Of a stretch of 64,000 bases of DNA, positions 1 to 64,000 are shown piece after piece. Source of the stretch: Ruminococcus sp. zg-924. Lineage in GTDB: Bacteria > Bacillota > Clostridia > Oscillospirales > Acutalibacteraceae. The translations under genes were made by a program, and so were the position numbers. Each line of letters begins with the position of its first letter. Within the stretch, counting starts at the first letter, position 1. The stretch lies in the NCBI RefSeq assembly GCF_024433635.1, contig NZ_WNJZ01000005.1:1-64000 (forward strand), in the 5' to 3' direction. The notes beneath the pieces are model-generated. The model had not been told where the DNA came from, ran no database searches, and saw nothing but the letters and a program-made list of their open reading frames with translations.

Positions 1-13
1 TTACAGTTTTCAT
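1..13 (-). CDS. Start of an unidentified gene running off the left edge
   Basis: On the minus strand an ATG at 13-11 opens a frame (Met-Lys-Thr-Val) that leaves the window. A good ribosome binding site, AGGAGG, lies at 31-26, about 12 bases upstream, which is slightly long spacing. The visible part is too short to name a product. The gene would diverge from the restriction-modification operon. Confidence 0.35.
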
Positions 14-136
14 AGCGGATAGATTCCTCCTGTTGCTTTTTTGGTTTAGCAACTTAACTGTAACACAGAGGTTCTCTATTCGCTATACTTTTTTTGCTTT
101 TTGTAACACATCAATTGTAATCCTACAGAAGTACAC

Positions 137-187
137 ATCACGAATTTACATTGTTTTGTTGACATATCGTGATTTTTGGTTTATAAT
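137..187 (+). promoter_or_regulatory. Promoter and candidate operator of the methyltransferase operon
   Basis: A consensus sigma-A promoter has TTGACA at 159-164, a 17-base spacer and TATAAT at 182-187, about 28 bases before the first gene. An inverted repeat, ATCACGA at 137-143 and TCGTGAT at 167-173, brackets the -35 box. Its position suggests an operator for one of the small HTH proteins in this locus; that role is an inference. Confidence 0.7.
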
Positions 188-214
188 ATAATGATATTAA
201 ATGGAGGTGCGATA

Positions 215-439
215 ATGGCTGTATGTTATGATAATTTATGGAAACTGCTTATTGATAAAAAGCTCAAGCGTACTGATTTAAAAGAGCTTTGCGGAATTAG
301 CAGTAATGTTTTAGCAAAACTGGGGAAAAACGAACCGATTTCTATGGATTCATTAGAAAAAATATGTGCTTCGTTAAGTTGTCGTATAGAAGATGTTATG
401 GAATTCGTTGAATTTGATGATACAACAGCACAGAAATAA
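215..439 (+). CDS. Small XRE-family HTH regulator of the R-M locus
   Basis: A 74-residue protein that is almost entirely one Cro/C1-type helix-turn-helix domain, with the typical pattern of a recognition helix (GISSNVLAKLGKN) and a final helix rich in acidic residues. The start at 215 is chosen because TGGAGGTG lies just upstream; an earlier in-frame ATG at 176 falls inside the promoter. It is the first gene of a plus-strand operon with two methyltransferases, ending 19 bases before the next start. Such small HTH proteins next to modification genes usually act as controller proteins that time expression of the methylase and nuclease. Autoregulation through the repeat at 137-173 is plausible but not shown. 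Confidence 0.75.
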   Translation: MAVCYDNLWKLLIDKKLKRTDLKELCGISSNVLAKLGKNEPISMDSLEKICASLSCRIEDVMEFVEFDDTTAQK

Positions 440-458
440 CAAGAGGAGCTTAATCAAA

Positions 459-1328
459 ATGGCAAATAAAAAAATGGCTATAAATACTGTTCCGATTATT
501 GATACAATTATAAACGGAGATAGTATAACATACATGGCATTGCTACCAGATAATTGTGTAGATCTTATCATTGCTGATCCGCCATACAATTTATCTAAAG
601 GCAGAGATTGGAAATGGGATAATAGTATAACGTTAAACGGAATGGGTGGAAATTGGAATAAGGTAATGGAATCTTGGGATGATTTTACCCTTGAAACTTA
701 TTATCAATTTACATTTGCGTGGTTACAAGAAGCGCAGAGAATATTAAAGCCTACTGGCTCTATGTGGATTTTCGGAACTTATCATAATATTGGAATAATT
801 AATTTAATCTGCCAAATACTTAAAATTGAAATTATCAATGAAGTTGTTTGGTATAAAAGAAATGCTTTCCCAAATCTATCTGGAAGACGTCTTACTGCGA
901 GCCATGAAACAATTCTGTGGTGTAATAAAGGTGGCAAAAAAAGAGAGTATTATTTTGATTATGAATATTCAAAAAATGGCAACTTCGTTGGCGACGGTCT
1001 AAAAAGCCCAGAAAAACAAATGCGCACTGTTTGGGATATCCCAAACAACAAAGATAAAGAAGAGTTAAGATACGGAAAGCACCCTACGCAAAAACCGATT
1101 AAAATTTTAACTAGGATGATAAAACTTTCATCTAAAGATAGCGATATTGTATTCACGCCATTTGCTGGGGCAGGAAGTGAATGTGTTGCTGCTAAACTCT
1201 GTGGTAGACATTATCTTGGTGTTGAGCTTGAAGAAGATTATGTAACTATAGCTAACAATAGATTATATCATACAAAACCAAAGTGTGAGCAATTTACATT
1301 GTTTGAAACTATAAATCAGGAGGAGTAA
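459..1328 (+). CDS. Site-specific DNA methyltransferase, beta-class N6-adenine/N4-cytosine type
   Basis: A 289-residue methyltransferase of the D12/N4_N6 group. The catalytic motif DPPY lies near residue 40 (IIADPPYNLSKG) and the AdoMet-binding FAGAGSE motif lies near the C-terminus, the order typical of beta-class enzymes such as DpnA or HinfI methylases. It transfers a methyl group from AdoMet to a base in the recognition site of the partner nuclease. The start at 459 has AAGAGGAG nine bases upstream; an in-frame upstream ATG overlaps the previous gene. It is followed after two bases by a Dam-type methylase. The pairing of a DpnA-like and a Dam-like enzyme is known from DpnII-type systems that recognise GATC, so a GATC-like target is a reasonable guess only. 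Confidence 0.88.
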   Translation: MANKKMAINTVPIIDTIINGDSITYMALLPDNCVDLIIADPPYNLSKGRDWKWDNSITLNGMGGNWNKVMESWDDFTLETYYQFTFAWLQEAQRILKPTGSMWIFGTYHNIGIINLICQILKIEIINEVVWYKRNAFPNLSGRRLTASHETILWCNKGGKKREYYFDYEYSKNGNFVGDGLKSPEKQMRTVWDIPNNKDKEELRYGKHPTQKPIKILTRMIKLSSKDSDIVFTPFAGAGSECVAAKLCGRHYLGVELEEDYVTIANNRLYHTKPKCEQFTLFETINQEE

Positions 1329-1330
1329 TA

Positions 1331-2134
1331 ATGTTTCAGCCGGTAATTAAATGGAGTGGTAGCAAAAGAACACAAGCTGAAATCATTTGTTCTTTTCTTC
1401 CTGATAAATTTGATACATACTTTGAACCGTTTATTGGCGGTGGATCAATGCTATATGCCATTAATCCATCTAAAGGAATATGCGGTGATGTTTGTGAGCC
1501 GTTGATTTCACTTTGGAATAAAATAAAAAACTCCCCTGCCGAGTTGGCAGAGGAGTATAGATTGCGTTGGGAAAGATTACAGAAAAATGGATATGAGGTT
1601 TATTATGAAATTAGAAATGATTATAATAAAACCCATAACCCAGAAGATCTTTTGTTTCTTTCCAGAACTTGTGTTAATGGCTTAATTCGTTTTAATTCGA
1701 ATGGTGATTTTAATAACTCTTTTCACCATACTAGAAAAGGGATTGAACCAGGAAAGTTAAAAGGAATTATTAATGACTGGTCTTCACGTATTCAAACCGC
1801 TACATTTATTGCAAGTGATTACGAAGAAACAACCGCAGCCGCAACCGATAAAGATCTCGTATATTTAGATCCGCCATATTTTCACACTAAAGGAAGATAC
1901 TATGGAACAATTGATTTTGATAGATTCCTTGCGTATCTTGAGTCGCTCAATTCAAGGAAAATTAAATATATTCTTTCTTTTGATGGAATACGTGGTGACA
2001 ACGATTACACTGTAGAACTTCCTAAAGAACTTTACAAGCGACATGAGTTCATATCTTCAGGAAATTCGAGTTTCAAAAAAGTAATGGATGGAGAAAGACA
2101 ACAAGTATATGAATCATTGTACCTTAATTGGTAA
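1331..2134 (+). CDS. Dam-family adenine-specific DNA methyltransferase
   Basis: A 267-residue alpha-class N6-adenine methyltransferase (MethyltransfD12, Dam/DpnM type). The N-terminus carries the AdoMet motif (KWSGSKR, then FEPFIGGGSM) and the catalytic DPPY sits near residue 180 (YLDPPYFHTKG). It has a strong ribosome binding site (GGAGGAG) and starts two bases after the upstream methylase stop, so the two are translationally coupled. Its stop lies one base from the stop of the convergent 676-residue protein. Known relatives methylate the adenine of GATC; the recognition sequence here cannot be read from the protein alone. Confidence 0.9.
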   Translation: MFQPVIKWSGSKRTQAEIICSFLPDKFDTYFEPFIGGGSMLYAINPSKGICGDVCEPLISLWNKIKNSPAELAEEYRLRWERLQKNGYEVYYEIRNDYNKTHNPEDLLFLSRTCVNGLIRFNSNGDFNNSFHHTRKGIEPGKLKGIINDWSSRIQTATFIASDYEETTAAATDKDLVYLDPPYFHTKGRYYGTIDFDRFLAYLESLNSRKIKYILSFDGIRGDNDYTVELPKELYKRHEFISSGNSSFKKVMDGERQQVYESLYLNW

Positions 2135-2135
2135 T

Positions 2136-4166
2136 TCATGATAATGTAATATACGGAGTATAAGTTCTGCCAAGAAGATAACTTTTTAGTATTTCAGTTT
2201 TTCTTGAAGATGTAACTATTTCAATATTCCATCCGCACTCTCTAGGTTCAAGAATAAATAACATATCGCAATTGCTGTGATCGAAAACGATGTCGTTCCT
2301 CTGAGCGGTATTTTTTAAATAAGCGGCAGCAGATATCGTTTCAAAAGAAGAAAACTCTAAATTTTGATGTGAACGTTCCCAATTTCCGACAGAAGGAATA
2401 TAGTTGCGCTCAACATTTGGTATGTAATTCATCAAACTGTAGATATAGTTTTTTAGCCCTAAACCAACATCTGTTTCTAAGTCGGACGATTTTTCTTTTG
2501 ATTCGATTGACAACAATAGGGGTTTCTCAAACACGTCAAACAACTCGATGATATGATCCGGACGTTTTCCTTCAATGTCGCTACTTACTCTTGGAAGAGA
2601 TAGCCATCTATATTCTTTGTTGTTAAGAATCACAGAAAAACCGCTCCAATCTCCGCCCGGAGGGTTACACATGCCTTCGAAACAATATCCATTCAATATG
2701 TGCGAAAACAGAAAATGAATGCCTGTGTCAACATCATCTTCATGATATTCTGTGGGCACACTAGAAAACACAGCCTGTACAAGATTCTCATTCAAGATAT
2801 TCCTTGTTGAATATTCATTCTTTAATTCAGTTGTGTTCATCAAAGCACATGCATCAGATATTGGACCTGACAAAATAGGTACGTCAAGTGCGACAAAATT
2901 GCTCAAAGCAAGTATTGATTTCCAAAAACCATTAGCATTTGCTAATCTTTGCGGTGCATTTAAAAGTCTAATATAGTTATTATAAATTATAGGTCCGTAC
3001 AAATAGGTCATCACATCAACATCTGATGCGGACAACATGGTTGCCAAAGGAAGTAATCCTCTATCCGGTCGATTGTCATCACCTCGAGGTTTAAACCCTT
3101 TTATCAAACACAACACTAAGTGTTTATCTGTGGCTGCAATCAGATTAATTGTTTCTTCATCGAATTCTGGGTAAAGGAGCTTTAATCCTCTAGCAAAAAT
3201 AGGACGCTGATTGGTTGGGATAATACCGAAAGGAAGATCTCGAGAGGCCAGTCCAATACTAACTCCATCAATTAAAGTTAAGACATCTTCTGATTTCCCA
3301 TGATGACCCCTTGCAGTGATGGTTTTATGGAAGTTAAAGGTGGAATTTTCGTTTGCAAAATCAATAATATCCAAAGGACTATTATATAAATCAATCCATT
3401 GTTGCTGAGTAAAGTTGGTGTTTGGATTGGAACCATTGGATAAAAACAGTACAACATTCATGTTTTTCCGCAATAATATCTCTTCAACTTCACTTGTGTC
3501 CATGTCAAGCATTTTGCAAACAATATATTCCTTTAGCTCTTTTTCTCCAAAATCTTCCTCATTAAAGTTAGCAAGGGATATATCTCTTGATTTGTCAAAT
3601 TCTTCGGACTTAACATAAACTTGCGCAACAAAGTTTTCCGTGTTTTTTGTAAAGTTTATATAACTATACGGTACTGCGGGGTTAGGAAAACGCAATGCCT
3701 TACGAGCCCTTGTTCTACTATCAAGTTCATATTTAACAAAATCGACAATATAAAGATACGGACAACCCGCCCTTCCTGTAGAAAAAGCCCTTCCGCTCCG
3801 TTGCCATGCTTGATTTCCTGCTTGTAAAGCACTGCAAAATTCAACAGCAAAAAGGATAGTCTCATTTTCGTTTTCAACTTTTGTGATAATGGCATCCGGC
3901 GTTTCATCAAGAAACGATCCGTTCGCCTTTAGGATATCAAATATATTTTCCTGCCAACGATGGCGACCAGATTTATTGAATCCCGGTAATAATTCTAAAC
4001 ACCATGTTTGTTCAAGATCTTGATATGTAAAACTCATTTGAATATTTATTGTTGATGGTGAAATAAGAGAAGTTACGAAAGATTCGGGATTAATTTCTTC
4101 TCGTATCAAACGGGCAATTCGTTCACACTCTACAATATTGTCACCATGAATTCTAAATGTTCTCAT
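2136..4166 (-). CDS. Large protein of the R-M locus, candidate restriction endonuclease
   Basis: A 676-residue cytoplasmic protein with a strong ribosome binding site (AAGGAGG). I do not recognise a named family with certainty. Residues about 90-130 contain a PD followed 17 residues later by an acidic strand (FAVEFCSALQAGNQAW), which could be a divergent PD-(D/E)XK nuclease core in which the usual lysine is missing or replaced. Its place, convergent to two methylases and immediately downstream of a small XRE regulator on the same strand, is where the nuclease of a type II system would be. It is far larger than DpnII (about 290 residues), so it is not that enzyme. A non-nuclease defence role is the main alternative. 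Confidence 0.5.
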   Translation of the reverse strand: MRTFRIHGDNIVECERIARLIREEINPESFVTSLISPSTINIQMSFTYQDLEQTWCLELLPGFNKSGRHRWQENIFDILKANGSFLDETPDAIITKVENENETILFAVEFCSALQAGNQAWQRSGRAFSTGRAGCPYLYIVDFVKYELDSRTRARKALRFPNPAVPYSYINFTKNTENFVAQVYVKSEEFDKSRDISLANFNEEDFGEKELKEYIVCKMLDMDTSEVEEILLRKNMNVVLFLSNGSNPNTNFTQQQWIDLYNSPLDIIDFANENSTFNFHKTITARGHHGKSEDVLTLIDGVSIGLASRDLPFGIIPTNQRPIFARGLKLLYPEFDEETINLIAATDKHLVLCLIKGFKPRGDDNRPDRGLLPLATMLSASDVDVMTYLYGPIIYNNYIRLLNAPQRLANANGFWKSILALSNFVALDVPILSGPISDACALMNTTELKNEYSTRNILNENLVQAVFSSVPTEYHEDDVDTGIHFLFSHILNGYCFEGMCNPPGGDWSGFSVILNNKEYRWLSLPRVSSDIEGKRPDHIIELFDVFEKPLLLSIESKEKSSDLETDVGLGLKNYIYSLMNYIPNVERNYIPSVGNWERSHQNLEFSSFETISAAAYLKNTAQRNDIVFDHSNCDMLFILEPRECGWNIEIVTSSRKTEILKSYLLGRTYTPYITLS

Positions 4167-4178
4167 AATACTGCCTCC

Positions 4179-4388
4179 TTAATCGTCGATAAATAACTTA
4201 TAAGTTTCAACTCCTAGAGCATCAGCGATACGTTGAATGTTTTCTAAGGAAATACTTCTGCGATAACATTCAATAGCACTAATATAAGTACGATGCATAC
4301 CGCATTTATCAGCAAAAGCTTCTTGTGATATGCCCAAAGCGGTACGGTATTTTTTTAAGTTAGTTCCAAAAACTTTTACAATATCCAT
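4179..4388 (-). CDS. XRE-family HTH protein, likely restriction controller (C) protein
   Basis: A 69-residue Cro/C1-type HTH protein with the canonical order of SQEAFADKCG, then HRTYISAIE recognition helix, then IQRIADALGV. The length and content match C proteins of type II R-M systems, which activate the nuclease gene after a delay. It lies 12 bases upstream of the 676-residue gene on the same strand and has AAGGAGG before its ATG. It diverges from the Gabija operon with only 85 bases between the starts, so it may also control that operon. Confidence 0.8.
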   Translation of the reverse strand: MDIVKVFGTNLKKYRTALGISQEAFADKCGMHRTYISAIECYRRSISLENIQRIADALGVETYKLFIDD

Positions 4389-4390
4389 AG

Positions 4391-4463
4391 TTGCAATCCT
4401 CCTTATAATATATTATAATATAATTGAACACTATAAGTCTACATACAATAAGTGTCTGAAAAG
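4391..4463. promoter_or_regulatory. Overlapping divergent promoters and repeat between controller gene and gajA
   Basis: On the plus strand TTGCAA at 4391-4396 and TATAAT at 4414-4419 are 17 bases apart and would serve gajA. On the minus strand TATAAT at 4417-4412 with TAGACT at 4441-4436 (spacing 18) would serve the controller gene. Just downstream, ACACTATAAG at 4429-4438 and AATAAGTGTC at 4447-4456 form an imperfect inverted repeat of the size seen for C-protein operators. The promoters overlap, so binding of one regulator could affect both directions. Confidence 0.55.
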
Positions 4464-4473
4464 AGGTCATAAA

Positions 4474-6117
4474 ATGGCTATAAAGAAAATCAAAATTAGA
4501 AATTTCAAATGTTTTAAAGGACTATTTGAAATAGAATTGAATAAAGGTTTGAACATTCTCGTTGGCAACAACGAAACGGGTAAATCAACTATTTTAGAAG
4601 CAATACATATTGCATTAACAGGTTTATATGGTGGAAGAAATATCAGAAACGAGCTTTCCCAGTACCTATTTAACAAAGAAGTTGTTGACTTATACATTAA
4701 CTCCGTCAATAGTGGTTCCGCATGGCCTCCACCCTCGATTATCATTGAAATATTCTTTGATGGATCTATTGATCCGGAGTATGAAGGCAATGAAAACTCA
4801 GAACATGATTCTTGTGAAGGCTTGAAATTTGAAATTACTTTTAATGAAAAATACAATAGTGAATACAATACTTTAGTTTCCAAGAAGAGTATGATGAGCA
4901 TTCCAATTGAATATTACGAAGCTTCTTGGACTTCGTTTGCTCGCCAATCGGTTACCATTCGAAGCATTCCTATTAAATCTGCAATGATCGATTCTTCTAA
5001 CTATCGCTATCAAAATGGCTCTGATGTCTATATATCAAGAATTGTAAAAGATTTGCTTTCACCTGAAGAGGTAACTGCGGTTTCACAAGCACATAGAAAA
5101 ATGAAAGATACATTCATAGATGATGACTCTATCAAAGCAATTAATAAACGAATCAGTTCAGAATCCTCAATAGTTGACGGAACTGTTTCGTTGACTGTAG
5201 ATTTAGGAACGAAAAATGCTTGGGAAAGTAGTTTGGTAACACAGTTGAATGATGTCCCCTTCGGCTATATAGGCAAGGGGGCACAATGTGTAATGAAAAC
5301 CGAATTGGCACTGACTCATAAAAGTGCACAGCACGCCCAAATAGTTCTTCTTGAAGAGCCTGAAAGTCATCTATCCTTTTCAAAATTAAATCAGTTGATT
5401 AAAGCTATTGAGGAAAAATATGATGACAAGCAAATAATTATTTCGACGCACAGTAGTTTTGTTGCAAATAAGTTGGGGTTAGAAAATTTGCTGCTCCTTG
5501 AAAATCATCAAGTTATTAGAGTAACAGAATTGGCATCAGCGGATTTCTTTAAGAAGATATCAGGGTATGATACCTTAAGACTTATATTGTGTAAGAAAGC
5601 TATATTGGTTGAAGGTGATTCTGATGAGCTTGTAGTTCAAAAGGCATATAAGAACAATAACAACAATCACCTTCCCATTGAAGATCAAATTGATGTAATT
5701 TCAGTAGGTACATCTTTCTTGAGGTTTTTAGAATTAGCAGAAGCTTTGAATTTGAACGTTGCTGTAGTTACTGACAATGATGGCGATATAGATGCAATTG
5801 AAAGAAAGTATGCTAATTTTATTAAGGAGAACAAGAAGGATAATATCAAAATTTGTTATGATGAGGTTGTGGATACTGGTGCGCTCACTATTAATGGCAA
5901 ACCGTATAACTATAACACTCTTGAGCCTAAATTATTAAAAGCGAATGGAAACGATTTAGCGTTATTTAATAAGATACTTGGTACTGATTTTGAATCTCTT
6001 GATGAACTTCAAAAATATATGAAACATCACAAAACAGAAACCGCATTGGCTGTTTTTGAAACAAGCGAAGAGGTGGCTTTCCCTGAGTATATATTGGAGG
6101 CTATAAAGGATGAGTAA
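4474..6117 (+). CDS. gajA: Gabija-type GajA: OLD-family ATPase with TOPRIM nuclease
   Basis: A 547-residue protein with an SMC/ABC-like ATPase half and a TOPRIM half. The Walker A motif GNNETGKST is at residues 31-39, Walker B (LLEEPESH) near 290 and a switch histidine (STHSS) follows. The TOPRIM glutamate is in ILVEGDSDE near 376 and the DxD in VVTDNDGD near 430. This is the layout of overcoming-lysogeny-defect nucleases and of GajA, which nicks DNA when nucleotide levels fall during phage infection. The start at 4474 follows AGAGGT; a longer upstream frame overlaps the divergent regulator and is unlikely. It overlaps the UvrD-like gene by eight bases, the gene pair that defines Gabija and class 2 OLD systems. 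Known family function is anti-phage defence; activity here is inferred. Confidence 0.87.
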   Translation: MAIKKIKIRNFKCFKGLFEIELNKGLNILVGNNETGKSTILEAIHIALTGLYGGRNIRNELSQYLFNKEVVDLYINSVNSGSAWPPPSIIIEIFFDGSIDPEYEGNENSEHDSCEGLKFEITFNEKYNSEYNTLVSKKSMMSIPIEYYEASWTSFARQSVTIRSIPIKSAMIDSSNYRYQNGSDVYISRIVKDLLSPEEVTAVSQAHRKMKDTFIDDDSIKAINKRISSESSIVDGTVSLTVDLGTKNAWESSLVTQLNDVPFGYIGKGAQCVMKTELALTHKSAQHAQIVLLEEPESHLSFSKLNQLIKAIEEKYDDKQIIISTHSSFVANKLGLENLLLLENHQVIRVTELASADFFKKISGYDTLRLILCKKAILVEGDSDELVVQKAYKNNNNNHLPIEDQIDVISVGTSFLRFLELAEALNLNVAVVTDNDGDIDAIERKYANFIKENKKDNIKICYDEVVDTGALTINGKPYNYNTLEPKLLKANGNDLALFNKILGTDFESLDELQKYMKHHKTETALAVFETSEEVAFPEYILEAIKDE

Positions 6118-7225
6118 TAAACTAATTATTGCTGCGGCAGGATCAGGAAAAACAACTCATCTTGTTAATGAAGCTTTGAAGGTTACAGATGGCAAAGTTA
6201 TTATTACCACATATACTGAAGCAAACGAAAAAGAAATTGTCAAGAAATTCTACAAATTAAATGGGTGTGTACCTGATAATATTACTATTCAAACTTGGTT
6301 TTCATTTTTAATACAACACGGAGTTAAGCCCTATCAAAGTGTTATTTATAATGGCAAAGTTAAAGGATTGTTGTTAGTTAATGAAAAATCCGGTTTTCGT
6401 TTTAGGGGTTGGAATGGACAACCTGTATATTTTGGAGAAGATGACCCGAAGAATCATTATTTTAGCAAATCGCAACTTATATATTCTGACAAGCTTTCCA
6501 AATTTGTTGTTAAAGCAAACGAATTAACGGATGGAAAGGTAATCAAGCGAATAGGCAAAATTTATTCCCATATATTCATTGATGAAATTCAAGATATGGC
6601 GGGATATGATTTGGAAATAATTAAGCTCTTGTTTTCTTTAGACTCTAATGTTTTATTAGTTGGAGATCCCCGACAAGTAACTTATCATACTCACGATGAA
6701 GCAAAACACAAAAAGTATACAAATGGCAACATAAAGGAGTTTGTTGAGAATGAGTGTTCAGAGCTCTCTGTTGATATAGACGATACAACGCTCAATAAGA
6801 CTTATCGAAACAATCAACCGATATGTGAATTCGCTAATTCAATTTATAGCAATTTCAAACCTTGTGAATATATCGAACACCTACCAACGGGGCACGATGG
6901 AGTGTTTTTCGTATCACCGACGGATGTAGATGCTTACTTATCAATTTATCAACCTATGCAACTAAGAGATACTCGAAGAACATCTGTAAATTCTATGTAT
7001 TCCGCAATGAATCTCGGTGAATCTAAAGGGCTGACTTTTGAAAGAGTGTTGATTTACCCTACTTCAAAGATGCTTGATTGGATGTTGGATCATAGCAAAG
7101 AAATGAAACCACAAAGCAAATCGAAATTTTATGTTGGTGTCACTAGAGCGAAACATAGTGTGGCAATAGTCTTTAATAATAAAAACGGAATTACCATACC
7201 GGGAATAATTAACTTCACATTATAA
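6110..7225 (+). CDS. gajB: Gabija-type GajB: UvrD/Rep-like superfamily 1 helicase
   Basis: A 371-residue superfamily 1 helicase. Motif I (AAAGSGKT) is at residues 8-15, motif II (DEIQD) near 158, motif III (LVGDPRQVTY) follows, motif IV (TYRNNQPI) near 230 and motif VI (YVGVTRAKHS) near 340. All core motifs are present, although the protein is shorter than typical GajB (close to 490 residues) and much shorter than UvrD. The reduced size suggests small insertion subdomains. It begins inside the end of gajA, so the two are translated together. In studied systems GajB is thought to sense DNA ends or consume nucleotides and to complex with GajA. No HNH or other nuclease domain is visible. Confidence 0.85.
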   Translation: MSNKLIIAAAGSGKTTHLVNEALKVTDGKVIITTYTEANEKEIVKKFYKLNGCVPDNITIQTWFSFLIQHGVKPYQSVIYNGKVKGLLLVNEKSGFRFRGWNGQPVYFGEDDPKNHYFSKSQLIYSDKLSKFVVKANELTDGKVIKRIGKIYSHIFIDEIQDMAGYDLEIIKLLFSLDSNVLLVGDPRQVTYHTHDEAKHKKYTNGNIKEFVENECSELSVDIDDTTLNKTYRNNQPICEFANSIYSNFKPCEYIEHLPTGHDGVFFVSPTDVDAYLSIYQPMQLRDTRRTSVNSMYSAMNLGESKGLTFERVLIYPTSKMLDWMLDHSKEMKPQSKSKFYVGVTRAKHSVAIVFNNKNGITIPGIINFTL

Positions 7226-7298
7226 GAAAATCGGTGGACATACATCCGCCAATTTATCAAATGTTATTCAAAAGTGTTCATGTTACGACAAAAACCAC

Positions 7299-7328
7299 TT
7301 GACAAACGAATGTTCTGTCATGTATACT
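7299..7328 (+). promoter_or_regulatory. Strong sigma-A promoter before a structured RNA region
   Basis: TTGACA at 7299-7304 and TATACT at 7323-7328 are 18 bases apart, with TG just before the -10 box (extended -10). It lies about 75 bases after gajB. No reading frame with a ribosome binding site follows for more than 300 bases, so a non-coding transcript is likely. Confidence 0.7.
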
Positions 7329-7333
7329 GAAAT

Positions 7334-7458
7334 ACCCTCGTAGGAGGGACTACAACTGAATATGATGTCTTCGTAGAGGTATAGTTAAGCACCAGTCCGC
7401 TATACCGCCGGTGATCTCTTTGGAGAAAGCCGTGATTCGTCACCGTGAATTTTTTGTA
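7334..7458 (+). ncRNA. Candidate structured small RNA downstream of Gabija
   Basis: From the predicted transcription start the sequence can fold into several stems: GTAG/CTAC near 7341-7353, GGTATAG/CTATACC at 7378-7406, and CGGTGA/TCACCG at 7409-7445 enclosing TCTC-TTTG-GAGA. An alternative hairpin GTGA-TTCG-TCAC (7432-7443) competes with the last outer stem. The final stem is followed by a run of T at 7450-7455, so it can end transcription. I cannot match it to a known riboswitch or small RNA family. It could belong to the defence island or to the decayed mobile element. Confidence 0.45.
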
Positions 7459-7513
7459 CTGTTTATGGTGGAGTTGAGTCGACACAAATAGTATGGTCTT
7501 TTTGAATTAATTC

Positions 7514-7599
7514 AAAGCCGTTATATATGAGCATCTGATTTGAAGCGAGAGCTAAAAGCTCCCGCCGATTATTAGTGTTGATATATAACGGCTTTTTAT
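7514..7599 (+). terminator. Long stem-loop ending in T-run, possible second part of the RNA
   Basis: A perfect 15-bp inverted repeat, AAAGCCGTTATATAT at 7514-7528 and its complement at 7581-7595, encloses 52 bases. The loop holds a second hairpin with arms at 7545-7553 and 7557-7565 and one mismatch. T-rich sequence follows the right arm, so this can act as an intrinsic terminator. The enclosed hairpin is more elaborate than an ordinary terminator. The rest of 7600-7685 shows nothing that I can name. Confidence 0.55.
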
Positions 7600-7685
7600 T
7601 TATTCTTGGACTACTTAATAGAATTTACGAACATGACATATAGGGCGAGTATGTTTCCACTATAAACTGCTTAAAATAGATTGCT

Positions 7686-7991
7686 TTGCAGCAGATGATC
7701 CTAACCAAAAAGAAGTACGGCAAAGAAAACGGATATATTGCTTGGCACGGTTATCAGAGCTTTAAGCCAGGTGAAGTTACGGCAAAAGAAGCACACGAAA
7801 TCGGATTGCAGACAGCAAGAGAATTGTGGGGTGATCGGTATCAAATTATCGTTACAGATTCATTGGGTATATTGAGAAACCCAAATGCGGAGGTAATTAC
7901 AATGCAGACACCTGAAAAGGCGTGGCAGTCGAGTTATTACCAAATCCGCATAAAACAAAAGAGCAGGCTTAAAAACCTGCTCAGTACATAA
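7686..7991 (+). pseudogene. Fragment of a MobA/VirD2-type relaxase
   Basis: A frame of about 100 residues resembles the N-terminal part of Gram-positive mobilization relaxases: KKYGKENGYIAWHGYQSF, then PGEVTAKEAHEIG, then ELWGDRYQIIVT. In intact enzymes this is followed by the HxDxxHxH metal-binding motif, which is replaced here by unrelated residues. The first 50-60 residues of the family, with the catalytic tyrosine region, are also absent, and there is no convincing ribosome binding site. I read it as a remnant of an integrative mobilizable element that once carried the upstream defence genes. A hairpin at 7960-7981 (GAGCAGG/CCTGCTC) overlaps its end. Confidence 0.7.
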
Positions 7992-8009
7992 CGAAGAAAC
8001 TCGAAACTG

Positions 8010-8054
8010 CAAAAAATCGAGTGTCCATAACTCAAATCCGTTATGAACACTCGA
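8010..8054 (-). terminator. Intrinsic terminator of tRNA-Leu
   Basis: Reading on the minus strand, a hairpin at 8054-8017 with arms TCGAGTGT..ATAAC and GTTAT..ACACTCGA is followed by six T residues. It sits three bases past the CCA end of the tRNA gene. Confidence 0.8.
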
Positions 8055-8056
8055 TA

Positions 8057-8143
8057 TGGTGCGGATAACAGGACTTGAACCTGCATGAAATTGCTTTCAC
8101 ATGGACCTGAACCATGCGCGTCTGCCAATTCCGCCATATCCGC
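8057..8143 (-). tRNA. tRNA-Leu, anticodon CAG
   Basis: An 87-base class II tRNA with encoded CCA. The acceptor stem GCGGATA pairs with TATCCGC, the anticodon stem CATGG/CCATG encloses a loop with CAG, and a long variable arm is present as expected for leucine. It borders the degenerate mobile element on its 3' side and tandem partial copies of itself on its 5' side. Confidence 0.93.
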
Positions 8144-8850
8144 ATATTTAATTTTTGCTCCTAATTTTTACACGGTGGAGCGACCGAGGTGGGGAGTATA
8201 TCCTAATCCACATATATCATAACAGAAAATCTGTTACAAACTTATTTTACACAGAAGTGGCGTGACCTGAACCATGCGCGTCTGCCAATTCCGCCATATC
8301 CGCATATTTAATTTTGCTCCTAATTTTTACACGGTGGAGCAACCGAGGTGGGGAATATATCCTAATCCACATATATCTTAACAGAAAAATCTGTAAGAAG
8401 TTAATTTACACAGAGGTGGCGTAACGTGAACCATGCGCGTCTGCCAATTCCGCCATATCCGCATATTTAATTTTTCTCTCTGAATTTTTACACGGTGGAG
8501 CAACCGAGGTGGGGAACATATCCTAATCCACATATATCATAACAGAAAATCTGTTACAAACTTATTTTACACAGAGGTGGCGCGACCTGAACCATGCGCG
8601 TCTGCCAATTCCGCCATATCCGCATATTTAATTTTTGCTCCTAATTTTTACACGGTGGAGCGACCGAGGCGGTGCTTACTTTCAGATAAATCTTACTATT
8701 CGGCATACTCCGCATATATCATAACAGAAAATCTGTTATAACCTTACTTTACGCAGAAGTGGTGTGATCTGAACCATGCGCGTCTGCCAATTCCGCCATA
8801 CCTGCATATTTAATTTTTGCTCTTTTATACACGGGGAGCTGTCGTACCAT
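8144..8850 (-). repeat. Tandem array of tRNA-Leu 5' halves with upstream DNA
   Basis: Four further copies of the first 40 or so bases of tRNA-Leu(CAG) follow the intact gene, near 8267-8304, 8425-8464, 8584-8624 and 8769-8808. Each copy is identical to the tRNA from the acceptor stem to the anticodon loop and then diverges into the same flank (GTCACGCCACTTCTGTG and variants). The copies are spaced about 160, 158, 160 and 184 bases and carry a shared upstream block with the marker ACACGGTGGAGC. No copy contains the 3' half, so none can be a tRNA. No coding frame with a ribosome binding site is seen here. Confidence 0.85.
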
Positions 8851-9073
8851 GAATAACCTTAAGTTAAAAATACTGTTTAACCTTATCCATTTATTCAATA
8901 GGTTGCTTATGCAAACTGCTTAAATATTATATCAAGATATTATCATTATGTCAACTAAAATTTCTCTCTAATTTTAACACATACAAATTTCTCTCTAATT
9001 TTAAATTGCTGACATCAATTTATATTAAATTCTGAGATAATTGCCTTGCTTTGGCTGAATTTTTAATTTCCGG
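8851..9073. other. Non-coding AT-rich spacer
   Basis: I see no gene here. A 20-base sequence, AAATTTCTCTCTAATTTTAA, occurs twice in direct orientation about 30 bases apart near 8958 and 8989. It joins the tRNA-half array to the murD promoter. Confidence 0.5.
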
Positions 9074-9102
9074 TTGATATTTTATGGCAAAAAAAGTATA
9101 AT
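9074..9102 (+). promoter_or_regulatory. Promoter of the murD operon
   Basis: TTGATA at 9074-9079 and TATAAT at 9097-9102 are 17 bases apart. They lie about 38 bases before the murD start. Confidence 0.75.
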
Positions 9103-9139
9103 TAAATGCAGACATTGAATCAGAAAGGTTGTATACACT

Positions 9140-10531
9140 ATGAATCAAAACGCAGTTGATTTTTTGAAAACCTTAAGCGGTAAAAAAATCGCTCTTTGTG
9201 GAATTGGTAAAAGCAATTTGTATTTAATAAAATTATTCAAAAAATACGGGGCTGAGGTTATAGCCTGCGATAAGCGTGACGAGGCTGCACTTGGCGAGAA
9301 CGCAGTTCTTGCTAAAAATGCAGGAGCTGTTTTATCGCTCGGCGAAAATTATCTTGATCTTGACGATATTGATATACTTTTTAGAACCCCCGGAATGAGA
9401 TACTATATGGACGAGCTTGTTGCCTTTAAAAAGAAAGGTGTAGTTGTAACCTCTGAAATGGAAATGTTCTTTGAGCTTTGCCCTTGTAAAATCATAGCTG
9501 TTACAGGCAGCGACGGGAAGACAACAACCACCACAATTATCTCTGAGTTTCTCAAAAAAGAGGGGAAAAGAGTGTTCCTCGGCGGCAATATAGGTACTCC
9601 ACTGTTACCTCAGATTGAAGAAATTACAAAGGACGATATCGCCGTTGTAGAGCTTTCAAGCTTCCAGCTTATTTCTATGCGTAAAAGCCCTGAAATTGCT
9701 GTTGTAACAAATCTTGCTCCTAATCACCTTGATATACATAAGGATATGCAGGAGTATATCGACGCCAAAAAGAATATAGTGCTTCATCAGAGTGCCTTTG
9801 GTAAGGCTGTTTTAAATCTTGATAACGAAATTTCAAACAGCTTTGAAAATGATTGCAGAGGCAAGGTTCTTAAGTTCTCAAGAAGAAATACTGTTGAAAA
9901 TGGAGCTTATTGTGATGAAAACGGCTGTATGATTTATGCCGAAAACGGAAAAACTATTCCTGTTATGAACGCAAGTGATATAAAAATTCCGGGTCTTCAT
10001 AATGTTGAAAATTACCTTGCTGCAATTTCAGCTGTGTGGGGAATGGTAAGCATAGAAAATATCGTAGAGGTTGCAAAAACCTTTGGCGGTGTTGAACATA
10101 GAGCTGAATTTGTCCGTGAGCTTAACGGTGTAAAATATTATAACGATTCAATCGCTTCAAGTCCAACAAGAACAGCCTTGGGTACATTGTCACTTTACGA
10201 TTTTAAAATTATACTCATTGCAGGCGGTTATGACAAAAAAATTCCTTATGCACCGTTAGGCCCTGTAATCAACGATAAGGTTAAGGTATTAATTCTGATG
10301 GGTGCAACCGCTCCTAAAATAGAGCAGGCTGTGAAAGAGGCGGAAAACTATAATCCTGATAATATCAAAATTATCCATGTTTCAAATATGGGCGAAGCTG
10401 TTAAGGCGGCTCAGGAAAACGCAATAAGCGGAGATATTGTTTCAATGTCACCGGCAAGTGCAAGCTTTGATTTGTACAAGAACTTTGATGAAAGAGGAAA
10501 GCACTTTAAATCTATTGTAAATAACCTTTAA
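9140..10531 (+). CDS. murD: UDP-N-acetylmuramoylalanine--D-glutamate ligase
   Basis: This 463-residue cytoplasmic Mur ligase adds D-glutamate to UDP-MurNAc-L-alanine in peptidoglycan synthesis. The N-terminal domain has a Rossmann-like nucleotide-binding glycine pattern (CGIGKSN), the central domain has the ATP motif VTGSDGKTTTT near residue 128 and the conserved NLAPNHLDIH near 205, and the C-terminal domain keeps YNDSIASSPTR. The length is normal for MurD. AGAAAGG precedes the start. It is not in a dcw cluster here: two M42 peptidases follow in the same direction, the first after 17 bases. Confidence 0.95.
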   Translation: MNQNAVDFLKTLSGKKIALCGIGKSNLYLIKLFKKYGAEVIACDKRDEAALGENAVLAKNAGAVLSLGENYLDLDDIDILFRTPGMRYYMDELVAFKKKGVVVTSEMEMFFELCPCKIIAVTGSDGKTTTTTIISEFLKKEGKRVFLGGNIGTPLLPQIEEITKDDIAVVELSSFQLISMRKSPEIAVVTNLAPNHLDIHKDMQEYIDAKKNIVLHQSAFGKAVLNLDNEISNSFENDCRGKVLKFSRRNTVENGAYCDENGCMIYAENGKTIPVMNASDIKIPGLHNVENYLAAISAVWGMVSIENIVEVAKTFGGVEHRAEFVRELNGVKYYNDSIASSPTRTALGTLSLYDFKIILIAGGYDKKIPYAPLGPVINDKVKVLILMGATAPKIEQAVKEAENYNPDNIKIIHVSNMGEAVKAAQENAISGDIVSMSPASASFDLYKNFDERGKHFKSIVNNL

Positions 10532-10548
10532 TTGAAAGAATGATATAA

Positions 10549-11568
10549 ATGAAAAATCTACTTTTTGACCTTTGCTCGGCAAACGGTGTAAGCGGAGAGG
10601 AAGGCTCAGTTGCAAAAATTGCTAAGCTTATAATGGGAACCTACGCTAATGTTGAATGCGATGTCAACGGCAATGTTATTGCTGAATTTGGCAAGCTTGA
10701 CGCGAAGTATTCAATTATGCTTGATGCTCATATTGATCAAATTGGTCTTATTATAACCCATATTGACTCAAACGGCTTTGTTAAGGCGTCGCCATGCGGC
10801 GGAATTGACAGGCGCATTTTGCAGGCTGAAAAATTTTTAATTTTGGCAGATAAACCGATTCCGTGCATATGCTGTTCAACTCCTCCGCATTTGTCTTCAG
10901 GAAATGATGAAAAGGCTGTTTCTGCCGATAACCTCTGGTTTGATACAGGCATCAGCGGTGATAAGCTAAAAGATATTGTTTCCCTTGGCGACAGAATTGT
11001 ATTTGACGGTCATCCAAGAGAGCTTCTTAATAATCGGGTAACCTCCAAAGCTCTTGATAACCGAGCAGGCGTAGCCGCAGTTATGTATTGTGGAGATTTA
11101 TTGAAAAAGCAGGATTTAAACTGCAAGGTTATTATTTCTCTCTCCACAAGGGAAGAGGTAAATATGCTCGGCGCAAGGACGGCAGCTTTTTCCTGTTACC
11201 CGAGTGAAGCTGTTGCAGTTGACGTAAGCTTTGCTAAGCAGAGCGGTGTACCGTCAGAGAAAAGCGGAAACATAGACGAAGGTCCAATGATCGGCATAGC
11301 ACCTGTGCTTGATAAGGAAATTTCAGAAAAGCTAATAACTGCGGCTAAGGTTAAGAAAATGAAGTATCAGTGTGAGGTTATGGGCGGTGCAACAGGAACA
11401 AACGCAGACGTTATTTCCTCCACAAGAGGCGGCATACGAACAGGTCTTGTTTCCATACCTCTTAGAAGTATGCATACAGGTGCAGAGATTGTTTCGCTCA
11501 ATGATATTGCCGCAGTTGGCGAACTGTTGGCTGAATATGTTTTAGAAAGGAGTATTGCTGTATGTTAG
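10549..11568 (+). CDS. M42-family metallo-aminopeptidase (first of a pair)
   Basis: A 339-residue cytoplasmic peptidase of the M42 glutamyl-aminopeptidase/endoglucanase family. The metal ligands can be followed: DAHID near residue 65, LDNRAG near 165, the catalytic pair in STREEV near 200, the aspartate of VDVSF and a late histidine in SMHTG. These enzymes form dodecameric shells that trim short peptides with a di-metal centre. The gene overlaps the next M42 gene by seven bases; the two share only family-level similarity, so they may form a mixed complex or differ in specificity. Confidence 0.87.
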   Translation: MKNLLFDLCSANGVSGEEGSVAKIAKLIMGTYANVECDVNGNVIAEFGKLDAKYSIMLDAHIDQIGLIITHIDSNGFVKASPCGGIDRRILQAEKFLILADKPIPCICCSTPPHLSSGNDEKAVSADNLWFDTGISGDKLKDIVSLGDRIVFDGHPRELLNNRVTSKALDNRAGVAAVMYCGDLLKKQDLNCKVIISLSTREEVNMLGARTAAFSCYPSEAVAVDVSFAKQSGVPSEKSGNIDEGPMIGIAPVLDKEISEKLITAAKVKKMKYQCEVMGGATGTNADVISSTRGGIRTGLVSIPLRSMHTGAEIVSLNDIAAVGELLAEYVLERSIAVC

Positions 11569-12587
11569 ATTTATCCTTTCTTAAGAAGCTATGTCTGTTA
11601 AGTGGAATATCAGGCGATGAAAAAAAGGTAAGTGAGCTTATTCAAAAGCGATTAAGGGATAGCGGAGCAGAAATAAATATTGACGGTATGGGAAATCTTC
11701 TTGTAACCAAAAAGGGAAGGAAAAGAGCAAAGAATAAAGTTCTTCTGTCTGCCCATATGGATGAGGTAGGCTTTATAGTAACTGATATTAACAGCGACGG
11801 AACTCTGAGGCTTGAAACGGTTGGCGGTGTTGACAGAAAGGCTGTATACGGAAAAAATGTAATTGTCGGTAAGAATTGTATCAACGGTGTTATCTCTGTA
11901 AAACCTGTTCATTTGCTCAAGCCTGATGAAAAGGACACTGTTATACCCGTTGATAAAATGGCTGTTGACATTGGTGCAGAAAGCAGGGAAGAGGCGATAA
12001 AATATGTTTCTCTCGGCGACAGTGTTTCGTTTGTTCCAAATTATAATGACGATAACGGAATAATAATGGCGAAGGCTCTTGACGACCGTGCAGGATGCTA
12101 TATTCTTACTGAAATATTAAGGCAAGAGCTTGAATATGATATAACTTGCTCCTTTGTTGTGCAGGAGGAAATCGGCTTAAGAGGAGCGAAAGCCGCAGCA
12201 TATACGATTGACCCTGACTTTGCAATTGTTGTAGAAGCAACCACAGCTTCAGATATACCAGGCTGTGACGACACAAATAACGTATGCTGCGTAGGTAATG
12301 GCGCTGTACTCTCATTTATGGACAGAAGTACAATTTACGATAAGGAATGTTTACAGCTTGCCTTGAAAACAGCGCAGGAGAAGAAAATAAACGTACAGCT
12401 GAAAAGAGCGGTTGCAGGCGGCAACGACGCCGGAGCAATCCATACCTCACGTTCAGGTGTGCGAACGATGGCTGTTTCACTGCCTTGCAGATATATTCAT
12501 TCTCAAACAGGGTTAATATCTGCTTATGACTTAGAAAGCTCTTTTAATATTGTAAAAGAAATGGCTATGAAGCTTGCTGTAATTTAA
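11562..12587 (+). CDS. M42-family metallo-aminopeptidase (second of a pair)
   Basis: A 341-residue M42 peptidase. The motifs are SAHMDEVGF near residue 66, LDDRAG near 170, VQEEIGLRG with the catalytic glutamate near 200, VVEATTASD, and IHSQTG near the end. It starts within the last codons of the upstream paralogue (AAAGGAG lies before the ATG) and its stop overlaps the start of the GNAT gene. The tight packing indicates one operon with murD. Substrates are short peptides in the cytoplasm; the exact preference is not evident. Confidence 0.88.
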   Translation: MLDLSFLKKLCLLSGISGDEKKVSELIQKRLRDSGAEINIDGMGNLLVTKKGRKRAKNKVLLSAHMDEVGFIVTDINSDGTLRLETVGGVDRKAVYGKNVIVGKNCINGVISVKPVHLLKPDEKDTVIPVDKMAVDIGAESREEAIKYVSLGDSVSFVPNYNDDNGIIMAKALDDRAGCYILTEILRQELEYDITCSFVVQEEIGLRGAKAAAYTIDPDFAIVVEATTASDIPGCDDTNNVCCVGNGAVLSFMDRSTIYDKECLQLALKTAQEKKINVQLKRAVAGGNDAGAIHTSRSGVRTMAVSLPCRYIHSQTGLISAYDLESSFNIVKEMAMKLAVI

Positions 12588-13321
12588 TGATACGTTCAAT
12601 TAATAATACTGATAAAATTAATGCCTTAAATCCTTTTGGCATAAGGATTAAGGCATTACATAATGCATACGGTGGTACAAATATTTGCAGCTTTTATGTT
12701 GATACCGATACCTCCTGTATTATGGCGAAAAGCGGAAGCGTTTTGATACTTGATGGTAGCAATACATCTGATAATCAACTGTTATTTGACTTTTGCAAAC
12801 TGCTCGGTGTAAATAGGTTACTGTGTAGCAGTGAGCACACATTTTCAAAAGAACATAAAACAGAGGGGTATATACTAAAGCATAACGCCTCTAAAACCAA
12901 CTTACACAATAAGCGAACAGTAATAAATGATAAACTGCGTGACATTTTTCCGCTGATAAAAAATAATCTCGGTGAAAGTCTTTCCGGTGTCAGCTTTGAT
13001 GAATTTTATGTTGATTTATCACACAAGGTTCGTCACGGCTGTGCTGCAGCAAGCATTGTATACGACGAGTGTAATCAACCCGTTTCATGTGCTGTTGCTC
13101 CATTTGTGTGCAATGAGGGAGCTGTTATTTCTGCTGTTTGCACAAACAAAGAAATCCGAAATAATGGCTATGCTTCTTCCGCAGTTAATGCAATAATTGA
13201 CCACTTGACAGCCTGCGGGGTTGACAAAATTTTTCTTCAAATCAGCAATATAAAATTGCTCGATTTATATAATCGACTCGGATTTGTGTGTTCCGGTAAG
13301 TGGCAGGAAATATTATTATAA
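12587..13321 (+). CDS. GNAT-family N-acetyltransferase
   Basis: A 244-residue protein whose C-terminal half is a GNAT acetyltransferase domain. The acetyl-CoA binding segment appears as VCTNKEIRNNGYASSAVNAI near residue 185, followed by the typical end NIKLLDLYNRLGFVCSGKW. The N-terminal 100 residues are unlike a second GNAT domain that I can recognise. The start ATG overlaps the stop of the preceding M42 gene by one base. The acceptor substrate is unknown. Confidence 0.8.
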   Translation: MIRSINNTDKINALNPFGIRIKALHNAYGGTNICSFYVDTDTSCIMAKSGSVLILDGSNTSDNQLLFDFCKLLGVNRLLCSSEHTFSKEHKTEGYILKHNASKTNLHNKRTVINDKLRDIFPLIKNNLGESLSGVSFDEFYVDLSHKVRHGCAAASIVYDECNQPVSCAVAPFVCNEGAVISAVCTNKEIRNNGYASSAVNAIIDHLTACGVDKIFLQISNIKLLDLYNRLGFVCSGKWQEILL

Positions 13322-13339
13322 ATTATATATGAGGTTAAG

Positions 13340-14608
13340 ATGAACAGTTTTTTTAAATTTGATAATAGAATAATTAAAGCCGCAAAGCAGGCAATGAGCC
13401 TTTGTAAGGAAGAGATTGAAAAAATTGAAGAGATTAAAGAATATAATCAAAATAAAATGCTATACGCTTTTCAAAAAGCGCAGACAAGCGAAAGCCATCT
13501 GCTTGCTTCAACCGGCTATGGCTACGGCGACAGAGGCAGAGACGTGCTTGACGAAATTTATGCAACTGTATTTGATGCTGAGGACGCATTGGTCAGATAT
13601 AATTTTGTCAGCGGTACACACACACTTGAGGTTGCGCTTTTCGGTGTCTTAAGACCCGGCGATAAAATGCTGTCTGTAACAGGCACTCCGTATGATACAA
13701 TTCATCCGGTTATCGGAATAAACGGCGAGGGTGACGGCAACGGCAATCTTAAGGACTTTGGTGTTGAATATGACGAGGTTCCGCTTACAGCCGATGAAAC
13801 GCCCGACTATGAGGCAATAGAAAGAGCGATTGACACATCCGTTAAAATGGTGTATATCCAGCGTTCAAGAGGTTATAGCACACGACCGTCCTTAACCTGT
13901 GAAGAAATCGCAAAAATCGCCGGAATAGCCAAAAGAAAAGCACCTGCTGCTATTGTTATGCTTGATAACTGCTACGGTGAATTTGTAGAGGTTAATCAAC
14001 CGCTGTCAAACGGTGTTGACCTTATGGCTGGATCTCTCATTAAAAATCCGGGTGGCGGCATTGCTCCGACAGGCGGTTACATAGCGGGTAGAAGGAATTT
14101 GGTTGAGCTTTGTGCTTGCCGATTAACTACTCCTGCAACAGGCAAGGAGATAGGAGCTACTCTCGGTCATAACAGAGAGCTATTTATGGGTGCCTATAAT
14201 GCTCCGATTGCAAGCTGTGAAGCGTTAAAAACAGCTGTTTTTGCAGCAGCCTTGTTTGAGGTTTTAGGTTATGAGGTTTCCCCACGGTATAACGAGCAAA
14301 GAGGTGATATAATACAGGTGATTAAGCTTAAGTCACCTGAAGCCCTTGTAGCGTTTTGCAAGGGTATTCAACAGGGAGCGCCAATTGATTCTTTTGTTGT
14401 GCCTGAGCCATGGGATATGCCCGGCTATAACTGCAAGGTAATAATGGCAGCCGGTGCGTTTACGCTTGGCTCTTCTATTGAACTTTCCGCAGACGCTCCT
14501 TTGCGTGAGCCCTATGCTTGCTGGATGCAGGGCGGTATTAACTTTCCTGCGGGTAAAACCGGCGTAATGCTGGCAGCACAGTCAATGCTTAATGAAGGGA
14601 TTTTGTAA
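13340..14608 (+). CDS. Methionine gamma-lyase-like PLP enzyme (aluminium resistance family)
   Basis: A 422-residue fold-type I pyridoxal-phosphate enzyme of the YnbB/aluminium resistance family related to methionine gamma-lyase and cystathionine gamma-synthase. The likely PLP lysine is in GSLIKNPGGG near residue 238, with a preceding aspartate in MLDNCYGEF. The FVSGTHT segment near 95 fits the phosphate-binding region. It lies 18 bases after the GNAT gene and ends the operon at a clear terminator. In vivo substrate is not established for most members. Confidence 0.87.
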   Translation: MNSFFKFDNRIIKAAKQAMSLCKEEIEKIEEIKEYNQNKMLYAFQKAQTSESHLLASTGYGYGDRGRDVLDEIYATVFDAEDALVRYNFVSGTHTLEVALFGVLRPGDKMLSVTGTPYDTIHPVIGINGEGDGNGNLKDFGVEYDEVPLTADETPDYEAIERAIDTSVKMVYIQRSRGYSTRPSLTCEEIAKIAGIAKRKAPAAIVMLDNCYGEFVEVNQPLSNGVDLMAGSLIKNPGGGIAPTGGYIAGRRNLVELCACRLTTPATGKEIGATLGHNRELFMGAYNAPIASCEALKTAVFAAALFEVLGYEVSPRYNEQRGDIIQVIKLKSPEALVAFCKGIQQGAPIDSFVVPEPWDMPGYNCKVIMAAGAFTLGSSIELSADAPLREPYACWMQGGINFPAGKTGVMLAAQSMLNEGIL

Positions 14609-14646
14609 TAACCGTTTTTATCAGTACTTTATATTAAAATTACGAA

Positions 14647-14685
14647 CGCACCGATAGCCGGTAAATTGGCAGTCGGTGCGTTTTT
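14647..14685 (+). terminator. Terminator of the murD operon
   Basis: CGCACCGA and TCGGTGCG form the outer stem at 14647-14680 with an inner GCCGG/GGC region, followed by five T residues. It separates this operon from the convergent YczE-like gene. Confidence 0.85.
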
Positions 14686-14692
14686 CTCGGTA

Positions 14693-15373
14693 TTAAATTA
14701 CGTTATGGTCTTTTGATATAAGTAAAGAGTTAACAGTTTTTTGCAAAAATCTGTTAAAAAATTTTACTGTGACACCGGTTAGCAAAGCTGAAATTATAGT
14801 GCCTTCCCTTGTTCCTACGATAGTGAAGTTGAATAGTAACAGAGATAATAATATCGCTGTAATAACGCAGCTGACATCAAAAGCTATTTTTACATTACCA
14901 AACTGTTTATGTGTTGTGTCTGAAATAGCTTTTACAAATGCCTCTCCTGAGTTCATTATAACATTGGCTATAACAGCAAGCGAAATGCCAAATCCTAAAA
15001 TTATGATTCCGATTATAACCATTAACAATTTCATAATGTACAAATCTGTGGGAATTCCCGAAACTATCCACATTCCAATGTCTGTAAAATACCCGAATAA
15101 AAATGATAACGGAATTTGCAAAAGCTGAATCAATTGGAATTTCTTTCTGAGAATTAATATCTGTCCCAAAATCAAAACACAGTTCCAAATTATCAACCAT
15201 GCGCCGATAGAAAGAAAATCAAATTTGTAGCTCAAAACATTCGCCACTGAAGAAATAGGGGAAACACCAAGCTCACCGTGTTTTGTAAACGCAACTCCAA
15301 GAGCAGAAAAAAACAGACTGATTATGAAAAGTATGTATCGCTTTGTAATTTCTTTTTTATTCAATTTCGTCAA
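14693..15373 (-). CDS. YitT/YczE-like integral membrane protein
   Basis: A 226-residue protein with five to six hydrophobic segments and the family signature GELGVSPISSVANVLSY near residue 33. This is the YczE/DUF6198 membrane family. The role is unknown; relatives have been linked to antibiotic production and export in Bacillus. It begins inside the last codons of the upstream recombinase gene (17-base overlap), so both are probably co-transcribed. The C-terminal tail is basic and would lie in the cytoplasm. Confidence 0.75.
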   Translation of the reverse strand: MTKLNKKEITKRYILFIISLFFSALGVAFTKHGELGVSPISSVANVLSYKFDFLSIGAWLIIWNCVLILGQILILRKKFQLIQLLQIPLSFLFGYFTDIGMWIVSGIPTDLYIMKLLMVIIGIIILGFGISLAVIANVIMNSGEAFVKAISDTTHKQFGNVKIAFDVSCVITAILLSLLLFNFTIVGTREGTIISALLTGVTVKFFNRFLQKTVNSLLISKDHNVI

Positions 15374-16364
15374 CTCCGTTAACGTCTTTATTTCTTATTT
15401 TAACTTTCGACAAAGGGTTTGATTCAGCTGCTTTTTCGAGCTGTTCACTCGATAGATGAGTGTAAATTTCTGTTGTTCCGAGGTTTTCGTGTCCTAACAT
15501 TTCCTGCAAAACTCTTATATCAACGTTTCCGTGCTGGTACATCAGCGTAGCGGCTGTATGCCTTAGTTTATGTGCAGAATAGCCGTTTCCGTCAAGTCCG
15601 ATTTTTTGAAGAGACTTATACACAACATCCTGAACAGCCTGATTTCCCATACGCCTTTTAATTTGACTTATAAAAAGGGCGTGTTTATCTTTTGTATCGT
15701 TTGGCCGAACGGCAATGTAGTTTTTCAAAGCTGAAACGCAGGAATCGTTTAAATAAACAATTCTCTGTTTGTTTCCTTTGCCTGTAACAGTCATTATATT
15801 ATCGGTTAAATTAATATCGCTGATATTCAGACCTACAAGCTCAGACAGGCGCAAGCCGCAGTTTAAAAATAACGTCAAAATGCAATAGTCACGCTCTTTA
15901 TATCTGCCGTCAACGCTTTGTAAAAGCTCAATACTTTGCTCAAGCGTAAGATACTTGGGCAGTGATTTTTTAGTTTTCGGCACTTCAAGCTCTTCGGCAG
16001 GATTAATAGAGAGCAGACATTTTTTATTTGTAATATAAGAGAAAAAGGATTTTATGCTGGAAGTTTTTCGTGAGCGAGTTTTAGCATTATTTTGCCTGTC
16101 GGTAATTGCGTAATCCATAAAGGAATAAATATCGGTAAGAGTAACAGTTTTGATTAAATCAATATCAATGTCAGAAATTTGAATCTTATCAAATTCAGCA
16201 TCGGGTTTTTCACGACCCTTGAGAATTTTTATGTATCTAAAGAAGGTTCTGAGGTCGAGGTAGTATTCGTCAACTGTTTTTTGAGATTTACCTTTGATAT
16301 TCTGCAAATAGCCAAGAAAATCCTTAATAACATCCGGCGCTTCAAAAATATATTTGCTATTCAT
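15357..16364 (-). CDS. XerC/XerD-like tyrosine recombinase
   Basis: A 335-residue tyrosine recombinase with an N-terminal SAM-like DNA-binding domain and a C-terminal catalytic domain. Catalytic residues can be followed: Arg in CGLRLSELVGL, Lys in TGKGNKQR, HKLRH, the GHENL histidine and Tyr in TEIYTHLS near residue 305. It is a little longer than XerC/XerD (about 300) because of inserts in the N-terminal half. The setting is not a mobile element, so a role in chromosome dimer resolution is plausible. AAAGTGGTGG precedes the start. Confidence 0.85.
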   Translation of the reverse strand: MNSKYIFEAPDVIKDFLGYLQNIKGKSQKTVDEYYLDLRTFFRYIKILKGREKPDAEFDKIQISDIDIDLIKTVTLTDIYSFMDYAITDRQNNAKTRSRKTSSIKSFFSYITNKKCLLSINPAEELEVPKTKKSLPKYLTLEQSIELLQSVDGRYKERDYCILTLFLNCGLRLSELVGLNISDINLTDNIMTVTGKGNKQRIVYLNDSCVSALKNYIAVRPNDTKDKHALFISQIKRRMGNQAVQDVVYKSLQKIGLDGNGYSAHKLRHTAATLMYQHGNVDIRVLQEMLGHENLGTTEIYTHLSSEQLEKAAESNPLSKVKIRNKDVNGVDEIE

Positions 16365-16420
16365 TTCACCACCACTTTCATTTTAATGATAACACAGAGA
16401 AGGAGATAAATCAATTGTCA

Positions 16421-16452
16421 AAACTACACAAAATGAATATTTTGTGTAGTTT
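16421..16452 (-). terminator. Perfect hairpin terminator
   Basis: AAACTACACAAAAT and its exact complement flank GAAT. On the minus strand the stem ends in a short T-run, so it would end transcription from the gene at 17215-16475 before the recombinase gene. The symmetry would let it work in either direction. Confidence 0.7.
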
Positions 16453-16474
16453 AGGGAAGGGGAACAAACAAATT

Positions 16475-17215
16475 CTAAATAATAGCTACAATCCCACCGA
16501 TGTCCAAAAGCGGCTTATTACTCAACTTTATTAGCTCAACACCGTGGTTTTTACAAAATGATTTAATGTTTTTGAAGTCGCTGTGCTTAGAATAATCTCC
16601 ACAAAACGCCAAAGTATTCTTATCTAATTTAAAGCAACAACCGCCGATTAATCCGTAATCATAACCGTCAAGCATTACCGAGCCTTTTGAAACCTTAAGA
16701 ATGTCAATATCTGTCTGATTATTGCATTTGCTGAAAATTGCTTCGTCGTCAGTTATTATTGCGTTGTGGCTGACAACAGCCGTTGAGCATTTTGCGTAGC
16801 CTTGGTTAGCGTCAATAATTTGTACGCCGTTTTCTATGTAAAGCCTCAGCAATTCTTTATTACTGTGGCGTATATTGCAGATATATTTGTCGCCGATAAA
16901 AGCTCCGTTTAAGCTGATATTATGCGGGTATTTGCATGACGGGCAAGCTTTTTCAATTATTATATTTGCTTTAGGGTTTAGAGCTTCAAGTTTATTTTTC
17001 AGCACCGAACAACTGTTCCGTAGGAAATAGAGGGTTTCAGAAAAATTATGAACCTGCATATCTGCGTGATATCTTTCACTATACGGCAAGTCAACAGATT
17101 CAATGCTTTCTATAACATTTATGCCAAGCCTTTTAAGCTCGTCTGTAATACAGCAGTATTGAGGCGATACGATTGCCGCTTTTATTTTGCGTTGCGGTAA
17201 ATTAGGATTATTCAT
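16475..17215 (-). CDS. Conserved hypothetical protein with guanidino-enzyme-like fold (DUF6873 type)
   Basis: A 246-residue soluble protein. The residue patterns PYSERYHADMQ and the repeating AVVSHNAIITDDEAI and NTLAFCGDY segments resemble the DUF6873 group that has been assigned a GME (guanidino-modifying enzyme, amidinotransferase-like) fold. No catalytic activity is known to me. Cysteines are frequent, including a CPSC pair near residue 91. The start chosen at 17215 has GGAG six bases upstream; the ATG four codons earlier overlaps the stop of the permease gene. It is probably translated as the third gene after the adaptor and permease. Confidence 0.6.
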   Translation of the reverse strand: MNNPNLPQRKIKAAIVSPQYCCITDELKRLGINVIESIESVDLPYSERYHADMQVHNFSETLYFLRNSCSVLKNKLEALNPKANIIIEKACPSCKYPHNISLNGAFIGDKYICNIRHSNKELLRLYIENGVQIIDANQGYAKCSTAVVSHNAIITDDEAIFSKCNNQTDIDILKVSKGSVMLDGYDYGLIGGCCFKLDKNTLAFCGDYSKHSDFKNIKSFCKNHGVELIKLSNKPLLDIGGIVAII

Positions 17216-17226
17216 TTTCTTCTCCA

Positions 17227-18411
17227 TTATTCATATTTCAGCGCATCAATAGGCTTAAGCTTAGCAGCCTTAATTGACGGATAAACTCCAAATACAATTC
17301 CTGAAATAGTTGCGAACAGAATTGTAAAGACAATATATTTCCAGTCTGCTATTAACGTCATTTCCATTATTGAAGTACCAATATAAGAAATAACCAACCC
17401 AAGTATCACACCGATTATCGAACCGATAAACGAAAGCAAAAATGCTTCTGATAAAAATTCGCTTACAATCTTTTTCTTTGACGCACCTATTGATTTTTTT
17501 ATTCCGATTTCTCTTTTTCTTTCAGACACTGAAACGAGCATAACCGTCATTATACTAAGGCCGGCAACAATAAGAGAAATTGCGCCAATTGCAGTTAAAA
17601 TCAAGGTAACAATGCCCAGTATATTTGCAAGAACATCCCTTTGCTTTGCCATATTGCTTGCTGTGTAGCCGTCATCAACGCCCTGTGATGAGTTAAGTGT
17701 CTGAGTAATTCTGCCGGACAGCTCATCAATATCAACTCCGCTGTCAAGCTTTGTAATGATTTGATTATAATTGCTCTGTCCGGTAATTTCAGCCGCCGTT
17801 GTATACGGTATATAAACAAAGCTCGGCACATAGCCGCTTAGAGCGTTTTGTAACATTCCACTGCCTGTCTTTAACACGCCGACCACACTGTAATCTTCAA
17901 CAGCACCGTTTATATTAACTCGTACTGTTTTGCCGACTATGTTGTCTGTACTGAAATTTTGATTAGAAAAAGCCTTGTCAACCATACAAACTCTTGCTGA
18001 GGACGCAATATCATTTTTATCAAAAAATCTTCCATACAACACTTTCAGAGAAACAGTTTCTTGCGCAGTTTCGTTAATACCCCATGTAATCACATCTGTG
18101 CTGTCATCTCCAAGGAGAAAGCTTGACGGGAGTGCCATAACAGGCGTGGCACTGTCAATTGAACTGTTTGTTGAAATAAGCTCAAGCTCTGCATTTGTCA
18201 ACGGAAGCTTTTTGCCTTCTTTAATTGTGATGTTCATTCCGCTTAAGCCTAAGCTGTCAAGCTCGTTATTTACTGCCGTAGTGCCGCAGGCGCTGATACA
18301 ACTTATAATAATAACAGAGGTTACGCCGATTATTATTCCTATCATAGTTAATGCGGCTCTGCTTTTTTTGCGGATGATATTGCGCATAGCGCATGACAAG
18401 GTATCAATCAT
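17227..18411 (-). CDS. MacB/FtsX-like ABC transporter permease
   Basis: This protein of about 394 residues has one N-terminal transmembrane helix, an extracellular MacB periplasmic-core-like domain and three C-terminal helices with the FtsX motif (KREIGIKKSIGASKK near residue 305). Such permeases act in mechanotransmission or in export of peptides and small molecules together with an ATPase and an adaptor. The adaptor gene overlaps it upstream, but no ATPase gene is adjacent, which is unusual. The start at 18411 is preceded by CGGAGG; an ATG two codons earlier overlaps that site. Confidence 0.87.
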   Translation of the reverse strand: MIDTLSCAMRNIIRKKSRAALTMIGIIIGVTSVIIISCISACGTTAVNNELDSLGLSGMNITIKEGKKLPLTNAELELISTNSSIDSATPVMALPSSFLLGDDSTDVITWGINETAQETVSLKVLYGRFFDKNDIASSARVCMVDKAFSNQNFSTDNIVGKTVRVNINGAVEDYSVVGVLKTGSGMLQNALSGYVPSFVYIPYTTAAEITGQSNYNQIITKLDSGVDIDELSGRITQTLNSSQGVDDGYTASNMAKQRDVLANILGIVTLILTAIGAISLIVAGLSIMTVMLVSVSERKREIGIKKSIGASKKKIVSEFLSEAFLLSFIGSIIGVILGLVISYIGTSIMEMTLIADWKYIVFTILFATISGIVFGVYPSIKAAKLKPIDALKYE

Positions 18412-19435
18412 TTTCATCCTCCGTTGCCTTTGCAAAGGATTGTTCTTTAATGTCTTCCGGTGATGAAATAATCAGTTCGTTTTCGTCAATTCCGGAAAGA
18501 ACCTCTACCCCATTTTTATATTCTTCTCCGGTTTTTACACTGCGCTTTTCACATATTCCTGCCTGGGAATAGCAAAGAACATATTCCTCTCCACTGTCAT
18601 CGTATTTAATAGATTCATACGGCAATATTACGGCGTTGTCCTTACTTCCGACAGTTATAGTGCATTTTACCGAGTAGCCTGACTTTACAACGTCTGTCAA
18701 ACCGCTGTCTATTTTTACAATTACATCTATTGTTGTTTCTTTACCTGTGCTTGTAGTAGTTTGCTTTGCAGAATTACCTATTTTGAAAACAGTGCCGTTC
18801 ATAATATTGTTTTTGACCGCATTGCAGGTTAACTTTGCTTTTTGTCCAACCTTTATTTCACTTATTTTATTTTCGCTTACACTGAGCCGTGCCTGCATTG
18901 AATTACTTTCTGCAAATGTTATTAATTCGTCACCCGGAGAGATAAGATTTCCTTTCTTAATATTAACTTCGCCTACTGCTCCGTCATAATCGCTGCAAAC
19001 AAGAATTGGCTCAGCGCCGTTATCAACTTTAGTTGATACAGCGATACCATCCTTTTCGTAACTGTCAAGCGAGCTTATATCTCCGCTTAAAACTGATTTT
19101 ATTATTTCATCTTCAGTCATTTTTGCGGCTTCATCAACCTGAGAGCCTAATGTCGACGTATTTTGAGGAATATAAGAATATAGCTTATCTCCTTTTTTAA
19201 TTATATCTCCTTCTGTTACAAAAACTTCTTCAACAACAGCAAGCTGATTAGCGCACAAAATTTGGTTGTCGCTGTATTCCATTCTTCCTGTGCATATAAC
19301 CGTTGTATCTACTTTTTGAGGGTCAACAGATATAACCTTAACATTTGGAACCTTTGAAATGATTATTCCGCTTGTAATAAAGCATAACGATATAATAACT
19401 GCTGTTAAAGCAATAATTGTAGATTTTTTAACCAC
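18404..19435 (-). CDS. HlyD/RND-type membrane fusion adaptor protein
   Basis: A protein of about 343 residues with one N-terminal membrane anchor followed by a biotinyl-lipoyl-like and beta-barrel adaptor domain (VVEEVFVTEGDIIKKGDKL near residue 70; GAVGEVNIKKGNLISPGDE near 160). Proteins of this family link permeases to the cell surface. It overlaps the FtsX permease gene by eight bases. The start is a GTG with GGGAG upstream; two further GTG codons directly before it cannot be excluded. Confidence 0.82.
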   Translation of the reverse strand: MVKKSTIIALTAVIISLCFITSGIIISKVPNVKVISVDPQKVDTTVICTGRMEYSDNQILCANQLAVVEEVFVTEGDIIKKGDKLYSYIPQNTSTLGSQVDEAAKMTEDEIIKSVLSGDISSLDSYEKDGIAVSTKVDNGAEPILVCSDYDGAVGEVNIKKGNLISPGDELITFAESNSMQARLSVSENKISEIKVGQKAKLTCNAVKNNIMNGTVFKIGNSAKQTTTSTGKETTIDVIVKIDSGLTDVVKSGYSVKCTITVGSKDNAVILPYESIKYDDSGEEYVLCYSQAGICEKRSVKTGEEYKNGVEVLSGIDENELIISSPEDIKEQSFAKATEDEND

Positions 19436-19522
19436 TAACACCACTCCCTTGCTATTCTATTATTTATCGAATAGCGTGTTTTATTAATGTTAGTGTATTA
19501 ATTTTATCATTTAGGATTTGCC

Positions 19523-19840
19523 TTATACTGCCATACAGATTAAATTTATACACAGCGCAGCAGCGCAGGCAAACACCGCTACAGTTAACAAGCTTTTTTC
19601 CTTAAAAGCAAGTATGCAGGCAACAGCAAAACCTGCTGCCGAAGCAACATAATTTCCTGTTGAAAACAAAATAGCAGGAAAAGTCATAGCTCCGAGCACT
19701 GCGTAAGGCACATAGTACAAAAAGCTTTTTATAAAAGTGTTTGTGATTTTACCTCTGAAAATAACAAACGGAATTACTCTTATAAGATATGTAACTCCTG
19801 CCATAATAAAAAGATAGATGAAAAAGTCTTTTACTAACAT
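19523..19840 (-). CDS. azlD: AzlD-family small subunit of a branched-chain amino acid exporter
   Basis: A 105-residue membrane protein with about four helices and the AzlD pattern VTYLIRVIPFVIF near its start and YYVPYAVLGAMTFP in the middle. AzlD pairs with AzlC to export branched-chain amino acids and analogues. The ATG at 19840 has AGGAGGAAAC upstream and overlaps the end of azlC by seven bases; upstream in-frame codons lie inside azlC. Confidence 0.87.
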   Translation of the reverse strand: MLVKDFFIYLFIMAGVTYLIRVIPFVIFRGKITNTFIKSFLYYVPYAVLGAMTFPAILFSTGNYVASAAGFAVACILAFKEKSLLTVAVFACAAALCINLICMAV

Positions 19841-20538
19841 TGCGTTTCCTCCTTTATCGGGAAGAAAATTGCTCCTACCAGAGCTGCAACTACTGTACAG
19901 ATTATAATTACAAAGCCGCTTGAAACGCTGCTCAACACAGGTACCCATTTAAATGCGCAGCTCAACAGTACGGAGATAACTATAACCTTTAATATTGCCG
20001 AATTTTTCTTTGCCGGTGGTATTATTATTGCCAAGAACATACCATAAATTGCAATGCACAGCGAATCTCTTACAACTCCGGGCAAAATTTGTCCTGCTAC
20101 TGCTCCGAGGAATGTACCTGATGTCCACCCTAAGACAGGCAATGCAATAATACCGTAAAGGTAGTTACGGCTGACTTCATTTTCGTTGCCCATTGATACT
20201 GCAAATATTTCGTCGGTAATGCCAAAGCCTGTCAGCCAGCGGTGAATACCTTTAACGCTTTTATCCGTTTTTTGTGATAATGAAAGCGACATAAGAGCGT
20301 AACGTAGATTTATAATCAGCTGAGCGCAAGCCATTTCTACCCAAAATCCACCGCCTCTTACCATTATATCAAGTCCTGCGAACTGACCTGCAGATGTGAG
20401 GTTTGTCAGCGAAACCAACACAGTCTCCCACCAATTAAGACCGGAGGCGATTGATTGAAGACCGAATGTGAAGGAAACCGATATATATCCCAAACCTATA
20501 GGAATTCCGTCCCTCAGTCCTTTTTTTAAGTCCGTCAT
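19834..20538 (-). CDS. azlC: AzlC-family branched-chain amino acid exporter, large subunit
   Basis: A 234-residue membrane protein with seven or so hydrophobic segments and AzlC signatures: DGIPIGLGYISVSFTFG near the start and LTNLTSAGQFAGL near residue 55. It is the partner of the AzlD protein encoded just downstream. The start at 20538 follows GAGGGG. Family members export leucine analogues or related amino acids; the actual substrate here is unknown. It follows the NSS transporter gene by 24 bases, so all three are probably one transcript. Confidence 0.87.
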   Translation of the reverse strand: MTDLKKGLRDGIPIGLGYISVSFTFGLQSIASGLNWWETVLVSLTNLTSAGQFAGLDIMVRGGGFWVEMACAQLIINLRYALMSLSLSQKTDKSVKGIHRWLTGFGITDEIFAVSMGNENEVSRNYLYGIIALPVLGWTSGTFLGAVAGQILPGVVRDSLCIAIYGMFLAIIIPPAKKNSAILKVIVISVLLSCAFKWVPVLSSVSSGFVIIICTVVAALVGAIFFPIKEETQC

Positions 20539-20562
20539 ATTTTTACCCCTCATAAACCGTCT

Positions 20563-21930
20563 TTACTTAAAGAAATTGTATATTCCAACTGCAAAAATAA
20601 TAAAGACTATAACAGGCAAAATATATGTCATATATCCTCGCATAAAGCTTTTAACCTTAATACCCTTACCGGTATTGGCTTCTTTAACAAAGCTTTGCCA
20701 TCCCCAACCTTTTTTACTTACGCAAAAGAGAATAAATACTAACGAGCCTAACGGAAGGATAATATTGCTTACAAGGAAATCCTCAAGGTCCATTATTGTC
20801 GAATCTGCTCCGAATGGGTGAATGTTACTGAGTAAATTAAAGCCGAGAGTACACGGAAGAGAGAGTACAGACATTAACACAGCGTTTATCGCACAAGCCT
20901 TTTTTCTGCTCCAATTAAATAAATCCATTGAGGATGAGATTATACCTTCAAACACTGTAAAGATGGTTGAAAGTGCAGCAAAAGACATAAATACAAAGAA
21001 AAGAGTGCCCCATATTCTTCCCATAGGCATATTGTTAAATATATTTGGAAGTGTAATAAAAATAAGGCTAGGACCACTGCCGGCTTCTACGTTGTAAGCA
21101 AAGCATGCCGGGAAAATTATAAGACCTGAAACGAACGCTACAAATGTATCAAGCAGAGCAACATTGACAGCCTCGCCCATAAGACTTCTCTCTTTGCCTA
21201 TATAGCTTCCAAATATAGCCATTGCGCCCATTCCAAGGCTGAGTGTAAAGAACGCCTGATTCATAGCCGCAACTATAACATTGCCGATGCCTGCTTCAAC
21301 CATTCTGTTGAAATCGGGCAGAAGATAAAATGCCAAGCCTTTTTCTCCTCCGTCCATAAATATACTGTTTACGGCAAGAATAACCATAATCGCAAGCAGA
21401 GCTATCATAAGGACTTTTGTTATTCTCTCTAACCCGTTTTTGAGTCCGAATGAGCATACTAAAAAGCCGATAATAACAACAATCAGCATATACAATACCA
21501 TTGAATTTTGGTCAAGCAGCATATTGTCAAAGTGCTGTGCAACTCCGTTTGTATCAAGTCCCTCAAATTTTCCGGTTGCCATTGAAACAAAATACTGAAG
21601 CATCCAACCAGTGACACTTGTGTAAAACATCATAAGAAGGTAGTTGCCTATGACTGCAACAGAACCGTGAATGTGCCATTTTGTGCCCTTTGGTTCAAGC
21701 TGCTGATAAAGTTTTGCAGCGCTTTTCTGGCTTGCACGCCCTAAAGAGAATTCCATTGTCATAACCGGAACACCCATAATAATCAAAAAGAATAAATAGA
21801 TTAAGACAAATGCACCACCGCCGTACTGACCAACAACGTATGGGAATTTCCACACGTTTCCTATTCCAATTGCACAGCCCGCACTGAGCAGAATAAAGCC
21901 AAGACGGCTGCCTAATCGTTCTCTTTGCAT
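20563..21930 (-). CDS. Sodium-dependent neurotransmitter-symporter family transporter
   Basis: A 455-residue integral membrane protein of the SNF/NSS (LeuT-like) family. The N-terminal signature GSRLGFILLSAGCAIGIGNVW and the next FPYVVGQYGGGAFVLIY hold the sodium and substrate site of helix 1 and helix 2. Eleven to twelve helices are visible, as in bacterial members. These proteins take up amino acids with sodium. AGGGG lies before the chosen ATG, and azlCD follow downstream, suggesting a balance of amino acid uptake and export. Confidence 0.88.
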   Translation of the reverse strand: MQRERLGSRLGFILLSAGCAIGIGNVWKFPYVVGQYGGGAFVLIYLFFLIIMGVPVMTMEFSLGRASQKSAAKLYQQLEPKGTKWHIHGSVAVIGNYLLMMFYTSVTGWMLQYFVSMATGKFEGLDTNGVAQHFDNMLLDQNSMVLYMLIVVIIGFLVCSFGLKNGLERITKVLMIALLAIMVILAVNSIFMDGGEKGLAFYLLPDFNRMVEAGIGNVIVAAMNQAFFTLSLGMGAMAIFGSYIGKERSLMGEAVNVALLDTFVAFVSGLIIFPACFAYNVEAGSGPSLIFITLPNIFNNMPMGRIWGTLFFVFMSFAALSTIFTVFEGIISSSMDLFNWSRKKACAINAVLMSVLSLPCTLGFNLLSNIHPFGADSTIMDLEDFLVSNIILPLGSLVFILFCVSKKGWGWQSFVKEANTGKGIKVKSFMRGYMTYILPVIVFIIFAVGIYNFFK

Positions 21931-22045
21931 ATTTTCGTAACCCCTCACAAATATTGATTTTAGCTATGAATTGATAATTTGTTATTATATCATAAAGCTG
22001 TAATTTCCTAAATGAACAAATAAAACCTTATGAATACATACAAAA

Positions 22046-22074
22046 AGGTATTCCGCAGTGTGTGTAGAATACCT
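22046..22074 (-). terminator. Terminator of radA
   Basis: On the minus strand AGGTATTC and GAATACCT form an eight-pair stem with a loop of about 13 bases, followed by TTTTTG. It lies 30 bases past the radA stop. Confidence 0.8.
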
Positions 22075-22103
22075 AATTATATATGGATATGAAAAATATA
22101 ATA

Positions 22104-23477
22104 CTAATCAGATACAAAAGAAAAAGCTTCTCTTATATTTTTTACACCTATAATTTCAATATCAGTGTAATTTGATTTGTTTATACTTTTAAGGCTGTAA
22201 TATGGTACAATACAGCGTTCAAAACCAAGGCGTTGTGCCTCGCTTATTCTCAATCCGCAGTGCGAAACAGCTCTGATTTCGCCTGCAAGACCTAATTCAC
22301 CAAAAGCGAGCGTTCTTTCATCAATTGGTTTGTCCTTAAGACTGCTGACAAGAGCCATTGCAACAGCAAGGTCAACAGCAGGCTCGTCAAGTCTTAAGCC
22401 ACCGACAATGTTCAGATAAGCATCTGTGTTAGAAAAGAAGAAACCTGCCCTTTTTTCAAGAACAGCAAGCAGAAGCGACATCCTGTTAAAGTCAAAGCCT
22501 GTTGCCATTCTTCGAGGATTGCCGTAGTTGCTTGAGCAAACCAATCCCTGTACTTCAGCAAGAATAGGCCTTGTTCCCTCAATAGCGCAGGCAACGCAGG
22601 TACCGCTAACATTTTTCGGTCTGCCTGATAGAAGCATTAGCGACGGGTTTTCAACATCAAATAACCCCTTGTCGCTCATTTCAAGAACACCTATTTCATT
22701 TGTTGAACCGTATCTGTTTTTAATAGCACGCAAAATGCGGTACGTCATTTGCTTGTCGCCCTCAAAATACAACACAGTGTCGACAATATGCTCAAGCACC
22801 TTTGGACCTGCTATTGCACCATCTTTGTTAACATGACCGACTACTATAATCGGCACATCAAGGCTTTTAGCGCAACGCATAAACATATTTGTACATTCTC
22901 TAACCTGAGTTACACTGCCGGGTGACGAGCTTAAGTCAGATAAGCTCATGGTTTGGATTGAATCTATTACAACTAATTCCGGCGATTCTTCCTTAATTAA
23001 TTCGCATATTGTCTGGCAATCTGTTTGAGTGTAGAGAAAAATGTTATTCCCGTCAACCCCAAGCCGAGATGCTCTAAGCTTAATCTGTCTTTTAGATTCT
23101 TCGCCGGAAACATACAGTACTTTTTTTCCGTTTTGTCCCATATAATTGCATACCTGCATTAATATTGTCGATTTACCTATTCCCGGATCTCCGCCGATAA
23201 GTACAAGTGAGCCTTTAACAAGTCCGCCGCCAAGCACACGATTTAATTCCTTAGAGCCGGTTGAGTATCTTTTTTCATCGTCGGTGTCAATATCAGTAAT
23301 TTCCTGTGGTGGAGAATATATAGCTGTTTTAGATTTTATGGTTGATGGGTTTTTAGCGGCTTCTTTTATTTCCTCATTCATAGTATTCCATTCGCCGCAT
23401 CCTGGGCATTTTCCTAACCACTTGGCAGATTCATAGCCACAATTTGAGCATATGTAAACGCTTTTGATTTTAGCCAT
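22104..23477 (-). CDS. radA: DNA repair protein RadA
   Basis: A 457-residue RadA (Sms) protein. It has the N-terminal zinc finger CSNCGYESAKWLGKCPGCGE at residues 10-29, a RecA-like ATPase with Walker A GGDPGIGKST near 94 and the RadA-specific KNRYG motif near 253, and a C-terminal Lon-like domain. RadA is a helicase that drives branch migration during recombinational repair. AGGTGAAAG precedes the start. It forms a single-gene unit with a terminator downstream. Confidence 0.95.
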   Translation of the reverse strand: MAKIKSVYICSNCGYESAKWLGKCPGCGEWNTMNEEIKEAAKNPSTIKSKTAIYSPPQEITDIDTDDEKRYSTGSKELNRVLGGGLVKGSLVLIGGDPGIGKSTILMQVCNYMGQNGKKVLYVSGEESKRQIKLRASRLGVDGNNIFLYTQTDCQTICELIKEESPELVVIDSIQTMSLSDLSSSPGSVTQVRECTNMFMRCAKSLDVPIIVVGHVNKDGAIAGPKVLEHIVDTVLYFEGDKQMTYRILRAIKNRYGSTNEIGVLEMSDKGLFDVENPSLMLLSGRPKNVSGTCVACAIEGTRPILAEVQGLVCSSNYGNPRRMATGFDFNRMSLLLAVLEKRAGFFFSNTDAYLNIVGGLRLDEPAVDLAVAMALVSSLKDKPIDERTLAFGELGLAGEIRAVSHCGLRISEAQRLGFERCIVPYYSLKSINKSNYTDIEIIGVKNIREAFSFVSD

Positions 23478-23660
23478 TTGCTTTCACCTCAATTATCAGT
23501 GGATTATCGGGTTTTTCTGTTTCGATTTTAAGCGTATAAAGCTAAATAAAAGGAGAAAACAAAACGTTCACTCCTTAAATACCACATTATTTTTAAGTAT
23601 ATCACTAAAAAGTCGCGATTGCAAGCAAAACAACGCCGATAAATTCTTATAGAATACTAT

Positions 23661-23687
23661 AAAAAACAGCGGCTTTTGCCGCTGTTT
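23661..23687 (-). terminator. Terminator of the XRE gene
   Basis: AAACAGCGGC and GCCGCTGTTT pair around TTTT; on the minus strand the stem is followed by TTTTTTAT. It lies directly after the stop of the 82-residue HTH gene. Confidence 0.85.
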
Positions 23688-23701
23688 AAACTGTACTGCA
23701 A

Positions 23702-23950
23702 TTAATCTGTCCTGCCCAAGAGATAATCAACAGAAACCTCAAGTATGTCCGCAAGAGCAACAAGCTCAACGTCTGTTACAAACCTTATCTGCCCCTCAAG
23801 TTTAGAAAGACCCGAGGCGTTCATATCAACACCGTTCACTTGAAGCTGAGCTAAAAGCTCCTTTTGCTTCATGCCCTTCTTTTTTCTTGCTGACTCTACC
23901 CTTGCACCTATTAGATTTCTTGTGCCAAGCTCTTGCTTACGCAATCTCAT
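23702..23950 (-). CDS. XRE-family transcriptional regulator
   Basis: An 82-residue Cro/C1-type HTH protein: a basic N-terminus, then ARKKKGMKQKELLAQLQ and a recognition helix in MNASGLSKLEGQI, ending with an acidic DYLLGRTD tail that is common in Clostridia regulators. The ATG at 23950 follows GGAGTGATAATGTA. It is a monocistronic gene between its promoter at 24023-24050 and a terminator. Targets are unknown. Confidence 0.8.
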   Translation of the reverse strand: MRLRKQELGTRNLIGARVESARKKKGMKQKELLAQLQVNGVDMNASGLSKLEGQIRFVTDVELVALADILEVSVDYLLGRTD

Positions 23951-24022
23951 TACATTATCACTCCGCCAAATTCTATAAGCACAAAATACGTGAAAATACT
24001 TCAATTGCAATTGTTAGAAATT

Positions 24023-24050
24023 ATTATCGCATATTTTGGCATCCTGTAAA
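24023..24050 (-). promoter_or_regulatory. Promoter of the XRE gene
   Basis: On the minus strand TTTACA at 24050-24045 and GATAAT at 24028-24023 are 16 bases apart. A palindrome CAATTGCAATTG at 24002-24013 lies just downstream and is a possible autoregulatory operator. Confidence 0.5.
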
Positions 24051-24320
24051 GATTATAATATTATAAAAGAAAAAAAACAAGTTCTTTTTTGCAAAAAATA
24101 GCAACAAAATTTAAAAATCTCAACATTTGTGCCGATTTTTGTCTTAGGCAACAAAATACAGTACTTACAAAAAAGTGAAGCAGTAAATATACAAAACGTA
24201 AAGCCTGTAAAATCTGTTTCGGATTTATAAGAATAAAATGTTTGTTTATTTTCACAAAGGAATTATTCAGCAGCCATAAATTTAATAAAAAAATTTGTGA
24301 AGTTTTACCGTTATTAATTT
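24051..24320. other. Gene-free AT-rich spacer
   Basis: No convincing gene is seen. A frame on the minus strand from 24324 lacks a ribosome binding site and has the skewed composition of translated AT-rich spacer. The region follows the end of the B12-uptake operon; I see no clear terminator for that operon. Confidence 0.4.
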
Positions 24321-25004
24321 TCATATTCCGTATTTAGTTTTAATTCGTTGAAGTTTCTTTCCGATAGGTTTCGTCATTAAAAGAAGAAAAACAACGTTTG
24401 ACACAGCATAAACAGCCATTATTGGCAGTGATGTTGCGAAAAATGCAAAATAACGCTCAACATTAAAGCCTCCGTCTGCCCACAGAGTTGTCCATATATC
24501 CATTACCATAGAATAGAAAACGCCTGAGAAGATACCCCACAGCGAAATAGTTAACTTATTCTTTATAATATATCTTGCAAGCACGCCTGAAAGTAAGCCG
24601 ACTAATCCCCACACCATCATCTGAAACGGGGTCCACGGACCTTGTCCAAAATAAAAATTAGACAGCAGTGCGGAAAATGCGCCGGTAATAAATCCACATT
24701 CACCACCGAAGTACAGTGCAGTAATAATGACAATTGATGTAACCGGTTTAAAAAACGGAATAGGTGAGAAAACAAATCTGCCTGCCACTGACAGTGCAAT
24801 CATTACAGCTATAACTGCAACAAGCTTTCCGTTAGCAGCATTTTTCTCGAAACTCAAAACAAACGCAAGTGTTGATAATACAGCTATAATTAATGATGCA
24901 ATATCATACCTGTTGTTACTGAAAAGTGTGTATGAAAGTATAACAGTTATCGGAACAGCTATTAAAAGCAGTATAGACGCAATTGTTTTTTTCAAAACGC
25001 TCAT
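24321..25004 (-). CDS. ECF transporter S component, predicted cobalamin/corrinoid-specific
   Basis: A 227-residue membrane protein with about six helices. The core matches ECF substrate-binding subunits: GRFVFSPIPFFKPVTSIVII, then GFITGAFSALLSNFYFGQG and PFQMMVWGLVGLLSG. S components bind the vitamin and topple in the membrane when driven by the T and A subunits. The specificity call rests on context: it is the last gene of an operon under a cobalamin riboswitch with three putative corrinoid-binding exported proteins. The start at 25004 has CGGAGGAG upstream and lies three bases from the stop of the ATPase gene. Confidence 0.8.
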   Translation of the reverse strand: MSVLKKTIASILLLIAVPITVILSYTLFSNNRYDIASLIIAVLSTLAFVLSFEKNAANGKLVAVIAVMIALSVAGRFVFSPIPFFKPVTSIVIITALYFGGECGFITGAFSALLSNFYFGQGPWTPFQMMVWGLVGLLSGVLARYIIKNKLTISLWGIFSGVFYSMVMDIWTTLWADGGFNVERYFAFFATSLPIMAVYAVSNVVFLLLMTKPIGKKLQRIKTKYGI

Positions 25005-25006
25005 AT

Positions 25007-26629
25007 TCACTCCTCCGAAGCTTTCCACATTTTCGCAACATCTTCACAGGTTACGGCATTATCAATTATACCCCTTGATATTCTGTTTGCGTCAGTTGTG
25101 TAGAAGCAATTACCGCAGAAAAAGCTTTGCGGTGCTGAACAAGAGATGATTTCACCGTTAAAGAGCAAAGCGCAACGGTCTGCCGTTTGTGCAGAAAATT
25201 CAATATCATGAGTAACAGTTATCACCGTTACTCCTTGTTTGCACATAGCCTTGATTAACCCCGTTAGCTCCTTCTTGCCATTGGGGTCTATACCCTTTGT
25301 GGGTTCATCAAGAAGCAGAACATCCGGATTTTTGAGCATAAGCTTTGTCAATGCGGCACGCTGAGTTTCTCCGCCGCTTAAATCGTAAGGATGACGGTCA
25401 AACAGATTTGAAATATTAAACACTTGAGAAAGCTGTGCTATTTTTTCTGCTCCGTCTTTATCAGAATATCCAATTTCTTTGCAACATTCAGTTAAATCTT
25501 CAAGCAGATTATCCTTTAAGAATACAAGCTCTGCTCTTTGTGGCAGCATGGAAATTCTATGCTTGTTATCAGATTTCATCTTTCCGATATACGGCTTAAT
25601 TCCTCCACTAAGCATACGCAAAAGTGTACTTTTACCAGCTCCATTTGCACCTAAGATGCATAGACTCTCTCCTTTGTATACGTCAAGGTCAAGCTGGCGA
25701 AGAACATCGGGTGTATTTTTCTGATAGCGAAAGTGAATATTATGAAGCTTTATTATTCGCTGTCTATTATTCATTTTTGCTTTTTCAATATTTTGTTTTA
25801 TATATTTCCCCTCAAAAGCCTTTCTAAGGTACGCTCTGCCCTGTCTGACATCTATCGGGCATTCTCCATCGCCGTTTGTCATTGCATATATTCTTGAAGA
25901 GGCAGGAAGTGAGTTGAACAATGGTGAAGCCTTGTCTTTGATAATTTGTTCGGCTATGCTTTTAGGTGTATCACAATATTTTATTCTGCCGTTTTCCATA
26001 ACAGCGACCCTGTCAGCAAGCACAAAAGCATCTTCAAGGCGGTGTTCAGTCATAATTACGGTTGTGCCTGTTTCCCTGTTTAACCTTGTAACAGCGTTTA
26101 AAAATTCTCGTGCCGCTATTGGGTCAAGCTGTGATACAGGCTCGTCAAGGAGAAGCAACCGAGGCTGCATCGCCATGACAGACGCTAAGTTTAAAATTTG
26201 GGTCTGACCGCCGGAAAGCTCACTTGTGTTTTTGTCAAACCAAGATGAAATGCCGAGAAAGCTTGCCATCTCACCTGTTCTGAGTCTTATTGTGTTTTTA
26301 TCAATTCCTAAGTTCTCAAGACCAAACGCTAATTCGTGCCATACCTTGTCAGTAACAATTTGATTATGAGGATTCTGCATTACTAATCCAACGTCACAGG
26401 AATTTTCATTATCACGAGGATTGCCGAACAGAGTTATTTTACCGTTAAGCTCACCAACAGGTGAAAGCTCTTTTTTTATTAACTTTAAAAGTGTTGTTTT
26501 GCCGCTGCCACTGCTGCCGCACAGCAGAAGGATCTCACCTTCTTCAACTGTCAGGTTTATATTATTAATGGCATAATCCTGCCCTGTGGAGTATTTAAAG
26601 CTTAAATTTTCGAGATTGAGTATTTCCAT
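25007..26629 (-). CDS. ECF transporter fused ATPase (A and A' in one chain)
   Basis: A 540-residue protein with two ABC ATPase domains. Domain 1 has Walker A CGSSGSGKTT near residue 36, signature LSGGQTQ near 139 and Walker B LLLLDEP. Domain 2 has GANGAGKST near 332, LSGGETQ near 430 and LLLDEPTKG. ECF modules normally use two separate ATPases; single-chain fusions occur in Firmicutes with dedicated modules. It energises vitamin uptake with the T and S proteins encoded on either side. It overlaps the T-component gene by 28 bases and is preceded by GGGGTGAG. Confidence 0.9.
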   Translation of the reverse strand: MEILNLENLSFKYSTGQDYAINNINLTVEEGEILLLCGSSGSGKTTLLKLIKKELSPVGELNGKITLFGNPRDNENSCDVGLVMQNPHNQIVTDKVWHELAFGLENLGIDKNTIRLRTGEMASFLGISSWFDKNTSELSGGQTQILNLASVMAMQPRLLLLDEPVSQLDPIAAREFLNAVTRLNRETGTTVIMTEHRLEDAFVLADRVAVMENGRIKYCDTPKSIAEQIIKDKASPLFNSLPASSRIYAMTNGDGECPIDVRQGRAYLRKAFEGKYIKQNIEKAKMNNRQRIIKLHNIHFRYQKNTPDVLRQLDLDVYKGESLCILGANGAGKSTLLRMLSGGIKPYIGKMKSDNKHRISMLPQRAELVFLKDNLLEDLTECCKEIGYSDKDGAEKIAQLSQVFNISNLFDRHPYDLSGGETQRAALTKLMLKNPDVLLLDEPTKGIDPNGKKELTGLIKAMCKQGVTVITVTHDIEFSAQTADRCALLFNGEIISCSAPQSFFCGNCFYTTDANRISRGIIDNAVTCEDVAKMWKASEE

Positions 26630-27450
26630 TTAATCTCACCCCACAGATTTATTGCAGTCGGCATTAGGAGAAAAACCGCACATAGGATGTACGATACATC
26701 AAAATTAATTTTATCCATCTCCGGATAATAGTTATAGTTTAGTAAGCCGCTGAAAAAGACAATATACACAAAGCCTGTTATAGTATAAATCAGCAGCAGA
26801 AAATCAGCAAATGTAAATCGAAAGCGAGAGTAGCTTACCCTTTTATGTAAGCCATAGCCTCTTGCTTTCATTGAGCTTAATTGTTCAACAGCACCCTCAA
26901 GACTGCGAGTAATAAGGCAGGAGAAAATGGCGATATGTTTTTTTACCCTTTTTATTATTCCGCATCTAATAGGAATGATAGAATTCTGTATTTCAAGCAT
27001 TTCTCGACCACCACTGATAAATTGTGGTACGAGCCTTAAAGCCATAGATATTGTTAGAGCTGCTTTTGGCATAACAGCGCCAAACAGGCACAGAAACTTG
27101 TCCGATGTAATTACGGTGTTATAGCAGGAAAACCACAGCAAAACTGCAATTATAACTGCTCCGAGGTATACACCGTACACAAATGCCTCCAGCGTTATAG
27201 GGTTTCCGTTTAAGAAAAAAAGCACTGTGACACCGTTATGACTAAATATTGGGTTTGTTATGGCTGTAAGCAAAAAGATAAGTGGATATATCCACACGCT
27301 TTGTGTTGCTTTTAGCGACAGATAGAAAACAAACGCCGCTACAATTGAAATTGCCGCAATTACGATATTGCGGCTGAACATAGTTATGCACACAGCTGAA
27401 ATCAGATATAAAAATGATGAAATAGGGTGAAAAGCCGAAAACCTCTGCAT
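26602..27450 (-). CDS. ECF transporter T component
   Basis: A 282-residue membrane protein of the EcfT/CbiQ family with five or so helices. The coupling region is SLEGAVEQLSSMKARGYG near residue 190, which holds the conserved A-R-G motif that contacts the ATPases. It joins the S subunit to the ATPases. The ATG at 27450 follows AAGGAGTGG; a GTG three codons earlier is possible. It sits in the riboswitch-controlled operon between the DUF4430 lipoprotein and the ATPase. Confidence 0.87.
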   Translation of the reverse strand: MQRFSAFHPISSFLYLISAVCITMFSRNIVIAAISIVAAFVFYLSLKATQSVWIYPLIFLLTAITNPIFSHNGVTVLFFLNGNPITLEAFVYGVYLGAVIIAVLLWFSCYNTVITSDKFLCLFGAVMPKAALTISMALRLVPQFISGGREMLEIQNSIIPIRCGIIKRVKKHIAIFSCLITRSLEGAVEQLSSMKARGYGLHKRVSYSRFRFTFADFLLLIYTITGFVYIVFFSGLLNYNYYPEMDKINFDVSYILCAVFLLMPTAINLWGEIKWKYSISKI

Positions 27451-27462
27451 TATTTCCACTCC

Positions 27463-28002
27463 TTAGTTTTCGCTAAAATTTGGTGCTCCAAGGTCAGCAC
27501 CCAAATTGCAAGTGTACTGCCACCGTACAACATCACCATCACTCAGCTTATAATTTGCAGACGAGGTATTCCCAAACTCTCCGTTTACGCTGTAATACCA
27601 TCCGCTCAGCTCCCCGCAGGAAAATTCGTATATATGATTTATTCCCTTAACATAAACCGAACCAAGGGCGTTCTGCTCTGCTCCCTGAAACTCCAGATGA
27701 ATACGCTTATCTTTTGTTGCTTTTTGCAGAATTGAAAAGGCTGTGTCATTTTCATCAATAGGATATTTCGTTTCTTCAAGGATAACTCCGTCATTCGGAA
27801 CATACTTTTCATTTTTAATGCTTTCATCAAGCATATCATAGTTATCAAGTATGGTTTTGCAATCTATGGAAACAGTTGCATAACTGCCGTTGCCACTTGA
27901 GCCGGAAGAGGAATAGTAATCGTCAACACTTTGAATTGAGCAAGAGGTGAATGTCAAGGCAATGCAAAGCAATGATACGAGAAATGTCAGATGCTTTTTC
28001 AT
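27463..28002 (-). CDS. DUF4430 lipoprotein, transcobalamin beta-domain-like
   Basis: A 179-residue exported lipoprotein. A signal peptide ends in a lipobox (TFTSC) with the lipid-modified cysteine at residue 21, followed by a Ser/Gly-rich stretch. Residues about 85-178 are a DUF4430 domain, recognised by GWYYSVNG, then DGDVVRWQYTCNLGADLG. This is the domain that forms the C-terminal beta half of animal intrinsic factor and transcobalamin, where it covers the corrin ring. A position on the outer face of the membrane beside the ECF transporter would let it hand over a corrinoid. The start follows CGGAGGAG and lies three bases from the upstream stop. Ligand binding is inferred. Confidence 0.8.
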   Translation of the reverse strand: MKKHLTFLVSLLCIALTFTSCSIQSVDDYYSSSGSSGNGSYATVSIDCKTILDNYDMLDESIKNEKYVPNDGVILEETKYPIDENDTAFSILQKATKDKRIHLEFQGAEQNALGSVYVKGINHIYEFSCGELSGWYYSVNGEFGNTSSANYKLSDGDVVRWQYTCNLGADLGAPNFSEN

Positions 28003-28004
28003 AT

Positions 28005-29714
28005 TCACTCCTCCGTTGTAAGTCCGTTATCATCATTTGCAGAGCTGTCGAGCATTTCATTTCCGGAAGCGTTTTCATTTTCTGAATCTTCGCTATCCGA
28101 ATTTAATTCTTCGTCGCTTTGCTTTTCAAACTCTTCCCTATCCTTTTTGAGCATATTAAAAAAATCGTCCTCAGGTTTTTGCTTTATAAGTCCTTTTTTC
28201 TTTCTGTATAAATAATACCCAACGAAAGCAGCAATCAAAATTATGCCAAGCAAAACGAATGCAGTTGAATTTATTGCAGGGCCGTCGTTATCACTGCTTT
28301 GAGTTATCATCTCTTGTGAGCTTGTACTTTCGGAGCTGTTTTTCTGTTCTAAAATGCTGTTTGAACTACTGTTGCCTGACGCATCATTGCTCTTTGTCGC
28401 CTTTGCACTTTCCTTTTCATTAGCTTTCACACTTCCGCCCGTAGTACCACCGATAGATGAAGCTGATTGAGAAGAATTTGCAGAATTTGAGCTTGACGAT
28501 AAAGCGGCAGTTGTACTTCCGCCATGATTTTGAGCAGAATTCACACTTGAAGAGCTTGAACTATTGCTGCTTGATGTTTTGTGTGGATTTGACGGTACGG
28601 GTATGGTTGGCTGCTCGTTGTCTGTCTTTGGAACAAATGTTGTCATCCTAATGCCGTCGGTAAAGTCAAATAATCGTGCACCGCCGCCGTAAAAACGTTC
28701 AAGAGCCGCAACTGCACCCAAAGCCTGCTCACTTGCCATAGCGTCAGAGCCACCGCCCGGCTTATGTGCAAAACCGCCGTCGCTTTGTTTATAGCTCATT
28801 AATGAATCAAGCAAGCTACGATTTTTTACAAATCGCTTATCTGACTGAGGGTCAATTCCAAGCGAGCATAGAGTGATTATAACCTGGCTTACACTTTCAC
28901 TGTTTACAGTTCCGAAAGACTCATATCCACCGTCCTGCTGTTGTGCATCAGAAAGAAATGCGAGCGATTCGTCAATGATTTGACCGACAGTCTTAGTTAC
29001 GGTTCTGTTTTTTCTGCCATACTTCGGAACATATGTGTAGCTTTTATTGTCATACTGATAAGGCGCAAGTGCGCAAAGAGTCATCGCTGTTATGTCAATG
29101 TCTGATTTGGTAGCCATAGGAACAACAGAGAAACCGCCGTCTTTAATTTGATATTTAAGTATTTCAATGATAATTTCTTCTCTGTTATAGCTGCTGCCAT
29201 CAGGAATTTTTGTATTAAGGCTATCGAGAGTAATAAGCCCCCATGTCCAGCCGTTGATTCCCTGTTTACCTAATGAGGCTGTTCTTTTTCTGTTGTACAC
29301 TCCGTCTGCGATAAGGTTTACACCGCCGACATTATAAGGGTTTCCGCCCGCTGATATTACAGCTAAAGCGATTTTATGATAGTCGGTGGCGTAGGTATCG
29401 GAAAGCGTACCGCTTTCATTATATTTTTTGACTACATAAGTTGTAATTGAATCAAGAAAGCCTTGTGGATTATCCTCAAAGCCGAGCCTGCCCATATAGC
29501 AGGCATACCACTCACCACCTGAAGAATTTGCAATATTCTGCGTGAATTTATCGGTAAAAAGGCAATTTCCTGTTCCCTCAGCATTTTTCTTCCATTTTAC
29601 TATACCGTTGGCAGTTGTTCTGAAATCGTATGAGGAATAATCCGCAGCTCCTGCAACAGTAACAGAAGACATAAGAATAAGTACAAATAAAAATATTGCA
29701 GCTGCTCTTTTCAT
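28005..29714 (-). CDS. Membrane-anchored alpha/alpha-barrel protein, intrinsic factor alpha-domain-like
   Basis: A 569-residue exported protein. Residues 1-23 are a signal peptide. Residues about 25-355 hold prenyltransferase/squalene-cyclase-type repeats, each with a DGGF-like turn (KDGGF 191-195, QDGGY 260-264, SDGGF 311-315), and the segment SDIDITAMTLCAL at 204-216 resembles the DTAAM region of intrinsic factor and transcobalamin. Residues 365-475 are a Ser/Asn/Gly-rich spacer. A transmembrane helix at about 484-503 is followed by a basic stop-transfer and an acidic cytoplasmic tail of about 60 residues. It lacks a DUF4430 domain; two neighbours carry it. Predicted role is corrinoid capture at the surface. 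It has an AGGAGG site. Confidence 0.75.
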   Translation of the reverse strand: MKRAAAIFLFVLILMSSVTVAGAADYSSYDFRTTANGIVKWKKNAEGTGNCLFTDKFTQNIANSSGGEWYACYMGRLGFEDNPQGFLDSITTYVVKKYNESGTLSDTYATDYHKIALAVISAGGNPYNVGGVNLIADGVYNRKRTASLGKQGINGWTWGLITLDSLNTKIPDGSSYNREEIIIEILKYQIKDGGFSVVPMATKSDIDITAMTLCALAPYQYDNKSYTYVPKYGRKNRTVTKTVGQIIDESLAFLSDAQQQDGGYESFGTVNSESVSQVIITLCSLGIDPQSDKRFVKNRSLLDSLMSYKQSDGGFAHKPGGGSDAMASEQALGAVAALERFYGGGARLFDFTDGIRMTTFVPKTDNEQPTIPVPSNPHKTSSSNSSSSSSVNSAQNHGGSTTAALSSSSNSANSSQSASSIGGTTGGSVKANEKESAKATKSNDASGNSSSNSILEQKNSSESTSSQEMITQSSDNDGPAINSTAFVLLGIILIAAFVGYYLYRKKKGLIKQKPEDDFFNMLKKDREEFEKQSDEELNSDSEDSENENASGNEMLDSSANDDNGLTTEE

Positions 29715-29746
29715 TTTAATTCCTCCAAAACAGATATTTATTCAGT

Positions 29747-29774
29747 ACGGGCGCAGCTATAATGCTACGCCCGT
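29747..29774 (-). other. Intergenic stem-loop within the B12-uptake operon
   Basis: ACGGGCG and CGCCCGT pair with an inner GCAGC/GCT region. There is no T-run, so it is more likely to set RNA stability or relative expression of the first gene than to end transcription. Confidence 0.5.
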
Positions 29775-29782
29775 AAAATGTC

Positions 29783-30748
29783 TTATACTATACCAATTCC
29801 GATTTTTTGCACAGTAATTGCGTCTGAAAGATTTACTGAACCGTCGCTGTTACAATCAGCGATAAGAGCTTGTACGCTGTCAAGGCTTGTAATTTCAAGT
29901 GAAGATTTCTGAATAAGTATTGCATCCTTTACAGATACGGAGCCGCTCAGGTCAACATCACCTGTAATCGGATTGAGTCTTGCTATGGTGTTATAGTCAC
30001 TAAGGACTGAATCAACCTCTTGTTTCGTTGCCGGAAGATTGGCGGCGGTGTTTTTTAATATTTCAACAGAGTTGTAAAGCGGTGAGGGTTTAGTTGCACT
30101 CGACTGCCCAATTACCCTTGTAAGCTCAGTTTTGTCTGTTGTTTCGTAGAAATCCGAGTGATATCCCCACTGCGGCATACCTGAGAGATTTGCAAGACCT
30201 ATATCTGCACCACAGTCGAGTGAAAATTGAACCCTGATAACATCGCCGTTGTTAAGCTTAGTTTGCGATAAACCCAATGACAATGATTCAGCTGTTGGCT
30301 GATTAACGCTGAACATCCAGCCGGAAAGCGGATAATAGTCGCCGGCAATTAAATCATTAGGAGTATAGTCCTCGTCAAGATAATCTCCAAAAAGAATATC
30401 CTCATCATATTCATCGTCGTGTGCAATGATAGTATTTAATATATATGACGGAATTTTGTCAGTATGAGCGAAGGTTATGCCTTTTAGGTAAAATCCGTAC
30501 TCGTTCGTTGAGCTAAATGCTATTTGTTTTTGTTCAAGAGCTTTTTGCACGGCTGTTGCTGCCGTATCGCCCTCGTTAAAGCTTATCAGTGTCGGCTCTA
30601 CAACATATCCGCAGCCGATTGAGAATGCTTCAATTGAAACAGTAACAGTTTTTTCTTCGTTTGGTGCTGCAGCGGCACTTGTTGCAAATATGCCAAGTAC
30701 AAGAATAAGCGACATTGCAGCTGTTGTGATTTTTTTGATTGCTTTCAT
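29783..30748 (-). CDS. Secreted DUF4430 protein with a type I dockerin
   Basis: This 321-residue exported protein is the first gene after the cobalamin riboswitch. Residues 1-28 are a signal peptide without a lipobox. Residues about 45-195 form a DUF4430 (transcobalamin beta-like) domain ending in SGWMFSVN, NNGDVIRVQFSLDCGADIG. Residues about 263-321 are a type I dockerin with two calcium-binding repeats (GDVDLSGSVSVKDAI and ADCNSDGSVNLSDAI). Dockerins lock onto cohesins on scaffoldins, so this protein may be placed on a cellulosome or similar surface complex. An AGGAGG site precedes the ATG. Corrinoid binding is an inference from domain and operon. Confidence 0.82.
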   Translation of the reverse strand: MKAIKKITTAAMSLILVLGIFATSAAAAPNEEKTVTVSIEAFSIGCGYVVEPTLISFNEGDTAATAVQKALEQKQIAFSSTNEYGFYLKGITFAHTDKIPSYILNTIIAHDDEYDEDILFGDYLDEDYTPNDLIAGDYYPLSGWMFSVNQPTAESLSLGLSQTKLNNGDVIRVQFSLDCGADIGLANLSGMPQWGYHSDFYETTDKTELTRVIGQSSATKPSPLYNSVEILKNTAANLPATKQEVDSVLSDYNTIARLNPITGDVDLSGSVSVKDAILIQKSSLEITSLDSVQALIADCNSDGSVNLSDAITVQKIGIGIV

Positions 30749-30785
30749 TTTTAATTCCTCCGATTAAAATTTTTATTTCGGAAAA

Positions 30786-30807
30786 CAAAAAAGCGCCATA
30801 ACGGCGC
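30786..30807 (-). terminator. Terminator of the cobalamin riboswitch
   Basis: On the minus strand GCGCC-GTTAT-GGCGC is followed by six T residues. It lies between the aptamer and the first gene, so it is the expression platform: bound cobalamin would favour this hairpin and stop transcription. Confidence 0.88.
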
Positions 30808-30859
30808 AGCAATACTTATATAAAGTACAGCCATTCTCCTCCGAAATGTCAGTTTACTG

Positions 30860-31015
30860 TAAGTGCGGCAGGTCTCCTGGCTCAAATTCAACCTAATTGC
30901 TCGCCTTCCCGACCGAAGTCAGTGACTTTTATAGAGCTTTCGTCATTTTTACAGTAGCGGGGACTGCTGCGGATTCTAACCGCATTCCCTTTTAATTCTC
31001 TGTAAAGAGAAACCG
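30860..31015 (-). promoter_or_regulatory. Cobalamin riboswitch aptamer
   Basis: The conserved B12 box, AGCCAGGAGACCTGCC, is at 30882-30867 on the minus strand. Upstream of it are the other class signatures: GGGAATGCGGTTAGAATCCG and CAGTCCCCGCTACTG, then TCGGGAAGGCGAGCAA. The element senses adenosylcobalamin or another cobalamin and lies about 110 bases before the six-gene operon. This gives direct sequence evidence that the operon responds to B12. Edges are approximate. Confidence 0.95.
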
Positions 31016-31049
31016 CAAATACAATGTTAAGTTTATACGATATCGCACT

Positions 31050-31670
31050 CTATGTCAAGGAAATATTTATTAGCGAATATTCACAGCAAGTTTCACAGCA
31101 CAGTGCAGCAGTAAGCTCACCGATATTAAAGCAGGCAAAACTCCACTGCTTTTCGTCATTAGAATTCAGAATAATATCTTTACCAGAAATACCAAAGCTG
31201 AAGCTTTTAGGCGAGAGTTCAAAGCCAAGTCCCTTAGCCTTCATATAGCTTTCCTTTAAGCACCAAAGCTTATAGAAATCGTTTTCCAAGTCGAAGGTCT
31301 GTGAAAGATAAGAAAGCTCGTTTTCACAAAATACAATCCGTCCTATCGACATATAATTTCTCTCACTGTGCTCTTGAATATCAAGCCCAACCGAAGAATC
31401 TGATACCGCAACAGCGCAAACTCCTCCGCTGTGTGATATTGAAATGTAACCGCCGTGTTTTAAACACGGACAACCGTTTTTATCTTTATAGAGAACAGAG
31501 TTATCGCCAAACACTTTATTTATAATCAAGCCGATTGCAAGACAATCAAGCTTATCATCCTTTTTTTTGAGCCTTTTAAACCGCTCAAACCGTTCGGCTG
31601 ACAAAAGGCTTTCTGCTTTGTAAACAAAAGGCTTTGCCAGTGCGCTTTCCATATAGTATATTTTAGTCAT
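31050..31670 (-). CDS. 4'-phosphopantetheinyl transferase, Sfp type
   Basis: A 206-residue protein with the Sfp-family motifs: SISHSGGVCAVAVSDSSVGLD near residue 77, where the D and E of the magnesium site follow, and FYKLWCLKESYMKAKGLG near 133. It transfers phosphopantetheine from CoA to carrier proteins. No polyketide or non-ribosomal peptide genes are nearby, so the target could be the fatty acid acyl carrier protein or a distant cluster. AAAGGAG precedes the ATG. It lies directly upstream of the riboswitch on the same strand. Confidence 0.87.
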   Translation of the reverse strand: MTKIYYMESALAKPFVYKAESLLSAERFERFKRLKKKDDKLDCLAIGLIINKVFGDNSVLYKDKNGCPCLKHGGYISISHSGGVCAVAVSDSSVGLDIQEHSERNYMSIGRIVFCENELSYLSQTFDLENDFYKLWCLKESYMKAKGLGFELSPKSFSFGISGKDIILNSNDEKQWSFACFNIGELTAALCCETCCEYSLINISLT

Positions 31671-31694
31671 GAATTTATGGTAACTCCTTTAATT

Positions 31695-33065
31695 TCAGCT
31701 GTCGGTCAAGTGTCTGAGCTTTAAATTACGTGCGTACTTCGGTCGCCAATTTCCTCTTAGGTAGAACACAATTGAAATTGTCGCTGAAATTATCCAGCCA
31801 ACAGGCCAGCTCCACCAAATTCCGTATATACCGAAAAAGGGCGAGAGTATAAACGCCATAATGACCCTGATAATAAGGTCAGAAAATGTTGTTGTCATAA
31901 AGCTTGCCATTGCGCCGCCACCTTTAAGCACAGCATCAGTGGTGAGCTTAGCGGCTACTGAGAAGTAGAACGGTGAAGTAATAATTATAAAACTTGAGCC
32001 GGTTTGAATAGCAACGTCACTTGGCGAATTCATAAACAAGCCAACAAGAGAATCTCTGAATGTAAGAGAAACAACGGTTACTACTGCGCAAAAGCTCAGC
32101 GCCATAACAAGCGCACTTTTATACCCTAAGATTACCCTTTTAAGCTTCTTTCCGCCTATATTCTGAGACGTATAGCTTGACAATCCGTTTGACATTGAGG
32201 TAAAGCATGTTATACAGAATGTGTTGATTTTTACAGCCGCAGAGTAACCTGCTACTGTTGCGGAACCAAAGCCGTTTATCAAGCTCTGAATAAATATGTT
32301 TCCAACTGACACAAAGCTTTGCTGAATAATACTGGGGATTGCAATGCGGCTAATATGCGAGAGCATTGAAAAAGAGAAAATGGGTGCTTTTTCTTTATTA
32401 TCAGCTTTAAGTTTTGAAAGGCGCCTTAGCAGAACAAAAAAAGCTAAGACAGAAGCAACGCCTTGAGCCACAAATGTTGCCCATGCAACACCCAAAACTC
32501 CAAGGCCAAAGGAAGCGACAAACAGCACGTCAAGAGCAATGTTGCCAAGTGATGACGCAATAAGAAAATACAGCGGCGTTTTGGAGTCACCAAGTGCGGT
32601 AAAAATTGCGTTGCAGATATTATATACAAAAAGAAATATAAGCCCGGTTATGTATACTTTAAGATATACGCTGCTGTCGGCAAAAATATTTTCAGGAGTG
32701 TTAAGCAAGGCAATAACAGAGTCGCAAAAGATGAGCCCAAAAACGGTCAGTATAAGACTTAAGACTACAAAAGAAATAAATGACGTGTTTATTGCAAGGC
32801 GCATATTGCGATAATCCTTACCGCCAAAGTACCGTGAAATTACTACATTACAGCCAACAGAGCCGCCCATAGCAATAGCCACAAATATCATAGTAACAGG
32901 AAAAGAAGCTCCTACTGCCGCCAAAGCATTTTCACCGGCAAAATTACCTGCAACAATACTGTCCGCCATATTATAAAGCTGTTGAAAAACACTGCTTAAA
33001 AGCATTGGCATTGAAAAGCTCCATAATATTTTTGCAGGACTCCCCTTTGTTAAGTCCGTAATCAC
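31695..33065 (-). CDS. MATE-family multidrug/sodium antiporter
   Basis: A protein of about 456 residues with twelve hydrophobic segments in two related halves and the MATE patterns PMLLSSVFQQLYNMADSIV near the start and SIIQQSFVSVGNIFIQSL in the second half. Such proteins export drugs or metabolites in exchange for sodium or protons. I chose the GTG at 33065 because GAGGGG lies just upstream; a TTG six codons earlier overlaps that site. The substrate is unknown. Confidence 0.88.
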   Translation of the reverse strand: MITDLTKGSPAKILWSFSMPMLLSSVFQQLYNMADSIVAGNFAGENALAAVGASFPVTMIFVAIAMGGSVGCNVVISRYFGGKDYRNMRLAINTSFISFVVLSLILTVFGLIFCDSVIALLNTPENIFADSSVYLKVYITGLIFLFVYNICNAIFTALGDSKTPLYFLIASSLGNIALDVLFVASFGLGVLGVAWATFVAQGVASVLAFFVLLRRLSKLKADNKEKAPIFSFSMLSHISRIAIPSIIQQSFVSVGNIFIQSLINGFGSATVAGYSAAVKINTFCITCFTSMSNGLSSYTSQNIGGKKLKRVILGYKSALVMALSFCAVVTVVSLTFRDSLVGLFMNSPSDVAIQTGSSFIIITSPFYFSVAAKLTTDAVLKGGGAMASFMTTTFSDLIIRVIMAFILSPFFGIYGIWWSWPVGWIISATISIVFYLRGNWRPKYARNLKLRHLTDS

Positions 33066-33186
33066 TTTTAACCCCTCTTCCAAACAAATCTATGCTGAAT
33101 TTAGTATAATTCCGCAGTTATAATTTGTCAAATAAGTGTCAGGATTAATTTGCTGTATTATGAAGATTTATGAGTTATATATGATT

Positions 33187-33441
33187 TCATTTCATAGTTT
33201 GCTTATATTTTTTTCGAGTTGCCAACCCTCCTCTGATATGCCTTTGTGCCTTGTTTATTTCAAGAATATTTTTAACCTCAATGTAAAGACCGGGATCAAC
33301 GCCCTTTAGCCTTTGGCTGACATCCTTGTGAACTGTACTCTTGCTTACTCCAAACTTTTTTGCAGTACTGCGAACTGTTGCTCCGTTTTCTATTATGTAT
33401 TCTCCAAGCTCAACAGCACGTTCTTCAACTATTCCTTTCAT
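33187..33441 (-). CDS. spoIIID: Sporulation transcriptional regulator SpoIIID
   Basis: An 84-residue DNA-binding protein with the SpoIIID signature: ENGATVRSTAKKFGVSKSTVHKDVSQRL, a helix-turn-helix that covers residues 19-46, and a basic C-terminal helix (IRGGLATRKKYKQ). In Bacillus it switches mother-cell genes from SigE to SigK control. GGGAGGAG precedes the ATG. It confirms together with spoIIIA that the organism carries mother-cell sporulation genes. Confidence 0.95.
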   Translation of the reverse strand: MKGIVEERAVELGEYIIENGATVRSTAKKFGVSKSTVHKDVSQRLKGVDPGLYIEVKNILEINKAQRHIRGGLATRKKYKQTMK

Positions 33442-33603
33442 ACGCTGCTCCTCCCTATATAAGTCTTTAGCTAATATATATGTTATTAAAGCGGAGCAAT
33501 ATTACTTTTTAATTTTGAGTGGCCCGTATAGTCATAATAATGAATAATTCTTGATATATAAATAAAATGCTACAAAAATCTACTAATATTTATATTTTTT
33601 CCA

Positions 33604-33632
33604 TTGACATTATCCTAATCAACGAGTATAAT
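33604..33632 (+). promoter_or_regulatory. Promoter of the BlaI-like operon
   Basis: TTGACA at 33604-33609 and TATAAT at 33627-33632 are exactly 17 bases apart, about 30 bases before the first BlaI-like gene. I could not identify a clear BlaI operator (TACA/TGTA type) around it. Confidence 0.8.
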
Positions 33633-33665
33633 ATAAAGTGTGAAAATATTATAGGGGGATTTTCT

Positions 33666-34046
33666 ATGTTAACAAAAAGCGAACTCGAAATCATGGAGCT
33701 TTTGTGGCAGGAGGACGAGCCGCTGACAAGCTCACAAATTATTGATATGTCTGTAAACAGATCATGGAAAAAAAGCTATGTACATTTATTGATTAACTCG
33801 CTTCTTGACAAAGAAATGATTGAGATTGTAGGGTTTATCAAAACAACTAAGAATTACGCACGTACCTTTAAAGCTAAGATGAGCAAAGAGGAATACTCTG
33901 TTAACAGATATACAAGTATGCGAAGCTTTCAGCAGAGCGATATTCCGAAAATGTTATCTGCTCTAATCAAAAAGACAGATGACCCTGCCTTGATTAAACA
34001 GCTTGAAGATATGATTGAAGCGAAGAAAATAGAGCTTCAAAAGTAA
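33666..34046 (+). CDS. BlaI/MecI-family repressor, copy 1
   Basis: A 126-residue winged-helix protein of the BlaI/MecI/CopY family, with LTKSELEIMELLWQEDEPLTSS at the start, the recognition helix in KKSYVHLLINSLLDK and the wing FIKTTKNYARTFKA. Family members repress beta-lactamase, mec or copper genes and are cleaved by an M56 sensor peptidase. GGGGG precedes the ATG. A close paralogue and an M56 protein gene follow. No beta-lactamase gene is visible in the window. Confidence 0.87.
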   Translation: MLTKSELEIMELLWQEDEPLTSSQIIDMSVNRSWKKSYVHLLINSLLDKEMIEIVGFIKTTKNYARTFKAKMSKEEYSVNRYTSMRSFQQSDIPKMLSALIKKTDDPALIKQLEDMIEAKKIELQK

Positions 34047-34116
34047 TTTTTAAGTCTTTTTAGTTTTTATCTTATTATGCAGTACAACTGAATGATTTTG
34101 AAAGCGAGTGATTTTA

Positions 34117-34497
34117 TTGTTAACCAAGAGTGAACTCGAAATTATGGAGCTTATGTGGAAAGAGAACAAGCCACTTACAAGCACCCAGATTATCGATTTA
34201 TCAGTTAATAGAACTTGGAAAAAGAGTTATGTGCATCTTTTGATCAATTCTTTGATAGAAAAGGACATGATAGAAGTTTCCGGATTTGTAAAAACAACAA
34301 AGAACTATGCACGCACATTTTCAGCTAAGCTTACAAAAGAGGATTATTCCGTAAACCAGTTCACATCTCTTCACGGATATAACGATAGTGATATTCCAAA
34401 GATTGTGTCTGCTTTAATTGCTCAGACAGACAGTCTTGAGGTTATTTGTGAGCTTGAGAGAATAATTAAAGACAGAGAAAAAGAGCTTGAAGCTTGA
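34117..34497 (+). CDS. BlaI/MecI-family repressor, copy 2
   Basis: A 126-residue paralogue of the preceding protein, with about two thirds of positions matching (KKSYVHLLINSLIEK, KTTKNYARTF). I start it at the TTG at 34117, which gives the same N-terminus (LTKSELEIMEL) as copy 1 with GAAAGCGAG upstream; a GTG at 34108 is the alternative. The tandem copies could form heterodimers or control separate promoters. Confidence 0.83.
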   Translation: MLTKSELEIMELMWKENKPLTSTQIIDLSVNRTWKKSYVHLLINSLIEKDMIEVSGFVKTTKNYARTFSAKLTKEDYSVNQFTSLHGYNDSDIPKIVSALIAQTDSLEVICELERIIKDREKELEA

Positions 34498-34522
34498 TTT
34501 TTTAGTACCTATTTGATGTATT

Positions 34523-35731
34523 ATGGATATCTCACTTTATTCAATGGTTATGTCACTAATAACCAGTAGCATAATTATTTTAGTGATTCACTTTTTTACC
34601 AAAAACAGAAAAATTGACAGGCACATCGGTCTTACCAGCATTATTTTCTTATATATTGCCTCAATTATCAGGCTTGCTGTTCCGATTGAATTTCCTGCCA
34701 ATGTTATAATCATAAACGACCCGGTGGTTTACCCTATCTTTTCAGATTTCTTATTTTCTCCGATTATTGACACAAGAACAAGCAACTTTGACCCTATTAA
34801 CAGTATAAGATATGTTGATTTATTTGCGATACTACTGTTAGTTGGTACCGCAATTCTCTTGCTTAGGCAGGCATTAAAATACCATCGCTTTATAAAGCTT
34901 ATAAAAAGCTATACTAATCTTGTCACACCAAGAGAACAAAAGGCATTTGATAAAGCAAAATCAGAAGTAGGTTTTAATCGAAAAGCTGAGCTTAAGGTTA
35001 TTGATGAAAACATCAATCCGATGACTTTCGGAGTTGTTAAACCGGTTATTCTTCTTCCATGCAACGATTTCTCTGATGATGAATTAAGTTTCGTTCTCAA
35101 ACATGAGATTAACCACCAAAAGAACGGTGACCTTTTCATAAAGCTTCTTACAGAGATTTACTGCTGTATCTTTTGGTGGAATCCGTTTGTATATTTGCTT
35201 AAGTACAATCTTTCACAAAAGCTTGAGATTAAGTGCGATTATGCGACAACCCGTGATTATGATATGCAGAAGAAAACAGACTATCTTACCACTATCCTCA
35301 AATGTATGAAAGAGAGCACAAATAAAGAGATAAAAAACACTTTGTCTGTGAAATGCTCGTTTGTAAGTTCAGAGTTTGCTGTTGCAAGTGACGCTGATTT
35401 TGCACTTGAACGCTTCAATTATATACTTGAAACCGATAATCGAAAAGAATTCGGTAAACTTGTTAATATTGCACTTGCTGTTTTTTGTATAATAGTTCTT
35501 GCATTATCTTACATATTTATTTGGCAGCCAAACGGAGGAAGCGTTGTTCCAACTGAAGCGTATATGGACGGTGATGATGGTTGCATTATTTCCGACTCTA
35601 CAAATTCATATCTTGTTCCGCAATCTGACGGCAGTTATTTGTTCTATTTTTCTGAATCCGATGAACCGATATATGTTTCAAAAGAGGAGTTTCAAGAGGG
35701 TTTGTATGATTGTTATCCAATAAAAGAATGA
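34523..35731 (+). CDS. M56-family BlaR1/MecR1-like sensor peptidase
   Basis: A 402-residue membrane protein. The N-terminal part has three or four transmembrane helices. The zinc peptidase motif HEINH is near residue 195 (LKHEINHQKNGD), followed by a further helix (CCIFWWNPFVYLL). A last helix near 320 is followed by about 60 extracellular residues, much shorter than the penicillin-binding sensor of BlaR1, so the signal is unlikely to be sensed in the BlaR1 way. It probably cleaves the BlaI-like repressors. The ribosome binding site is poor, so translation may depend on coupling. Confidence 0.85.
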   Translation: MDISLYSMVMSLITSSIIILVIHFFTKNRKIDRHIGLTSIIFLYIASIIRLAVPIEFPANVIIINDPVVYPIFSDFLFSPIIDTRTSNFDPINSIRYVDLFAILLLVGTAILLLRQALKYHRFIKLIKSYTNLVTPREQKAFDKAKSEVGFNRKAELKVIDENINPMTFGVVKPVILLPCNDFSDDELSFVLKHEINHQKNGDLFIKLLTEIYCCIFWWNPFVYLLKYNLSQKLEIKCDYATTRDYDMQKKTDYLTTILKCMKESTNKEIKNTLSVKCSFVSSEFAVASDADFALERFNYILETDNRKEFGKLVNIALAVFCIIVLALSYIFIWQPNGGSVVPTEAYMDGDDGCIISDSTNSYLVPQSDGSYLFYFSESDEPIYVSKEEFQEGLYDCYPIKE

Positions 35732-35736
35732 GTGAA

Positions 35737-35771
35737 AGTCAGCAGAGTAGAATATTTTTACTCTGCTGACT
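35737..35771 (+). other. Stem-loop between sensor gene and secreted peptide gene
   Basis: AGTCAGCAGAGTA and its complement TACTCTGCTGACT form a 13-pair stem. No T-run follows, so it may be a partial terminator or RNA-stability element that sets the peptide gene's expression. Confidence 0.6.
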
Positions 35772-35798
35772 GGAAATTAATTAAAGGAGGTGATAAGA

Positions 35799-36053
35799 AT
35801 GAAATCGATTAAGAAAACAGTTGCATTTGTTTTGTGTGCCTTAACTCTTCTTTCAAGCGCAGTTATTGCCTCAGCAGCAGAAACAGCTAACGCCGAGGAA
35901 GAAACAATAACAGTAACTGCAATAAAGCCGGGTGATGAGCCACAAGGTGATCAGATTTATTGGAAATATAGAAAATATTTCGGTGTTCTCCAAAAAAGAA
36001 GATGGAATGCAACAAAACGTATATGGGTTGATAAGGCTTGGATAAATGTTTAA
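35799..36053 (+). CDS. Small secreted peptide of unknown function
   Basis: An 84-residue protein with a clear Sec signal peptide (KKTVAFVLCALTLLSSAV, cleavage near ASAAE at residue 26) and a mature part of about 55 residues. The mature peptide starts acidic (TANAEEE) and ends basic and aromatic (KYRKYFGVLQKRRWNATKR). The ribosome binding site, AAAGGAGGTGATAAG, is the strongest in this region, which suggests high expression. It follows the BlaI-BlaI-M56 genes on the same strand and is a possible output of that system. I do not recognise the family; an antimicrobial or signalling peptide is possible but not shown. Confidence 0.7.
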   Translation: MKSIKKTVAFVLCALTLLSSAVIASAAETANAEEETITVTAIKPGDEPQGDQIYWKYRKYFGVLQKRRWNATKRIWVDKAWINV

Positions 36054-36131
36054 TTTTTTTTTGCACGCAAGTGTGAATATAGTACACAATTATTAGTATT
36101 GTACTAATATTACATTTATTCAGTCAAAGGT

Positions 36132-36178
36132 GAAAGCCGCAATAAGGTCATTGTAAACCTTATTGCGGCTTTCGTTTT
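36132..36178 (+). terminator. Terminator after the secreted peptide gene
   Basis: GAAAGCCGCAATAAGG and its exact complement form a 16-pair stem with a 10-base loop, followed by GTTTTAT. The symmetry means it may also end the convergent flavodoxin-like gene. Confidence 0.88.
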
Positions 36179-36195
36179 ATATATACAATTTCCAA

Positions 36196-36885
36196 TTAAG
36201 CGTTCACACTGTTTGCAAGCTGAGTATAGATTTCCTCCGGAATCATTGGCGTGTTTATACGTCCCCAAGTATCTGCTGAGATTTCACCGTTCACAGCATA
36301 TTCATGACCTGCCTCTTTCATAATCTCCAAGAAAGGCTTAGTCACCGGCTCTGCTTCTTTCACATTGAACATTGGAGATTCAGGCACAGTTATAACAGTT
36401 GAGCGTTCCTCGCCAAACATCAGTTTAAACTGAGCTGTCATTGCCTCAAAGTTGTTTTTACCGCTTGGAAAGCCGCAGCCGCAAATCATAATGTAGCGTG
36501 TTTTAGAAAAATCATGCTCACTGATATGCTCATAATGTTCGCCAACCTTAGCCATAGCCATTGACGAAAGCGGCATCGTTCTGTCAACAAGAGCCTTTAA
36601 GTGCGCCGGCATACCATAGCAATATAGCGGGAAGCTCCATATAATTATATCTGATTGCAATATTTCATCAAGGATTTCTCTCATATCGTCCTTAATTACG
36701 CAGGTCCCACCGTTACGCTTGCAAACAAAGCATCCTCTGCAAAATTCGATGTTCTTCCCTATTACATCTATAATTCTTATGTCAAATTTATTTTCACTCT
36801 CCATACCATCAAGAAAAGCACGAGTCATATGCATGGTGTCGCTCCCTTTTCTTTTTGGTGAGCCGTTAAAAACAAGAACCTTCAT
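36196..36885 (-). CDS. Flavodoxin-fold NAD(P)H oxidoreductase, iron-sulfur flavoprotein-like
   Basis: A 229-residue NADPH-dependent FMN reductase-type protein. The FMN phosphate loop is FNGSPKRKGSDT at residues 4-15. A cysteine cluster, CRGCFVCKRNGGTC, near residue 49 resembles the cluster-binding motif of iron-sulfur flavoproteins in anaerobes. It probably acts in electron transfer or oxygen defence. AAGGAGG precedes the ATG. It lies just downstream of an ABC exporter operon on the same strand. Confidence 0.83.
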   Translation of the reverse strand: MKVLVFNGSPKRKGSDTMHMTRAFLDGMESENKFDIRIIDVIGKNIEFCRGCFVCKRNGGTCVIKDDMREILDEILQSDIIIWSFPLYCYGMPAHLKALVDRTMPLSSMAMAKVGEHYEHISEHDFSKTRYIMICGCGFPSGKNNFEAMTAQFKLMFGEERSTVITVPESPMFNVKEAEPVTKPFLEIMKEAGHEYAVNGEISADTWGRINTPMIPEEIYTQLANSVNA

Positions 36886-36909
36886 TTAAATTACCTCCTT
36901 GATTCATTT

Positions 36910-37800
36910 TCATTTACGTTTTAATACATTAATAATAATATATATAGCAACCAAAGCAACAACAGATCCGCCTAAAATCAGATACATTGTGCTCTCCTCT
37001 ACCTTGTCTCCGAAGAAATATATGTTGCAGTCAATGCCATCTTTTATGTTCTCAATAACTTCTGACGGGAAGCCTATGTCTGAAAGTTCATTAAATACGC
37101 CATTCATTGTGTGGTTGCGTATAAGAGCAGTGCCATATGTTCCCGGAAGGAACGACAACACATTTTGCAGACCCTCACTGAAGCTTGAAATCGGCATATA
37201 AGCGCCGCAGATAAATCCATAGCCCGCACTTATAATCGTTCCGACTGCAGAAATCTGACCCTGCGATGATAAAAAGAAGTTTATTATACTTGAAAGTGCT
37301 GTGCCAAACATTACAAGCAGGAACACGTCAATAAATATTAAGGGGATATCAGATACGCTCATATACCAGCCAACATTAGCAAGATAAATTAAGCCGGCTC
37401 CCACAGCAATGAAGCAAATTATCAATGTTGAAACAGCGGTTGAAATGTAGTAACCTAATGCAAGAGTCGAGCGTTTAACAGGAGTAATTGTCAAATCACT
37501 CAATGCGCCTGTAACCTTGTCCTGAACCATAAGCATATTTGACATAAACGCTACTGTTACACAGCAAACAGCCAACAATGACGAAATAAGCTGACTGCCT
37601 ACAAGACCATCAATAACCCCATCGGACACATTAAAGCCCTTTGGAAGTGCATCAACAAAGCTTGAGCGAAAGACATTTGCTAAGAAAGTTGCATACAACA
37701 CAAGCAATATAATCGGTGTAATCAGAGATGTAAAAAACATACCCTTATCTTTAAAAAACAGCTTTGTGTTTCTGCGAATAAGTGCTGATAGTGAACTCAT
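36910..37800 (-). CDS. ABC-2 type transporter permease
   Basis: A 296-residue membrane protein with six helices; the second half carries the usual ABC-2 pattern ISAGYGFICGAYMPISSF near residue 195 and FLPGTYGTALIRNH. It overlaps the ATPase gene by four bases (ATGA). With that ATPase it forms an exporter of drugs, lipids or polysaccharides; the substrate is unknown. Confidence 0.88.
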   Translation of the reverse strand: MSSLSALIRRNTKLFFKDKGMFFTSLITPIILLVLYATFLANVFRSSFVDALPKGFNVSDGVIDGLVGSQLISSLLAVCCVTVAFMSNMLMVQDKVTGALSDLTITPVKRSTLALGYYISTAVSTLIICFIAVGAGLIYLANVGWYMSVSDIPLIFIDVFLLVMFGTALSSIINFFLSSQGQISAVGTIISAGYGFICGAYMPISSFSEGLQNVLSFLPGTYGTALIRNHTMNGVFNELSDIGFPSEVIENIKDGIDCNIYFFGDKVEESTMYLILGGSVVALVAIYIIINVLKRK

Positions 37801-38711
37801 TTTGTTTCGCCTCCTGTAAGTCTTTTTCCCGTAACGGCAAGGAAAACGTCGTCCATTTTACCCTTTGTTATTTCAAAGTCTGTGAATATATCGGGATATT
37901 TAGTGATTAATTTGGTCGCATCAGCGGTAGACGGTACAGCAATTCGATAAGCGTCTCGGATTACTTCGTACGGTTTGTCAAGCAGACTTACCTGCTCCTC
38001 AGTAATAGAGTATAGAGTTATGAAATCGCCTGTGTATGTATTCTTAAGCTGCAAGGGTGTACCCTGTGCCGATATTTTGCCACTGTCGAGTATAATAACA
38101 TAATCAGCGTCGGCAGCTTCCTCCATATAGTGAGTTGTTAGGAATACAGTCATATTTTCCTGATGGCGTAGCTGTGAAACAACGTTCCAAACTGTTTTTC
38201 TTGTCTGTGGATCAAGACCTGTTGTCGGTTCGTCCAGGATAAGAATTTTAGGCTTATGAAGAAGCGCACGAGCAATGTCAATTCTTCTGCGCTGACCGCC
38301 CGATAGTTTGCCAACCTGTCTCTTTAAAATTCCGTTGAATTCCAAAAGCTCTGAAAGTTCATTTAATCTATCCTTAAACGCATTTCCTGATATACCGTAA
38401 AGTGCCGCACGGCTTTTGAGGTTGTCATAAACTGACAGCGACTTATCAAGCACTGAGTTCTGAAAAACTACGCCCAATTCACTTTTAATTTTGTCAACAC
38501 TTTTGTCAAGGTCTGCTCCGTCAACCACAATCTTACCACTGTCCTTTTTTAGTTGACCGCACATAATAGAGATTGTCGTACTTTTTCCTGCTCCGTTAAG
38601 TCCTAAAAAAGCGAAAAGCTCTCCCCTCTTAACCTTGAAGCTTAAATCCTGAACTGCCTTAACCTCGCCAAAGCTTTTGCTCAAATTGCTTATTTCAATA
38701 ATATTGCTCAT
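37797..38711 (-). CDS. ABC transporter ATP-binding protein of the ABC-2 exporter
   Basis: A 304-residue ABC ATPase with Walker A GLNGAGKSTT near residue 38, signature KLSGGQRRRIDIARAL near 137, Walker B ILILDEPTTGLD and the switch histidine in TTHYMEEA. The C-terminal extension of about 80 residues is usual for daunorubicin-resistance-type ATPases. It is four bases downstream of the DUF3021 gene. Confidence 0.92.
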   Translation of the reverse strand: MSNIIEISNLSKSFGEVKAVQDLSFKVKRGELFAFLGLNGAGKSTTISIMCGQLKKDSGKIVVDGADLDKSVDKIKSELGVVFQNSVLDKSLSVYDNLKSRAALYGISGNAFKDRLNELSELLEFNGILKRQVGKLSGGQRRRIDIARALLHKPKILILDEPTTGLDPQTRKTVWNVVSQLRHQENMTVFLTTHYMEEAADADYVIILDSGKISAQGTPLQLKNTYTGDFITLYSITEEQVSLLDKPYEVIRDAYRIAVPSTADATKLITKYPDIFTDFEITKGKMDDVFLAVTGKRLTGGETK

Positions 38712-38714
38712 TGC

Positions 38715-39146
38715 TCACTTTCTCTCCTCTCTGCGATGTCTGAGTTTTTCATTTATTTCGTCTGCAGTTTTTCGGTCAATCAAATAGCTTGAAAACCGCA
38801 CAAACACGTCAACCAAAAGAATGACTGCAACCATAACACAGCCGCCGATAAAGCCCCGGTACATTCCAATGAAATAACCCATAGTCATTAGAACTATTTC
38901 AATCAATACAGTGTGAATTACGGTGCGTATCCAATGCTGCTTTCTACTCAATTCATTTTTTGAATAATACACAAGCGTTGTTAAATCAGCCGCCAGTGAA
39001 AACAGACCGGCCTGCCACAAATATGAAATCGGAATTTGTGTTGTCGGGTCTGTTGAACTCACAATTGCAAGTGTTGCAAACATTGTTCCTGTGTATATAA
39101 TAAAAAAGTGCAATATCAAAGTTCGAATCCATTCGTTTTTATTCAT
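38715..39146 (-). CDS. DUF3021 membrane protein
   Basis: A 143-residue protein with four predicted helices and the DUF3021 patterns TLILHFFIIYTGTMF and YFIGMYRGF. Such proteins are very often encoded next to LytTR regulators and ABC-2 exporters, as here, and probably tune the regulator at the membrane. AAGGAG precedes the ATG. Confidence 0.82.
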   Translation of the reverse strand: MNKNEWIRTLILHFFIIYTGTMFATLAIVSSTDPTTQIPISYLWQAGLFSLAADLTTLVYYSKNELSRKQHWIRTVIHTVLIEIVLMTMGYFIGMYRGFIGGCVMVAVILLVDVFVRFSSYLIDRKTADEINEKLRHRREERK

Positions 39147-39175
39147 AGTATCATTCTCCTTTCATTGTCGGCTCG

Positions 39176-39613
39176 TTAAATACCCATACGCTTTTTAAGC
39201 TCGCTTACATACTGCCGAGATACCACAGCCTTTTCACCGTTTAACAAGGTTGCTTCAAAGCGACCGGAAATGGACGGCGTTATGTAGTCAATTTTATCTG
39301 CGTTGATTATCATTGATTTTGCCGCACGAAAAAGGTTTGTACCACGACTAAGCTCTTCAAATTCATATAGCTTCAGTCTGCTGTCATAAACATCATCTTT
39401 GCAATATATAAAAGACTTATTTTCAACAACTTCGAAGTAATAAATCTCGTCAAAGCTCAGTCTGTGTATCGTTTTTTCCTTATAACCGATTATGCCCTTA
39501 TTTGATGTCTTTAGCTCCTGAAGCATCTTCACAGTATTAGAGTTGATATTATGACAACGGATAATGATTTCCTCTTCAATATCATTGTCGATTTCTTCAA
39601 TCGAAATTCTCAT
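39176..39613 (-). CDS. LytTR-family DNA-binding regulator
   Basis: A 145-residue protein with a LytTR domain in residues about 45-142 (IHRLSFDEIYYFEVVENKSFIYC, then RAAKSMIINADKIDYI and SRQYVSELKKRMG). There is no receiver domain. It heads the exporter operon after AGGAGG and probably regulates it. Confidence 0.88.
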   Translation of the reverse strand: MRISIEEIDNDIEEEIIIRCHNINSNTVKMLQELKTSNKGIIGYKEKTIHRLSFDEIYYFEVVENKSFIYCKDDVYDSRLKLYEFEELSRGTNLFRAAKSMIINADKIDYITPSISGRFEATLLNGEKAVVSRQYVSELKKRMGI

Positions 39614-39929
39614 ATCTTTATCCTCCTCGATAATTAGAATAACGCATTGAAATTAATATGTAAATACAAAATTTGCAAGCTGTTAAAATTCTTTGGTAAG
39701 ATGCATATAAGCTGCTGAAAGCGGTTTATCACCTAACAAAATGCGCCGCAAGTAATACTTGCGGCGTAAAAACTGGCATAATAATAGTCAATATAAAAAA
39801 CTTAAATTATAATAATGTTTAAGTTTGTTGTATTACCATATACGACGTCGAAAGGAATGGTAAAAAACATTACGTTTGGTCAGCATAGCATTAAGTAGCA
39901 TTACGTTATTATTATACGAATTAGTATTG
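39614..39929. other. Gene-free region between two operons
   Basis: No gene is seen. A hairpin at 39744-39771 (CGCCGCAAGTA with its complement) is followed on the minus strand by ATTTTG and probably ends transcription of the two-component operon. The right part has short repeats of CATTACGTT and AGCATTA without a known role. Confidence 0.45.
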
Positions 39930-41162
39930 CTACACCATTCTGAACACAGCTGAAACCGTCATAATTTTATCTTTACATTCGGCAAAAATATCTCCATCCA
40001 TTTTTTTCATAAGTCTACGGCATATATACAGTCCAAGTCCGCTGCCGGTGTTTGAGCCGACATTTGAACCACGCCAAAAGCTGTCAAATATGTGGGTAAG
40101 CTCACTGTCAGATAGCTGTGAGCCTGTATTTGATACGGATACAATAATACAGTCCTCCTCATGGGCAAATGACAGTGAAATACTCTTTCCGTCACCGTAC
40201 TTAACCGCATTTTCTATTATATTTTGCAGCACCTCAACGCCACGGTCAATATCGCCCTTTAGCAGACAATCACAGTATTTATTTACAATGAATTCAATTT
40301 TTAGCAAGTCAAGCTTGTCAGAATAAAAGCGTTTTATTTCGTTTATCATTGCTGATAAATAGAACTCGCCGTTATTCACCGAGAGGTTGAGAAAGTCCTC
40401 GTTAGACGCCTTTATTATTTCATCAACATAGCCCCTGATTTCATCGCACTTTCCGCTTATGCTTGCGGCAATCTTGTTTTTCTTTTCCTCTTCTTTATAC
40501 AAATTTTTTTCAAGTGCTTTTGCGTACAGCTCTATTATGCCAAGCGGCGTTTTTATGTCATGAGAAAGCGAAAGTACAAGTGTTTTCTTATCCTTTTGAA
40601 GCGCAAGCTCCTGCGTTTTTTGTTGCTCAAGCTTTTCACGCAACAGGTCAAGTCCCCAAACAAACCTGCCGAAGAATCTGTTTTTATTTTCCTTAAGCGC
40701 AATTGTAAGATTCCCCTTGGCTAGTTCAAACGGAACCTCGCACAATGTATTAAACGGCTTGACCATTTTGAAGTATATATAAAATAAAATAACAATTACT
40801 ACAACTGCCATTATAGTAAGAGCAATATTAATAAGCACAAGCATATTGCTATTATCATTGTTAAATTTATATTCAAATCGATAGACTGAGCCGTCAATTT
40901 CTTTTATCAGAAAATCGCTGTCAGTATTATAAAAGGAGGATTTATTATTCTCGTCAAGCACTTCAACGGCTGTTATGTAATTATACTCGGACAAATCAAA
41001 GCTTTCACCATTTAGTATAGCTTGTTCAATTCGGCTTGCTTCAACTCGGTACGGTCTGCCGCTTTCATCGTTGCTCTGTGAAAGAAACAATATATTAACC
41101 GCCACAAACACAGCGATAATTACAGATATAACAGCGGCAAGCACAACTTTAAAGCCTTTCAA
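39930..41162 (-). CDS. Sensor histidine kinase
   Basis: A 410-residue membrane kinase. Two helices (residues about 7-29 and 108-130) flank an extracellular sensor of 80 residues. A HAMP-like region is followed by the phosphoacceptor LSLSHDIKTPLG near 203, then N-box IIENAVKYGDGK and G-box NTGSGLGLYI. It starts at a TTG that overlaps the stop of the response regulator gene. Its output is probably the ABC exporter encoded upstream of the pair. Confidence 0.9.
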   Translation of the reverse strand: MKGFKVVLAAVISVIIAVFVAVNILFLSQSNDESGRPYRVEASRIEQAILNGESFDLSEYNYITAVEVLDENNKSSFYNTDSDFLIKEIDGSVYRFEYKFNNDNSNMLVLINIALTIMAVVVIVILFYIYFKMVKPFNTLCEVPFELAKGNLTIALKENKNRFFGRFVWGLDLLREKLEQQKTQELALQKDKKTLVLSLSHDIKTPLGIIELYAKALEKNLYKEEEKKNKIAASISGKCDEIRGYVDEIIKASNEDFLNLSVNNGEFYLSAMINEIKRFYSDKLDLLKIEFIVNKYCDCLLKGDIDRGVEVLQNIIENAVKYGDGKSISLSFAHEEDCIIVSVSNTGSQLSDSELTHIFDSFWRGSNVGSNTGSGLGLYICRRLMKKMDGDIFAECKDKIMTVSAVFRMV

Positions 41163-41839
41163 AATTGCTCGCCCTCCCGCTCATAACGGTAGCCTATTCC
41201 CCACACAGTTACAATTCGCTTGGGATTTTTAGGCTCGTCCTCTATCTTCTGCCTTAACCATTTTATATGTACAGTTAAGGTCTGAGGTTCACTGAAGCTG
41301 TCGAATCCCCATATCTTATTGAAAAGCATATCTTTGCTGAGTGTTTGTCCGGAATTTTCCATAAGCAGAGCGAGCAAGTCAAATTCCTTTTGAGTCATTT
41401 CTATTAACTTATTATCCTTAAATACAACTCTCTTTGACTTATCAAGACGTAAATTACCGTCCGTTATGCTTTCGCTTTGGTATCTGCGCTTAAATATTCC
41501 TCTGATTTTTGCAAGCAGAATGTCAATGTCATAAGGCTTTTCGATATAGTCATCCGCTCCAAGAAGCAACCCTGCAAGCTTGTCGTCCTTTGCGGTTTTA
41601 GCACTGACAATAATTATCGGTGTGTTCGAGGACTCACGTATTTTTCTGCAAACTGTTAAGCCGTCAACTTTTGGCAGCATTACATCGAGCACAACAAGCC
41701 TTGCGCCTTCTCTTTCAAAGTGACGCAAAGCATCCTCTGCGCTTTCACACAGCACAACGGAGTAATTCTCATTTTTTAAAAAGTCGCAAAGCAACCCGCC
41801 CATTTCGGCGTTATCCTCAACAACGAGTATATCTGTCAC
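41159..41839 (-). CDS. OmpR/PhoB-family response regulator
   Basis: A 226-residue regulator. The receiver domain has EDN near residue 8, phosphorylated aspartate in LVVLDVMLPKVDG near 52 and lysine in YIEKPYD near 103. The C-terminal winged helix ends in LTVHIKWLRQKIE and GIGYRYE. It uses a GTG start after AGGAGG. It pairs with the downstream kinase and lies after the ABC genes. Confidence 0.93.
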   Translation of the reverse strand: MTDILVVEDNAEMGGLLCDFLKNENYSVVLCESAEDALRHFEREGARLVVLDVMLPKVDGLTVCRKIRESSNTPIIIVSAKTAKDDKLAGLLLGADDYIEKPYDIDILLAKIRGIFKRRYQSESITDGNLRLDKSKRVVFKDNKLIEMTQKEFDLLALLMENSGQTLSKDMLFNKIWGFDSFSEPQTLTVHIKWLRQKIEDEPKNPKRIVTVWGIGYRYEREGEQF

Positions 41840-41917
41840 AACAAATCCTCCTGTTATATTCCAATAAGCTGTGCAGTATAGCTCATTGCCAAATGCACAG
41901 CTTATTTAAGCATATAT

Positions 41918-42685
41918 TTACCAGCCCATTTCCATAAGCCAGTTGTTCAGACTGCGCTCACGTTGCCTAAGCTCGTTTTCGGATTTATACCTATCAAAAT
42001 TATACTCGCCTTTGATGTTGCCGTCAACTATATACATTACTCTTGTGCATTTTGCGGCAACCTTTACATCGTGGGTTACAAGCATAATTGTTGTACCGTC
42101 GGCGTTGATTTTTCTTAGCTCCTCCATAACCTCGTCTGAGCTTGTGCGGTTTAACGCACCGGTAGGCTCATCTGCGAAAATCATCTGCGGCTTGTTTATC
42201 ATACTTCTGCAAATGCAGGCACGCTGAAGCTGACCACCGGAAACCTCGTTTATATCATTATCTGCTATTTCAATAATGCCGAGCTTACGCATAAGCGACA
42301 TACCGTATTCAACCTTTTCTTTTTTAGAAAGCATGTTTTTCTTTGATTGGCAGGCAGGCAAAACAATATTGTCAAGGACAGAAAGATTTTTAAGCATATA
42401 CATCTGCTGAAAGATAAAGCCCATTTCATCAAGCCGAATTGAGGCAAGCTCGCTTGATTTCAGTGAGGCTATATTCCTGCCGTCAAACACAACCTCGCCC
42501 GCTGTTGCCTTATCCATACCCGACACAGTATATAGCAAAGTTGATTTGCCTGACCCTGACGGTCCCATTATAGCTACCATTTCACCCTGCTCAACTTTAA
42601 AGTTCACATTTTTGAGTACATTGTTCTGACGTTTGTTTGTTATATATGTTTTGCAAAGATTATTTACTTCAAGTACGTTTCTCAT
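41918..42685 (-). CDS. ABC transporter ATP-binding protein (peptide/lantibiotic exporter type)
   Basis: A 255-residue ATPase of the MacB/BceA type with Walker A GPSGSGKSTL near residue 41, signature EVSGGQLQRACICRSM near 143, Walker B MIFADEPTGALN and switch histidine VTHDVK. It is encoded 25 bases after the large FtsX permease and partners it. AGGAGG precedes the ATG. Confidence 0.93.
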   Translation of the reverse strand: MRNVLEVNNLCKTYITNKRQNNVLKNVNFKVEQGEMVAIMGPSGSGKSTLLYTVSGMDKATAGEVVFDGRNIASLKSSELASIRLDEMGFIFQQMYMLKNLSVLDNIVLPACQSKKNMLSKKEKVEYGMSLMRKLGIIEIADNDINEVSGGQLQRACICRSMINKPQMIFADEPTGALNRTSSDEVMEELRKINADGTTIMLVTHDVKVAAKCTRVMYIVDGNIKGEYNFDRYKSENELRQRERSLNNWLMEMGW

Positions 42686-42710
42686 AAGTTTCCTCCTACC
42701 TTTCTATACA

Positions 42711-45083
42711 TCATTCTGTTTCAGAGCATTCGGACGCCGATATAGTTCTTATATACTGAGCTGTTAAAAGTGCGCTTATAAGTGTTACTCCTATTAACAG
42801 AAGCGGATAGATAACACAAACTTCAAGCGGTTTAATGGCATAATCGACGCCGTATAATGCTCCCATCATACTGAAAATCGGTCCGACTGCAAGGTTTGTT
42901 AACGGTATCATTAAAAGCAAAGAAATTATTGCGCAAACAGTGGCTACTATTACAAATCTTAGTGTGTGCCATTTTATAATAGCACTATTTCGGAATCCAA
43001 TCGCCTTTAATAGTGATATTTCACCACGCTCCTTTGCGATAAACGAACGTTCCATCAGCATTGTCACTAAAGCTGTTACAATTAAAACAACAATCATTAC
43101 CAACATTCTAACGCCGTCAATCATTTCACTGACACCTACAATTGAATCTATATACTCATCAGCATTATATACGTTATCGGTCGAGTAAAGCGTTTTGATT
43201 TTTTCAACTCGATTTATAATTTCCGCATCACTCGGATTATCAGTGAAGTTAATCTGATACGCTAAGGAGCCTGATGACTGGATATAATCAATGTCAACCG
43301 ATTCGTGTATGCGTACAGCCTCGCCCATATTCATCATACTTTGAAATATAGCTGTAATAATATATTTCTTTTCGCCTTCAAGCTGTCTTAATGTTATTGT
43401 GTCGCCGATTTCAGCGTCAAGCTCATCGGCTATCTTTTTTGTCAATGCAATTTCGTTTTTGTTTTTCGGGGCTGTACCCTCACAATAAGTATATTGGTCT
43501 GTTGTAGTTCCGAAGCCCTGATATACAGGCGACTTGCATTTTTTATCTCCGTGGGTGAGAGTAATATGAAAAATTGTTTCAAAAGAACATTTTGCAGGCA
43601 TACCGTTATTTTTTAGCGTTTTCTCCATTTCATAAATATCCTTTTCAAGCTTTTCCTCGCCGTTTTCAACCATATATGACATCTGTTTTGAAATATCACT
43701 CATATATACATCACTTTTGGTAATACCGAAGGAAGGTATAATCTGATTACTTTTAAGCGTATTTGCGGTGTTTACTAAAATCAAAATCATTGACAGACAA
43801 AGTGTGAAGGTAAGAATAACAGTTGCAAACCGACCCGGACTGCTGAGAATATCGTTTGCAGCTATAAATGACGAGGGCTTCAACTTACTTTTGCTGAGCT
43901 TAAGTAATCCTTTTTTCTTAAATCGTTCACCTGTTGAGCCGTTGCGGATTGCGTCAACCGGCGTGAATTTTTTCATCTTTCCGGTGCATAGAAAGCAGAA
44001 TAGTAAAATTATAGCTATAACACCAAGAGAGCAGGTTATATTTATCAGATATCCGCTGTCTATTCCCATTACTATTGTCTGAGACACGCTGTCAAGCATC
44101 ATATTGCCAAAAGGAACACTTATAAATAATCCGATAACTGAACCGATAATCGCAAGTGCAAGATACTTGACCATATACAAACAACGAATTTTTATATTTT
44201 TAATTCCAATTGCCTTCATAACACCGATTTCACGGTATTCCTCAGCCATTGAAAAGTAAATTGTAAATCGTAAAACAAGAAATGCAATCAGAATAAGACA
44301 AATGCTCATAACAAGCAATGTTGCTGCTATAACAAGATCCATAATATAAGCGCTTTTTATTGTGCTTTTGTCACAATTAAAAATAATACCGCTGTCCTGC
44401 TCACTGAGCTTAGCTTTTATTGCCGAAGTATCGTCAGTATAAATGTCACACAGATTGCCTCTGTACATTGAAGAATATTTTTCATCTTCAATTAGCTCAT
44501 TATAGTCACTTTGGTTTACAATGAAACGAGCCAGACCCATCATATCAGAACCAAACACTGCGTCCTTTATGCTTCCGCAAACCTCAAGACTTTTTGAAAC
44601 ACTGCCGATTTTGAACGTAATTCTATCACCGATTGATATATTATTTTTACTTATCAATTTATTTGATAGCAAAACTTTACCCTTATCTACGCCTTTAACA
44701 ACTTGATTGCTTTCATCAAATATATTAAGGCAAATTTTGTTAAACGGCTGCAAAATGCAAGAAGCCTGTGTATCAAGCTTTTCTCCTTTATAATAAATAT
44801 TGTTTGAATTAAGAAAAATCAGCGGCTCAATTTCGTAGTACTCAATTGATTTAATTTCGTCAATTGTTTCAATAATCGGATCTTCCCCATTGAATACTCT
44901 TGTAACTGCAAGATAGTCAGGCACTCCTGCTTTTTCAAAGTAAGTATCAAGCGCTGTACTGACTGACAGCATATTATTGATGCTACTTGAGATGAAAGTT
45001 GATGCGAGAATAATGAACAGCAGCAGAATAATATTCATAGTTTTCTTGCGCTTTAAATCACGTTTCAGAATACTTAAGTACAT
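42711..45083 (-). CDS. Large FtsX-family ABC permease
   Basis: A 790-residue membrane protein with two FtsX domains. An N-terminal helix (residues 16-34) and an extracellular loop precede the first FtsX core (EYREIGVMKAIGIKNIKIR near 280); a second helix, a long extracellular region and a second core (ERGEISLLKAIGFRNSAII near 690) follow. The arrangement matches permeases that sense or remove antimicrobial peptides together with a two-component system. AAGGAGG precedes the start. The kinase and regulator are encoded downstream in the same direction. Confidence 0.9.
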   Translation of the reverse strand: MYLSILKRDLKRKKTMNIILLLFIILASTFISSSINNMLSVSTALDTYFEKAGVPDYLAVTRVFNGEDPIIETIDEIKSIEYYEIEPLIFLNSNNIYYKGEKLDTQASCILQPFNKICLNIFDESNQVVKGVDKGKVLLSNKLISKNNISIGDRITFKIGSVSKSLEVCGSIKDAVFGSDMMGLARFIVNQSDYNELIEDEKYSSMYRGNLCDIYTDDTSAIKAKLSEQDSGIIFNCDKSTIKSAYIMDLVIAATLLVMSICLILIAFLVLRFTIYFSMAEEYREIGVMKAIGIKNIKIRCLYMVKYLALAIIGSVIGLFISVPFGNMMLDSVSQTIVMGIDSGYLINITCSLGVIAIILLFCFLCTGKMKKFTPVDAIRNGSTGERFKKKGLLKLSKSKLKPSSFIAANDILSSPGRFATVILTFTLCLSMILILVNTANTLKSNQIIPSFGITKSDVYMSDISKQMSYMVENGEEKLEKDIYEMEKTLKNNGMPAKCSFETIFHITLTHGDKKCKSPVYQGFGTTTDQYTYCEGTAPKNKNEIALTKKIADELDAEIGDTITLRQLEGEKKYIITAIFQSMMNMGEAVRIHESVDIDYIQSSGSLAYQINFTDNPSDAEIINRVEKIKTLYSTDNVYNADEYIDSIVGVSEMIDGVRMLVMIVVLIVTALVTMLMERSFIAKERGEISLLKAIGFRNSAIIKWHTLRFVIVATVCAIISLLLMIPLTNLAVGPIFSMMGALYGVDYAIKPLEVCVIYPLLLIGVTLISALLTAQYIRTISASECSETE

Positions 45084-45201
45084 TTGATTACCTCCTTCGT
45101 TGAGATGATTATACGGCTTAATTTATTAAATAATCATTAAATCTCTTTAATTTTTTTTAAGTTTGCGGTAAAATATATAAAAACAAGTTAGGAATGATTT
45201 T

Positions 45202-46029
45202 ATGGTTATAGGCTGTCATTTATCAGTGTCTAAGGGCTTTGCCGCTATGGGCAGGCAAGCGATTTCAATAGGCGCAAACACATTTCAATTTTTCACAAGG
45301 AATCCGAGAGGAGGACGAGCAAAGGAGATTGACGAGAGGGATGTATCGGAGCTAAAAAAGCTTATGAACGAAAACAACTTCGGTTTGATACTTGCTCACG
45401 CACCTTACACGCTGAACCCATGCTCAAAAGATGACAAGACACGAGAATTTGCACTCCAAACCATGATTGATGACTTAAAAAGAATGGAATATCTTCCCGG
45501 GAATTTATACAACTTCCATCCGGGAAGTCATGTTGGTCAGGGAATTGACAAAGGAATTGAGCTTATCAGCACACAGCTCAATGCTGTATTGTATGAGGAT
45601 ATGAGCACAACAGTTCTGCTTGAAACAATGGCAGGAAAAGGAAGTGAGGTTGGGTCGAGATTTGAGGAGCTAAAGGCGATAATTGACAATACCAGGCTTA
45701 AGGACAAGCTTGGAGTGTGCCTTGACACCTGCCATGTATTCGACGCAGGCTATGACATTGTAAACCGGCTTGACGAGGTTCTTTATGAATTTGACAGAAT
45801 CATTGGTATTGACAGACTGAAAGCAATTCATTTGAATGATAGTATGAATTATCTCGGATGCCATAAGGACAGGCACCAAAAAATCGGCTTGGGCGGCATA
45901 GGTCTTGACGCATTTAAGAGGATAATTAATCACCCTATGCTTAAGGCTCTGCCGTTCTTCCTTGAAACGCCTAACGAGCTTGACGGCTACGCCGATGAAA
46001 TAAAAACCCTGAGAAGCCTTTACAAATAA
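45202..46029 (+). CDS. nfo: Deoxyribonuclease IV (AP endonuclease)
   Basis: A 275-residue endonuclease IV, which cuts DNA at abasic sites. The zinc ligands are in HAPYTLNP near residue 73, FHPGSH near 114, LLETMAG near 150, [13 protein letters not shown] near 185, HLNDSM near 220 and a late ETPNE. The length is normal. TAGGAATG precedes the ATG. Confidence 0.95.
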
Positions 46030-46048
46030 CATTCATAGTATAACAAAA

Positions 46049-46090
46049 GGGAGCACAGCTTTTATGTTAATTAAACCTTGCTGTGTTCCC
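46049..46090. terminator. Bidirectional terminator between nfo and uppP
   Basis: GGGAGCACAGC and GCTGTGTTCCC form an 11-pair stem with one G-T pair around 20 bases of loop. AAAA and TTAT flanks make it active in both directions. It separates convergent genes. Confidence 0.8.
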
Positions 46091-46105
46091 TTATATATTT
46101 TATAT

Positions 46106-46966
46106 TTAATTGGAAAGTATCGGCAACAGACAAAGAACAATAACGCCGAGTGCTATTCTATACCAGCCGAAGATCTTGAAATCGTGCTTTTTGATGTAAC
46201 TCATAAGGAATTTTATTACAATAACCGAAACAATAAATGCTACTGTCATTCCAACTACTAAAGCAATAATCTCGCTGCTTGTAAAGCCAAACCCCGTATT
46301 CAGGAAATACTTTAATAACTTAAAACCGCTTGCGCCGAGCATAGTCGGAATAGCAAGAAAGAATGTATATTCAGCTGCGGTAGTTCTTGAAATACCGAGC
46401 AAAAGTGCACCGATAATTGTTGCACCGGAACGTGATGTACCGGGAATCATAGCCAGAGCCTGAAAAGCGCCGATAATCAGCACGCTTTGATATGTAATCT
46501 CATTTATAGAATTGAACTTGGGCGTTCGCTTTTTGTTCCATGTTTCAATAACAATAAAGCCTATACCGTAAATTATCAGCATTGCAGCAATAACGTACGG
46601 CGCATAGAGATACCGGGTAATAATATCATCGAATAAAAATCCGATCACAGCCGCCGGAAGACAGCCTACAATTACCTTTGCCCACATACTTAATATGCTG
46701 CGTTCAATAACAAGAGCATGGCCGGAAGAGCGCTTTAACTTTTGCAGCTTTATTGGCCAAAGTTGTTTCCAAAAAATTACGATAACAGCTAATATTGCGC
46801 CAAATTGAATTACCACAAGGAACATATCCTTGAACGCTTCCGTCATATCCATTTTCATAAATTCGTCAACCAACAGCATATGACCTGTGCTGCTAATCGG
46901 GAGCCACTCGGTAATACCTTCAATTATTCCCTGAAAGATTACCTTAAGCAGTTCAATAAAATCCAT
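46106..46966 (-). CDS. uppP: Undecaprenyl-diphosphatase (BacA/UppP)
   Basis: A 286-residue membrane enzyme with eight helices. The active-site motifs are GIIEGITEWLPISSTGHM near residue 14 and MIPGTSRSGATIIGALLLG near 170. It recycles the lipid carrier for peptidoglycan synthesis and gives bacitracin tolerance. The start follows AGGCAGG. It is a single-gene unit. Confidence 0.95.
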   Translation of the reverse strand: MDFIELLKVIFQGIIEGITEWLPISSTGHMLLVDEFMKMDMTEAFKDMFLVVIQFGAILAVIVIFWKQLWPIKLQKLKRSSGHALVIERSILSMWAKVIVGCLPAAVIGFLFDDIITRYLYAPYVIAAMLIIYGIGFIVIETWNKKRTPKFNSINEITYQSVLIIGAFQALAMIPGTSRSGATIIGALLLGISRTTAAEYTFFLAIPTMLGASGFKLLKYFLNTGFGFTSSEIIALVVGMTVAFIVSVIVIKFLMSYIKKHDFKIFGWYRIALGVIVLCLLPILSN

Positions 46967-47053
46967 TTTTATACCTGCCTTTACAAACTAAATTTTTATT
47001 TACCGGAAACCTGACAAAATGATATTTGCTGCAGTCCCAACAATTTCACATAA

Positions 47054-47821
47054 TCAATTATTTTTATCATAGAGGATTTTCAGTCCCTTAATGAGCAAAT
47101 CATTATCTACGATAATATTACGCTTGCAAAACGGAATTATGCTGCCTGACAAACCGCCTGTTGCAATAACAGTTGTTGAATAGCCAAGTTCGTCCTCTAT
47201 TCTGTCAACAACGCCGTCAACCATTGCCGCATTAGCAAATATTGCGCCGCTTTTCATACAATCAATAGTGTTTTTGCCGATATTTTTTTTCGGAGCTTCA
47301 ATGCTAATCTTCGGCAGCTGAGATGTGCGTGATGTAAGCGCATCCTGTGAAATCTTAACGCCTGGTATTATCATACCGCCAAGGTAGTTTTTGTTCTTAT
47401 CTATTACCGAAACAGTCGTGGCAGTGCCCATATCAAAAATAATAATAGGCGGCTTATACTCGTTAAGCGCAGCTATTGCATCAACAACCTGGTCACTGCC
47501 GAGCTGAGCCGGATTGTCAAGGAGTATATTAAGTCCCGTTTTAAGCCCCGGACCAACTATAAGGGGTGTTACGCCCGATATAAAGTTCACGGCTTTCTTT
47601 ACTATTAACGCAAGAGGAGGCACAACAGATGACATAATAGCGCCGCTGATTTGATTAACGTCAATTCCGCCGATTTCCAAAAGACTTTTAAATTCTACGG
47701 CATACTGATACTCTGTTTTTCCATGATCTGTGGCAACTCTTGCCTCGTAAACAATTTTATTATCATTTTCAATACAGCCGAGAACAATATTTGTATTTCC
47801 TACATCAATTACCAATATCAT
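47054..47821 (-). CDS. coaX: Type III pantothenate kinase
   Basis: A 255-residue CoaX, which phosphorylates pantothenate in the first step of CoA synthesis. Motifs are LVIDVGNTN at residues 3-11, GPGLKTGLNIL near 100, DMGTATTVSVID near 128 and TGGLSG near 225. The ATG at 47821 follows AAAGGGTG; an upstream in-frame codon is unlikely. It diverges from coaBC, so two CoA genes lie back to back. Confidence 0.93.
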   Translation of the reverse strand: MILVIDVGNTNIVLGCIENDNKIVYEARVATDHGKTEYQYAVEFKSLLEIGGIDVNQISGAIMSSVVPPLALIVKKAVNFISGVTPLIVGPGLKTGLNILLDNPAQLGSDQVVDAIAALNEYKPPIIIFDMGTATTVSVIDKNKNYLGGMIIPGVKISQDALTSRTSQLPKISIEAPKKNIGKNTIDCMKSGAIFANAAMVDGVVDRIEDELGYSTTVIATGGLSGSIIPFCKRNIIVDNDLLIKGLKILYDKNN

Positions 47822-48014
47822 TATATCACCCTTTTTGGCGTTGAAAAAAATTATCAATGCGACATTCTAAAGCCGAATCAATTAAGCCTTTATATTATGC
47901 ACTATAATAAAGAAAAAGGCAAGTTTTATGTATAATTTTCTTTACAATTTTATACAGTCATTGCTATAATATATTTAAACAATCTTATTAAGCGTAATGC
48001 GAAAGGAAATTACT

Positions 48015-49214
48015 ATGTTTAAAAATAAAACCGTTATTTTAGGAGTAAGCGGCGGAATAGCCGCTTATAAAATACCGAATCTTGCACGTCTGCTAATAAA
48101 GCAGGGCTGTGATGTTCACGTAATTATGACTGAAAATGCGACCAAGTTTATAACAGAGGACACCTTTGAGGCGTTGACATCAAACAAATGTATTGTAGAT
48201 ACCTTTGACAGAAACCACCCATTTGAGATAAAGCACATTTCCCTTGCAACTAAGGCGGACTATATGCTTATAGCTCCTGCAACAGCCAATGTAATAGGCA
48301 AAATTGCAAACGGTATAGCTGACGATATGCTGACAACCACTGTAATGGCTTGCAAATGTCCTGTTGCAATTGCGCCTGCAATGAACACAAATATGTATCA
48401 AAATGCTATTGTTCAGGATAATATAGAAAAGCTTAAGAAATTCGGTTATACTATAATTGAGCCGAACTCAGGCATCCTTGCGTGCAGAACTGTTGGAGCA
48501 GGCAAAATGCCGGAGCCACAAGAGCTTTACTCTTATGTTGAGCGTGAGCTTGCGTGCGACAAGGACTTAAAGGGATTAAAGCTTCTCGTCACTGCAGGGC
48601 CTACTATTGAGCCGATTGACCCGGTAAGATATATAACAAACCATTCTTCAGGTAAAATGGGATATGCAATAGCAAAAGCGGCTATGCTAAGAGGTGCTGA
48701 GGTTACTCTTGTAAGCGGCAAATGTGCGCTTGAGCCTGTCCCCTTTGTTGAAACGGTAAATGTAACAACAGCCGAGGATATGTTTACCGCAGTTACTTCA
48801 AAAGCAAGTGAACAGGACATTATCGTGAAGGCAGCAGCAGTAGCCGACTACACGCCGCAATCCGTGAGCGATCAAAAAATTAAAAAGTCAGACAGTGATA
48901 TGAGCATTGCTCTGAAAAGGACAAAGGATATTTTAAAATATATTGGTGAGCATAAGCGTGACGGTCAGGTTATCTGCGGCTTTGCAATGGAAACCGAAAA
49001 TATGCTTGAAAATGCAAGAAAAAAGCTTAAAGCAAAGAATATAGATATTATTGCAGCTAATAATGTTAAGGTTGCAGGCGCAGGCTTTGAAAAGGACACT
49101 AATGTTTTAACGCTAATAACAAGTGACGGCGAAACACAGCTTGAACTTATGAGCAAGTTTGAGTGCGCAAACAAACTGCTTGATGAGATTATTAAAATTA
49201 AGACAAATAAGTGA
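48015..49214 (+). CDS. coaBC: Bifunctional phosphopantothenoylcysteine decarboxylase/synthetase
   Basis: A 399-residue protein. The N-terminal CoaC flavoprotein domain has GVSGGIAAYKIPNL and the PAMNTNMY motif near residue 122; the C-terminal CoaB domain has TAGPTIEPIDPVRYITNHSSGKMG near 200 and the KKSDSD lysine region near 295. Together they convert phosphopantothenate to phosphopantetheine. The ATG at 48015 has AAAGGAA upstream and gives the usual N-terminus. Confidence 0.94.
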   Translation: MFKNKTVILGVSGGIAAYKIPNLARLLIKQGCDVHVIMTENATKFITEDTFEALTSNKCIVDTFDRNHPFEIKHISLATKADYMLIAPATANVIGKIANGIADDMLTTTVMACKCPVAIAPAMNTNMYQNAIVQDNIEKLKKFGYTIIEPNSGILACRTVGAGKMPEPQELYSYVERELACDKDLKGLKLLVTAGPTIEPIDPVRYITNHSSGKMGYAIAKAAMLRGAEVTLVSGKCALEPVPFVETVNVTTAEDMFTAVTSKASEQDIIVKAAAVADYTPQSVSDQKIKKSDSDMSIALKRTKDILKYIGEHKRDGQVICGFAMETENMLENARKKLKAKNIDIIAANNVKVAGAGFEKDTNVLTLITSDGETQLELMSKFECANKLLDEIIKIKTNK

Positions 49215-49329
49215 GCTGAAACTACGGATAATTGCTATTATTAAAAGTTTTATTCTTGACGAATGTTGGCAGATTATTGAAATCACAGTCTGATTTTTTT
49301 AAAGAAGCACGAATAATTTAAAAAAAGTA

Positions 49330-49358
49330 TTGACAAATAGACCCAAAACAGCTATAAT
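49330..49358 (+). promoter_or_regulatory. Promoter of the His-Lys-Gln tRNA cluster
   Basis: TTGACA at 49330-49335 and TATAAT at 49353-49358 are 17 bases apart, about 55 bases before tRNA-His. Confidence 0.87.
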
Positions 49359-49413
49359 ACTTAAGGCGTTAAGGAATGAAGGTTATCCCGTTTCTTTTCG
49401 CCTTGACATATAT

Positions 49414-49491
49414 GGTGGGTATAGCTTAGTTGGTTAAAGCGCCAGTTTGTGGCACTGGAGACCGTCGGTTCGAATCCGACTATCCACCCCA
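49414..49491 (+). tRNA. tRNA-His, anticodon GTG
   Basis: A 78-base tRNA with the extra G at position -1 that marks histidine tRNAs, paired with C73. The anticodon loop holds GTG and CCA is encoded. Confidence 0.95.
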
Positions 49492-49494
49492 TAT

Positions 49495-49570
49495 GACTCA
49501 TTAGCTCAGTTGGCAGAGCACTTGACTTTTAATCAAGGTGTCCGGAGTTCGAATCTCCGATGGGTCACCA
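49495..49570 (+). tRNA. tRNA-Lys, anticodon TTT
   Basis: A 76-base tRNA with acceptor GACTCAT/ATGGGTC, anticodon loop CTTTTAA and encoded CCA. It lies three bases after tRNA-His. Confidence 0.95.
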
Positions 49571-49572
49571 CG

Positions 49573-49610
49573 ATATGAGGGAACGGTTTTACCTTTCCCT
49601 CATATTTGTT
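49573..49610 (+). terminator. Hairpin between tRNA-Lys and tRNA-Gln
   Basis: ATATGAGGGAA and TTCCCTCATAT form an 11-pair stem followed by TTGTT. It may be a partial terminator or a processing signal, because a third tRNA follows. Confidence 0.65.
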
Positions 49611-49621
49611 AAACTTAATAT

Positions 49622-49696
49622 TGGGCTATAGCCAAGCGGTAAGGCAACGGACTTTGACTCCGTCATTCGCTGGTCCGAATCCAGCTAGCCCAGCCA
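49622..49696 (+). tRNA. tRNA-Gln, anticodon TTG
   Basis: A 75-base tRNA with acceptor TGGGCTA/TAGCCCA, anticodon loop TTTTGAC-like with TTG, and encoded CCA. Confidence 0.94.
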
Positions 49697-49698
49697 CT

Positions 49699-49735
49699 GA
49701 AAGCTGAGGAACTCTTTAAGTAAGCCTCAGCTTTC
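49699..49735 (+). terminator. Hairpin directly after tRNA-Gln
   Basis: GAAAGCTGAGG and CCTCAGCTTTC form an 11-pair stem followed by ACTTTAT. It probably ends most tRNA transcripts. Confidence 0.75.
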
Positions 49736-49759
49736 ACTTTATAAAATATATTGAATAGC

Positions 49760-49800
49760 GGTATGACTAAGGCTTTATGCCTTGCCATACCACTTTTTTT
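49760..49800 (+). terminator. Second terminator after the tRNA cluster
   Basis: GGTATG with AAGGC and the complements GCCTT and CATACC form a stem at 49760-49791, followed by seven T residues on the plus strand. It insulates the convergent spoIIIA operon. Confidence 0.8.
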
Positions 49801-50353
49801 ACACTCCGGTTATCTTTATTCTGTCAACCTCTATTCCGGATTGTCCGTTTACAATATCCTTAATTACGATGTTTGTTTCGTCGTTCATCTCAGCTTTTTT
49901 CAGTACAACACTACATTCAGAATTCTGAATAAAAACAACACAGTCAGAAAATCCCTTAGCTTTTATCAAACCTTCAATATTACTCTGCTGCTGATATATG
50001 TTTGCTATCTGAGATGCATCTTTTACCGCCTGTATCTTTGCTGCTTCGTCGCTTGAAGCGGCTTCTAACACTTCTTTTGCCAAATCCACAGTTTCATCCT
50101 GCACCTTTTGACGATTGGTGCGAACATCTGCGAAGTATTCGTCCGTTGATTTACTTTCATTAGCTTTATCACCGCTTTCTTTGTCAGAAACAGGCTTGTC
50201 GGTTTGGTTGTTAACAAGCTGAGCCTGCCCAATTACTTCGTCTGCATTCGCCTTTACAAGGTTATTGTCAGATAACTGCCAATTCAAGTACACAGCTGCA
50301 CCAAGCGCTAAAACAAGCGATGCGAGAATTATTTGTCTTTTTCCGATTTTCAT
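49799..50353 (-). CDS. spoIIIAH: Stage III sporulation protein AH
   Basis: A 184-residue protein with an N-terminal transmembrane helix (RQIILASLVLALGAAVYL) and a C-terminal YscJ/FliF-like ring-forming domain (AKGFSDCVVFIQNSECSVVLKK). In the mother cell membrane it meets SpoIIQ of the forespore and forms the feeding channel. The ATG at 50353 follows CGGAGG. Last gene of the eight-gene operon. Confidence 0.92.
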   Translation of the reverse strand: MKIGKRQIILASLVLALGAAVYLNWQLSDNNLVKANADEVIGQAQLVNNQTDKPVSDKESGDKANESKSTDEYFADVRTNRQKVQDETVDLAKEVLEAASSDEAAKIQAVKDASQIANIYQQQSNIEGLIKAKGFSDCVVFIQNSECSVVLKKAEMNDETNIVIKDIVNGQSGIEVDRIKITGV

Positions 50354-50367
50354 TTTAAATCCTCCGT

Positions 50368-50946
50368 TTATTGTGATAATTTTGTTATGCAAACCCTTGC
50401 CGATGATATGTTTAAAGCCTTTGTAACGGCTTCAAGAACACGCTCACTAACAGTTGAGCTGTCTGCACCGCTGCACACAACTAACACTCCCCTTACATCC
50501 GGTTCTATTACCTTAAGCAACATTCCGTCCTCGCTGCCATCTGACCTTCGCACAGAGAAATACTGAGTTTCTATGCTTTCATCGGTGCCCTCAGACGAAG
50601 CTTTGGAAGTTGAGCTTTGCTTTTTGTTGACGGCATATACATTTTCACTGCCGTTATCAAGCGTTAAGAACACCTCGGCATTGCCAACTCCATCTATTTT
50701 TGAAATGATTTTTGATAGGTCAGCTTCCATTTTCGTTTTATATTCGCCGAGGTCGGTGTATGAATGACCTACAGTCTTTTCATTTGCATTATCATTACTG
50801 CTCCCTTTTGAGCCGCTGAAAAATGTAGATAAAAAAATCAATATCATTCCGCCGATACAAAGAGCAATAATAATCTTTTTGATTTTATCATCCTTAAAAA
50901 GAATAGAAAGCTTTGACTTTATCTCCGTTTTTTTCTCGTCATTCAT
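50368..50946 (-). CDS. spoIIIAG: Stage III sporulation protein AG
   Basis: A 192-residue protein with one transmembrane helix near residue 25-45 (IIIALCIGGMILIFLSTFF) and a ring-building domain (GVGNAEVFLTLDNGSENVYAV). SpoIIIAG forms a large secretin-like ring in the sporulation channel. The ATG at 50946 follows CGGAGGG. Confidence 0.9.
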   Translation of the reverse strand: MNDEKKTEIKSKLSILFKDDKIKKIIIALCIGGMILIFLSTFFSGSKGSSNDNANEKTVGHSYTDLGEYKTKMEADLSKIISKIDGVGNAEVFLTLDNGSENVYAVNKKQSSTSKASSEGTDESIETQYFSVRRSDGSEDGMLLKVIEPDVRGVLVVCSGADSSTVSERVLEAVTKALNISSARVCITKLSQ

Positions 50947-50950
50947 TTTA

Positions 50951-51427
50951 TTACCCTCCGACCAAAACCTTACAGTCAAGACCAAGGTTGTTTTTTATTG
51001 TGTTTTTAATTTTAAAGCCTTGCCCCCTGTCCTCTTCACTTATATATATTACAGATTCTATCCCTTTTATGTCGGTTAATTTGTCACTATCTGTTTTTAT
51101 CTCAATTTTATTCGGTGTGACGCCGATACTTTTAAGCTGCTGCGCAACAAGAGCTTTAACCTTTTCCATTGCAAGGGAAGTTCCGTTTGACTGCGCTTTT
51201 TCCTCAAGCTCGTTAAAGCTTTTCTCTTTTATGTTTATGCTGTTTATTTCACTTGTTACAGCACTTACAATCCCACCGAGCGGAAGGATAATGATGGCTA
51301 CCATAAAAATACCGACTGCAAACCTGACAATTTTTGATATTCCACCGTTCGGCAAAAGCATCTCGCAAATCAGACATACGGCTGCACCTGCGCAGATTGA
51401 GCATGCCCAAACTATAACTTCACTCAT
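50951..51427 (-). CDS. spoIIIAF: Stage III sporulation protein AF
   Basis: A 158-residue protein with two N-terminal helices (ICAGAAVCLICEMLLP, FAVGIFMVAIIILPLGG) and a ring-building domain at the C-terminus (MEKVKALVAQQLKSIGVTPNKIEI). It starts directly at the end of spoIIIAE. Confidence 0.9.
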   Translation of the reverse strand: MSEVIVWACSICAGAAVCLICEMLLPNGGISKIVRFAVGIFMVAIIILPLGGIVSAVTSEINSINIKEKSFNELEEKAQSNGTSLAMEKVKALVAQQLKSIGVTPNKIEIKTDSDKLTDIKGIESVIYISEEDRGQGFKIKNTIKNNLGLDCKVLVGG

Positions 51428-52573
51428 TTACGAACCTCCCAGTATCAACAATATTGCAGTTGAAATTATCATAACAGTCATACAGCATAGTAAAAGCACA
51501 AGAAGCAGAGTTACTACCTTTTTTACACCACATAAAAGTGCTTGTGGTGCACCAAGTGAAAAGACCTCGGCAAATGCGGCGCAACAGCTTATTGTAAATA
51601 GCCAAACTACACATTTCAGTATTGCAGGCAGATAAAGTGCAGTTGTTCCGAGAATAGCAAACACTCCGACACCCGATTTAAGAAGCTTCAGGCTACCTTG
51701 CACCGTCAAAAACGCATCACTCAAAGCACCGCCCACAACCGGTACAAAGGAGCTTATTGCAAACTTTGCCGCCTTAATACCCGTATTGTCAGCTGCGGTC
51801 CCGATAAAGCTTTGAAGAGAAATAACCGACACAAAAATTGACATCATAAACGAAATAACCCACTTAAACGCTGAATGTGCAAGGCTGATTATTCCGTTAA
51901 GCTTTATTTTGCTGCACAGCGAGGATACAACTGTAATTCCGAGCAGCATATTAAGTATTGGCGAGAGCAGCTTTGAACCTATTTGAGAAATTACCTCTCC
52001 TGATGCCATGACCGTTGTATAGTAGGATGCACCGGTGATTGAGCTTCCGGAGGCGACAAGTATTCCTGCCATTATCGGAACGTATAAAAGCATAAAGGCA
52101 GCTCCGTTTTGTATTGCTGTTACACCGACTGAGAGAGTATCGGCAACAGGAAATACAATTACTGAGCAAAGACACAGCGCTGTTATTATAGAAGCAGTAC
52201 CGTCAAGTGGTGACAACCCTCCTGTACCTTTAAGGCAGTCAGAAAGCGCACAGAAGATTATTATTCCTAATACGGCGAGCATACAAGCAATTGGCTGAAA
52301 GGAGCTTTGCCCGAGCAAATTAAGTATTTCAAGCAAAAGTGAACCGACGCTTAAATTATTAAGCTGCCGCCAATCAGGAGAATCTATACCAATATCTTGC
52401 AAAGTATTCTTCGCTTCATCAGAGAGGCTATAATACAGGTCATCCGCTCCGCTTTGCTCAAGCTGTGAACTGTAATAATCCTGCAAATCCTCGCTTATTT
52501 CCGCTGCATTAGCAGATGTTATGCTTGCAGCGACAATCAGAAGCGAAAAAACAAAAATTAAAATTCTTTTCAT
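51428..52573 (-). CDS. spoIIIAE: Stage III sporulation protein AE
   Basis: A 381-residue polytopic membrane protein with a signal sequence (MKRILIFVFSLLIVAASITS) and about seven further helices. Typical patterns are DWRQLNNLSVGSLLLEILN and SKIKLNGIISLAHSAFKWVISFMMS. It is the central membrane subunit of the SpoIIIA complex. The chosen ATG gives a proper signal sequence; the ribosome binding site is weak. Confidence 0.92.
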   Translation of the reverse strand: MKRILIFVFSLLIVAASITSANAAEISEDLQDYYSSQLEQSGADDLYYSLSDEAKNTLQDIGIDSPDWRQLNNLSVGSLLLEILNLLGQSSFQPIACMLAVLGIIIFCALSDCLKGTGGLSPLDGTASIITALCLCSVIVFPVADTLSVGVTAIQNGAAFMLLYVPIMAGILVASGSSITGASYYTTVMASGEVISQIGSKLLSPILNMLLGITVVSSLCSKIKLNGIISLAHSAFKWVISFMMSIFVSVISLQSFIGTAADNTGIKAAKFAISSFVPVVGGALSDAFLTVQGSLKLLKSGVGVFAILGTTALYLPAILKCVVWLFTISCCAAFAEVFSLGAPQALLCGVKKVVTLLLVLLLCCMTVMIISTAILLILGGS

Positions 52574-52584
52574 TTTCAACACCG

Positions 52585-52974
52585 TTATCCGCCTATAATA
52601 TTGACGGCATAATTTATTATTTCTTCGAGCAGCGGTAAACACAAAAGCACCACGGCGATTTTACCCGCTAATTCAACCTTACCTGCCAATGCTCCCTGTC
52701 CGGCATCACGGCAAGAATCTGCGCTGAACTGACAGATATAGCATATTCCGATTGACTTAAGCAGTATTGCAACATTCTTGCCTGCGTCACCTATAAGGTC
52801 TGAAAGCCGTTTAATTAGGTCAATAGCCGGTGACATTGATGTAAGGAGGACAGATAAAATAATAATTCCTGTTATTAAAGCAGTAAGCATTGCTATTTCA
52901 GGATTATACTTTTTAAGCAGAACAACAAATACAGCCGCAACTGCCGCTAAAATACAAATTACAAAAATGTCCAT
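52585..52974 (-). CDS. spoIIIAD: Stage III sporulation protein AD
   Basis: A 129-residue membrane protein with four helices and the SpoIIIAC/AD pattern VVLLKKYNPEIAMLTALITGI. It follows spoIIIAC by two bases and is translationally coupled. Confidence 0.92.
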   Translation of the reverse strand: MDIFVICILAAVAAVFVVLLKKYNPEIAMLTALITGIIILSVLLTSMSPAIDLIKRLSDLIGDAGKNVAILLKSIGICYICQFSADSCRDAGQGALAGKVELAGKIAVVLLCLPLLEEIINYAVNIIGG

Positions 52975-52976
52975 AT

Positions 52977-53171
52977 TTAAAGACCAAACAGGGTTTTTAT
53001 AGTTGTGAAAAGTCCGCTTATTTCGTATACCACCATGAGCAAAACAACGATAAGGCCCGCAAGCGTAGTCATCATAGCCTGCTCCTCTCTGCCGGAGCGA
53101 ATAAGTACCTGGTTCAAAACGGCAACAATTATTCCGATTGCCGCTATTTTAAAAATCAAATCAACATTCAT
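52977..53171 (-). CDS. spoIIIAC: Stage III sporulation protein AC
   Basis: A 64-residue protein with two helices and the family sequence IFKIAAIGIIVAVLNQVLIRSGREEQAM (quoted ends only define residues 5-32). The ATG at 53171 is preceded by AGAGGATG at good spacing; one three codons earlier overlaps that site. Confidence 0.92.
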   Translation of the reverse strand: MNVDLIFKIAAIGIIVAVLNQVLIRSGREEQAMMTTLAGLIVVLLMVVYEISGLFTTIKTLFGL

Positions 53172-53183
53172 TAAATTCATCCT

Positions 53184-53681
53184 CTAAAGAAAAAACAGTC
53201 CTGCGCCTATACCGCAAAAGGTTCCGAGCATACGATAAAGCTTTGACTTTTTAATACTCTCTTCACGCTGAGAATCAAGAAGCTGCTTAACAAGCGATAT
53301 ATAAAGGTCACAGTGCGCAAGCTGACCGTCACAATCTGATAAGCCTAATTCTGAAAAAAAATCAAGCAGCAGCTTTTTATCGCTATCCTTTAACCCATAT
53401 GAGCTTGAAATTGAGCTTACTGCTGTTTTTGCTGCTTTCTTAGTACCACTATGCATAAGGTTTTCCGACATTGTTATAAGCAACGGCTCAATCATCTTTT
53501 GCTCGGTGCATAACAATGTAGAAATATCGCTGAGCGTATAACCGAGTTTTTCACGCAGAGCGGTCAAAAAGAGAAGAAGTTGTTCAAAAAACAAAATTCG
53601 GTTTGTTGTTTTTCTTGAAATCAAAACTCCCGACAGAACTCCTGCGGATATTATCATCACTATTCCTGCCGCCTTTACCAC
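53184..53681 (-). CDS. spoIIIAB: Stage III sporulation protein AB
   Basis: A 165-residue protein with an N-terminal helix and the SpoIIIAB pattern RILFFEQLLLFLTALREKLGYT, ending in a C-terminal hydrophobic stretch. It starts with GTG after AAGGAGG. The first 98 bases lie inside the end of spoIIIAA in another frame, a long overlap for this operon. Confidence 0.9.
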   Translation of the reverse strand: MVKAAGIVMIISAGVLSGVLISRKTTNRILFFEQLLLFLTALREKLGYTLSDISTLLCTEQKMIEPLLITMSENLMHSGTKKAAKTAVSSISSSYGLKDSDKKLLLDFFSELGLSDCDGQLAHCDLYISLVKQLLDSQREESIKKSKLYRMLGTFCGIGAGLFFL

Positions 53682-54627
53682 CGAGCAAATCCTCCTTACT
53701 TAACACTTCCTTTATATCTCCCGGATTCTCTCGGCTTTTCAGAAAAATTATTTTATCGAATGCTCCGGTTTTGAGCAGAGCAACACCCTGAGGCTTTTTC
53801 AAAAGCTCAGAAGCGCTTCCTGCATGGAGCGTTGCAATAACTTTAACACCTGCGTTAAGGCTTTCTTCCAGAAGACTTGTTTCATTTGAAGTGCCTATTT
53901 CATCACAGATTACATAATCAGGCGAAAGACATCTGACAGCATGCATTACACCATCACTCTTTGAAAAGCCATCGAGAACATCTGAATAACCTAAATCGTT
54001 TTGCGGCACGCCTGAGAAGGTTGCGGCAAGCTCTCCCCTTTCATCTATTACAGCAGTTTTCTTAGAGTACACAGTTGAAAGCTGACGAGCTATATCCCTT
54101 AGCAGTGTAGTTTTTCCACAGCACGGTGGTCCGCAAAGCAACATGCCGCAGTTTAAATCCTTTATGTATTCAATAACCTTATCCGCACAACCAAGCAACT
54201 CTCTTGCTATACGCAGATTAATGCCTGAAATATCACGGATATTATATATCTCTCCGTTTCTGTAAACTGCTGTACCGCAAAGTCCGGCTCTATGGCCGCC
54301 TTGCATAGTGATATACCCCTTACGGATTTCATTTTGGCGACTATAAACTGAGTAACTGCAAAGGTTCTGGAAGCAGTCAGCTATATCCCTTTGTGTGGTA
54401 ATTATCATTTTACCCGAAATAATCTCTGTTACTGCCTTGCTATCGGCAGTCAGATAAAAAGTATCTTTTTCGGTGCAAATCATTACCGGCTTGTTCACTC
54501 TTAGTCGGATTTCCTGTGCTGCTTTTTTGCAATCATCACTGATTCTGATTATTCGCTCATACAGACGTTGCCCTAAACCTCTCGACGCTCTATCAAAGCG
54601 TCTGATTGCGTCACGGTTTTCACTCAT
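53584..54627 (-). CDS. spoIIIAA: Stage III sporulation protein AA, ATPase
   Basis: A 347-residue cytoplasmic AAA ATPase related to secretion motors. Walker A GPPCCGKTT is near residue 165, with AVIDERGELAATF and the arginine-rich YVICDEIGT following. It powers the SpoIIIA-SpoIIQ channel. The protein is about 40 residues longer than the Bacillus homologue; the extra basic, glycine-rich tail (GGKGGRNSDDNIRR) is encoded by the overlap with spoIIIAB. The ATG at 54627 follows AAAGGATG. Confidence 0.92.
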   Translation of the reverse strand: MSENRDAIRRFDRASRGLGQRLYERIIRISDDCKKAAQEIRLRVNKPVMICTEKDTFYLTADSKAVTEIISGKMIITTQRDIADCFQNLCSYSVYSRQNEIRKGYITMQGGHRAGLCGTAVYRNGEIYNIRDISGINLRIARELLGCADKVIEYIKDLNCGMLLCGPPCCGKTTLLRDIARQLSTVYSKKTAVIDERGELAATFSGVPQNDLGYSDVLDGFSKSDGVMHAVRCLSPDYVICDEIGTSNETSLLEESLNAGVKVIATLHAGSASELLKKPQGVALLKTGAFDKIIFLKSRENPGDIKEVLSKEDLLGGKGGRNSDDNIRRSSVGSFDFKKNNKPNFVF

Positions 54628-54656
54628 TTTAATCATCCTTTCGGTTTGTTCAATCA

Positions 54657-54685
54657 ATTATATGGACGAGTCTATTAAAATATGA
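54657..54685 (-). promoter_or_regulatory. SigE-type promoter of the spoIIIA operon
   Basis: On the minus strand TCATATT at 54685-54679 and CATATAAT at 54664-54657 are separated by 14 bases. This fits the mother-cell SigE consensus (-35 kmATATT, -10 CATACAnT). It is about 30 bases before the spoIIIAA start. Confidence 0.75.
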
Positions 54686-54727
54686 TAAAAAAATAGCGGC
54701 CTATCCATAAAAGAACAGACCGGAAAT

Positions 54728-54916
54728 TCAGCCGTCGTATTTAACTGTCAGGTTATTTACATATTCCTGCATCTCAACTTTTGACTTTACATTATGAGTA
54801 CCGCTTAATACAGCCTGCTTATCACTATCAGGCAGCTTTGAAAAGACTATTAATGCATCGGGATTTTTCGCAAGAGCCATAGAAAAGCCAAGCGGCAATT
54901 CAGACAACATATCCAT
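54728..54916 (-). CDS. Small conserved-looking hypothetical protein
   Basis: A 62-residue protein with a good ribosome binding site (GAGGTGATG) and normal composition, so likely real. It is mostly helical by pattern (MALAKNPDALIVFSKLPDSD, then VKSKVEMQEYVNNLTV). The segment of a phrase such as FSKLPDSDKQAVLSG resembles small proteins often found in Clostridia without known function. It precedes the SigE promoter of spoIIIA and is probably a separate transcript. Confidence 0.65.
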   Translation of the reverse strand: MDMLSELPLGFSMALAKNPDALIVFSKLPDSDKQAVLSGTHNVKSKVEMQEYVNNLTVKYDG

Positions 54917-55044
54917 ACTTACATCACCTCATGATTATAATATGAGGATTATAAGCTTTTATACTTAAGCCACTGATAGAAATAAAGACATCAAAAATCG
55001 CACAAAACTTTTGAAAAAATAATCTAAAAAAACGAAAAAAAGTC

Positions 55045-55073
55045 TTGACTATTTTCACTCCTTATGATATTAT
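55045..55073 (+). promoter_or_regulatory. Promoter of the second tRNA cluster
   Basis: TTGACT at 55045-55050 and TATTAT at 55068-55073 are 17 bases apart, about 18 bases before tRNA-Ser(TGA). Confidence 0.75.
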
Positions 55074-55090
55074 AATAAAGCTGATTGCAC

Positions 55091-55179
55091 GGAGGGGTGT
55101 CCGAGCGGTTTAAGGAGCTAGTCTTGAAAACTAGTGATTCCGAAAGGAACCAAGGGTTCGAATCCCTTCCCCTCCGCCA
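55091..55179 (+). tRNA. tRNA-Ser, anticodon TGA
   Basis: An 89-base class II tRNA with acceptor GGAGGGG/CCCCTCC, anticodon TGA, long variable arm and encoded CCA. Confidence 0.95.
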
Positions 55180-55230
55180 TTAATTTTTGCAAACAGCAAT
55201 GTTTTAATAATTAATTGTTGTTTGCCCTAC

Positions 55231-55320
55231 GGAGGATTACTCAAGTGGTGAAGAGGCTCCCCTGCTAAGGGAGTAGGTCGGGTAACCGGCGCGAGGGTTC
55301 AAATCCCTTGTCCTCCGCCA
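55231..55320 (+). tRNA. tRNA-Ser, anticodon GCT
   Basis: A 90-base class II tRNA with acceptor GGAGGAT/GTCCTCC (one G-T pair), anticodon GCT in CCCCTGCTAAGGG and encoded CCA. Confidence 0.94.
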
Positions 55321-55387
55321 GAAAAACCGGCTTGTTATACAAGTCGGTTTTTCAACTTTTTTAAAAGCTTTTCAGCGTTTATTCTAT

Positions 55388-55464
55388 GTTTCCGTAGCTC
55401 AGCTGGATAGAGCAACCGCCTCCTAAGCGGTAGGTCGGGTGTTCGAATCACCTCGGGAACGCCA
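55388..55464 (+). tRNA. tRNA-Arg, anticodon CCT
   Basis: A 77-base tRNA with acceptor GTTTCCG/CGGGAAC, anticodon stem ACCGC/GCGGT around CTCCTAA and encoded CCA. Confidence 0.94.
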
Positions 55465-55535
55465 AAAACGGTCACGGGCGAAGAAGTTGATTTAAGTGAG
55501 CCTCTTCCCCCACGACCGATATGTTTTTATAATAT

Positions 55536-55578
55536 GGAGACGTATCGAAGTGGTCATAACGGGACTGACTCGAAATTT
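55536..55578 (+). pseudogene. 5' half of a tRNA-Ser(CGA), truncated in the anticodon loop
   Basis: GGAGACGTATCGAAG and the following D-arm and anticodon (GACTGACTCGAAAT) match the first half of a serine tRNA. Directly after the anticodon the sequence becomes unrelated (TTTCCTAAAGC), with two hairpins near 55580-55640. No 3' half with the expected acceptor complement is found nearby. A functional tRNA-Ser with the same anticodon follows at 55726. Confidence 0.7.
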
Positions 55579-55725
55579 CCTAAAGCTTAGGCGGTTTTGT
55601 CCGCTTAAAATCCTTGATTCATCGGGGATTTTGAAACATTAAAATCGAATATTTTTTCCTGTTCTCTCCTGTAGTTCTCTCCAAATCGTTTTTGAACGAG
55701 AAAAACTACAGTTTAGAAGATACAC

Positions 55726-55813
55726 GGAGAGTTGTCCGAGAGGTCGAAGGTGCGACACTCGAAATGTCGTGTACAGAAATGTACCTAGGGTTCGAATCCC
55801 TAACTCTCCGCCA
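55726..55813 (+). tRNA. tRNA-Ser, anticodon CGA
   Basis: An 88-base class II tRNA with acceptor GGAGAGT/ACTCTCC, anticodon CGA in CGACACTCGAAATGTCG and encoded CCA. A tyrosine integrase gene lies 93 bases beyond, so its 3' end is the likely attachment site of the element that follows. Confidence 0.94.
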
Positions 55814-55816
55814 TTG

Positions 55817-55856
55817 AAAAAGCCTGTAATCAAGCCGATTTCAGGCTTTTTCTTTT
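55817..55856 (+). terminator. Terminator of the second tRNA cluster
   Basis: AAAAAGCCTG and CAGGCTTTTT form the stem around 15 bases, with a further T-rich stretch. If the element inserted at the tRNA end, this may be part of the incoming attachment region. Confidence 0.8.
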
Positions 55857-55905
55857 TGCTTTTTTAAAAACAAGTGGTCAGAGAGTACAACATTTTTTCC
55901 TTACC

Positions 55906-57105
55906 TCAATTTGAGGTTTCACCGCTCCAGCGGCTTGTGAAGCCGCCTGTTTCAGGTAATTGCAATCCGCTTTCCATTGCTTGTGCAGAAGAGATTTTTG
56001 CACTGTAATCAAGATGAGCATAAATATTTGCCGTCGTAGAAAAATCCGAGTGACCAAGCCATTCCTGAATATGCTTTAAGGGTACACCGTTTGCGAGTAG
56101 TAGTGATGCACAACTATGACGAAGATCGTGGAAACGCATACGACGCAGTCCCTTCTTTTCAAGAATTTCGGGAAAACGTGAGGTCAGGTAATGTGCCTTC
56201 AATCTTTCTCCCATTTCATCCACAAACACATAACCGTCGTATTGATAGTTGTAGCAATTTCCACAGACCTTTTTATTAAGTTTCTGTGCTTCCTTGACTT
56301 GCATAAAGTAATCCTTGAAGCTACCCACAAGCGGCAAAGTACGAAGGCTGGATTTTGTTTTTGCAGACTCCTTTTCAATCTCTTGATACTTGCCGCCCAA
56401 ATTGATGGAGGTTACGGTTCGTTTAATTGAAATTGTCCCTAGTTCAAAGTCAATGGCATCCCATTTGAGTCCCAATACCTCACCACGCCGTAGCCCATAG
56501 AAAGCCGCCACCAATACGGGAAGCTCCAACTTTGTCCCCTTGATTGCTTCAAACATTTTTTGCGTTTCCTCTGCGGATAAGAATACCGGTTGAAAATCAT
56601 TCTTCCTTGGGCGATCCACCTTGGAGGCAACATTCTGAATGATCATATCGGTTTTCACAGCGTATTTTAGAGCTGAGTGGATAACAGCGTGATAATGAAT
56701 GACGGTGTTCGGCTTAACGACTTTAAGCTTTTCGGAATAGAAGCTTTGAATGTGCCTTGCCTCAAGTTCCCGTAGTGTCAGCTTTTTTTGACGGAAGTAC
56801 GGCTCAATAGAACTTTTAATAAGCCCTACGTATGAACTGTAAGTAGCAATTGCCAAACGCCCCTTTGCAATCTCAAGCCATTCAAGTAAATAATCAGCAA
56901 ACAACATATCTGCGCTCAAATCGTTTACTTCGGTGGGAATGACAAATTCTCTCCGTATTCTTGATAACTCCGCTTGAGCCTTGCGCTTGTTTCCCTTTTC
57001 GGGTAGTCCGAGGGGAATCCATTTTGTTTGTCTTTTTTCGCCGTTGTTTCAACTGAGCACGGCGTAATAATAACCTTTTTTAATTTGCAGATGTCCTGCT
57101 ACCAT
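55906..57105 (-). pseudogene. Tn916/phage-type tyrosine integrase interrupted by an in-frame TGA
   Basis: Read from an ATG at 57105 the frame encodes a 399-residue integrase: an arm-binding N-terminus (VAGHLQIKKGYYYAVLS, then KWIPLGLPEKGNKRKAQAEL), a core-binding domain (ADMLFADYLLEWLEIAKG) and the catalytic domain with Arg in FYGLRRGEVLGLKW, HDLRHSCASLLL, the GHSDF histidine and Tyr in NIYAHLDYS. A TGA at 57051-57049 is in frame at codon 19. A shorter protein of 337 residues could start at 56919, but without the arm-binding domain. Either the gene is inactive, or translation restarts or reads through. It sits beside tRNA-Ser(CGA), the probable target. Confidence 0.8.
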
Positions 57106-57130
57106 TTTATTTTCCTCCTCGTATAATATG

Positions 57131-57157
57131 TTTATAGCCCAAAAACCAGGCTATAAA
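57131..57157. repeat. Perfect inverted repeat at the left edge of the IS110 insertion
   Basis: TTTATAGCC at 57131-57139 and GGCTATAAA at 57149-57157 are exact complements separated by nine bases. The right arm continues as CTATAAATTAG, and a similar CTATAAATTTAG occurs at 58824-58835 beyond the transposase. It may be the target structure or an operator of the integrase gene. Confidence 0.55.
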
Positions 57158-57199
57158 TTAGTTGATCGGTTTAATCATACCCATGATATAATTGACATA

Positions 57200-57400
57200 G
57201 GTCGATCAGGTAAATAGTTCTTTTTCCTCCTGTTGAGCCGTAAACGGCTGCTTCATATATAGTCAGTTCCCCTGACACGGAAGTAAACTTCAAACCACCG
57301 GCTGTTTGTCGGAAGAGTGGATTGCCATTTAGCAGTGTGGCTCGCATCGGTTCATCTCCGACTGAATTCTTATATGCGAGGGTGTTGATGCTCCGTGATC
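57200..57400 (+). ncRNA. Candidate bridge RNA of the IS110 element
   Basis: The non-coding leader folds into several hairpins: AGCCGT/ACGGCT at 57236-57249, GTCAG/CTGAC at 57262-57276, and CTCGCAT/ATGCGAG at 57341-57380 that encloses CGG/CCG. IS110-group elements carry a bridge RNA with target- and donor-binding loops in just this position upstream of the transposase. A possible promoter is TATAAT near 57186-57191. Ends are approximate. Confidence 0.5.
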
Positions 57401-57454
57401 ATGGGTATCATCAAGCCGATTGACCTTAATCCAAACAGAAAAGAGGTGATTTTT

Positions 57455-58684
57455 ATGTCCAAACTTTACGTAGGAATAGATGTCAGCAGCAGAAACAATG
57501 TCGTTTATCTGATGAAGCCTGACGGTTCAAAGCACAGCAATTTTTCGGTGGAAAACTCCCCGAAAGGCTCTGCTGAGCTTGTTAAACAAATCGTCAAGGC
57601 ACTAACATCTTACAACCTGACAGAGGTTACTGTCGGTCTTGAATCAACAGGCTGTTATGGTGACCACCTCGTTTATTTCCTGAAGGGAAATGCAGAGCTG
57701 GCAAAGTTTAACAGGAGTATCCATGTCCTCAATCCCAAGCAGGTCAAAAAATTCAAAGATACATACAATGACCTGCAAAAGAATGACTACATAGATTCTT
57801 TTGTAATTGCAGACTGTCTGCGGTTCGGAAGAATCAACAAAGAGGTATACATGGATGACGCCCGATTCAAAGCTCTCCTGATCCTTACACGACAACGTTT
57901 CTTTGCAGTCCAGTCTCTGACTGCGGAAAAGCAGCGTTTTTTAAACGTTATCTTCAAGAAGTATTCTTCCTTAGTGCAGAACAAGGTGTTTTCCAACACC
58001 TTTGGTGCTTCGGCTCTTGCTCTCTATGAAGAGTTCGATTCCGCAGACACCTTAGCTTATATGGACTTACATGAGCTGACTGACTTCTTAATTGAGAAGA
58101 GCAAAAACCGTTTTTCCGATTCCGAAGCAGTAGCCAAAGCCATACAGAAAGCAGCTCGCAGCTCTTACAGGCTGCCTAAAACGGTAAATGATTCCGTTAA
58201 TCAGGTGCTTTCCTCTTCTATCAGCCTTATCAGAGCTTTAGAGCAGCAAATCAAAGTGCTTGACAAGGCTATTGCTGAACAAATGCAACTTATCCCCAAC
58301 ACTTTGCAGTCGATTCCGGGCATAGGTCCTGTTTATTCAGCAGGAATTATCGCAGAGATCGGTGATATCCACCGCTTCAAAAATCAGTCTGCACTCGGCA
58401 AATACGCCGGACTTGCATGGACTCAGAACCAGTCCGGTGACTTTGAAAGCAAAAATACAAAGCTCATTCGCTCAGGAAACAAATTCCTTAAATACTACCT
58501 TTGTGAAGCTACACTTTCCCTTGTACGATGCGATACAGAGTACAGTCGCTTCTACCACCTCAAATACAATGAGGTAAACAAAGGTCAACACAAACGTGCC
58601 CTCGCATTAACTGCCCGTAAATTTGTGCGTCTTGTCTATGCTCTGCTCATAGACAACAAACTTTATACTCCGTCAGAGCTTTGA
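57455..58684 (+). CDS. IS110-family transposase (DEDD recombinase)
   Basis: A 409-residue transposase. The N-terminal RuvC-like DEDD domain has YVGIDVSSRNN at residues 4-14, GLESTG near 65 and NDYIDSFVIADCLR near 110. The C-terminal Transposase_20 domain has SIPGIGPVYSAGIIAEIGD near 288 with the catalytic serine region, then KNTKLIRSGNKFLKYYL. The ATG at 57455 follows AAAGAGGTGAT. Full length and open, so possibly active. It works with a bridge RNA in studied members. Confidence 0.92.
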   Translation: MSKLYVGIDVSSRNNVVYLMKPDGSKHSNFSVENSPKGSAELVKQIVKALTSYNLTEVTVGLESTGCYGDHLVYFLKGNAELAKFNRSIHVLNPKQVKKFKDTYNDLQKNDYIDSFVIADCLRFGRINKEVYMDDARFKALLILTRQRFFAVQSLTAEKQRFLNVIFKKYSSLVQNKVFSNTFGASALALYEEFDSADTLAYMDLHELTDFLIEKSKNRFSDSEAVAKAIQKAARSSYRLPKTVNDSVNQVLSSSISLIRALEQQIKVLDKAIAEQMQLIPNTLQSIPGIGPVYSAGIIAEIGDIHRFKNQSALGKYAGLAWTQNQSGDFESKNTKLIRSGNKFLKYYLCEATLSLVRCDTEYSRFYHLKYNEVNKGQHKRALALTARKFVRLVYALLIDNKLYTPSEL

Positions 58685-58704
58685 TTCTGCTCTGATTTTC
58701 TCTC

Positions 58705-58739
58705 AGCCCTGCTTCAAAAAATTTTGAATCGACAGGGCT
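58705..58739 (+). terminator. Hairpin downstream of the transposase
   Basis: AGCCCTG and CAGGGCT form the outer stem with an inner TCAAAA/TTTTGA. It is followed by TGGGCGGGTGTTTTTTG, so it can end the transposase transcript. The rest up to 58938 shows nothing I can name. Confidence 0.6.
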
Positions 58740-58938
58740 TGGGCGGGTGTTTTTTGCCTTTGCTGAAATCAGCTAAAACAATCTCTTTTTTATTCATTTT
58801 CCTCTTGACATTTCACCACCGGACTATAAATTTAGATTAGCACACAGAACGAACTCCAAACCAACGTGTATATTATAGCGCCGATTTGGAGTTCTCTCCA
58901 TTGTGCAAATTGTTACGCCGCAAACACTTTGGTTCGAA

Positions 58939-59856
58939 TCAGCGTGCGTCTCGGCTTCGGTCTCGCTGTCGCTTCAGCAGTTCCAAACCCTTGACAATAT
59001 CTTTTTTGATTTGCTCGTCCGTATAGTTCGGCGGAAAGTATTTTTGAAGGTCGTCACGCTTGAATTTTATCTGCTCTTGCTGATTTGGTTTTTCCTCCGA
59101 CATAATCTCATAAATCGCATTGCGGTCGAGTAATCCCTCTTGCGATAACTTCTTGAGCCGTATACTTTGTGCGTGAGACGGTGTGCAGTCGTTTAGCTCT
59201 ATTGCATCGAGCAGTACGAGCTGTTCCGAGTGCTCCAAGTAGGAGATCTCCACCGCAGGACTGAAAGCGATTTTGTTTTCGTCCACCATTGTGAGCAGCT
59301 CGGGAATTAGGTAGGTCAAGCGAATATATCTCTGAATTTGCGTTTCGCTTGTTTTAGCATCCGCCGCTACAATGCTTCGTGATAACAACTTCTGTCCAAC
59401 TTGGACAGAAGTAATACCTTGATGTTTTATTGCATCGAGCTTCATCTTATAAGCAAATGCCTTTTCGCTGGGTAAAATGGTTTCTCTTTGCAGGTTAGCA
59501 TCTACCATTGCAATCACAGCTTCATCGTCGGACATCTCACGAACGATTACGGGCATTGTTTCCAAACCCAACACCTGACACGCCGCAAGTCGTCTGTGCC
59601 CTGAGATCAATTCAAAGCCGCCCTCAGACATTGGTCTTGCAAGTGCCGGAGTGATTGCGCCCACTTTGCGGATGCTTTCAATCATTCGTTCCATTTCCTC
59701 GTTATTCAAAATCTTAAAAGGGTGATCTTTGAAGGGGTGCAGCTCGGCAAGTGGTATATTTTGAACTTTTTCAAGCTTTGCATCGTCCCGCATTTCTTGC
59801 GTGGTGAAAATATCGTCATAGGACGGTAAGATAAAATCCGATTTTCGTTTTGTCAT
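58939..59856 (-). CDS. ParB-like nuclease-domain protein
   Basis: A 305-residue ParB/RepB/Spo0J-family protein. The N-terminal ParB domain has IPLAELHPFKDHPF near residue 33, then ARPMSEGGFELISGHRRLAA (GHRR box near 85) and DANLQRETILPSEKAFAY. A helix-turn-helix region follows. No ParA is adjacent. In integrative elements such proteins maintain the circular form or regulate transfer genes. It is 17 bases downstream of the MobC-like gene on the same strand. Confidence 0.87.
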   Translation of the reverse strand: MTKRKSDFILPSYDDIFTTQEMRDDAKLEKVQNIPLAELHPFKDHPFKILNNEEMERMIESIRKVGAITPALARPMSEGGFELISGHRRLAACQVLGLETMPVIVREMSDDEAVIAMVDANLQRETILPSEKAFAYKMKLDAIKHQGITSVQVGQKLLSRSIVAADAKTSETQIQRYIRLTYLIPELLTMVDENKIAFSPAVEISYLEHSEQLVLLDAIELNDCTPSHAQSIRLKKLSQEGLLDRNAIYEIMSEEKPNQQEQIKFKRDDLQKYFPPNYTDEQIKKDIVKGLELLKRQRDRSRDAR

Positions 59857-59873
59857 TTTGCATTATTCCTTTC

Positions 59874-60212
59874 TTATTTCCATTTGAGGTTGCTTTGCTG
59901 TGGTCGCAGGAAGGTAGCTTCCACGTCAGCTTGAAACTGATGCCAACGCAAAGCTTCCGTTTTTAACATCGGTGCATCAATAAATCCAAGTGCGTGTGCT
60001 TTCACCGCAAGCTGATTGATGTTGTTGCCGATGGCGGACAATTTTCGCATTTCTTCATAGAAATTGCTGTCCGGCTTTTCTCTTGGCTCATAGCCTCGAA
60101 TCAGTAAGCGAACCACCGCCGTTTCTGAAATTCCTGCGAGCTCTGCTTTCCTTTTAAGCTCTGCCACCTCTTGGGGTGAGAGCCAAAACTGTTTCTTAAT
60201 TCTTTTATTCAT
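59874..60212 (-). CDS. MobC-like mobilization accessory protein
   Basis: A 112-residue protein with a ribbon-helix-helix-like N-terminus (RIKKQFWLSPQEVAELKRKA, ISETAVVRLLIRGYEP) and the MobC pattern RKLSAIGNNINQLAVKAHA near residue 62. MobC proteins open the oriT DNA and help the relaxase. The ATG at 60212 follows AAGGAACG. A relaxase gene would normally follow but ParB is encoded there instead. Confidence 0.78.
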   Translation of the reverse strand: MNKRIKKQFWLSPQEVAELKRKAELAGISETAVVRLLIRGYEPREKPDSNFYEEMRKLSAIGNNINQLAVKAHALGFIDAPMLKTEALRWHQFQADVEATFLRPQQSNLKWK

Positions 60213-60429
60213 AATCGTTCCTTTCCTTAGAGGTTTTAGGAGACTTCCTAACGAGTTTTTACTGTTTGGGAGTACAAACAGTCTGCTCGCTGCGTCGTTG
60301 CAAGCTTCATATCCTTCGTTCTGCCGCAAGCGGCAGAACTCATTCATTTCGCTGCAACTCCTTTCCCCAAAAAGTCGTTTGACTTTTCGGGGACCCCGAA
60401 ATTCGCCTAAAACCTCTGCTCCGTTTTAT

Positions 60430-60690
60430 TTACTTCAGTAAGTCCTCTATCACACTTAGTCGATGGAGGATTTCGCTTTTTTCAAGCGAGTCCAAATCCT
60501 TTTTCAGTTGTCCTATCAGTCGAAAAGTCTTGTAGATTTTCTCATTGGTTGCAGCTTTTACATCTTTTCCAAGCCCCAATCTTCTGAGATATTCTGACAG
60601 AGAAAGTCCGCAATAAAATGCACTTTCGTTAAGCTTTTCTTTTTCGGCGGGTGTTACTCTTACGTTAATTCCTTGTGTTTTACTCCTCAT
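60430..60690 (-). CDS. Second small mobilization or RHH protein
   Basis: An 86-residue protein with a ribbon-helix-helix start (TQGINVRVTPAEKEKLNESA, then GLSLSEYLRRLGLGKDVKA) and a helical tail with leucine repeats. This resembles plasmid mobilization or relaxosome accessory proteins. The ATG follows AGAAAGGATT at a slightly long distance. The gap 60213-60429 between it and the MobC-like gene holds a long inverted-repeat-rich stretch (GTCGTTTGACTTTTCGG) that may include an oriT; I cannot define it. Confidence 0.68.
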   Translation of the reverse strand: MRSKTQGINVRVTPAEKEKLNESAFYCGLSLSEYLRRLGLGKDVKAATNEKIYKTFRLIGQLKKDLDSLEKSEILHRLSVIEDLLK

Positions 60691-60747
60691 AAAAAATCTA
60701 ATCCTTTCTGTTGTTTGTGACGACAATGACGGTTGTGACGGTGTTTT

Positions 60748-61773
60748 CTATATAGAGATCTCGCTGTCATTTCCGTCACCGCTGTCATTCATTACAAGTC
60801 GAATCAAGCGGCTTGTCCCTGTGCGTTTCGTTCTGTACTCAATGCCTTGCGGTGCTAAAACCTCTGCTGAAAACCTTGCAAGAAGTTTCGTTACCACGTT
60901 CGCCGTGACTTCGGTTTCGTTCATTTCGATAAGTAGTTGACTTGCTGTACCTTGCCAAGTTTTGTGCAAGGCTATGAACTGAACGAGCCGAAAAAGAAAA
61001 TCGGGGATCTTTTCACGTTGAAGATCATCGGCATTTTTTCGTTCCACAAGCTCCCATAAATGCGTACCGTTATCGAACTTCAAAGTCAGCTCCTGATACT
61101 CGATATCTCGTCCCGTTGCAAGGAGTGTCCCCATTTCACTGGAGCGACTTCGCTTCAAAATAAAGCTCGTATCGGCGGCTCCCGTGATGCCCGTCGAGCC
61201 TGTTACTTCGTTAAACGGATCGTTTGCATCCTTCATCTTGCGAACGTGATGGACTACCACTACCGCTATCCCGAACTTCTCCGAAATGGTTTTCAGCGCC
61301 GTGATATCGTCGTAATCTCCCGCATACATTCCACTTTTACCAAGAGTGTTTCGAGAATCACGCACCTTCTGAAAGGTGTCGATAATCACAAGCTTTGTGT
61401 TCGGAAAGTCCGTTAGATATTGTTCGATCTGCTGCTCCAAGCCGTTCCCGATTTGATAGCTTGTGGTGGCAATTCGAAGCTCGGCAGGTGCTTCATCCGT
61501 GAGCTGGTACAAGCGGTTTTGTATGCGAATGTGGGTATCCTCCAAGCATAAATACAACACATCACACTTGTGGGTTTCAAAATCCCACACAGGATTTCCA
61601 CGTGCTACTTGCATACCAAGCCACAGCATCAGCCAGCTTTTACCGATCTTGCTTGGGCCTGACAACACGCTCAATCCTTGGGGTATCAACCCTTCCACAA
61701 TAAACAAAGTCTTGCGAAGCGGTGTTGATAACAAGGTATCCGCATCAACTGTTTTTAGCTTTTTAACTTGCAT
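60748..61773 (-). CDS. RepA-like hexameric ATPase/helicase
   Basis: A 341-residue AAA_25/RecA-type ATPase. Walker A SGPSKIGKSW is near residue 32, the DNA-contacting VLYLCLEDTHIRIQNRL segment near 72, Walker B LVIIDTFQKVRD near 120 and a sensor VVHHVRKMKD near 165. These are replication initiators or helicases of plasmids and mobile elements. The ATG at 61773 follows AAGGAGGTG and overlaps the end of the excisionase gene by eleven bases. Confidence 0.84.
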   Translation of the reverse strand: MQVKKLKTVDADTLLSTPLRKTLFIVEGLIPQGLSVLSGPSKIGKSWLMLWLGMQVARGNPVWDFETHKCDVLYLCLEDTHIRIQNRLYQLTDEAPAELRIATTSYQIGNGLEQQIEQYLTDFPNTKLVIIDTFQKVRDSRNTLGKSGMYAGDYDDITALKTISEKFGIAVVVVHHVRKMKDANDPFNEVTGSTGITGAADTSFILKRSRSSEMGTLLATGRDIEYQELTLKFDNGTHLWELVERKNADDLQREKIPDFLFRLVQFIALHKTWQGTASQLLIEMNETEVTANVVTKLLARFSAEVLAPQGIEYRTKRTGTSRLIRLVMNDSGDGNDSEISI

Positions 61774-61993
61774 TTTTCTCACCTCCTTCCTCCATAACGT
61801 AATTGATGACATTGACCTTCGGTATCTTAAAGGCATTTCCAATTTTGATGCCGGAGATATATCCGTCATTAATCAGGTCATATACCAAGTGTCGGCTAAT
61901 GCCCAGCATCTTCTGAAGCTGAGCAACGGTTACGATGTCCGGATAGTCCGGAAACATCATCTTGTAGAGTTCTCTTAACTCTGATTTTCTCAT
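61763..61993 (-). CDS. Excisionase-like HTH protein
   Basis: A 76-residue MerR/excisionase-type helix-turn-helix protein: VAQLQKMLGISRHLVYDLIN, then GYISGIKIGNAFKIPKVNV. It probably directs excision or controls the replication genes that follow it. The ribosome binding site is AGGAGG. It is the first gene of the minus-strand operon of the element. Confidence 0.82.
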   Translation of the reverse strand: MRKSELRELYKMMFPDYPDIVTVAQLQKMLGISRHLVYDLINDGYISGIKIGNAFKIPKVNVINYVMEEGGEKNAS

Positions 61994-62439
61994 AGCTTTT
62001 TAACCTCCTTTACAGCTATGTAAGAAGGCAGCTATCGCAAGGAAGCAACGCCTACGGTAACTACCTTTGCCGTTCTATCCGAACATCGTTCCTGCCCCGG
62101 GCTCTCACCGGAACGTTTTGTTTTTCTTGGCACGCTTGCTTTTTCGGAAGATCGTGGCATACTTCCCTGAAAAACATATTCTGCTCGGACGGTCATTTAA
62201 TTGTAACGAGGGGCTTTTCTGTTTTTATCCCTCTACTTGTTCCGAATGGGATCAGGGAATGTACACCCCCCTCTACAGAAAAAAATTTTCAGCTAAAAAT
62301 AAAAAACAGCCGGAAACCCTTTATTTACGGGAATTTTCGGCTGAAAAAATATTTTGAAAATTTTTTGAAATAGATAGAAAAACGGGTAAGAATCTGCTAT
62401 AATGATAAAAAGGTCAACTTATGATATGACGGTGATGCT
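61994..62439. other. Gene-free leader between divergent parts of the element
   Basis: No gene is seen; a possible frame at 62067-62357 has no ribosome binding site and unusual composition. A hairpin at 62309-62344 (CAGCCGGAAA with TTTTCGGCTG) is followed on the minus strand by a T-run, so it may be an attenuator in the leader of the excisionase operon. AT-rich sequence near 62390 (TATAATGATAAA) may hold the promoter of the ATPase gene. Confidence 0.45.
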
Positions 62440-63816
62440 ATGATTTTAAAAAGAATACCCGACAAACTGAAAACAGATATTGAGCTGTTTCGCTCATCTC
62501 ATACCAACACTAACGATGTGATGTTCTTCTCGGCAGATTCGGGAATGGGCAAAACCTATGCGGCGTTATCTTACTGTGCCGAAAATAAGGATAGCCTGTA
62601 CTTTTCTTTTCGGCATATCAGCGCTGAGCTTGCTCTAAAAACATTTGCGGAGCGTTATCCCGACATCTTTAAAGATTATACAAATTGGATAACGTTTTTT
62701 GATTCTCTGCGGATTTATGGCGAAGAAAAACGCCCAATAGTCTTTTTTGACGACGTGGGCGAGCGAAATGATAAGAATGATTTTTATGCTGCGCTAAAGA
62801 AATTTTTAGAAGAAAGTTGTTCTTGCGGAGTGCTTGTAATCTTAATAGGCAGACCATGGGAACAAATTGAAATTCCCTGTAAAACGGTATCTATAACGCC
62901 ATATTCAACGCAGGAGATTTCCGAAACGCTGTCCGTAAGTGACAAAGAATCGGTAAACATCTTTTCTTTTACGGCAGGCATTACTGAGCTTTTATCCTTA
63001 TACGACACAAGTCTATCTTTTGAGGAAAATGTAAAGGTGGCGCTTCACATTAATTCGCCGTTTTACCGCTTAATGAATAATAAAATGTGTGAATGCTTCC
63101 GAACACCCGAAAGCTACAATACACTATTATATGCAATGGTAAAAGGTTATAATCGAATCAGCGAATTGGCAGCGTTTTCAGGTTATCCAAAAAACAAATG
63201 CGATAAATACATTAAAACTCTGTGTGAATTTGGTCTTGTTCGAAAAGAACCCGAAAGAAACGGTCATACAAAGTATTATCCGGCAAATAGTTATATTGCG
63301 CTGTGGTATAAAACTATGCTGACCGCCGTCCCAAATGCAGACGGAAGCTTTGGCGAAGATGTTTATGAGCGTTTTATGAGATATTTCAGCGATGTTGTTC
63401 TTTTCGCATTTTATAAAGAAATGTGTGCCTATTGGTTGGAGAAAAACATTAACTCTATTTCGACCGAATACATCGATACCAAAGATTTAAGCTATCAGAA
63501 CGTCAAAGTCGGCGATGTGACCTTTGATTTTGCCTGCGAGAAAAAACGTGCAGTATATGCGTATTACGATTCAACTCCCGGTGGAAAGCTTACGCAAAAG
63601 CTCTGGAAAGAGATTGAGAACAGTACTACAAAGGACAGACCGTTTTACGAGAATGAATATGTCATCTGCACCGTAAACCGTGTGCCGGACAGTTTTTGGA
63701 CTTTGAGTAAGCGTTATGATAATGTGCATATCGTTCAACTTAAATCTCTTTTTGCTACATATAACAAAGAATATAACCGCCGAATGCACCCACGCTTTGT
63801 TCCATCGTTTGTGTGA
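62440..63816 (+). CDS. AAA ATPase with wHTH and DUF234-like C-terminus
   Basis: A 458-residue protein of the archaeal-ATPase type. Walker A SADSGMGKTY is at residues 31-40, Walker B (PIVFFDDVGE) near 98, and a winged helix (RISELAAFSGYPKNKCDKYIK) near 240. The C-terminal 150 residues resemble the DUF234 nuclease-like domain, with VTFDFACEKKRAVYAYYDS near 372 where the usual D-ExK residues are altered. Such proteins are common in mobile elements and in anaerobic gut bacteria; a defence or toxin role is possible but not shown. The ribosome binding site (GGTGAT) is modest. It is the only cargo gene in view. Confidence 0.75.
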   Translation: MILKRIPDKLKTDIELFRSSHTNTNDVMFFSADSGMGKTYAALSYCAENKDSLYFSFRHISAELALKTFAERYPDIFKDYTNWITFFDSLRIYGEEKRPIVFFDDVGERNDKNDFYAALKKFLEESCSCGVLVILIGRPWEQIEIPCKTVSITPYSTQEISETLSVSDKESVNIFSFTAGITELLSLYDTSLSFEENVKVALHINSPFYRLMNNKMCECFRTPESYNTLLYAMVKGYNRISELAAFSGYPKNKCDKYIKTLCEFGLVRKEPERNGHTKYYPANSYIALWYKTMLTAVPNADGSFGEDVYERFMRYFSDVVLFAFYKEMCAYWLEKNINSISTEYIDTKDLSYQNVKVGDVTFDFACEKKRAVYAYYDSTPGGKLTQKLWKEIENSTTKDRPFYENEYVICTVNRVPDSFWTLSKRYDNVHIVQLKSLFATYNKEYNRRMHPRFVPSFV

Positions 63817-63920
63817 AATCAGTATGGATGCCAACAGCCCGCAAAAGTATTAACACTAAAGTTCTAAAGTGTCAATTTGATACTTTGGAATGGATTTAAA
63901 GGGTAAATATGGAGCAGAAA

Positions 63921-63965
63921 CAGCAAAAGGTCGCACCATCCGATGCGACCTTTTGCTGCTCTTTA
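63921..63965. terminator. Long terminator hairpin between convergent genes
   Basis: CAGCAAAAGGTCGCA and its complement form a 15-pair stem around CCATCCGA, with T-rich sequence on the plus side. It serves the ATPase gene and the gene at the right edge. Confidence 0.87.
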
Positions 63966-64000
63966 TTATACTTTCAGGACGTCAATGTCCTCAAACATAA
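63966..64000 (-). CDS. 3' end of an unidentified gene running off the right edge
   Basis: On the minus strand a frame enters the window and ends FEDIDVLKV followed by TAA at 63968-63966, with the strong terminator directly after. The position before a terminator makes a real gene end likely. The product cannot be named. Confidence 0.4.
   Translation of the reverse strand, partial: MFEDIDVLKV

Follow-up and report, generated by a model that had tools for sequence, protein, structure and literature searches.

Described systems for cobalamin capture and uptake

To our knowledge, little has been learned about how Gram-positive bacteria, many gut Clostridia included, acquire vitamin B12 other than through BtuCDF and CbrT. 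In ECF transporters, the S component is commonly regarded as the part that binds the substrate, with no extracellular binding protein involved. CbrT, a proven B12 S component, binds and transports cobalamin as well as cobinamide (PMC5997447). The ECF-CbrT transporter of Lactobacillus delbrueckii (PMC5997447) resembles the one encoded in the window, i.e., the stretch of 64,000 nucleotides from Ruminococcus sp. zg-924 analyzed here, in its homologous S component, in the ECF module and in its occurrence in a B12 auxotroph without a BtuCD-type permease. On the other hand, the window operon has its own T-AA' module, whereas that of CbrT serves many S units, its S component is longer (235 vs. 182 amino acids), and it encodes three exported candidate binders. 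Leaving aside the gene cbrS named there, the text of the CbrT paper (PMC5997447) describes none of the three.

BtuCDF likewise pairs a binding protein with an ATP-driven corrinoid importer. Its binding protein is periplasmic and its permease is of the FecCD type, whereas the window system has other folds and an ECF mechanism, and a search for BtuC-type permeases (FecCD, PF01032) gave no match in the host genome. Surface proteins for B12 capture that are encoded together with a B12 uptake system are established for Bacteroides in the form of BtuG and BtuH (PMC6977713, PMC8941943). BtuG, however, is a beta-propeller that cooperates with BtuB on the outer membrane of Gram-negative cells, while the window encodes a barrel and DUF4430 domains in cells of the Gram-positive type. 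In the animal binders intrinsic factor, transcobalamin and haptocorrin, an alpha/alpha-barrel precedes a beta domain of the DUF4430 type, and in vertebrate Tcn proteins DUF4430 constitutes the C-terminal domain (PMC4350170). Unlike their animal counterparts, the window domains are separate, membrane-anchored or dockerin-bearing, of bacterial origin and encoded beside a transporter; identity is about 12-15%, PF01122 does not match, and corrinoid binding is predicted.

Organization of the operon and its riboswitch

Six co-directional open reading frames on the minus strand, encoding in this order a DUF4430-dockerin protein, a barrel protein, a DUF4430 lipoprotein, EcfT, EcfAA' and EcfS, lie downstream of a riboswitch:

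30850-31032, minus strand: cobalamin (B12) riboswitch aptamer (RF00174)
30793-30807, minus strand: intrinsic terminator separating the aptamer from the first gene (hairpin and T-run)
29783-30748, minus strand: secreted DUF4430-dockerin protein, 321 aa, with N-terminal signal peptide (PF14478, PF00404)
29807-29962, minus strand: dockerin type I domain, residues 263-314 of the preceding protein (PF00404)
28005-29714, minus strand: exported alpha/alpha-barrel membrane protein, 569 aa (PF00432, AlphaFold2 model)
28194-28277, minus strand: transmembrane segment anchoring the C-terminus of the barrel protein, about residues 480-507 (hydrophobic stretch in the translation)
27463-28008, minus strand: DUF4430 lipoprotein, 181 aa (PF14478)
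26602-27459, minus strand: transmembrane coupling subunit EcfT (weak CbiQ match; position conserved in relatives)
25007-26629, minus strand: fused double ATPase EcfA-A', 540 aa (two ABC_tran domains; NCBIfam ECF_ATPase_1)
24321-25028, minus strand: substrate-binding membrane subunit EcfS, CbrT type (profile A6 against the PDB)

All six genes were thus found in the place and order given by an earlier, sequence-only reading of this DNA, and Pfam agrees with the domain assignments made there through matches to DUF4430, Dockerin_1, the Prenyltrans toroid, ABC_tran and an ECF S family, the match of EcfT to CbiQ being weak. An sfp-type gene (31050-31670) directly precedes the operon start.

The cobalamin riboswitch and terminator claimed ahead of the operon are likewise present. 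RF00174 was matched over its full length (model positions 1-189 of 189) with 131.7 bits and an E-value of 6.8e-33 (gathering score 31.5); the aptamer extends 17 bases past the right edge of the region originally noted (24321-31015) and is the only cobalamin riboswitch in the genome. An exact B12 box between the sfp and dockerin genes also occurs in three species of the same genus. At 30793-30807 lies a terminator-like hairpin, GCGCC-GTTAT-GGCGC, with the T-run TTTTTTG (GCGCCGTTATGGCGC then TTTTTTGTTT); two terminator-like sites were observed in the stretch vs. 0.3 expected. We infer that the terminator is the expression platform of a transcriptional OFF switch, and the riboswitch would repress the operon in a corrinoid-dependent manner.

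The ECF transporter and the apparent cobalamin requirement of the host

When profile A6 of the S component was compared with the PDB, CbrT (6fnp_A) ranked first with an E-value of 2.3e-23, the next S components being 4hzu (1.1e-5) and RibU (3p5n, 4e-5). Judged by these profile scores, CbrT is the closest sequence relative among solved chains. The Pfam ECF S family was matched with E 7.4e-12, and no CbiM match was found for the S component, which is CbrT/RibU-like. EcfT is weakly related to the CbiQ family (Pfam, E 0.0016), EcfAA' contains two ABC_tran domains (Pfam) and exceeds the cut-off of NCBIfam ECF_ATPase_1 (2.7e-97), and with EcfT and two EcfA ATPase domains the set of ECF parts is complete. 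Cobalamin appears to be the best reading for the substrate of this transporter. A cobalt (CbiMNQO) transporter was rejected in view of the homology of the S component.

The host is a gut-type bacterium. Its genome, which is 99.94% complete, encodes a MetH-type B12 enzyme and yielded no match for CbiC of corrin-ring synthesis, so that the organism looks like a B12 auxotroph with MetH. Among 150 genomes of the family, the MetH cap domain PF02607 is present in all 36 with a barrel-domain match vs. 122 of 150 overall (hypergeometric 1.8e-4, uncorrected for relatedness). One species of the same genus, by contrast, has lost the operon yet kept the MetH cap domain.

Exported proteins and their relation to animal B12 binders

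From N- to C-terminus, the barrel protein features a signal peptide, the barrel proper (about residues 21-353), a Ser-rich linker and the transmembrane anchor, after which a Lys-rich stretch and an acidic tail can be read from the translation. The Prenyltrans alpha-alpha toroid PF00432 was matched with 1.4e-9, and residues 481-507, a putative anchor of the LPXTG-like kind, exceed the cut-off of the corresponding NCBIfam model (LPXTG_anchor). The AlphaFold2 model of the barrel (pLDDT 93.1, pTM 0.92) is an alpha/alpha toroid whose nearest neighbors in a fold search are squalene-hopene and drimenyl cyclases; the best 50 matches comprise terpene cyclases, prenyltransferase beta subunits, epimerases and GH105/GH88 enzymes, and animal B12 binders are absent among these 50. 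Taken by itself, the barrel resembles terpene cyclases more closely than intrinsic factor, which we attribute to the large size of the alpha/alpha toroid class; since many enzymes share this fold, the barrel alone does not place the protein in the transcobalamin family. Fold comparison of the barrel of the 569-residue protein bore out the predicted alpha/alpha-barrel and not, for the window barrel taken alone, a closest kinship with intrinsic factor. The residues around its DxDxTAM motif are invariant over 65 diverse sequences, which suggests a ligand site.

The DUF4430 lipoprotein matches PF14478, which we take to be the family named "transcobalamin-like, C-terminal" in InterPro, with 1.5e-15 and carries a lipobox-like FTSC near residue 23. 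In the DUF4430-dockerin protein the PF14478 match (9.8e-5) falls just under the cut-off, its DUF4430 domain being 27% identical to that of the lipoprotein (E 2e-10), and Dockerin_1 (PF00404) was matched with 4e-6. The dockerin-like end is retained in the same-genus loci L169, L171 and L172, and the host genome contains eight cohesin matches over the cut-off.

The sequence-only reading described the two halves of intrinsic factor as separate exported proteins, which holds true for the window, where they are encoded by separate genes, but not for all relatives: barrel and DUF4430 form a single chain in L039, L047, L048, L050, L051, L058, L119 and L140, in either domain order and in some cases with short linkers, as in L140 of Tissierella and L119 of Paenibacillus. 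The L140 fusion is 34% identical to the window proteins in the barrel and 37% in the DUF4430 domain (compared with the lipoprotein). A Foldseek search of the PDB with its AlphaFold2 model returned transcobalamin, intrinsic factor and haptocorrin on all ranks from 1 to 15 (2.7e-11 to 1.1e-8), the first match of another kind following at 1.3e-5, and this natural fusion thereby upholds the proposed fold relation to intrinsic factor. In the model, the L140 DUF4430 domain resembles the isolated human transcobalamin beta domain (5np4/5no0) with a TM score of 0.73-0.74, and via this homologous domain the DUF4430 lipoprotein would correspond to the transcobalamin beta domain. The domain arrangement of the fusion is not predicted, since the model has a pTM of 0.74 and superimposes on transcobalamin over both domains only at 10 A. 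Comparison of the barrel profile A1, the DUF4430 profile A5 and the fused profile A4 with PDB sequences yielded terpene cyclases or nothing and no transcobalamin, and PF01122 (eukaryotic cobalamin-binding) was matched neither by the window proteins at E up to 1 nor by the fusions at E up to 0.01.

Distribution and conservation

At least 527 relatives of the barrel are encoded. Linkage of barrel, DUF4430, T, A and S genes is conserved across Clostridia and Bacilli, the order DUF4430-barrel-DUF4430-T-A-S is kept in most named loci, and barrel and DUF4430 genes are adjacent in nearly every operon. Within the genus, gene order is maintained at 68-76% identity of the S component. Conservation of gene order in the genus and across the Bacillota argues that the arrangement is not due to chance. 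Additional DUF4430 modules occur in many relatives, and dockerin, LRR and long repetitive proteins are also encoded in such operons.

In direct scans of the named loci, 34 of the 41 with ECF linkage had a cobalamin riboswitch ahead of the operon and on its strand, none had one on the other strand, and no other riboswitch class was found on the operon strand, in line with the expectation that homologous operons are controlled by the same class. The rate is lower in the sample from the window's own family, where the cut-off was reached in only 9 of 23 ECF-linked loci, some of which lack upstream sequence, and among family loci with barrel-DUF4430 fusions in one of six (L051). B12 boxes also lie directly upstream of barrel/DUF4430 genes without nearby ECF genes (L059, L064 and L069), and in L095, L096 and L042 the operon contains or adjoins a gene for an ATP:corrinoid adenosyltransferase. 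In Lactobacillus rhamnosus, the gene for a DUF4430 protein adjoins rtpR (PMC9963975). A search of freely available journal articles found no description of the split barrel/DUF4430-ECF system. The system, which the sequence-only reading believed to be little described, is widespread rather than rare, with hundreds of carriers among related Bacillota; its component families are already known and the operon is common.

Proposed function and alternative readings

Taken together, fold comparison, riboswitch class, the CbrT-like S component and the apparent auxotrophy in the presence of MetH support the overall interpretation first put forward for this locus, and we consider it likely that the operon is a cobalamin-repressed system for corrinoid capture and import, in which corrinoids caught by the exported proteins are passed on to an ECF importer of the CbrT type. 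What we infer in the following scheme is that these proteins bind corrinoids, that a sandwich forms, that S receives the ligand from it, and what the dockerin does. At low cellular cobalamin, the riboswitch would let transcription proceed past the terminator. The alpha/alpha-barrel protein, held by its C-terminal transmembrane helix, and the DUF4430 lipoprotein, anchored in the membrane beside the transporter, would be exported, and the DUF4430-dockerin protein could be attached to surface proteins that bear cohesins. Barrel and lipoprotein, as putative equivalents of the alpha domain and the beta domain, respectively, of intrinsic factor/transcobalamin, would most likely close around a corrinoid as in the single-chain animal binders and then pass it to the CbrT-like S component, with the dedicated EcfT-AA' driving import to supply MetH. 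The chances appear evenly balanced for the more far-reaching proposal that Bacillota possess, in split and membrane-bound form, an equivalent of intrinsic factor that encloses corrinoids at the cell surface and delivers them to the S component of an ECF transporter. An ECF importer would then have a dedicated extracellular capture complex, and this may be the bacterial relative from which, or alongside which, the B12 binders of animals emerged. If true, a widespread B12-switched operon in which a CbrT-like ECF importer is joined by parts that match both intrinsic factor domains would fill a gap for Gram-positive bacteria, add an unexpected capture stage to ECF transporters, provide a bacterial point of comparison for the origin of animal B12 binders and point to those gut bacteria that are expected to scavenge B12 at their surface.

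The labor could also be divided otherwise for the same substrate, with DUF4430 alone, or barrel and DUF4430 independently, binding corrinoid without a sandwich and the barrel serving as scaffold or receptor for corrinoid-loaded proteins. PDB entry 5np4 contains the isolated human transcobalamin beta domain with bound cyanocobalamin, and a DUF4430-type domain can therefore bind alone; furthermore, two DUF4430 proteins face one barrel in the window, many relatives have extra DUF4430 modules, and the interdomain geometry of the fusion model is unlike that of transcobalamin. We nevertheless regard this division as unlikely, given that almost all operons have barrel and DUF4430 side by side, that the two are repeatedly fused with either one in front and partly with short linkers, and that the invariant surroundings of DxDxTAM in the barrel suggest a ligand site there.

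Import of a related substrate, be it cobinamide, another incomplete corrinoid or cobalt, is less probable still. Control of cobalt uptake by cobalamin riboswitches is known from C. difficile (PMC11477304), CbrT moves cobinamide as well (PMC5997447), and the T subunit belongs weakly to the CbiQ family; yet, as far as cobalt is concerned, the S component is CbrT/RibU-like and has no CbiM match, transcobalamin-like alpha and beta parts make no sense, and the genome lacks CbiC, so that the usual way of incorporating free cobalt into a corrin ring would be closed. It is highly improbable that the exported proteins are unrelated surface proteins, such as terpene-cyclase-like enzymes or adhesins, that came under the riboswitch by chance. 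Such a view could draw on the fact that the barrel by itself has squalene-hopene and drimenyl cyclases as its nearest neighbors both by sequence and by fold, and on the dockerin, LRR and repetitive proteins of the same operons, but an extracellular role would be odd for a terpene cyclase, the barrel-DUF4430-ECF linkage persists over Clostridia and Bacilli, the 15 top PDB matches of the fusion model are animal B12 binders, and B12 boxes precede barrel genes even where ECF neighbors are missing.

Operon architecture and substrate

The six co-directional genes and the cobalamin riboswitch that the sequence-only reading had placed on the minus strand lie where it had put them. Signal peptides, the lipobox-like motif and the membrane anchor were read directly from the translations. 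In order of transcription the features are as follows:

30850-31032, minus strand: cobalamin riboswitch, full-length match to RF00174 (131.7 bits)
30793-30807, minus strand: terminator hairpin between riboswitch and first gene
Gene 1, minus strand: secreted DUF4430-dockerin protein
Gene 2, minus strand: exported barrel protein, 569 aa, with C-terminal transmembrane anchor
Gene 3, minus strand: DUF4430 lipoprotein, lipobox-like FTSC
Genes 4, 5 and 6, minus strand: EcfT, fused EcfAA' and EcfS

Directly upstream on the same strand reside genes for an Sfp-type phosphopantetheinyl transferase (31050-31670) and a MATE exporter (31695-33083). The sfp gene also precedes the operon in the same-genus loci L169, L171 and L172, in L169 together with the MATE gene.

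When a profile built from 35 operon-linked S components was compared with solved structures, CbrT (6fnp_A) matched at E 2.3e-23, while the next S components followed at 1.1e-5 and 4e-5. CbrT has been demonstrated experimentally to bind cobalamin at 9 nM and to transport it, and cobinamide also (PMC5997447). The operon's riboswitch is the sole cobalamin riboswitch of the genome (99.94% complete). Because this genome encodes an enzyme of MetH type whose B12-binding domain scores above cut-off, and gave no match to either CbiC or a FecCD permease, the host cell probably needs corrinoids while lacking both a CbiC route to the ring and a BtuCD-type importer, as judged from gene content. The barrel protein occurs in 38 of 150 genomes of the family, two of these matches (G030, G119) comprising the protein's tail only. 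The MetH cap domain PF02607 is present in all 36 genomes with the remaining matches vs. 122 of the 150 overall (hypergeometric 1.8e-4, kinship ignored).

Proposed corrinoid capture and relation to intrinsic factor

Most likely, low cobalamin would lead the riboswitch to open the operon, two membrane-anchored products (barrel protein and DUF4430 lipoprotein) would enclose a corrinoid and pass it on to the CbrT-like S component, and the DUF4430-dockerin protein would extend capture to cohesin-bearing surface proteins, for which eight cohesin matches in the genome provide candidate partners. Beyond the riboswitch and the homology of the S component to CbrT, every step is our inference. The main rival explanation retains the same substrate and dispenses with the barrel-DUF4430 sandwich. 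The window barrel alone (pLDDT 93.1, pTM 0.92) was modeled as an alpha/alpha toroid, and its closest matches are squalene-hopene and drimenyl cyclases (VIA Z about 21-22), so that its fold does not discriminate. The model of a natural short-linker barrel-DUF4430 fusion from Tissierella simiarum (L140; pLDDT 91.7, pTM 0.74) retrieved transcobalamin, intrinsic factor and haptocorrin at Foldseek ranks 1-15 (2.7e-11 to 1.1e-8), followed by terpene cyclases at 1.3e-5.

In the Tcn proteins of vertebrates, DUF4430 forms the C-terminal domain (PMC4350170). The DUF4430 domain of the L140 fusion aligns with the structure of the human transcobalamin beta domain on its own at a TM score of 0.73-0.74. Superposition of both domains on transcobalamin (residues 13 to 465, Z 18.6) gave 10 A rmsd; domain order and identity therefore agree, and relative orientation is not predicted. 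The intrinsic-factor-like assignment reaches the window proteins because barrel and lipoprotein DUF4430 share 34% and 37% identity, respectively, with the halves of this fusion, whose DUF4430 is the one modeled. Strictly speaking, the window proteins stand outside the intrinsic-factor family of animals, since they carry the two domains on separate chains and gave no match to the PF01122 model; they may still work like animal intrinsic factor.

Several relatives carry barrel-DUF4430 fusions, in either order, as well as multi-module chains. Very long chains of 1545-2179 aa with several barrel (B) and DUF4430 (D) modules, e.g., D-D-B-D-B or B-D-B-D-B, are encoded in L109, L124, L134, L136, L140 and L151, and their composition suggests multivalent capture.

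The protein families, the riboswitch and ECF-CbrT are already known. A search of the open-access journal literature brought up no account of proteins resembling intrinsic factor alongside an ECF importer for B12. Ribonucleotide reductases of the rtpR type require B12. In L. rhamnosus, a DUF4430 protein adjoins the ribonucleotide reductase gene rtpR, according to a proteomics paper (PMC9963975).

Riboswitch control and conservation in relatives

A direct Rfam scan of 41 ECF-linked loci, which are interrelated and do not represent 41 independent events, detected a cobalamin riboswitch upstream of the operon and on its strand in 34; none of the 41 had one on the opposite strand or another riboswitch class on the operon strand. 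In some loci 2-4 kb separate the riboswitch from the first recognized gene, a gap partly filled by a corrinoid adenosyltransferase in L095 and L096 and by surface proteins in others. Such an ATP:corrinoid adenosyltransferase (BtuR/CobO) lies inside or beside the operon in L095 (1069-1578, identified by Pfam scan), L096 (2286-2795) and L042 (3155-3652), the latter two by homology to the first. The rate of riboswitch detection is lower in the sample of the window's own family (9 of 23 loci), several loci being cut off upstream. An exact B12 box directly 5' of barrel/DUF4430 genes without ECF neighbors (L059, L064, L069) links these genes themselves to B12. Among six family loci combining barrel-DUF4430 fusions with ECF genes, five (L039, L047, L048, L050, L058) yielded no cobalamin riboswitch match, L050 having little upstream sequence, and L051 yielded two.

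Within the genus, the S gene is kept in five of six genomes, and L169, L171 and L172 retain the whole gene order including the dockerin gene; in these loci the gap between sfp and the first gene holds an exact B12 box. Barrel relatives are encoded in at least 527 stretches across GTDB genomes, from hosts including Paenibacillus, Sporosarcina, Kurthia, Desulfosporosinus, Clostridium cadaveris, Ruminococcus albus and Lutispora, and most of 79 loci show the order DUF4430-barrel-DUF4430-T-A-S or a near variant.

In the same-genus genome G030 the operon is lost (L068, 8848-11845) between unchanged neighbors, MATE and sfp on one side and an HTH gene on the other. What is left encodes a short protein that combines a signal peptide with the C-terminal anchor of the barrel protein, adjoined by genes resembling an IS200/IS605 transposase pair; the genome still has the MetH cap domain. 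Of 291 species sampled from the class, 131 have DUF4430 above the Pfam cut-off, the number of matches reaching ten in one genome; the domain is far commoner than its literature would suggest. Three genes, which resemble those of a MoxR ATPase, of a DUF58 protein and of a large membrane protein that may be a transglutaminase, follow 3' of the barrel gene in L091 (6706-11029), L092 (8778-13306), L102 (8763-13158), L111 (8083-11775) and L126 (8082-11771), from Ruminococcus, Clostridium and similar relatives, and in most of these loci they lie between the barrel gene and that of the DUF4430 lipoprotein.
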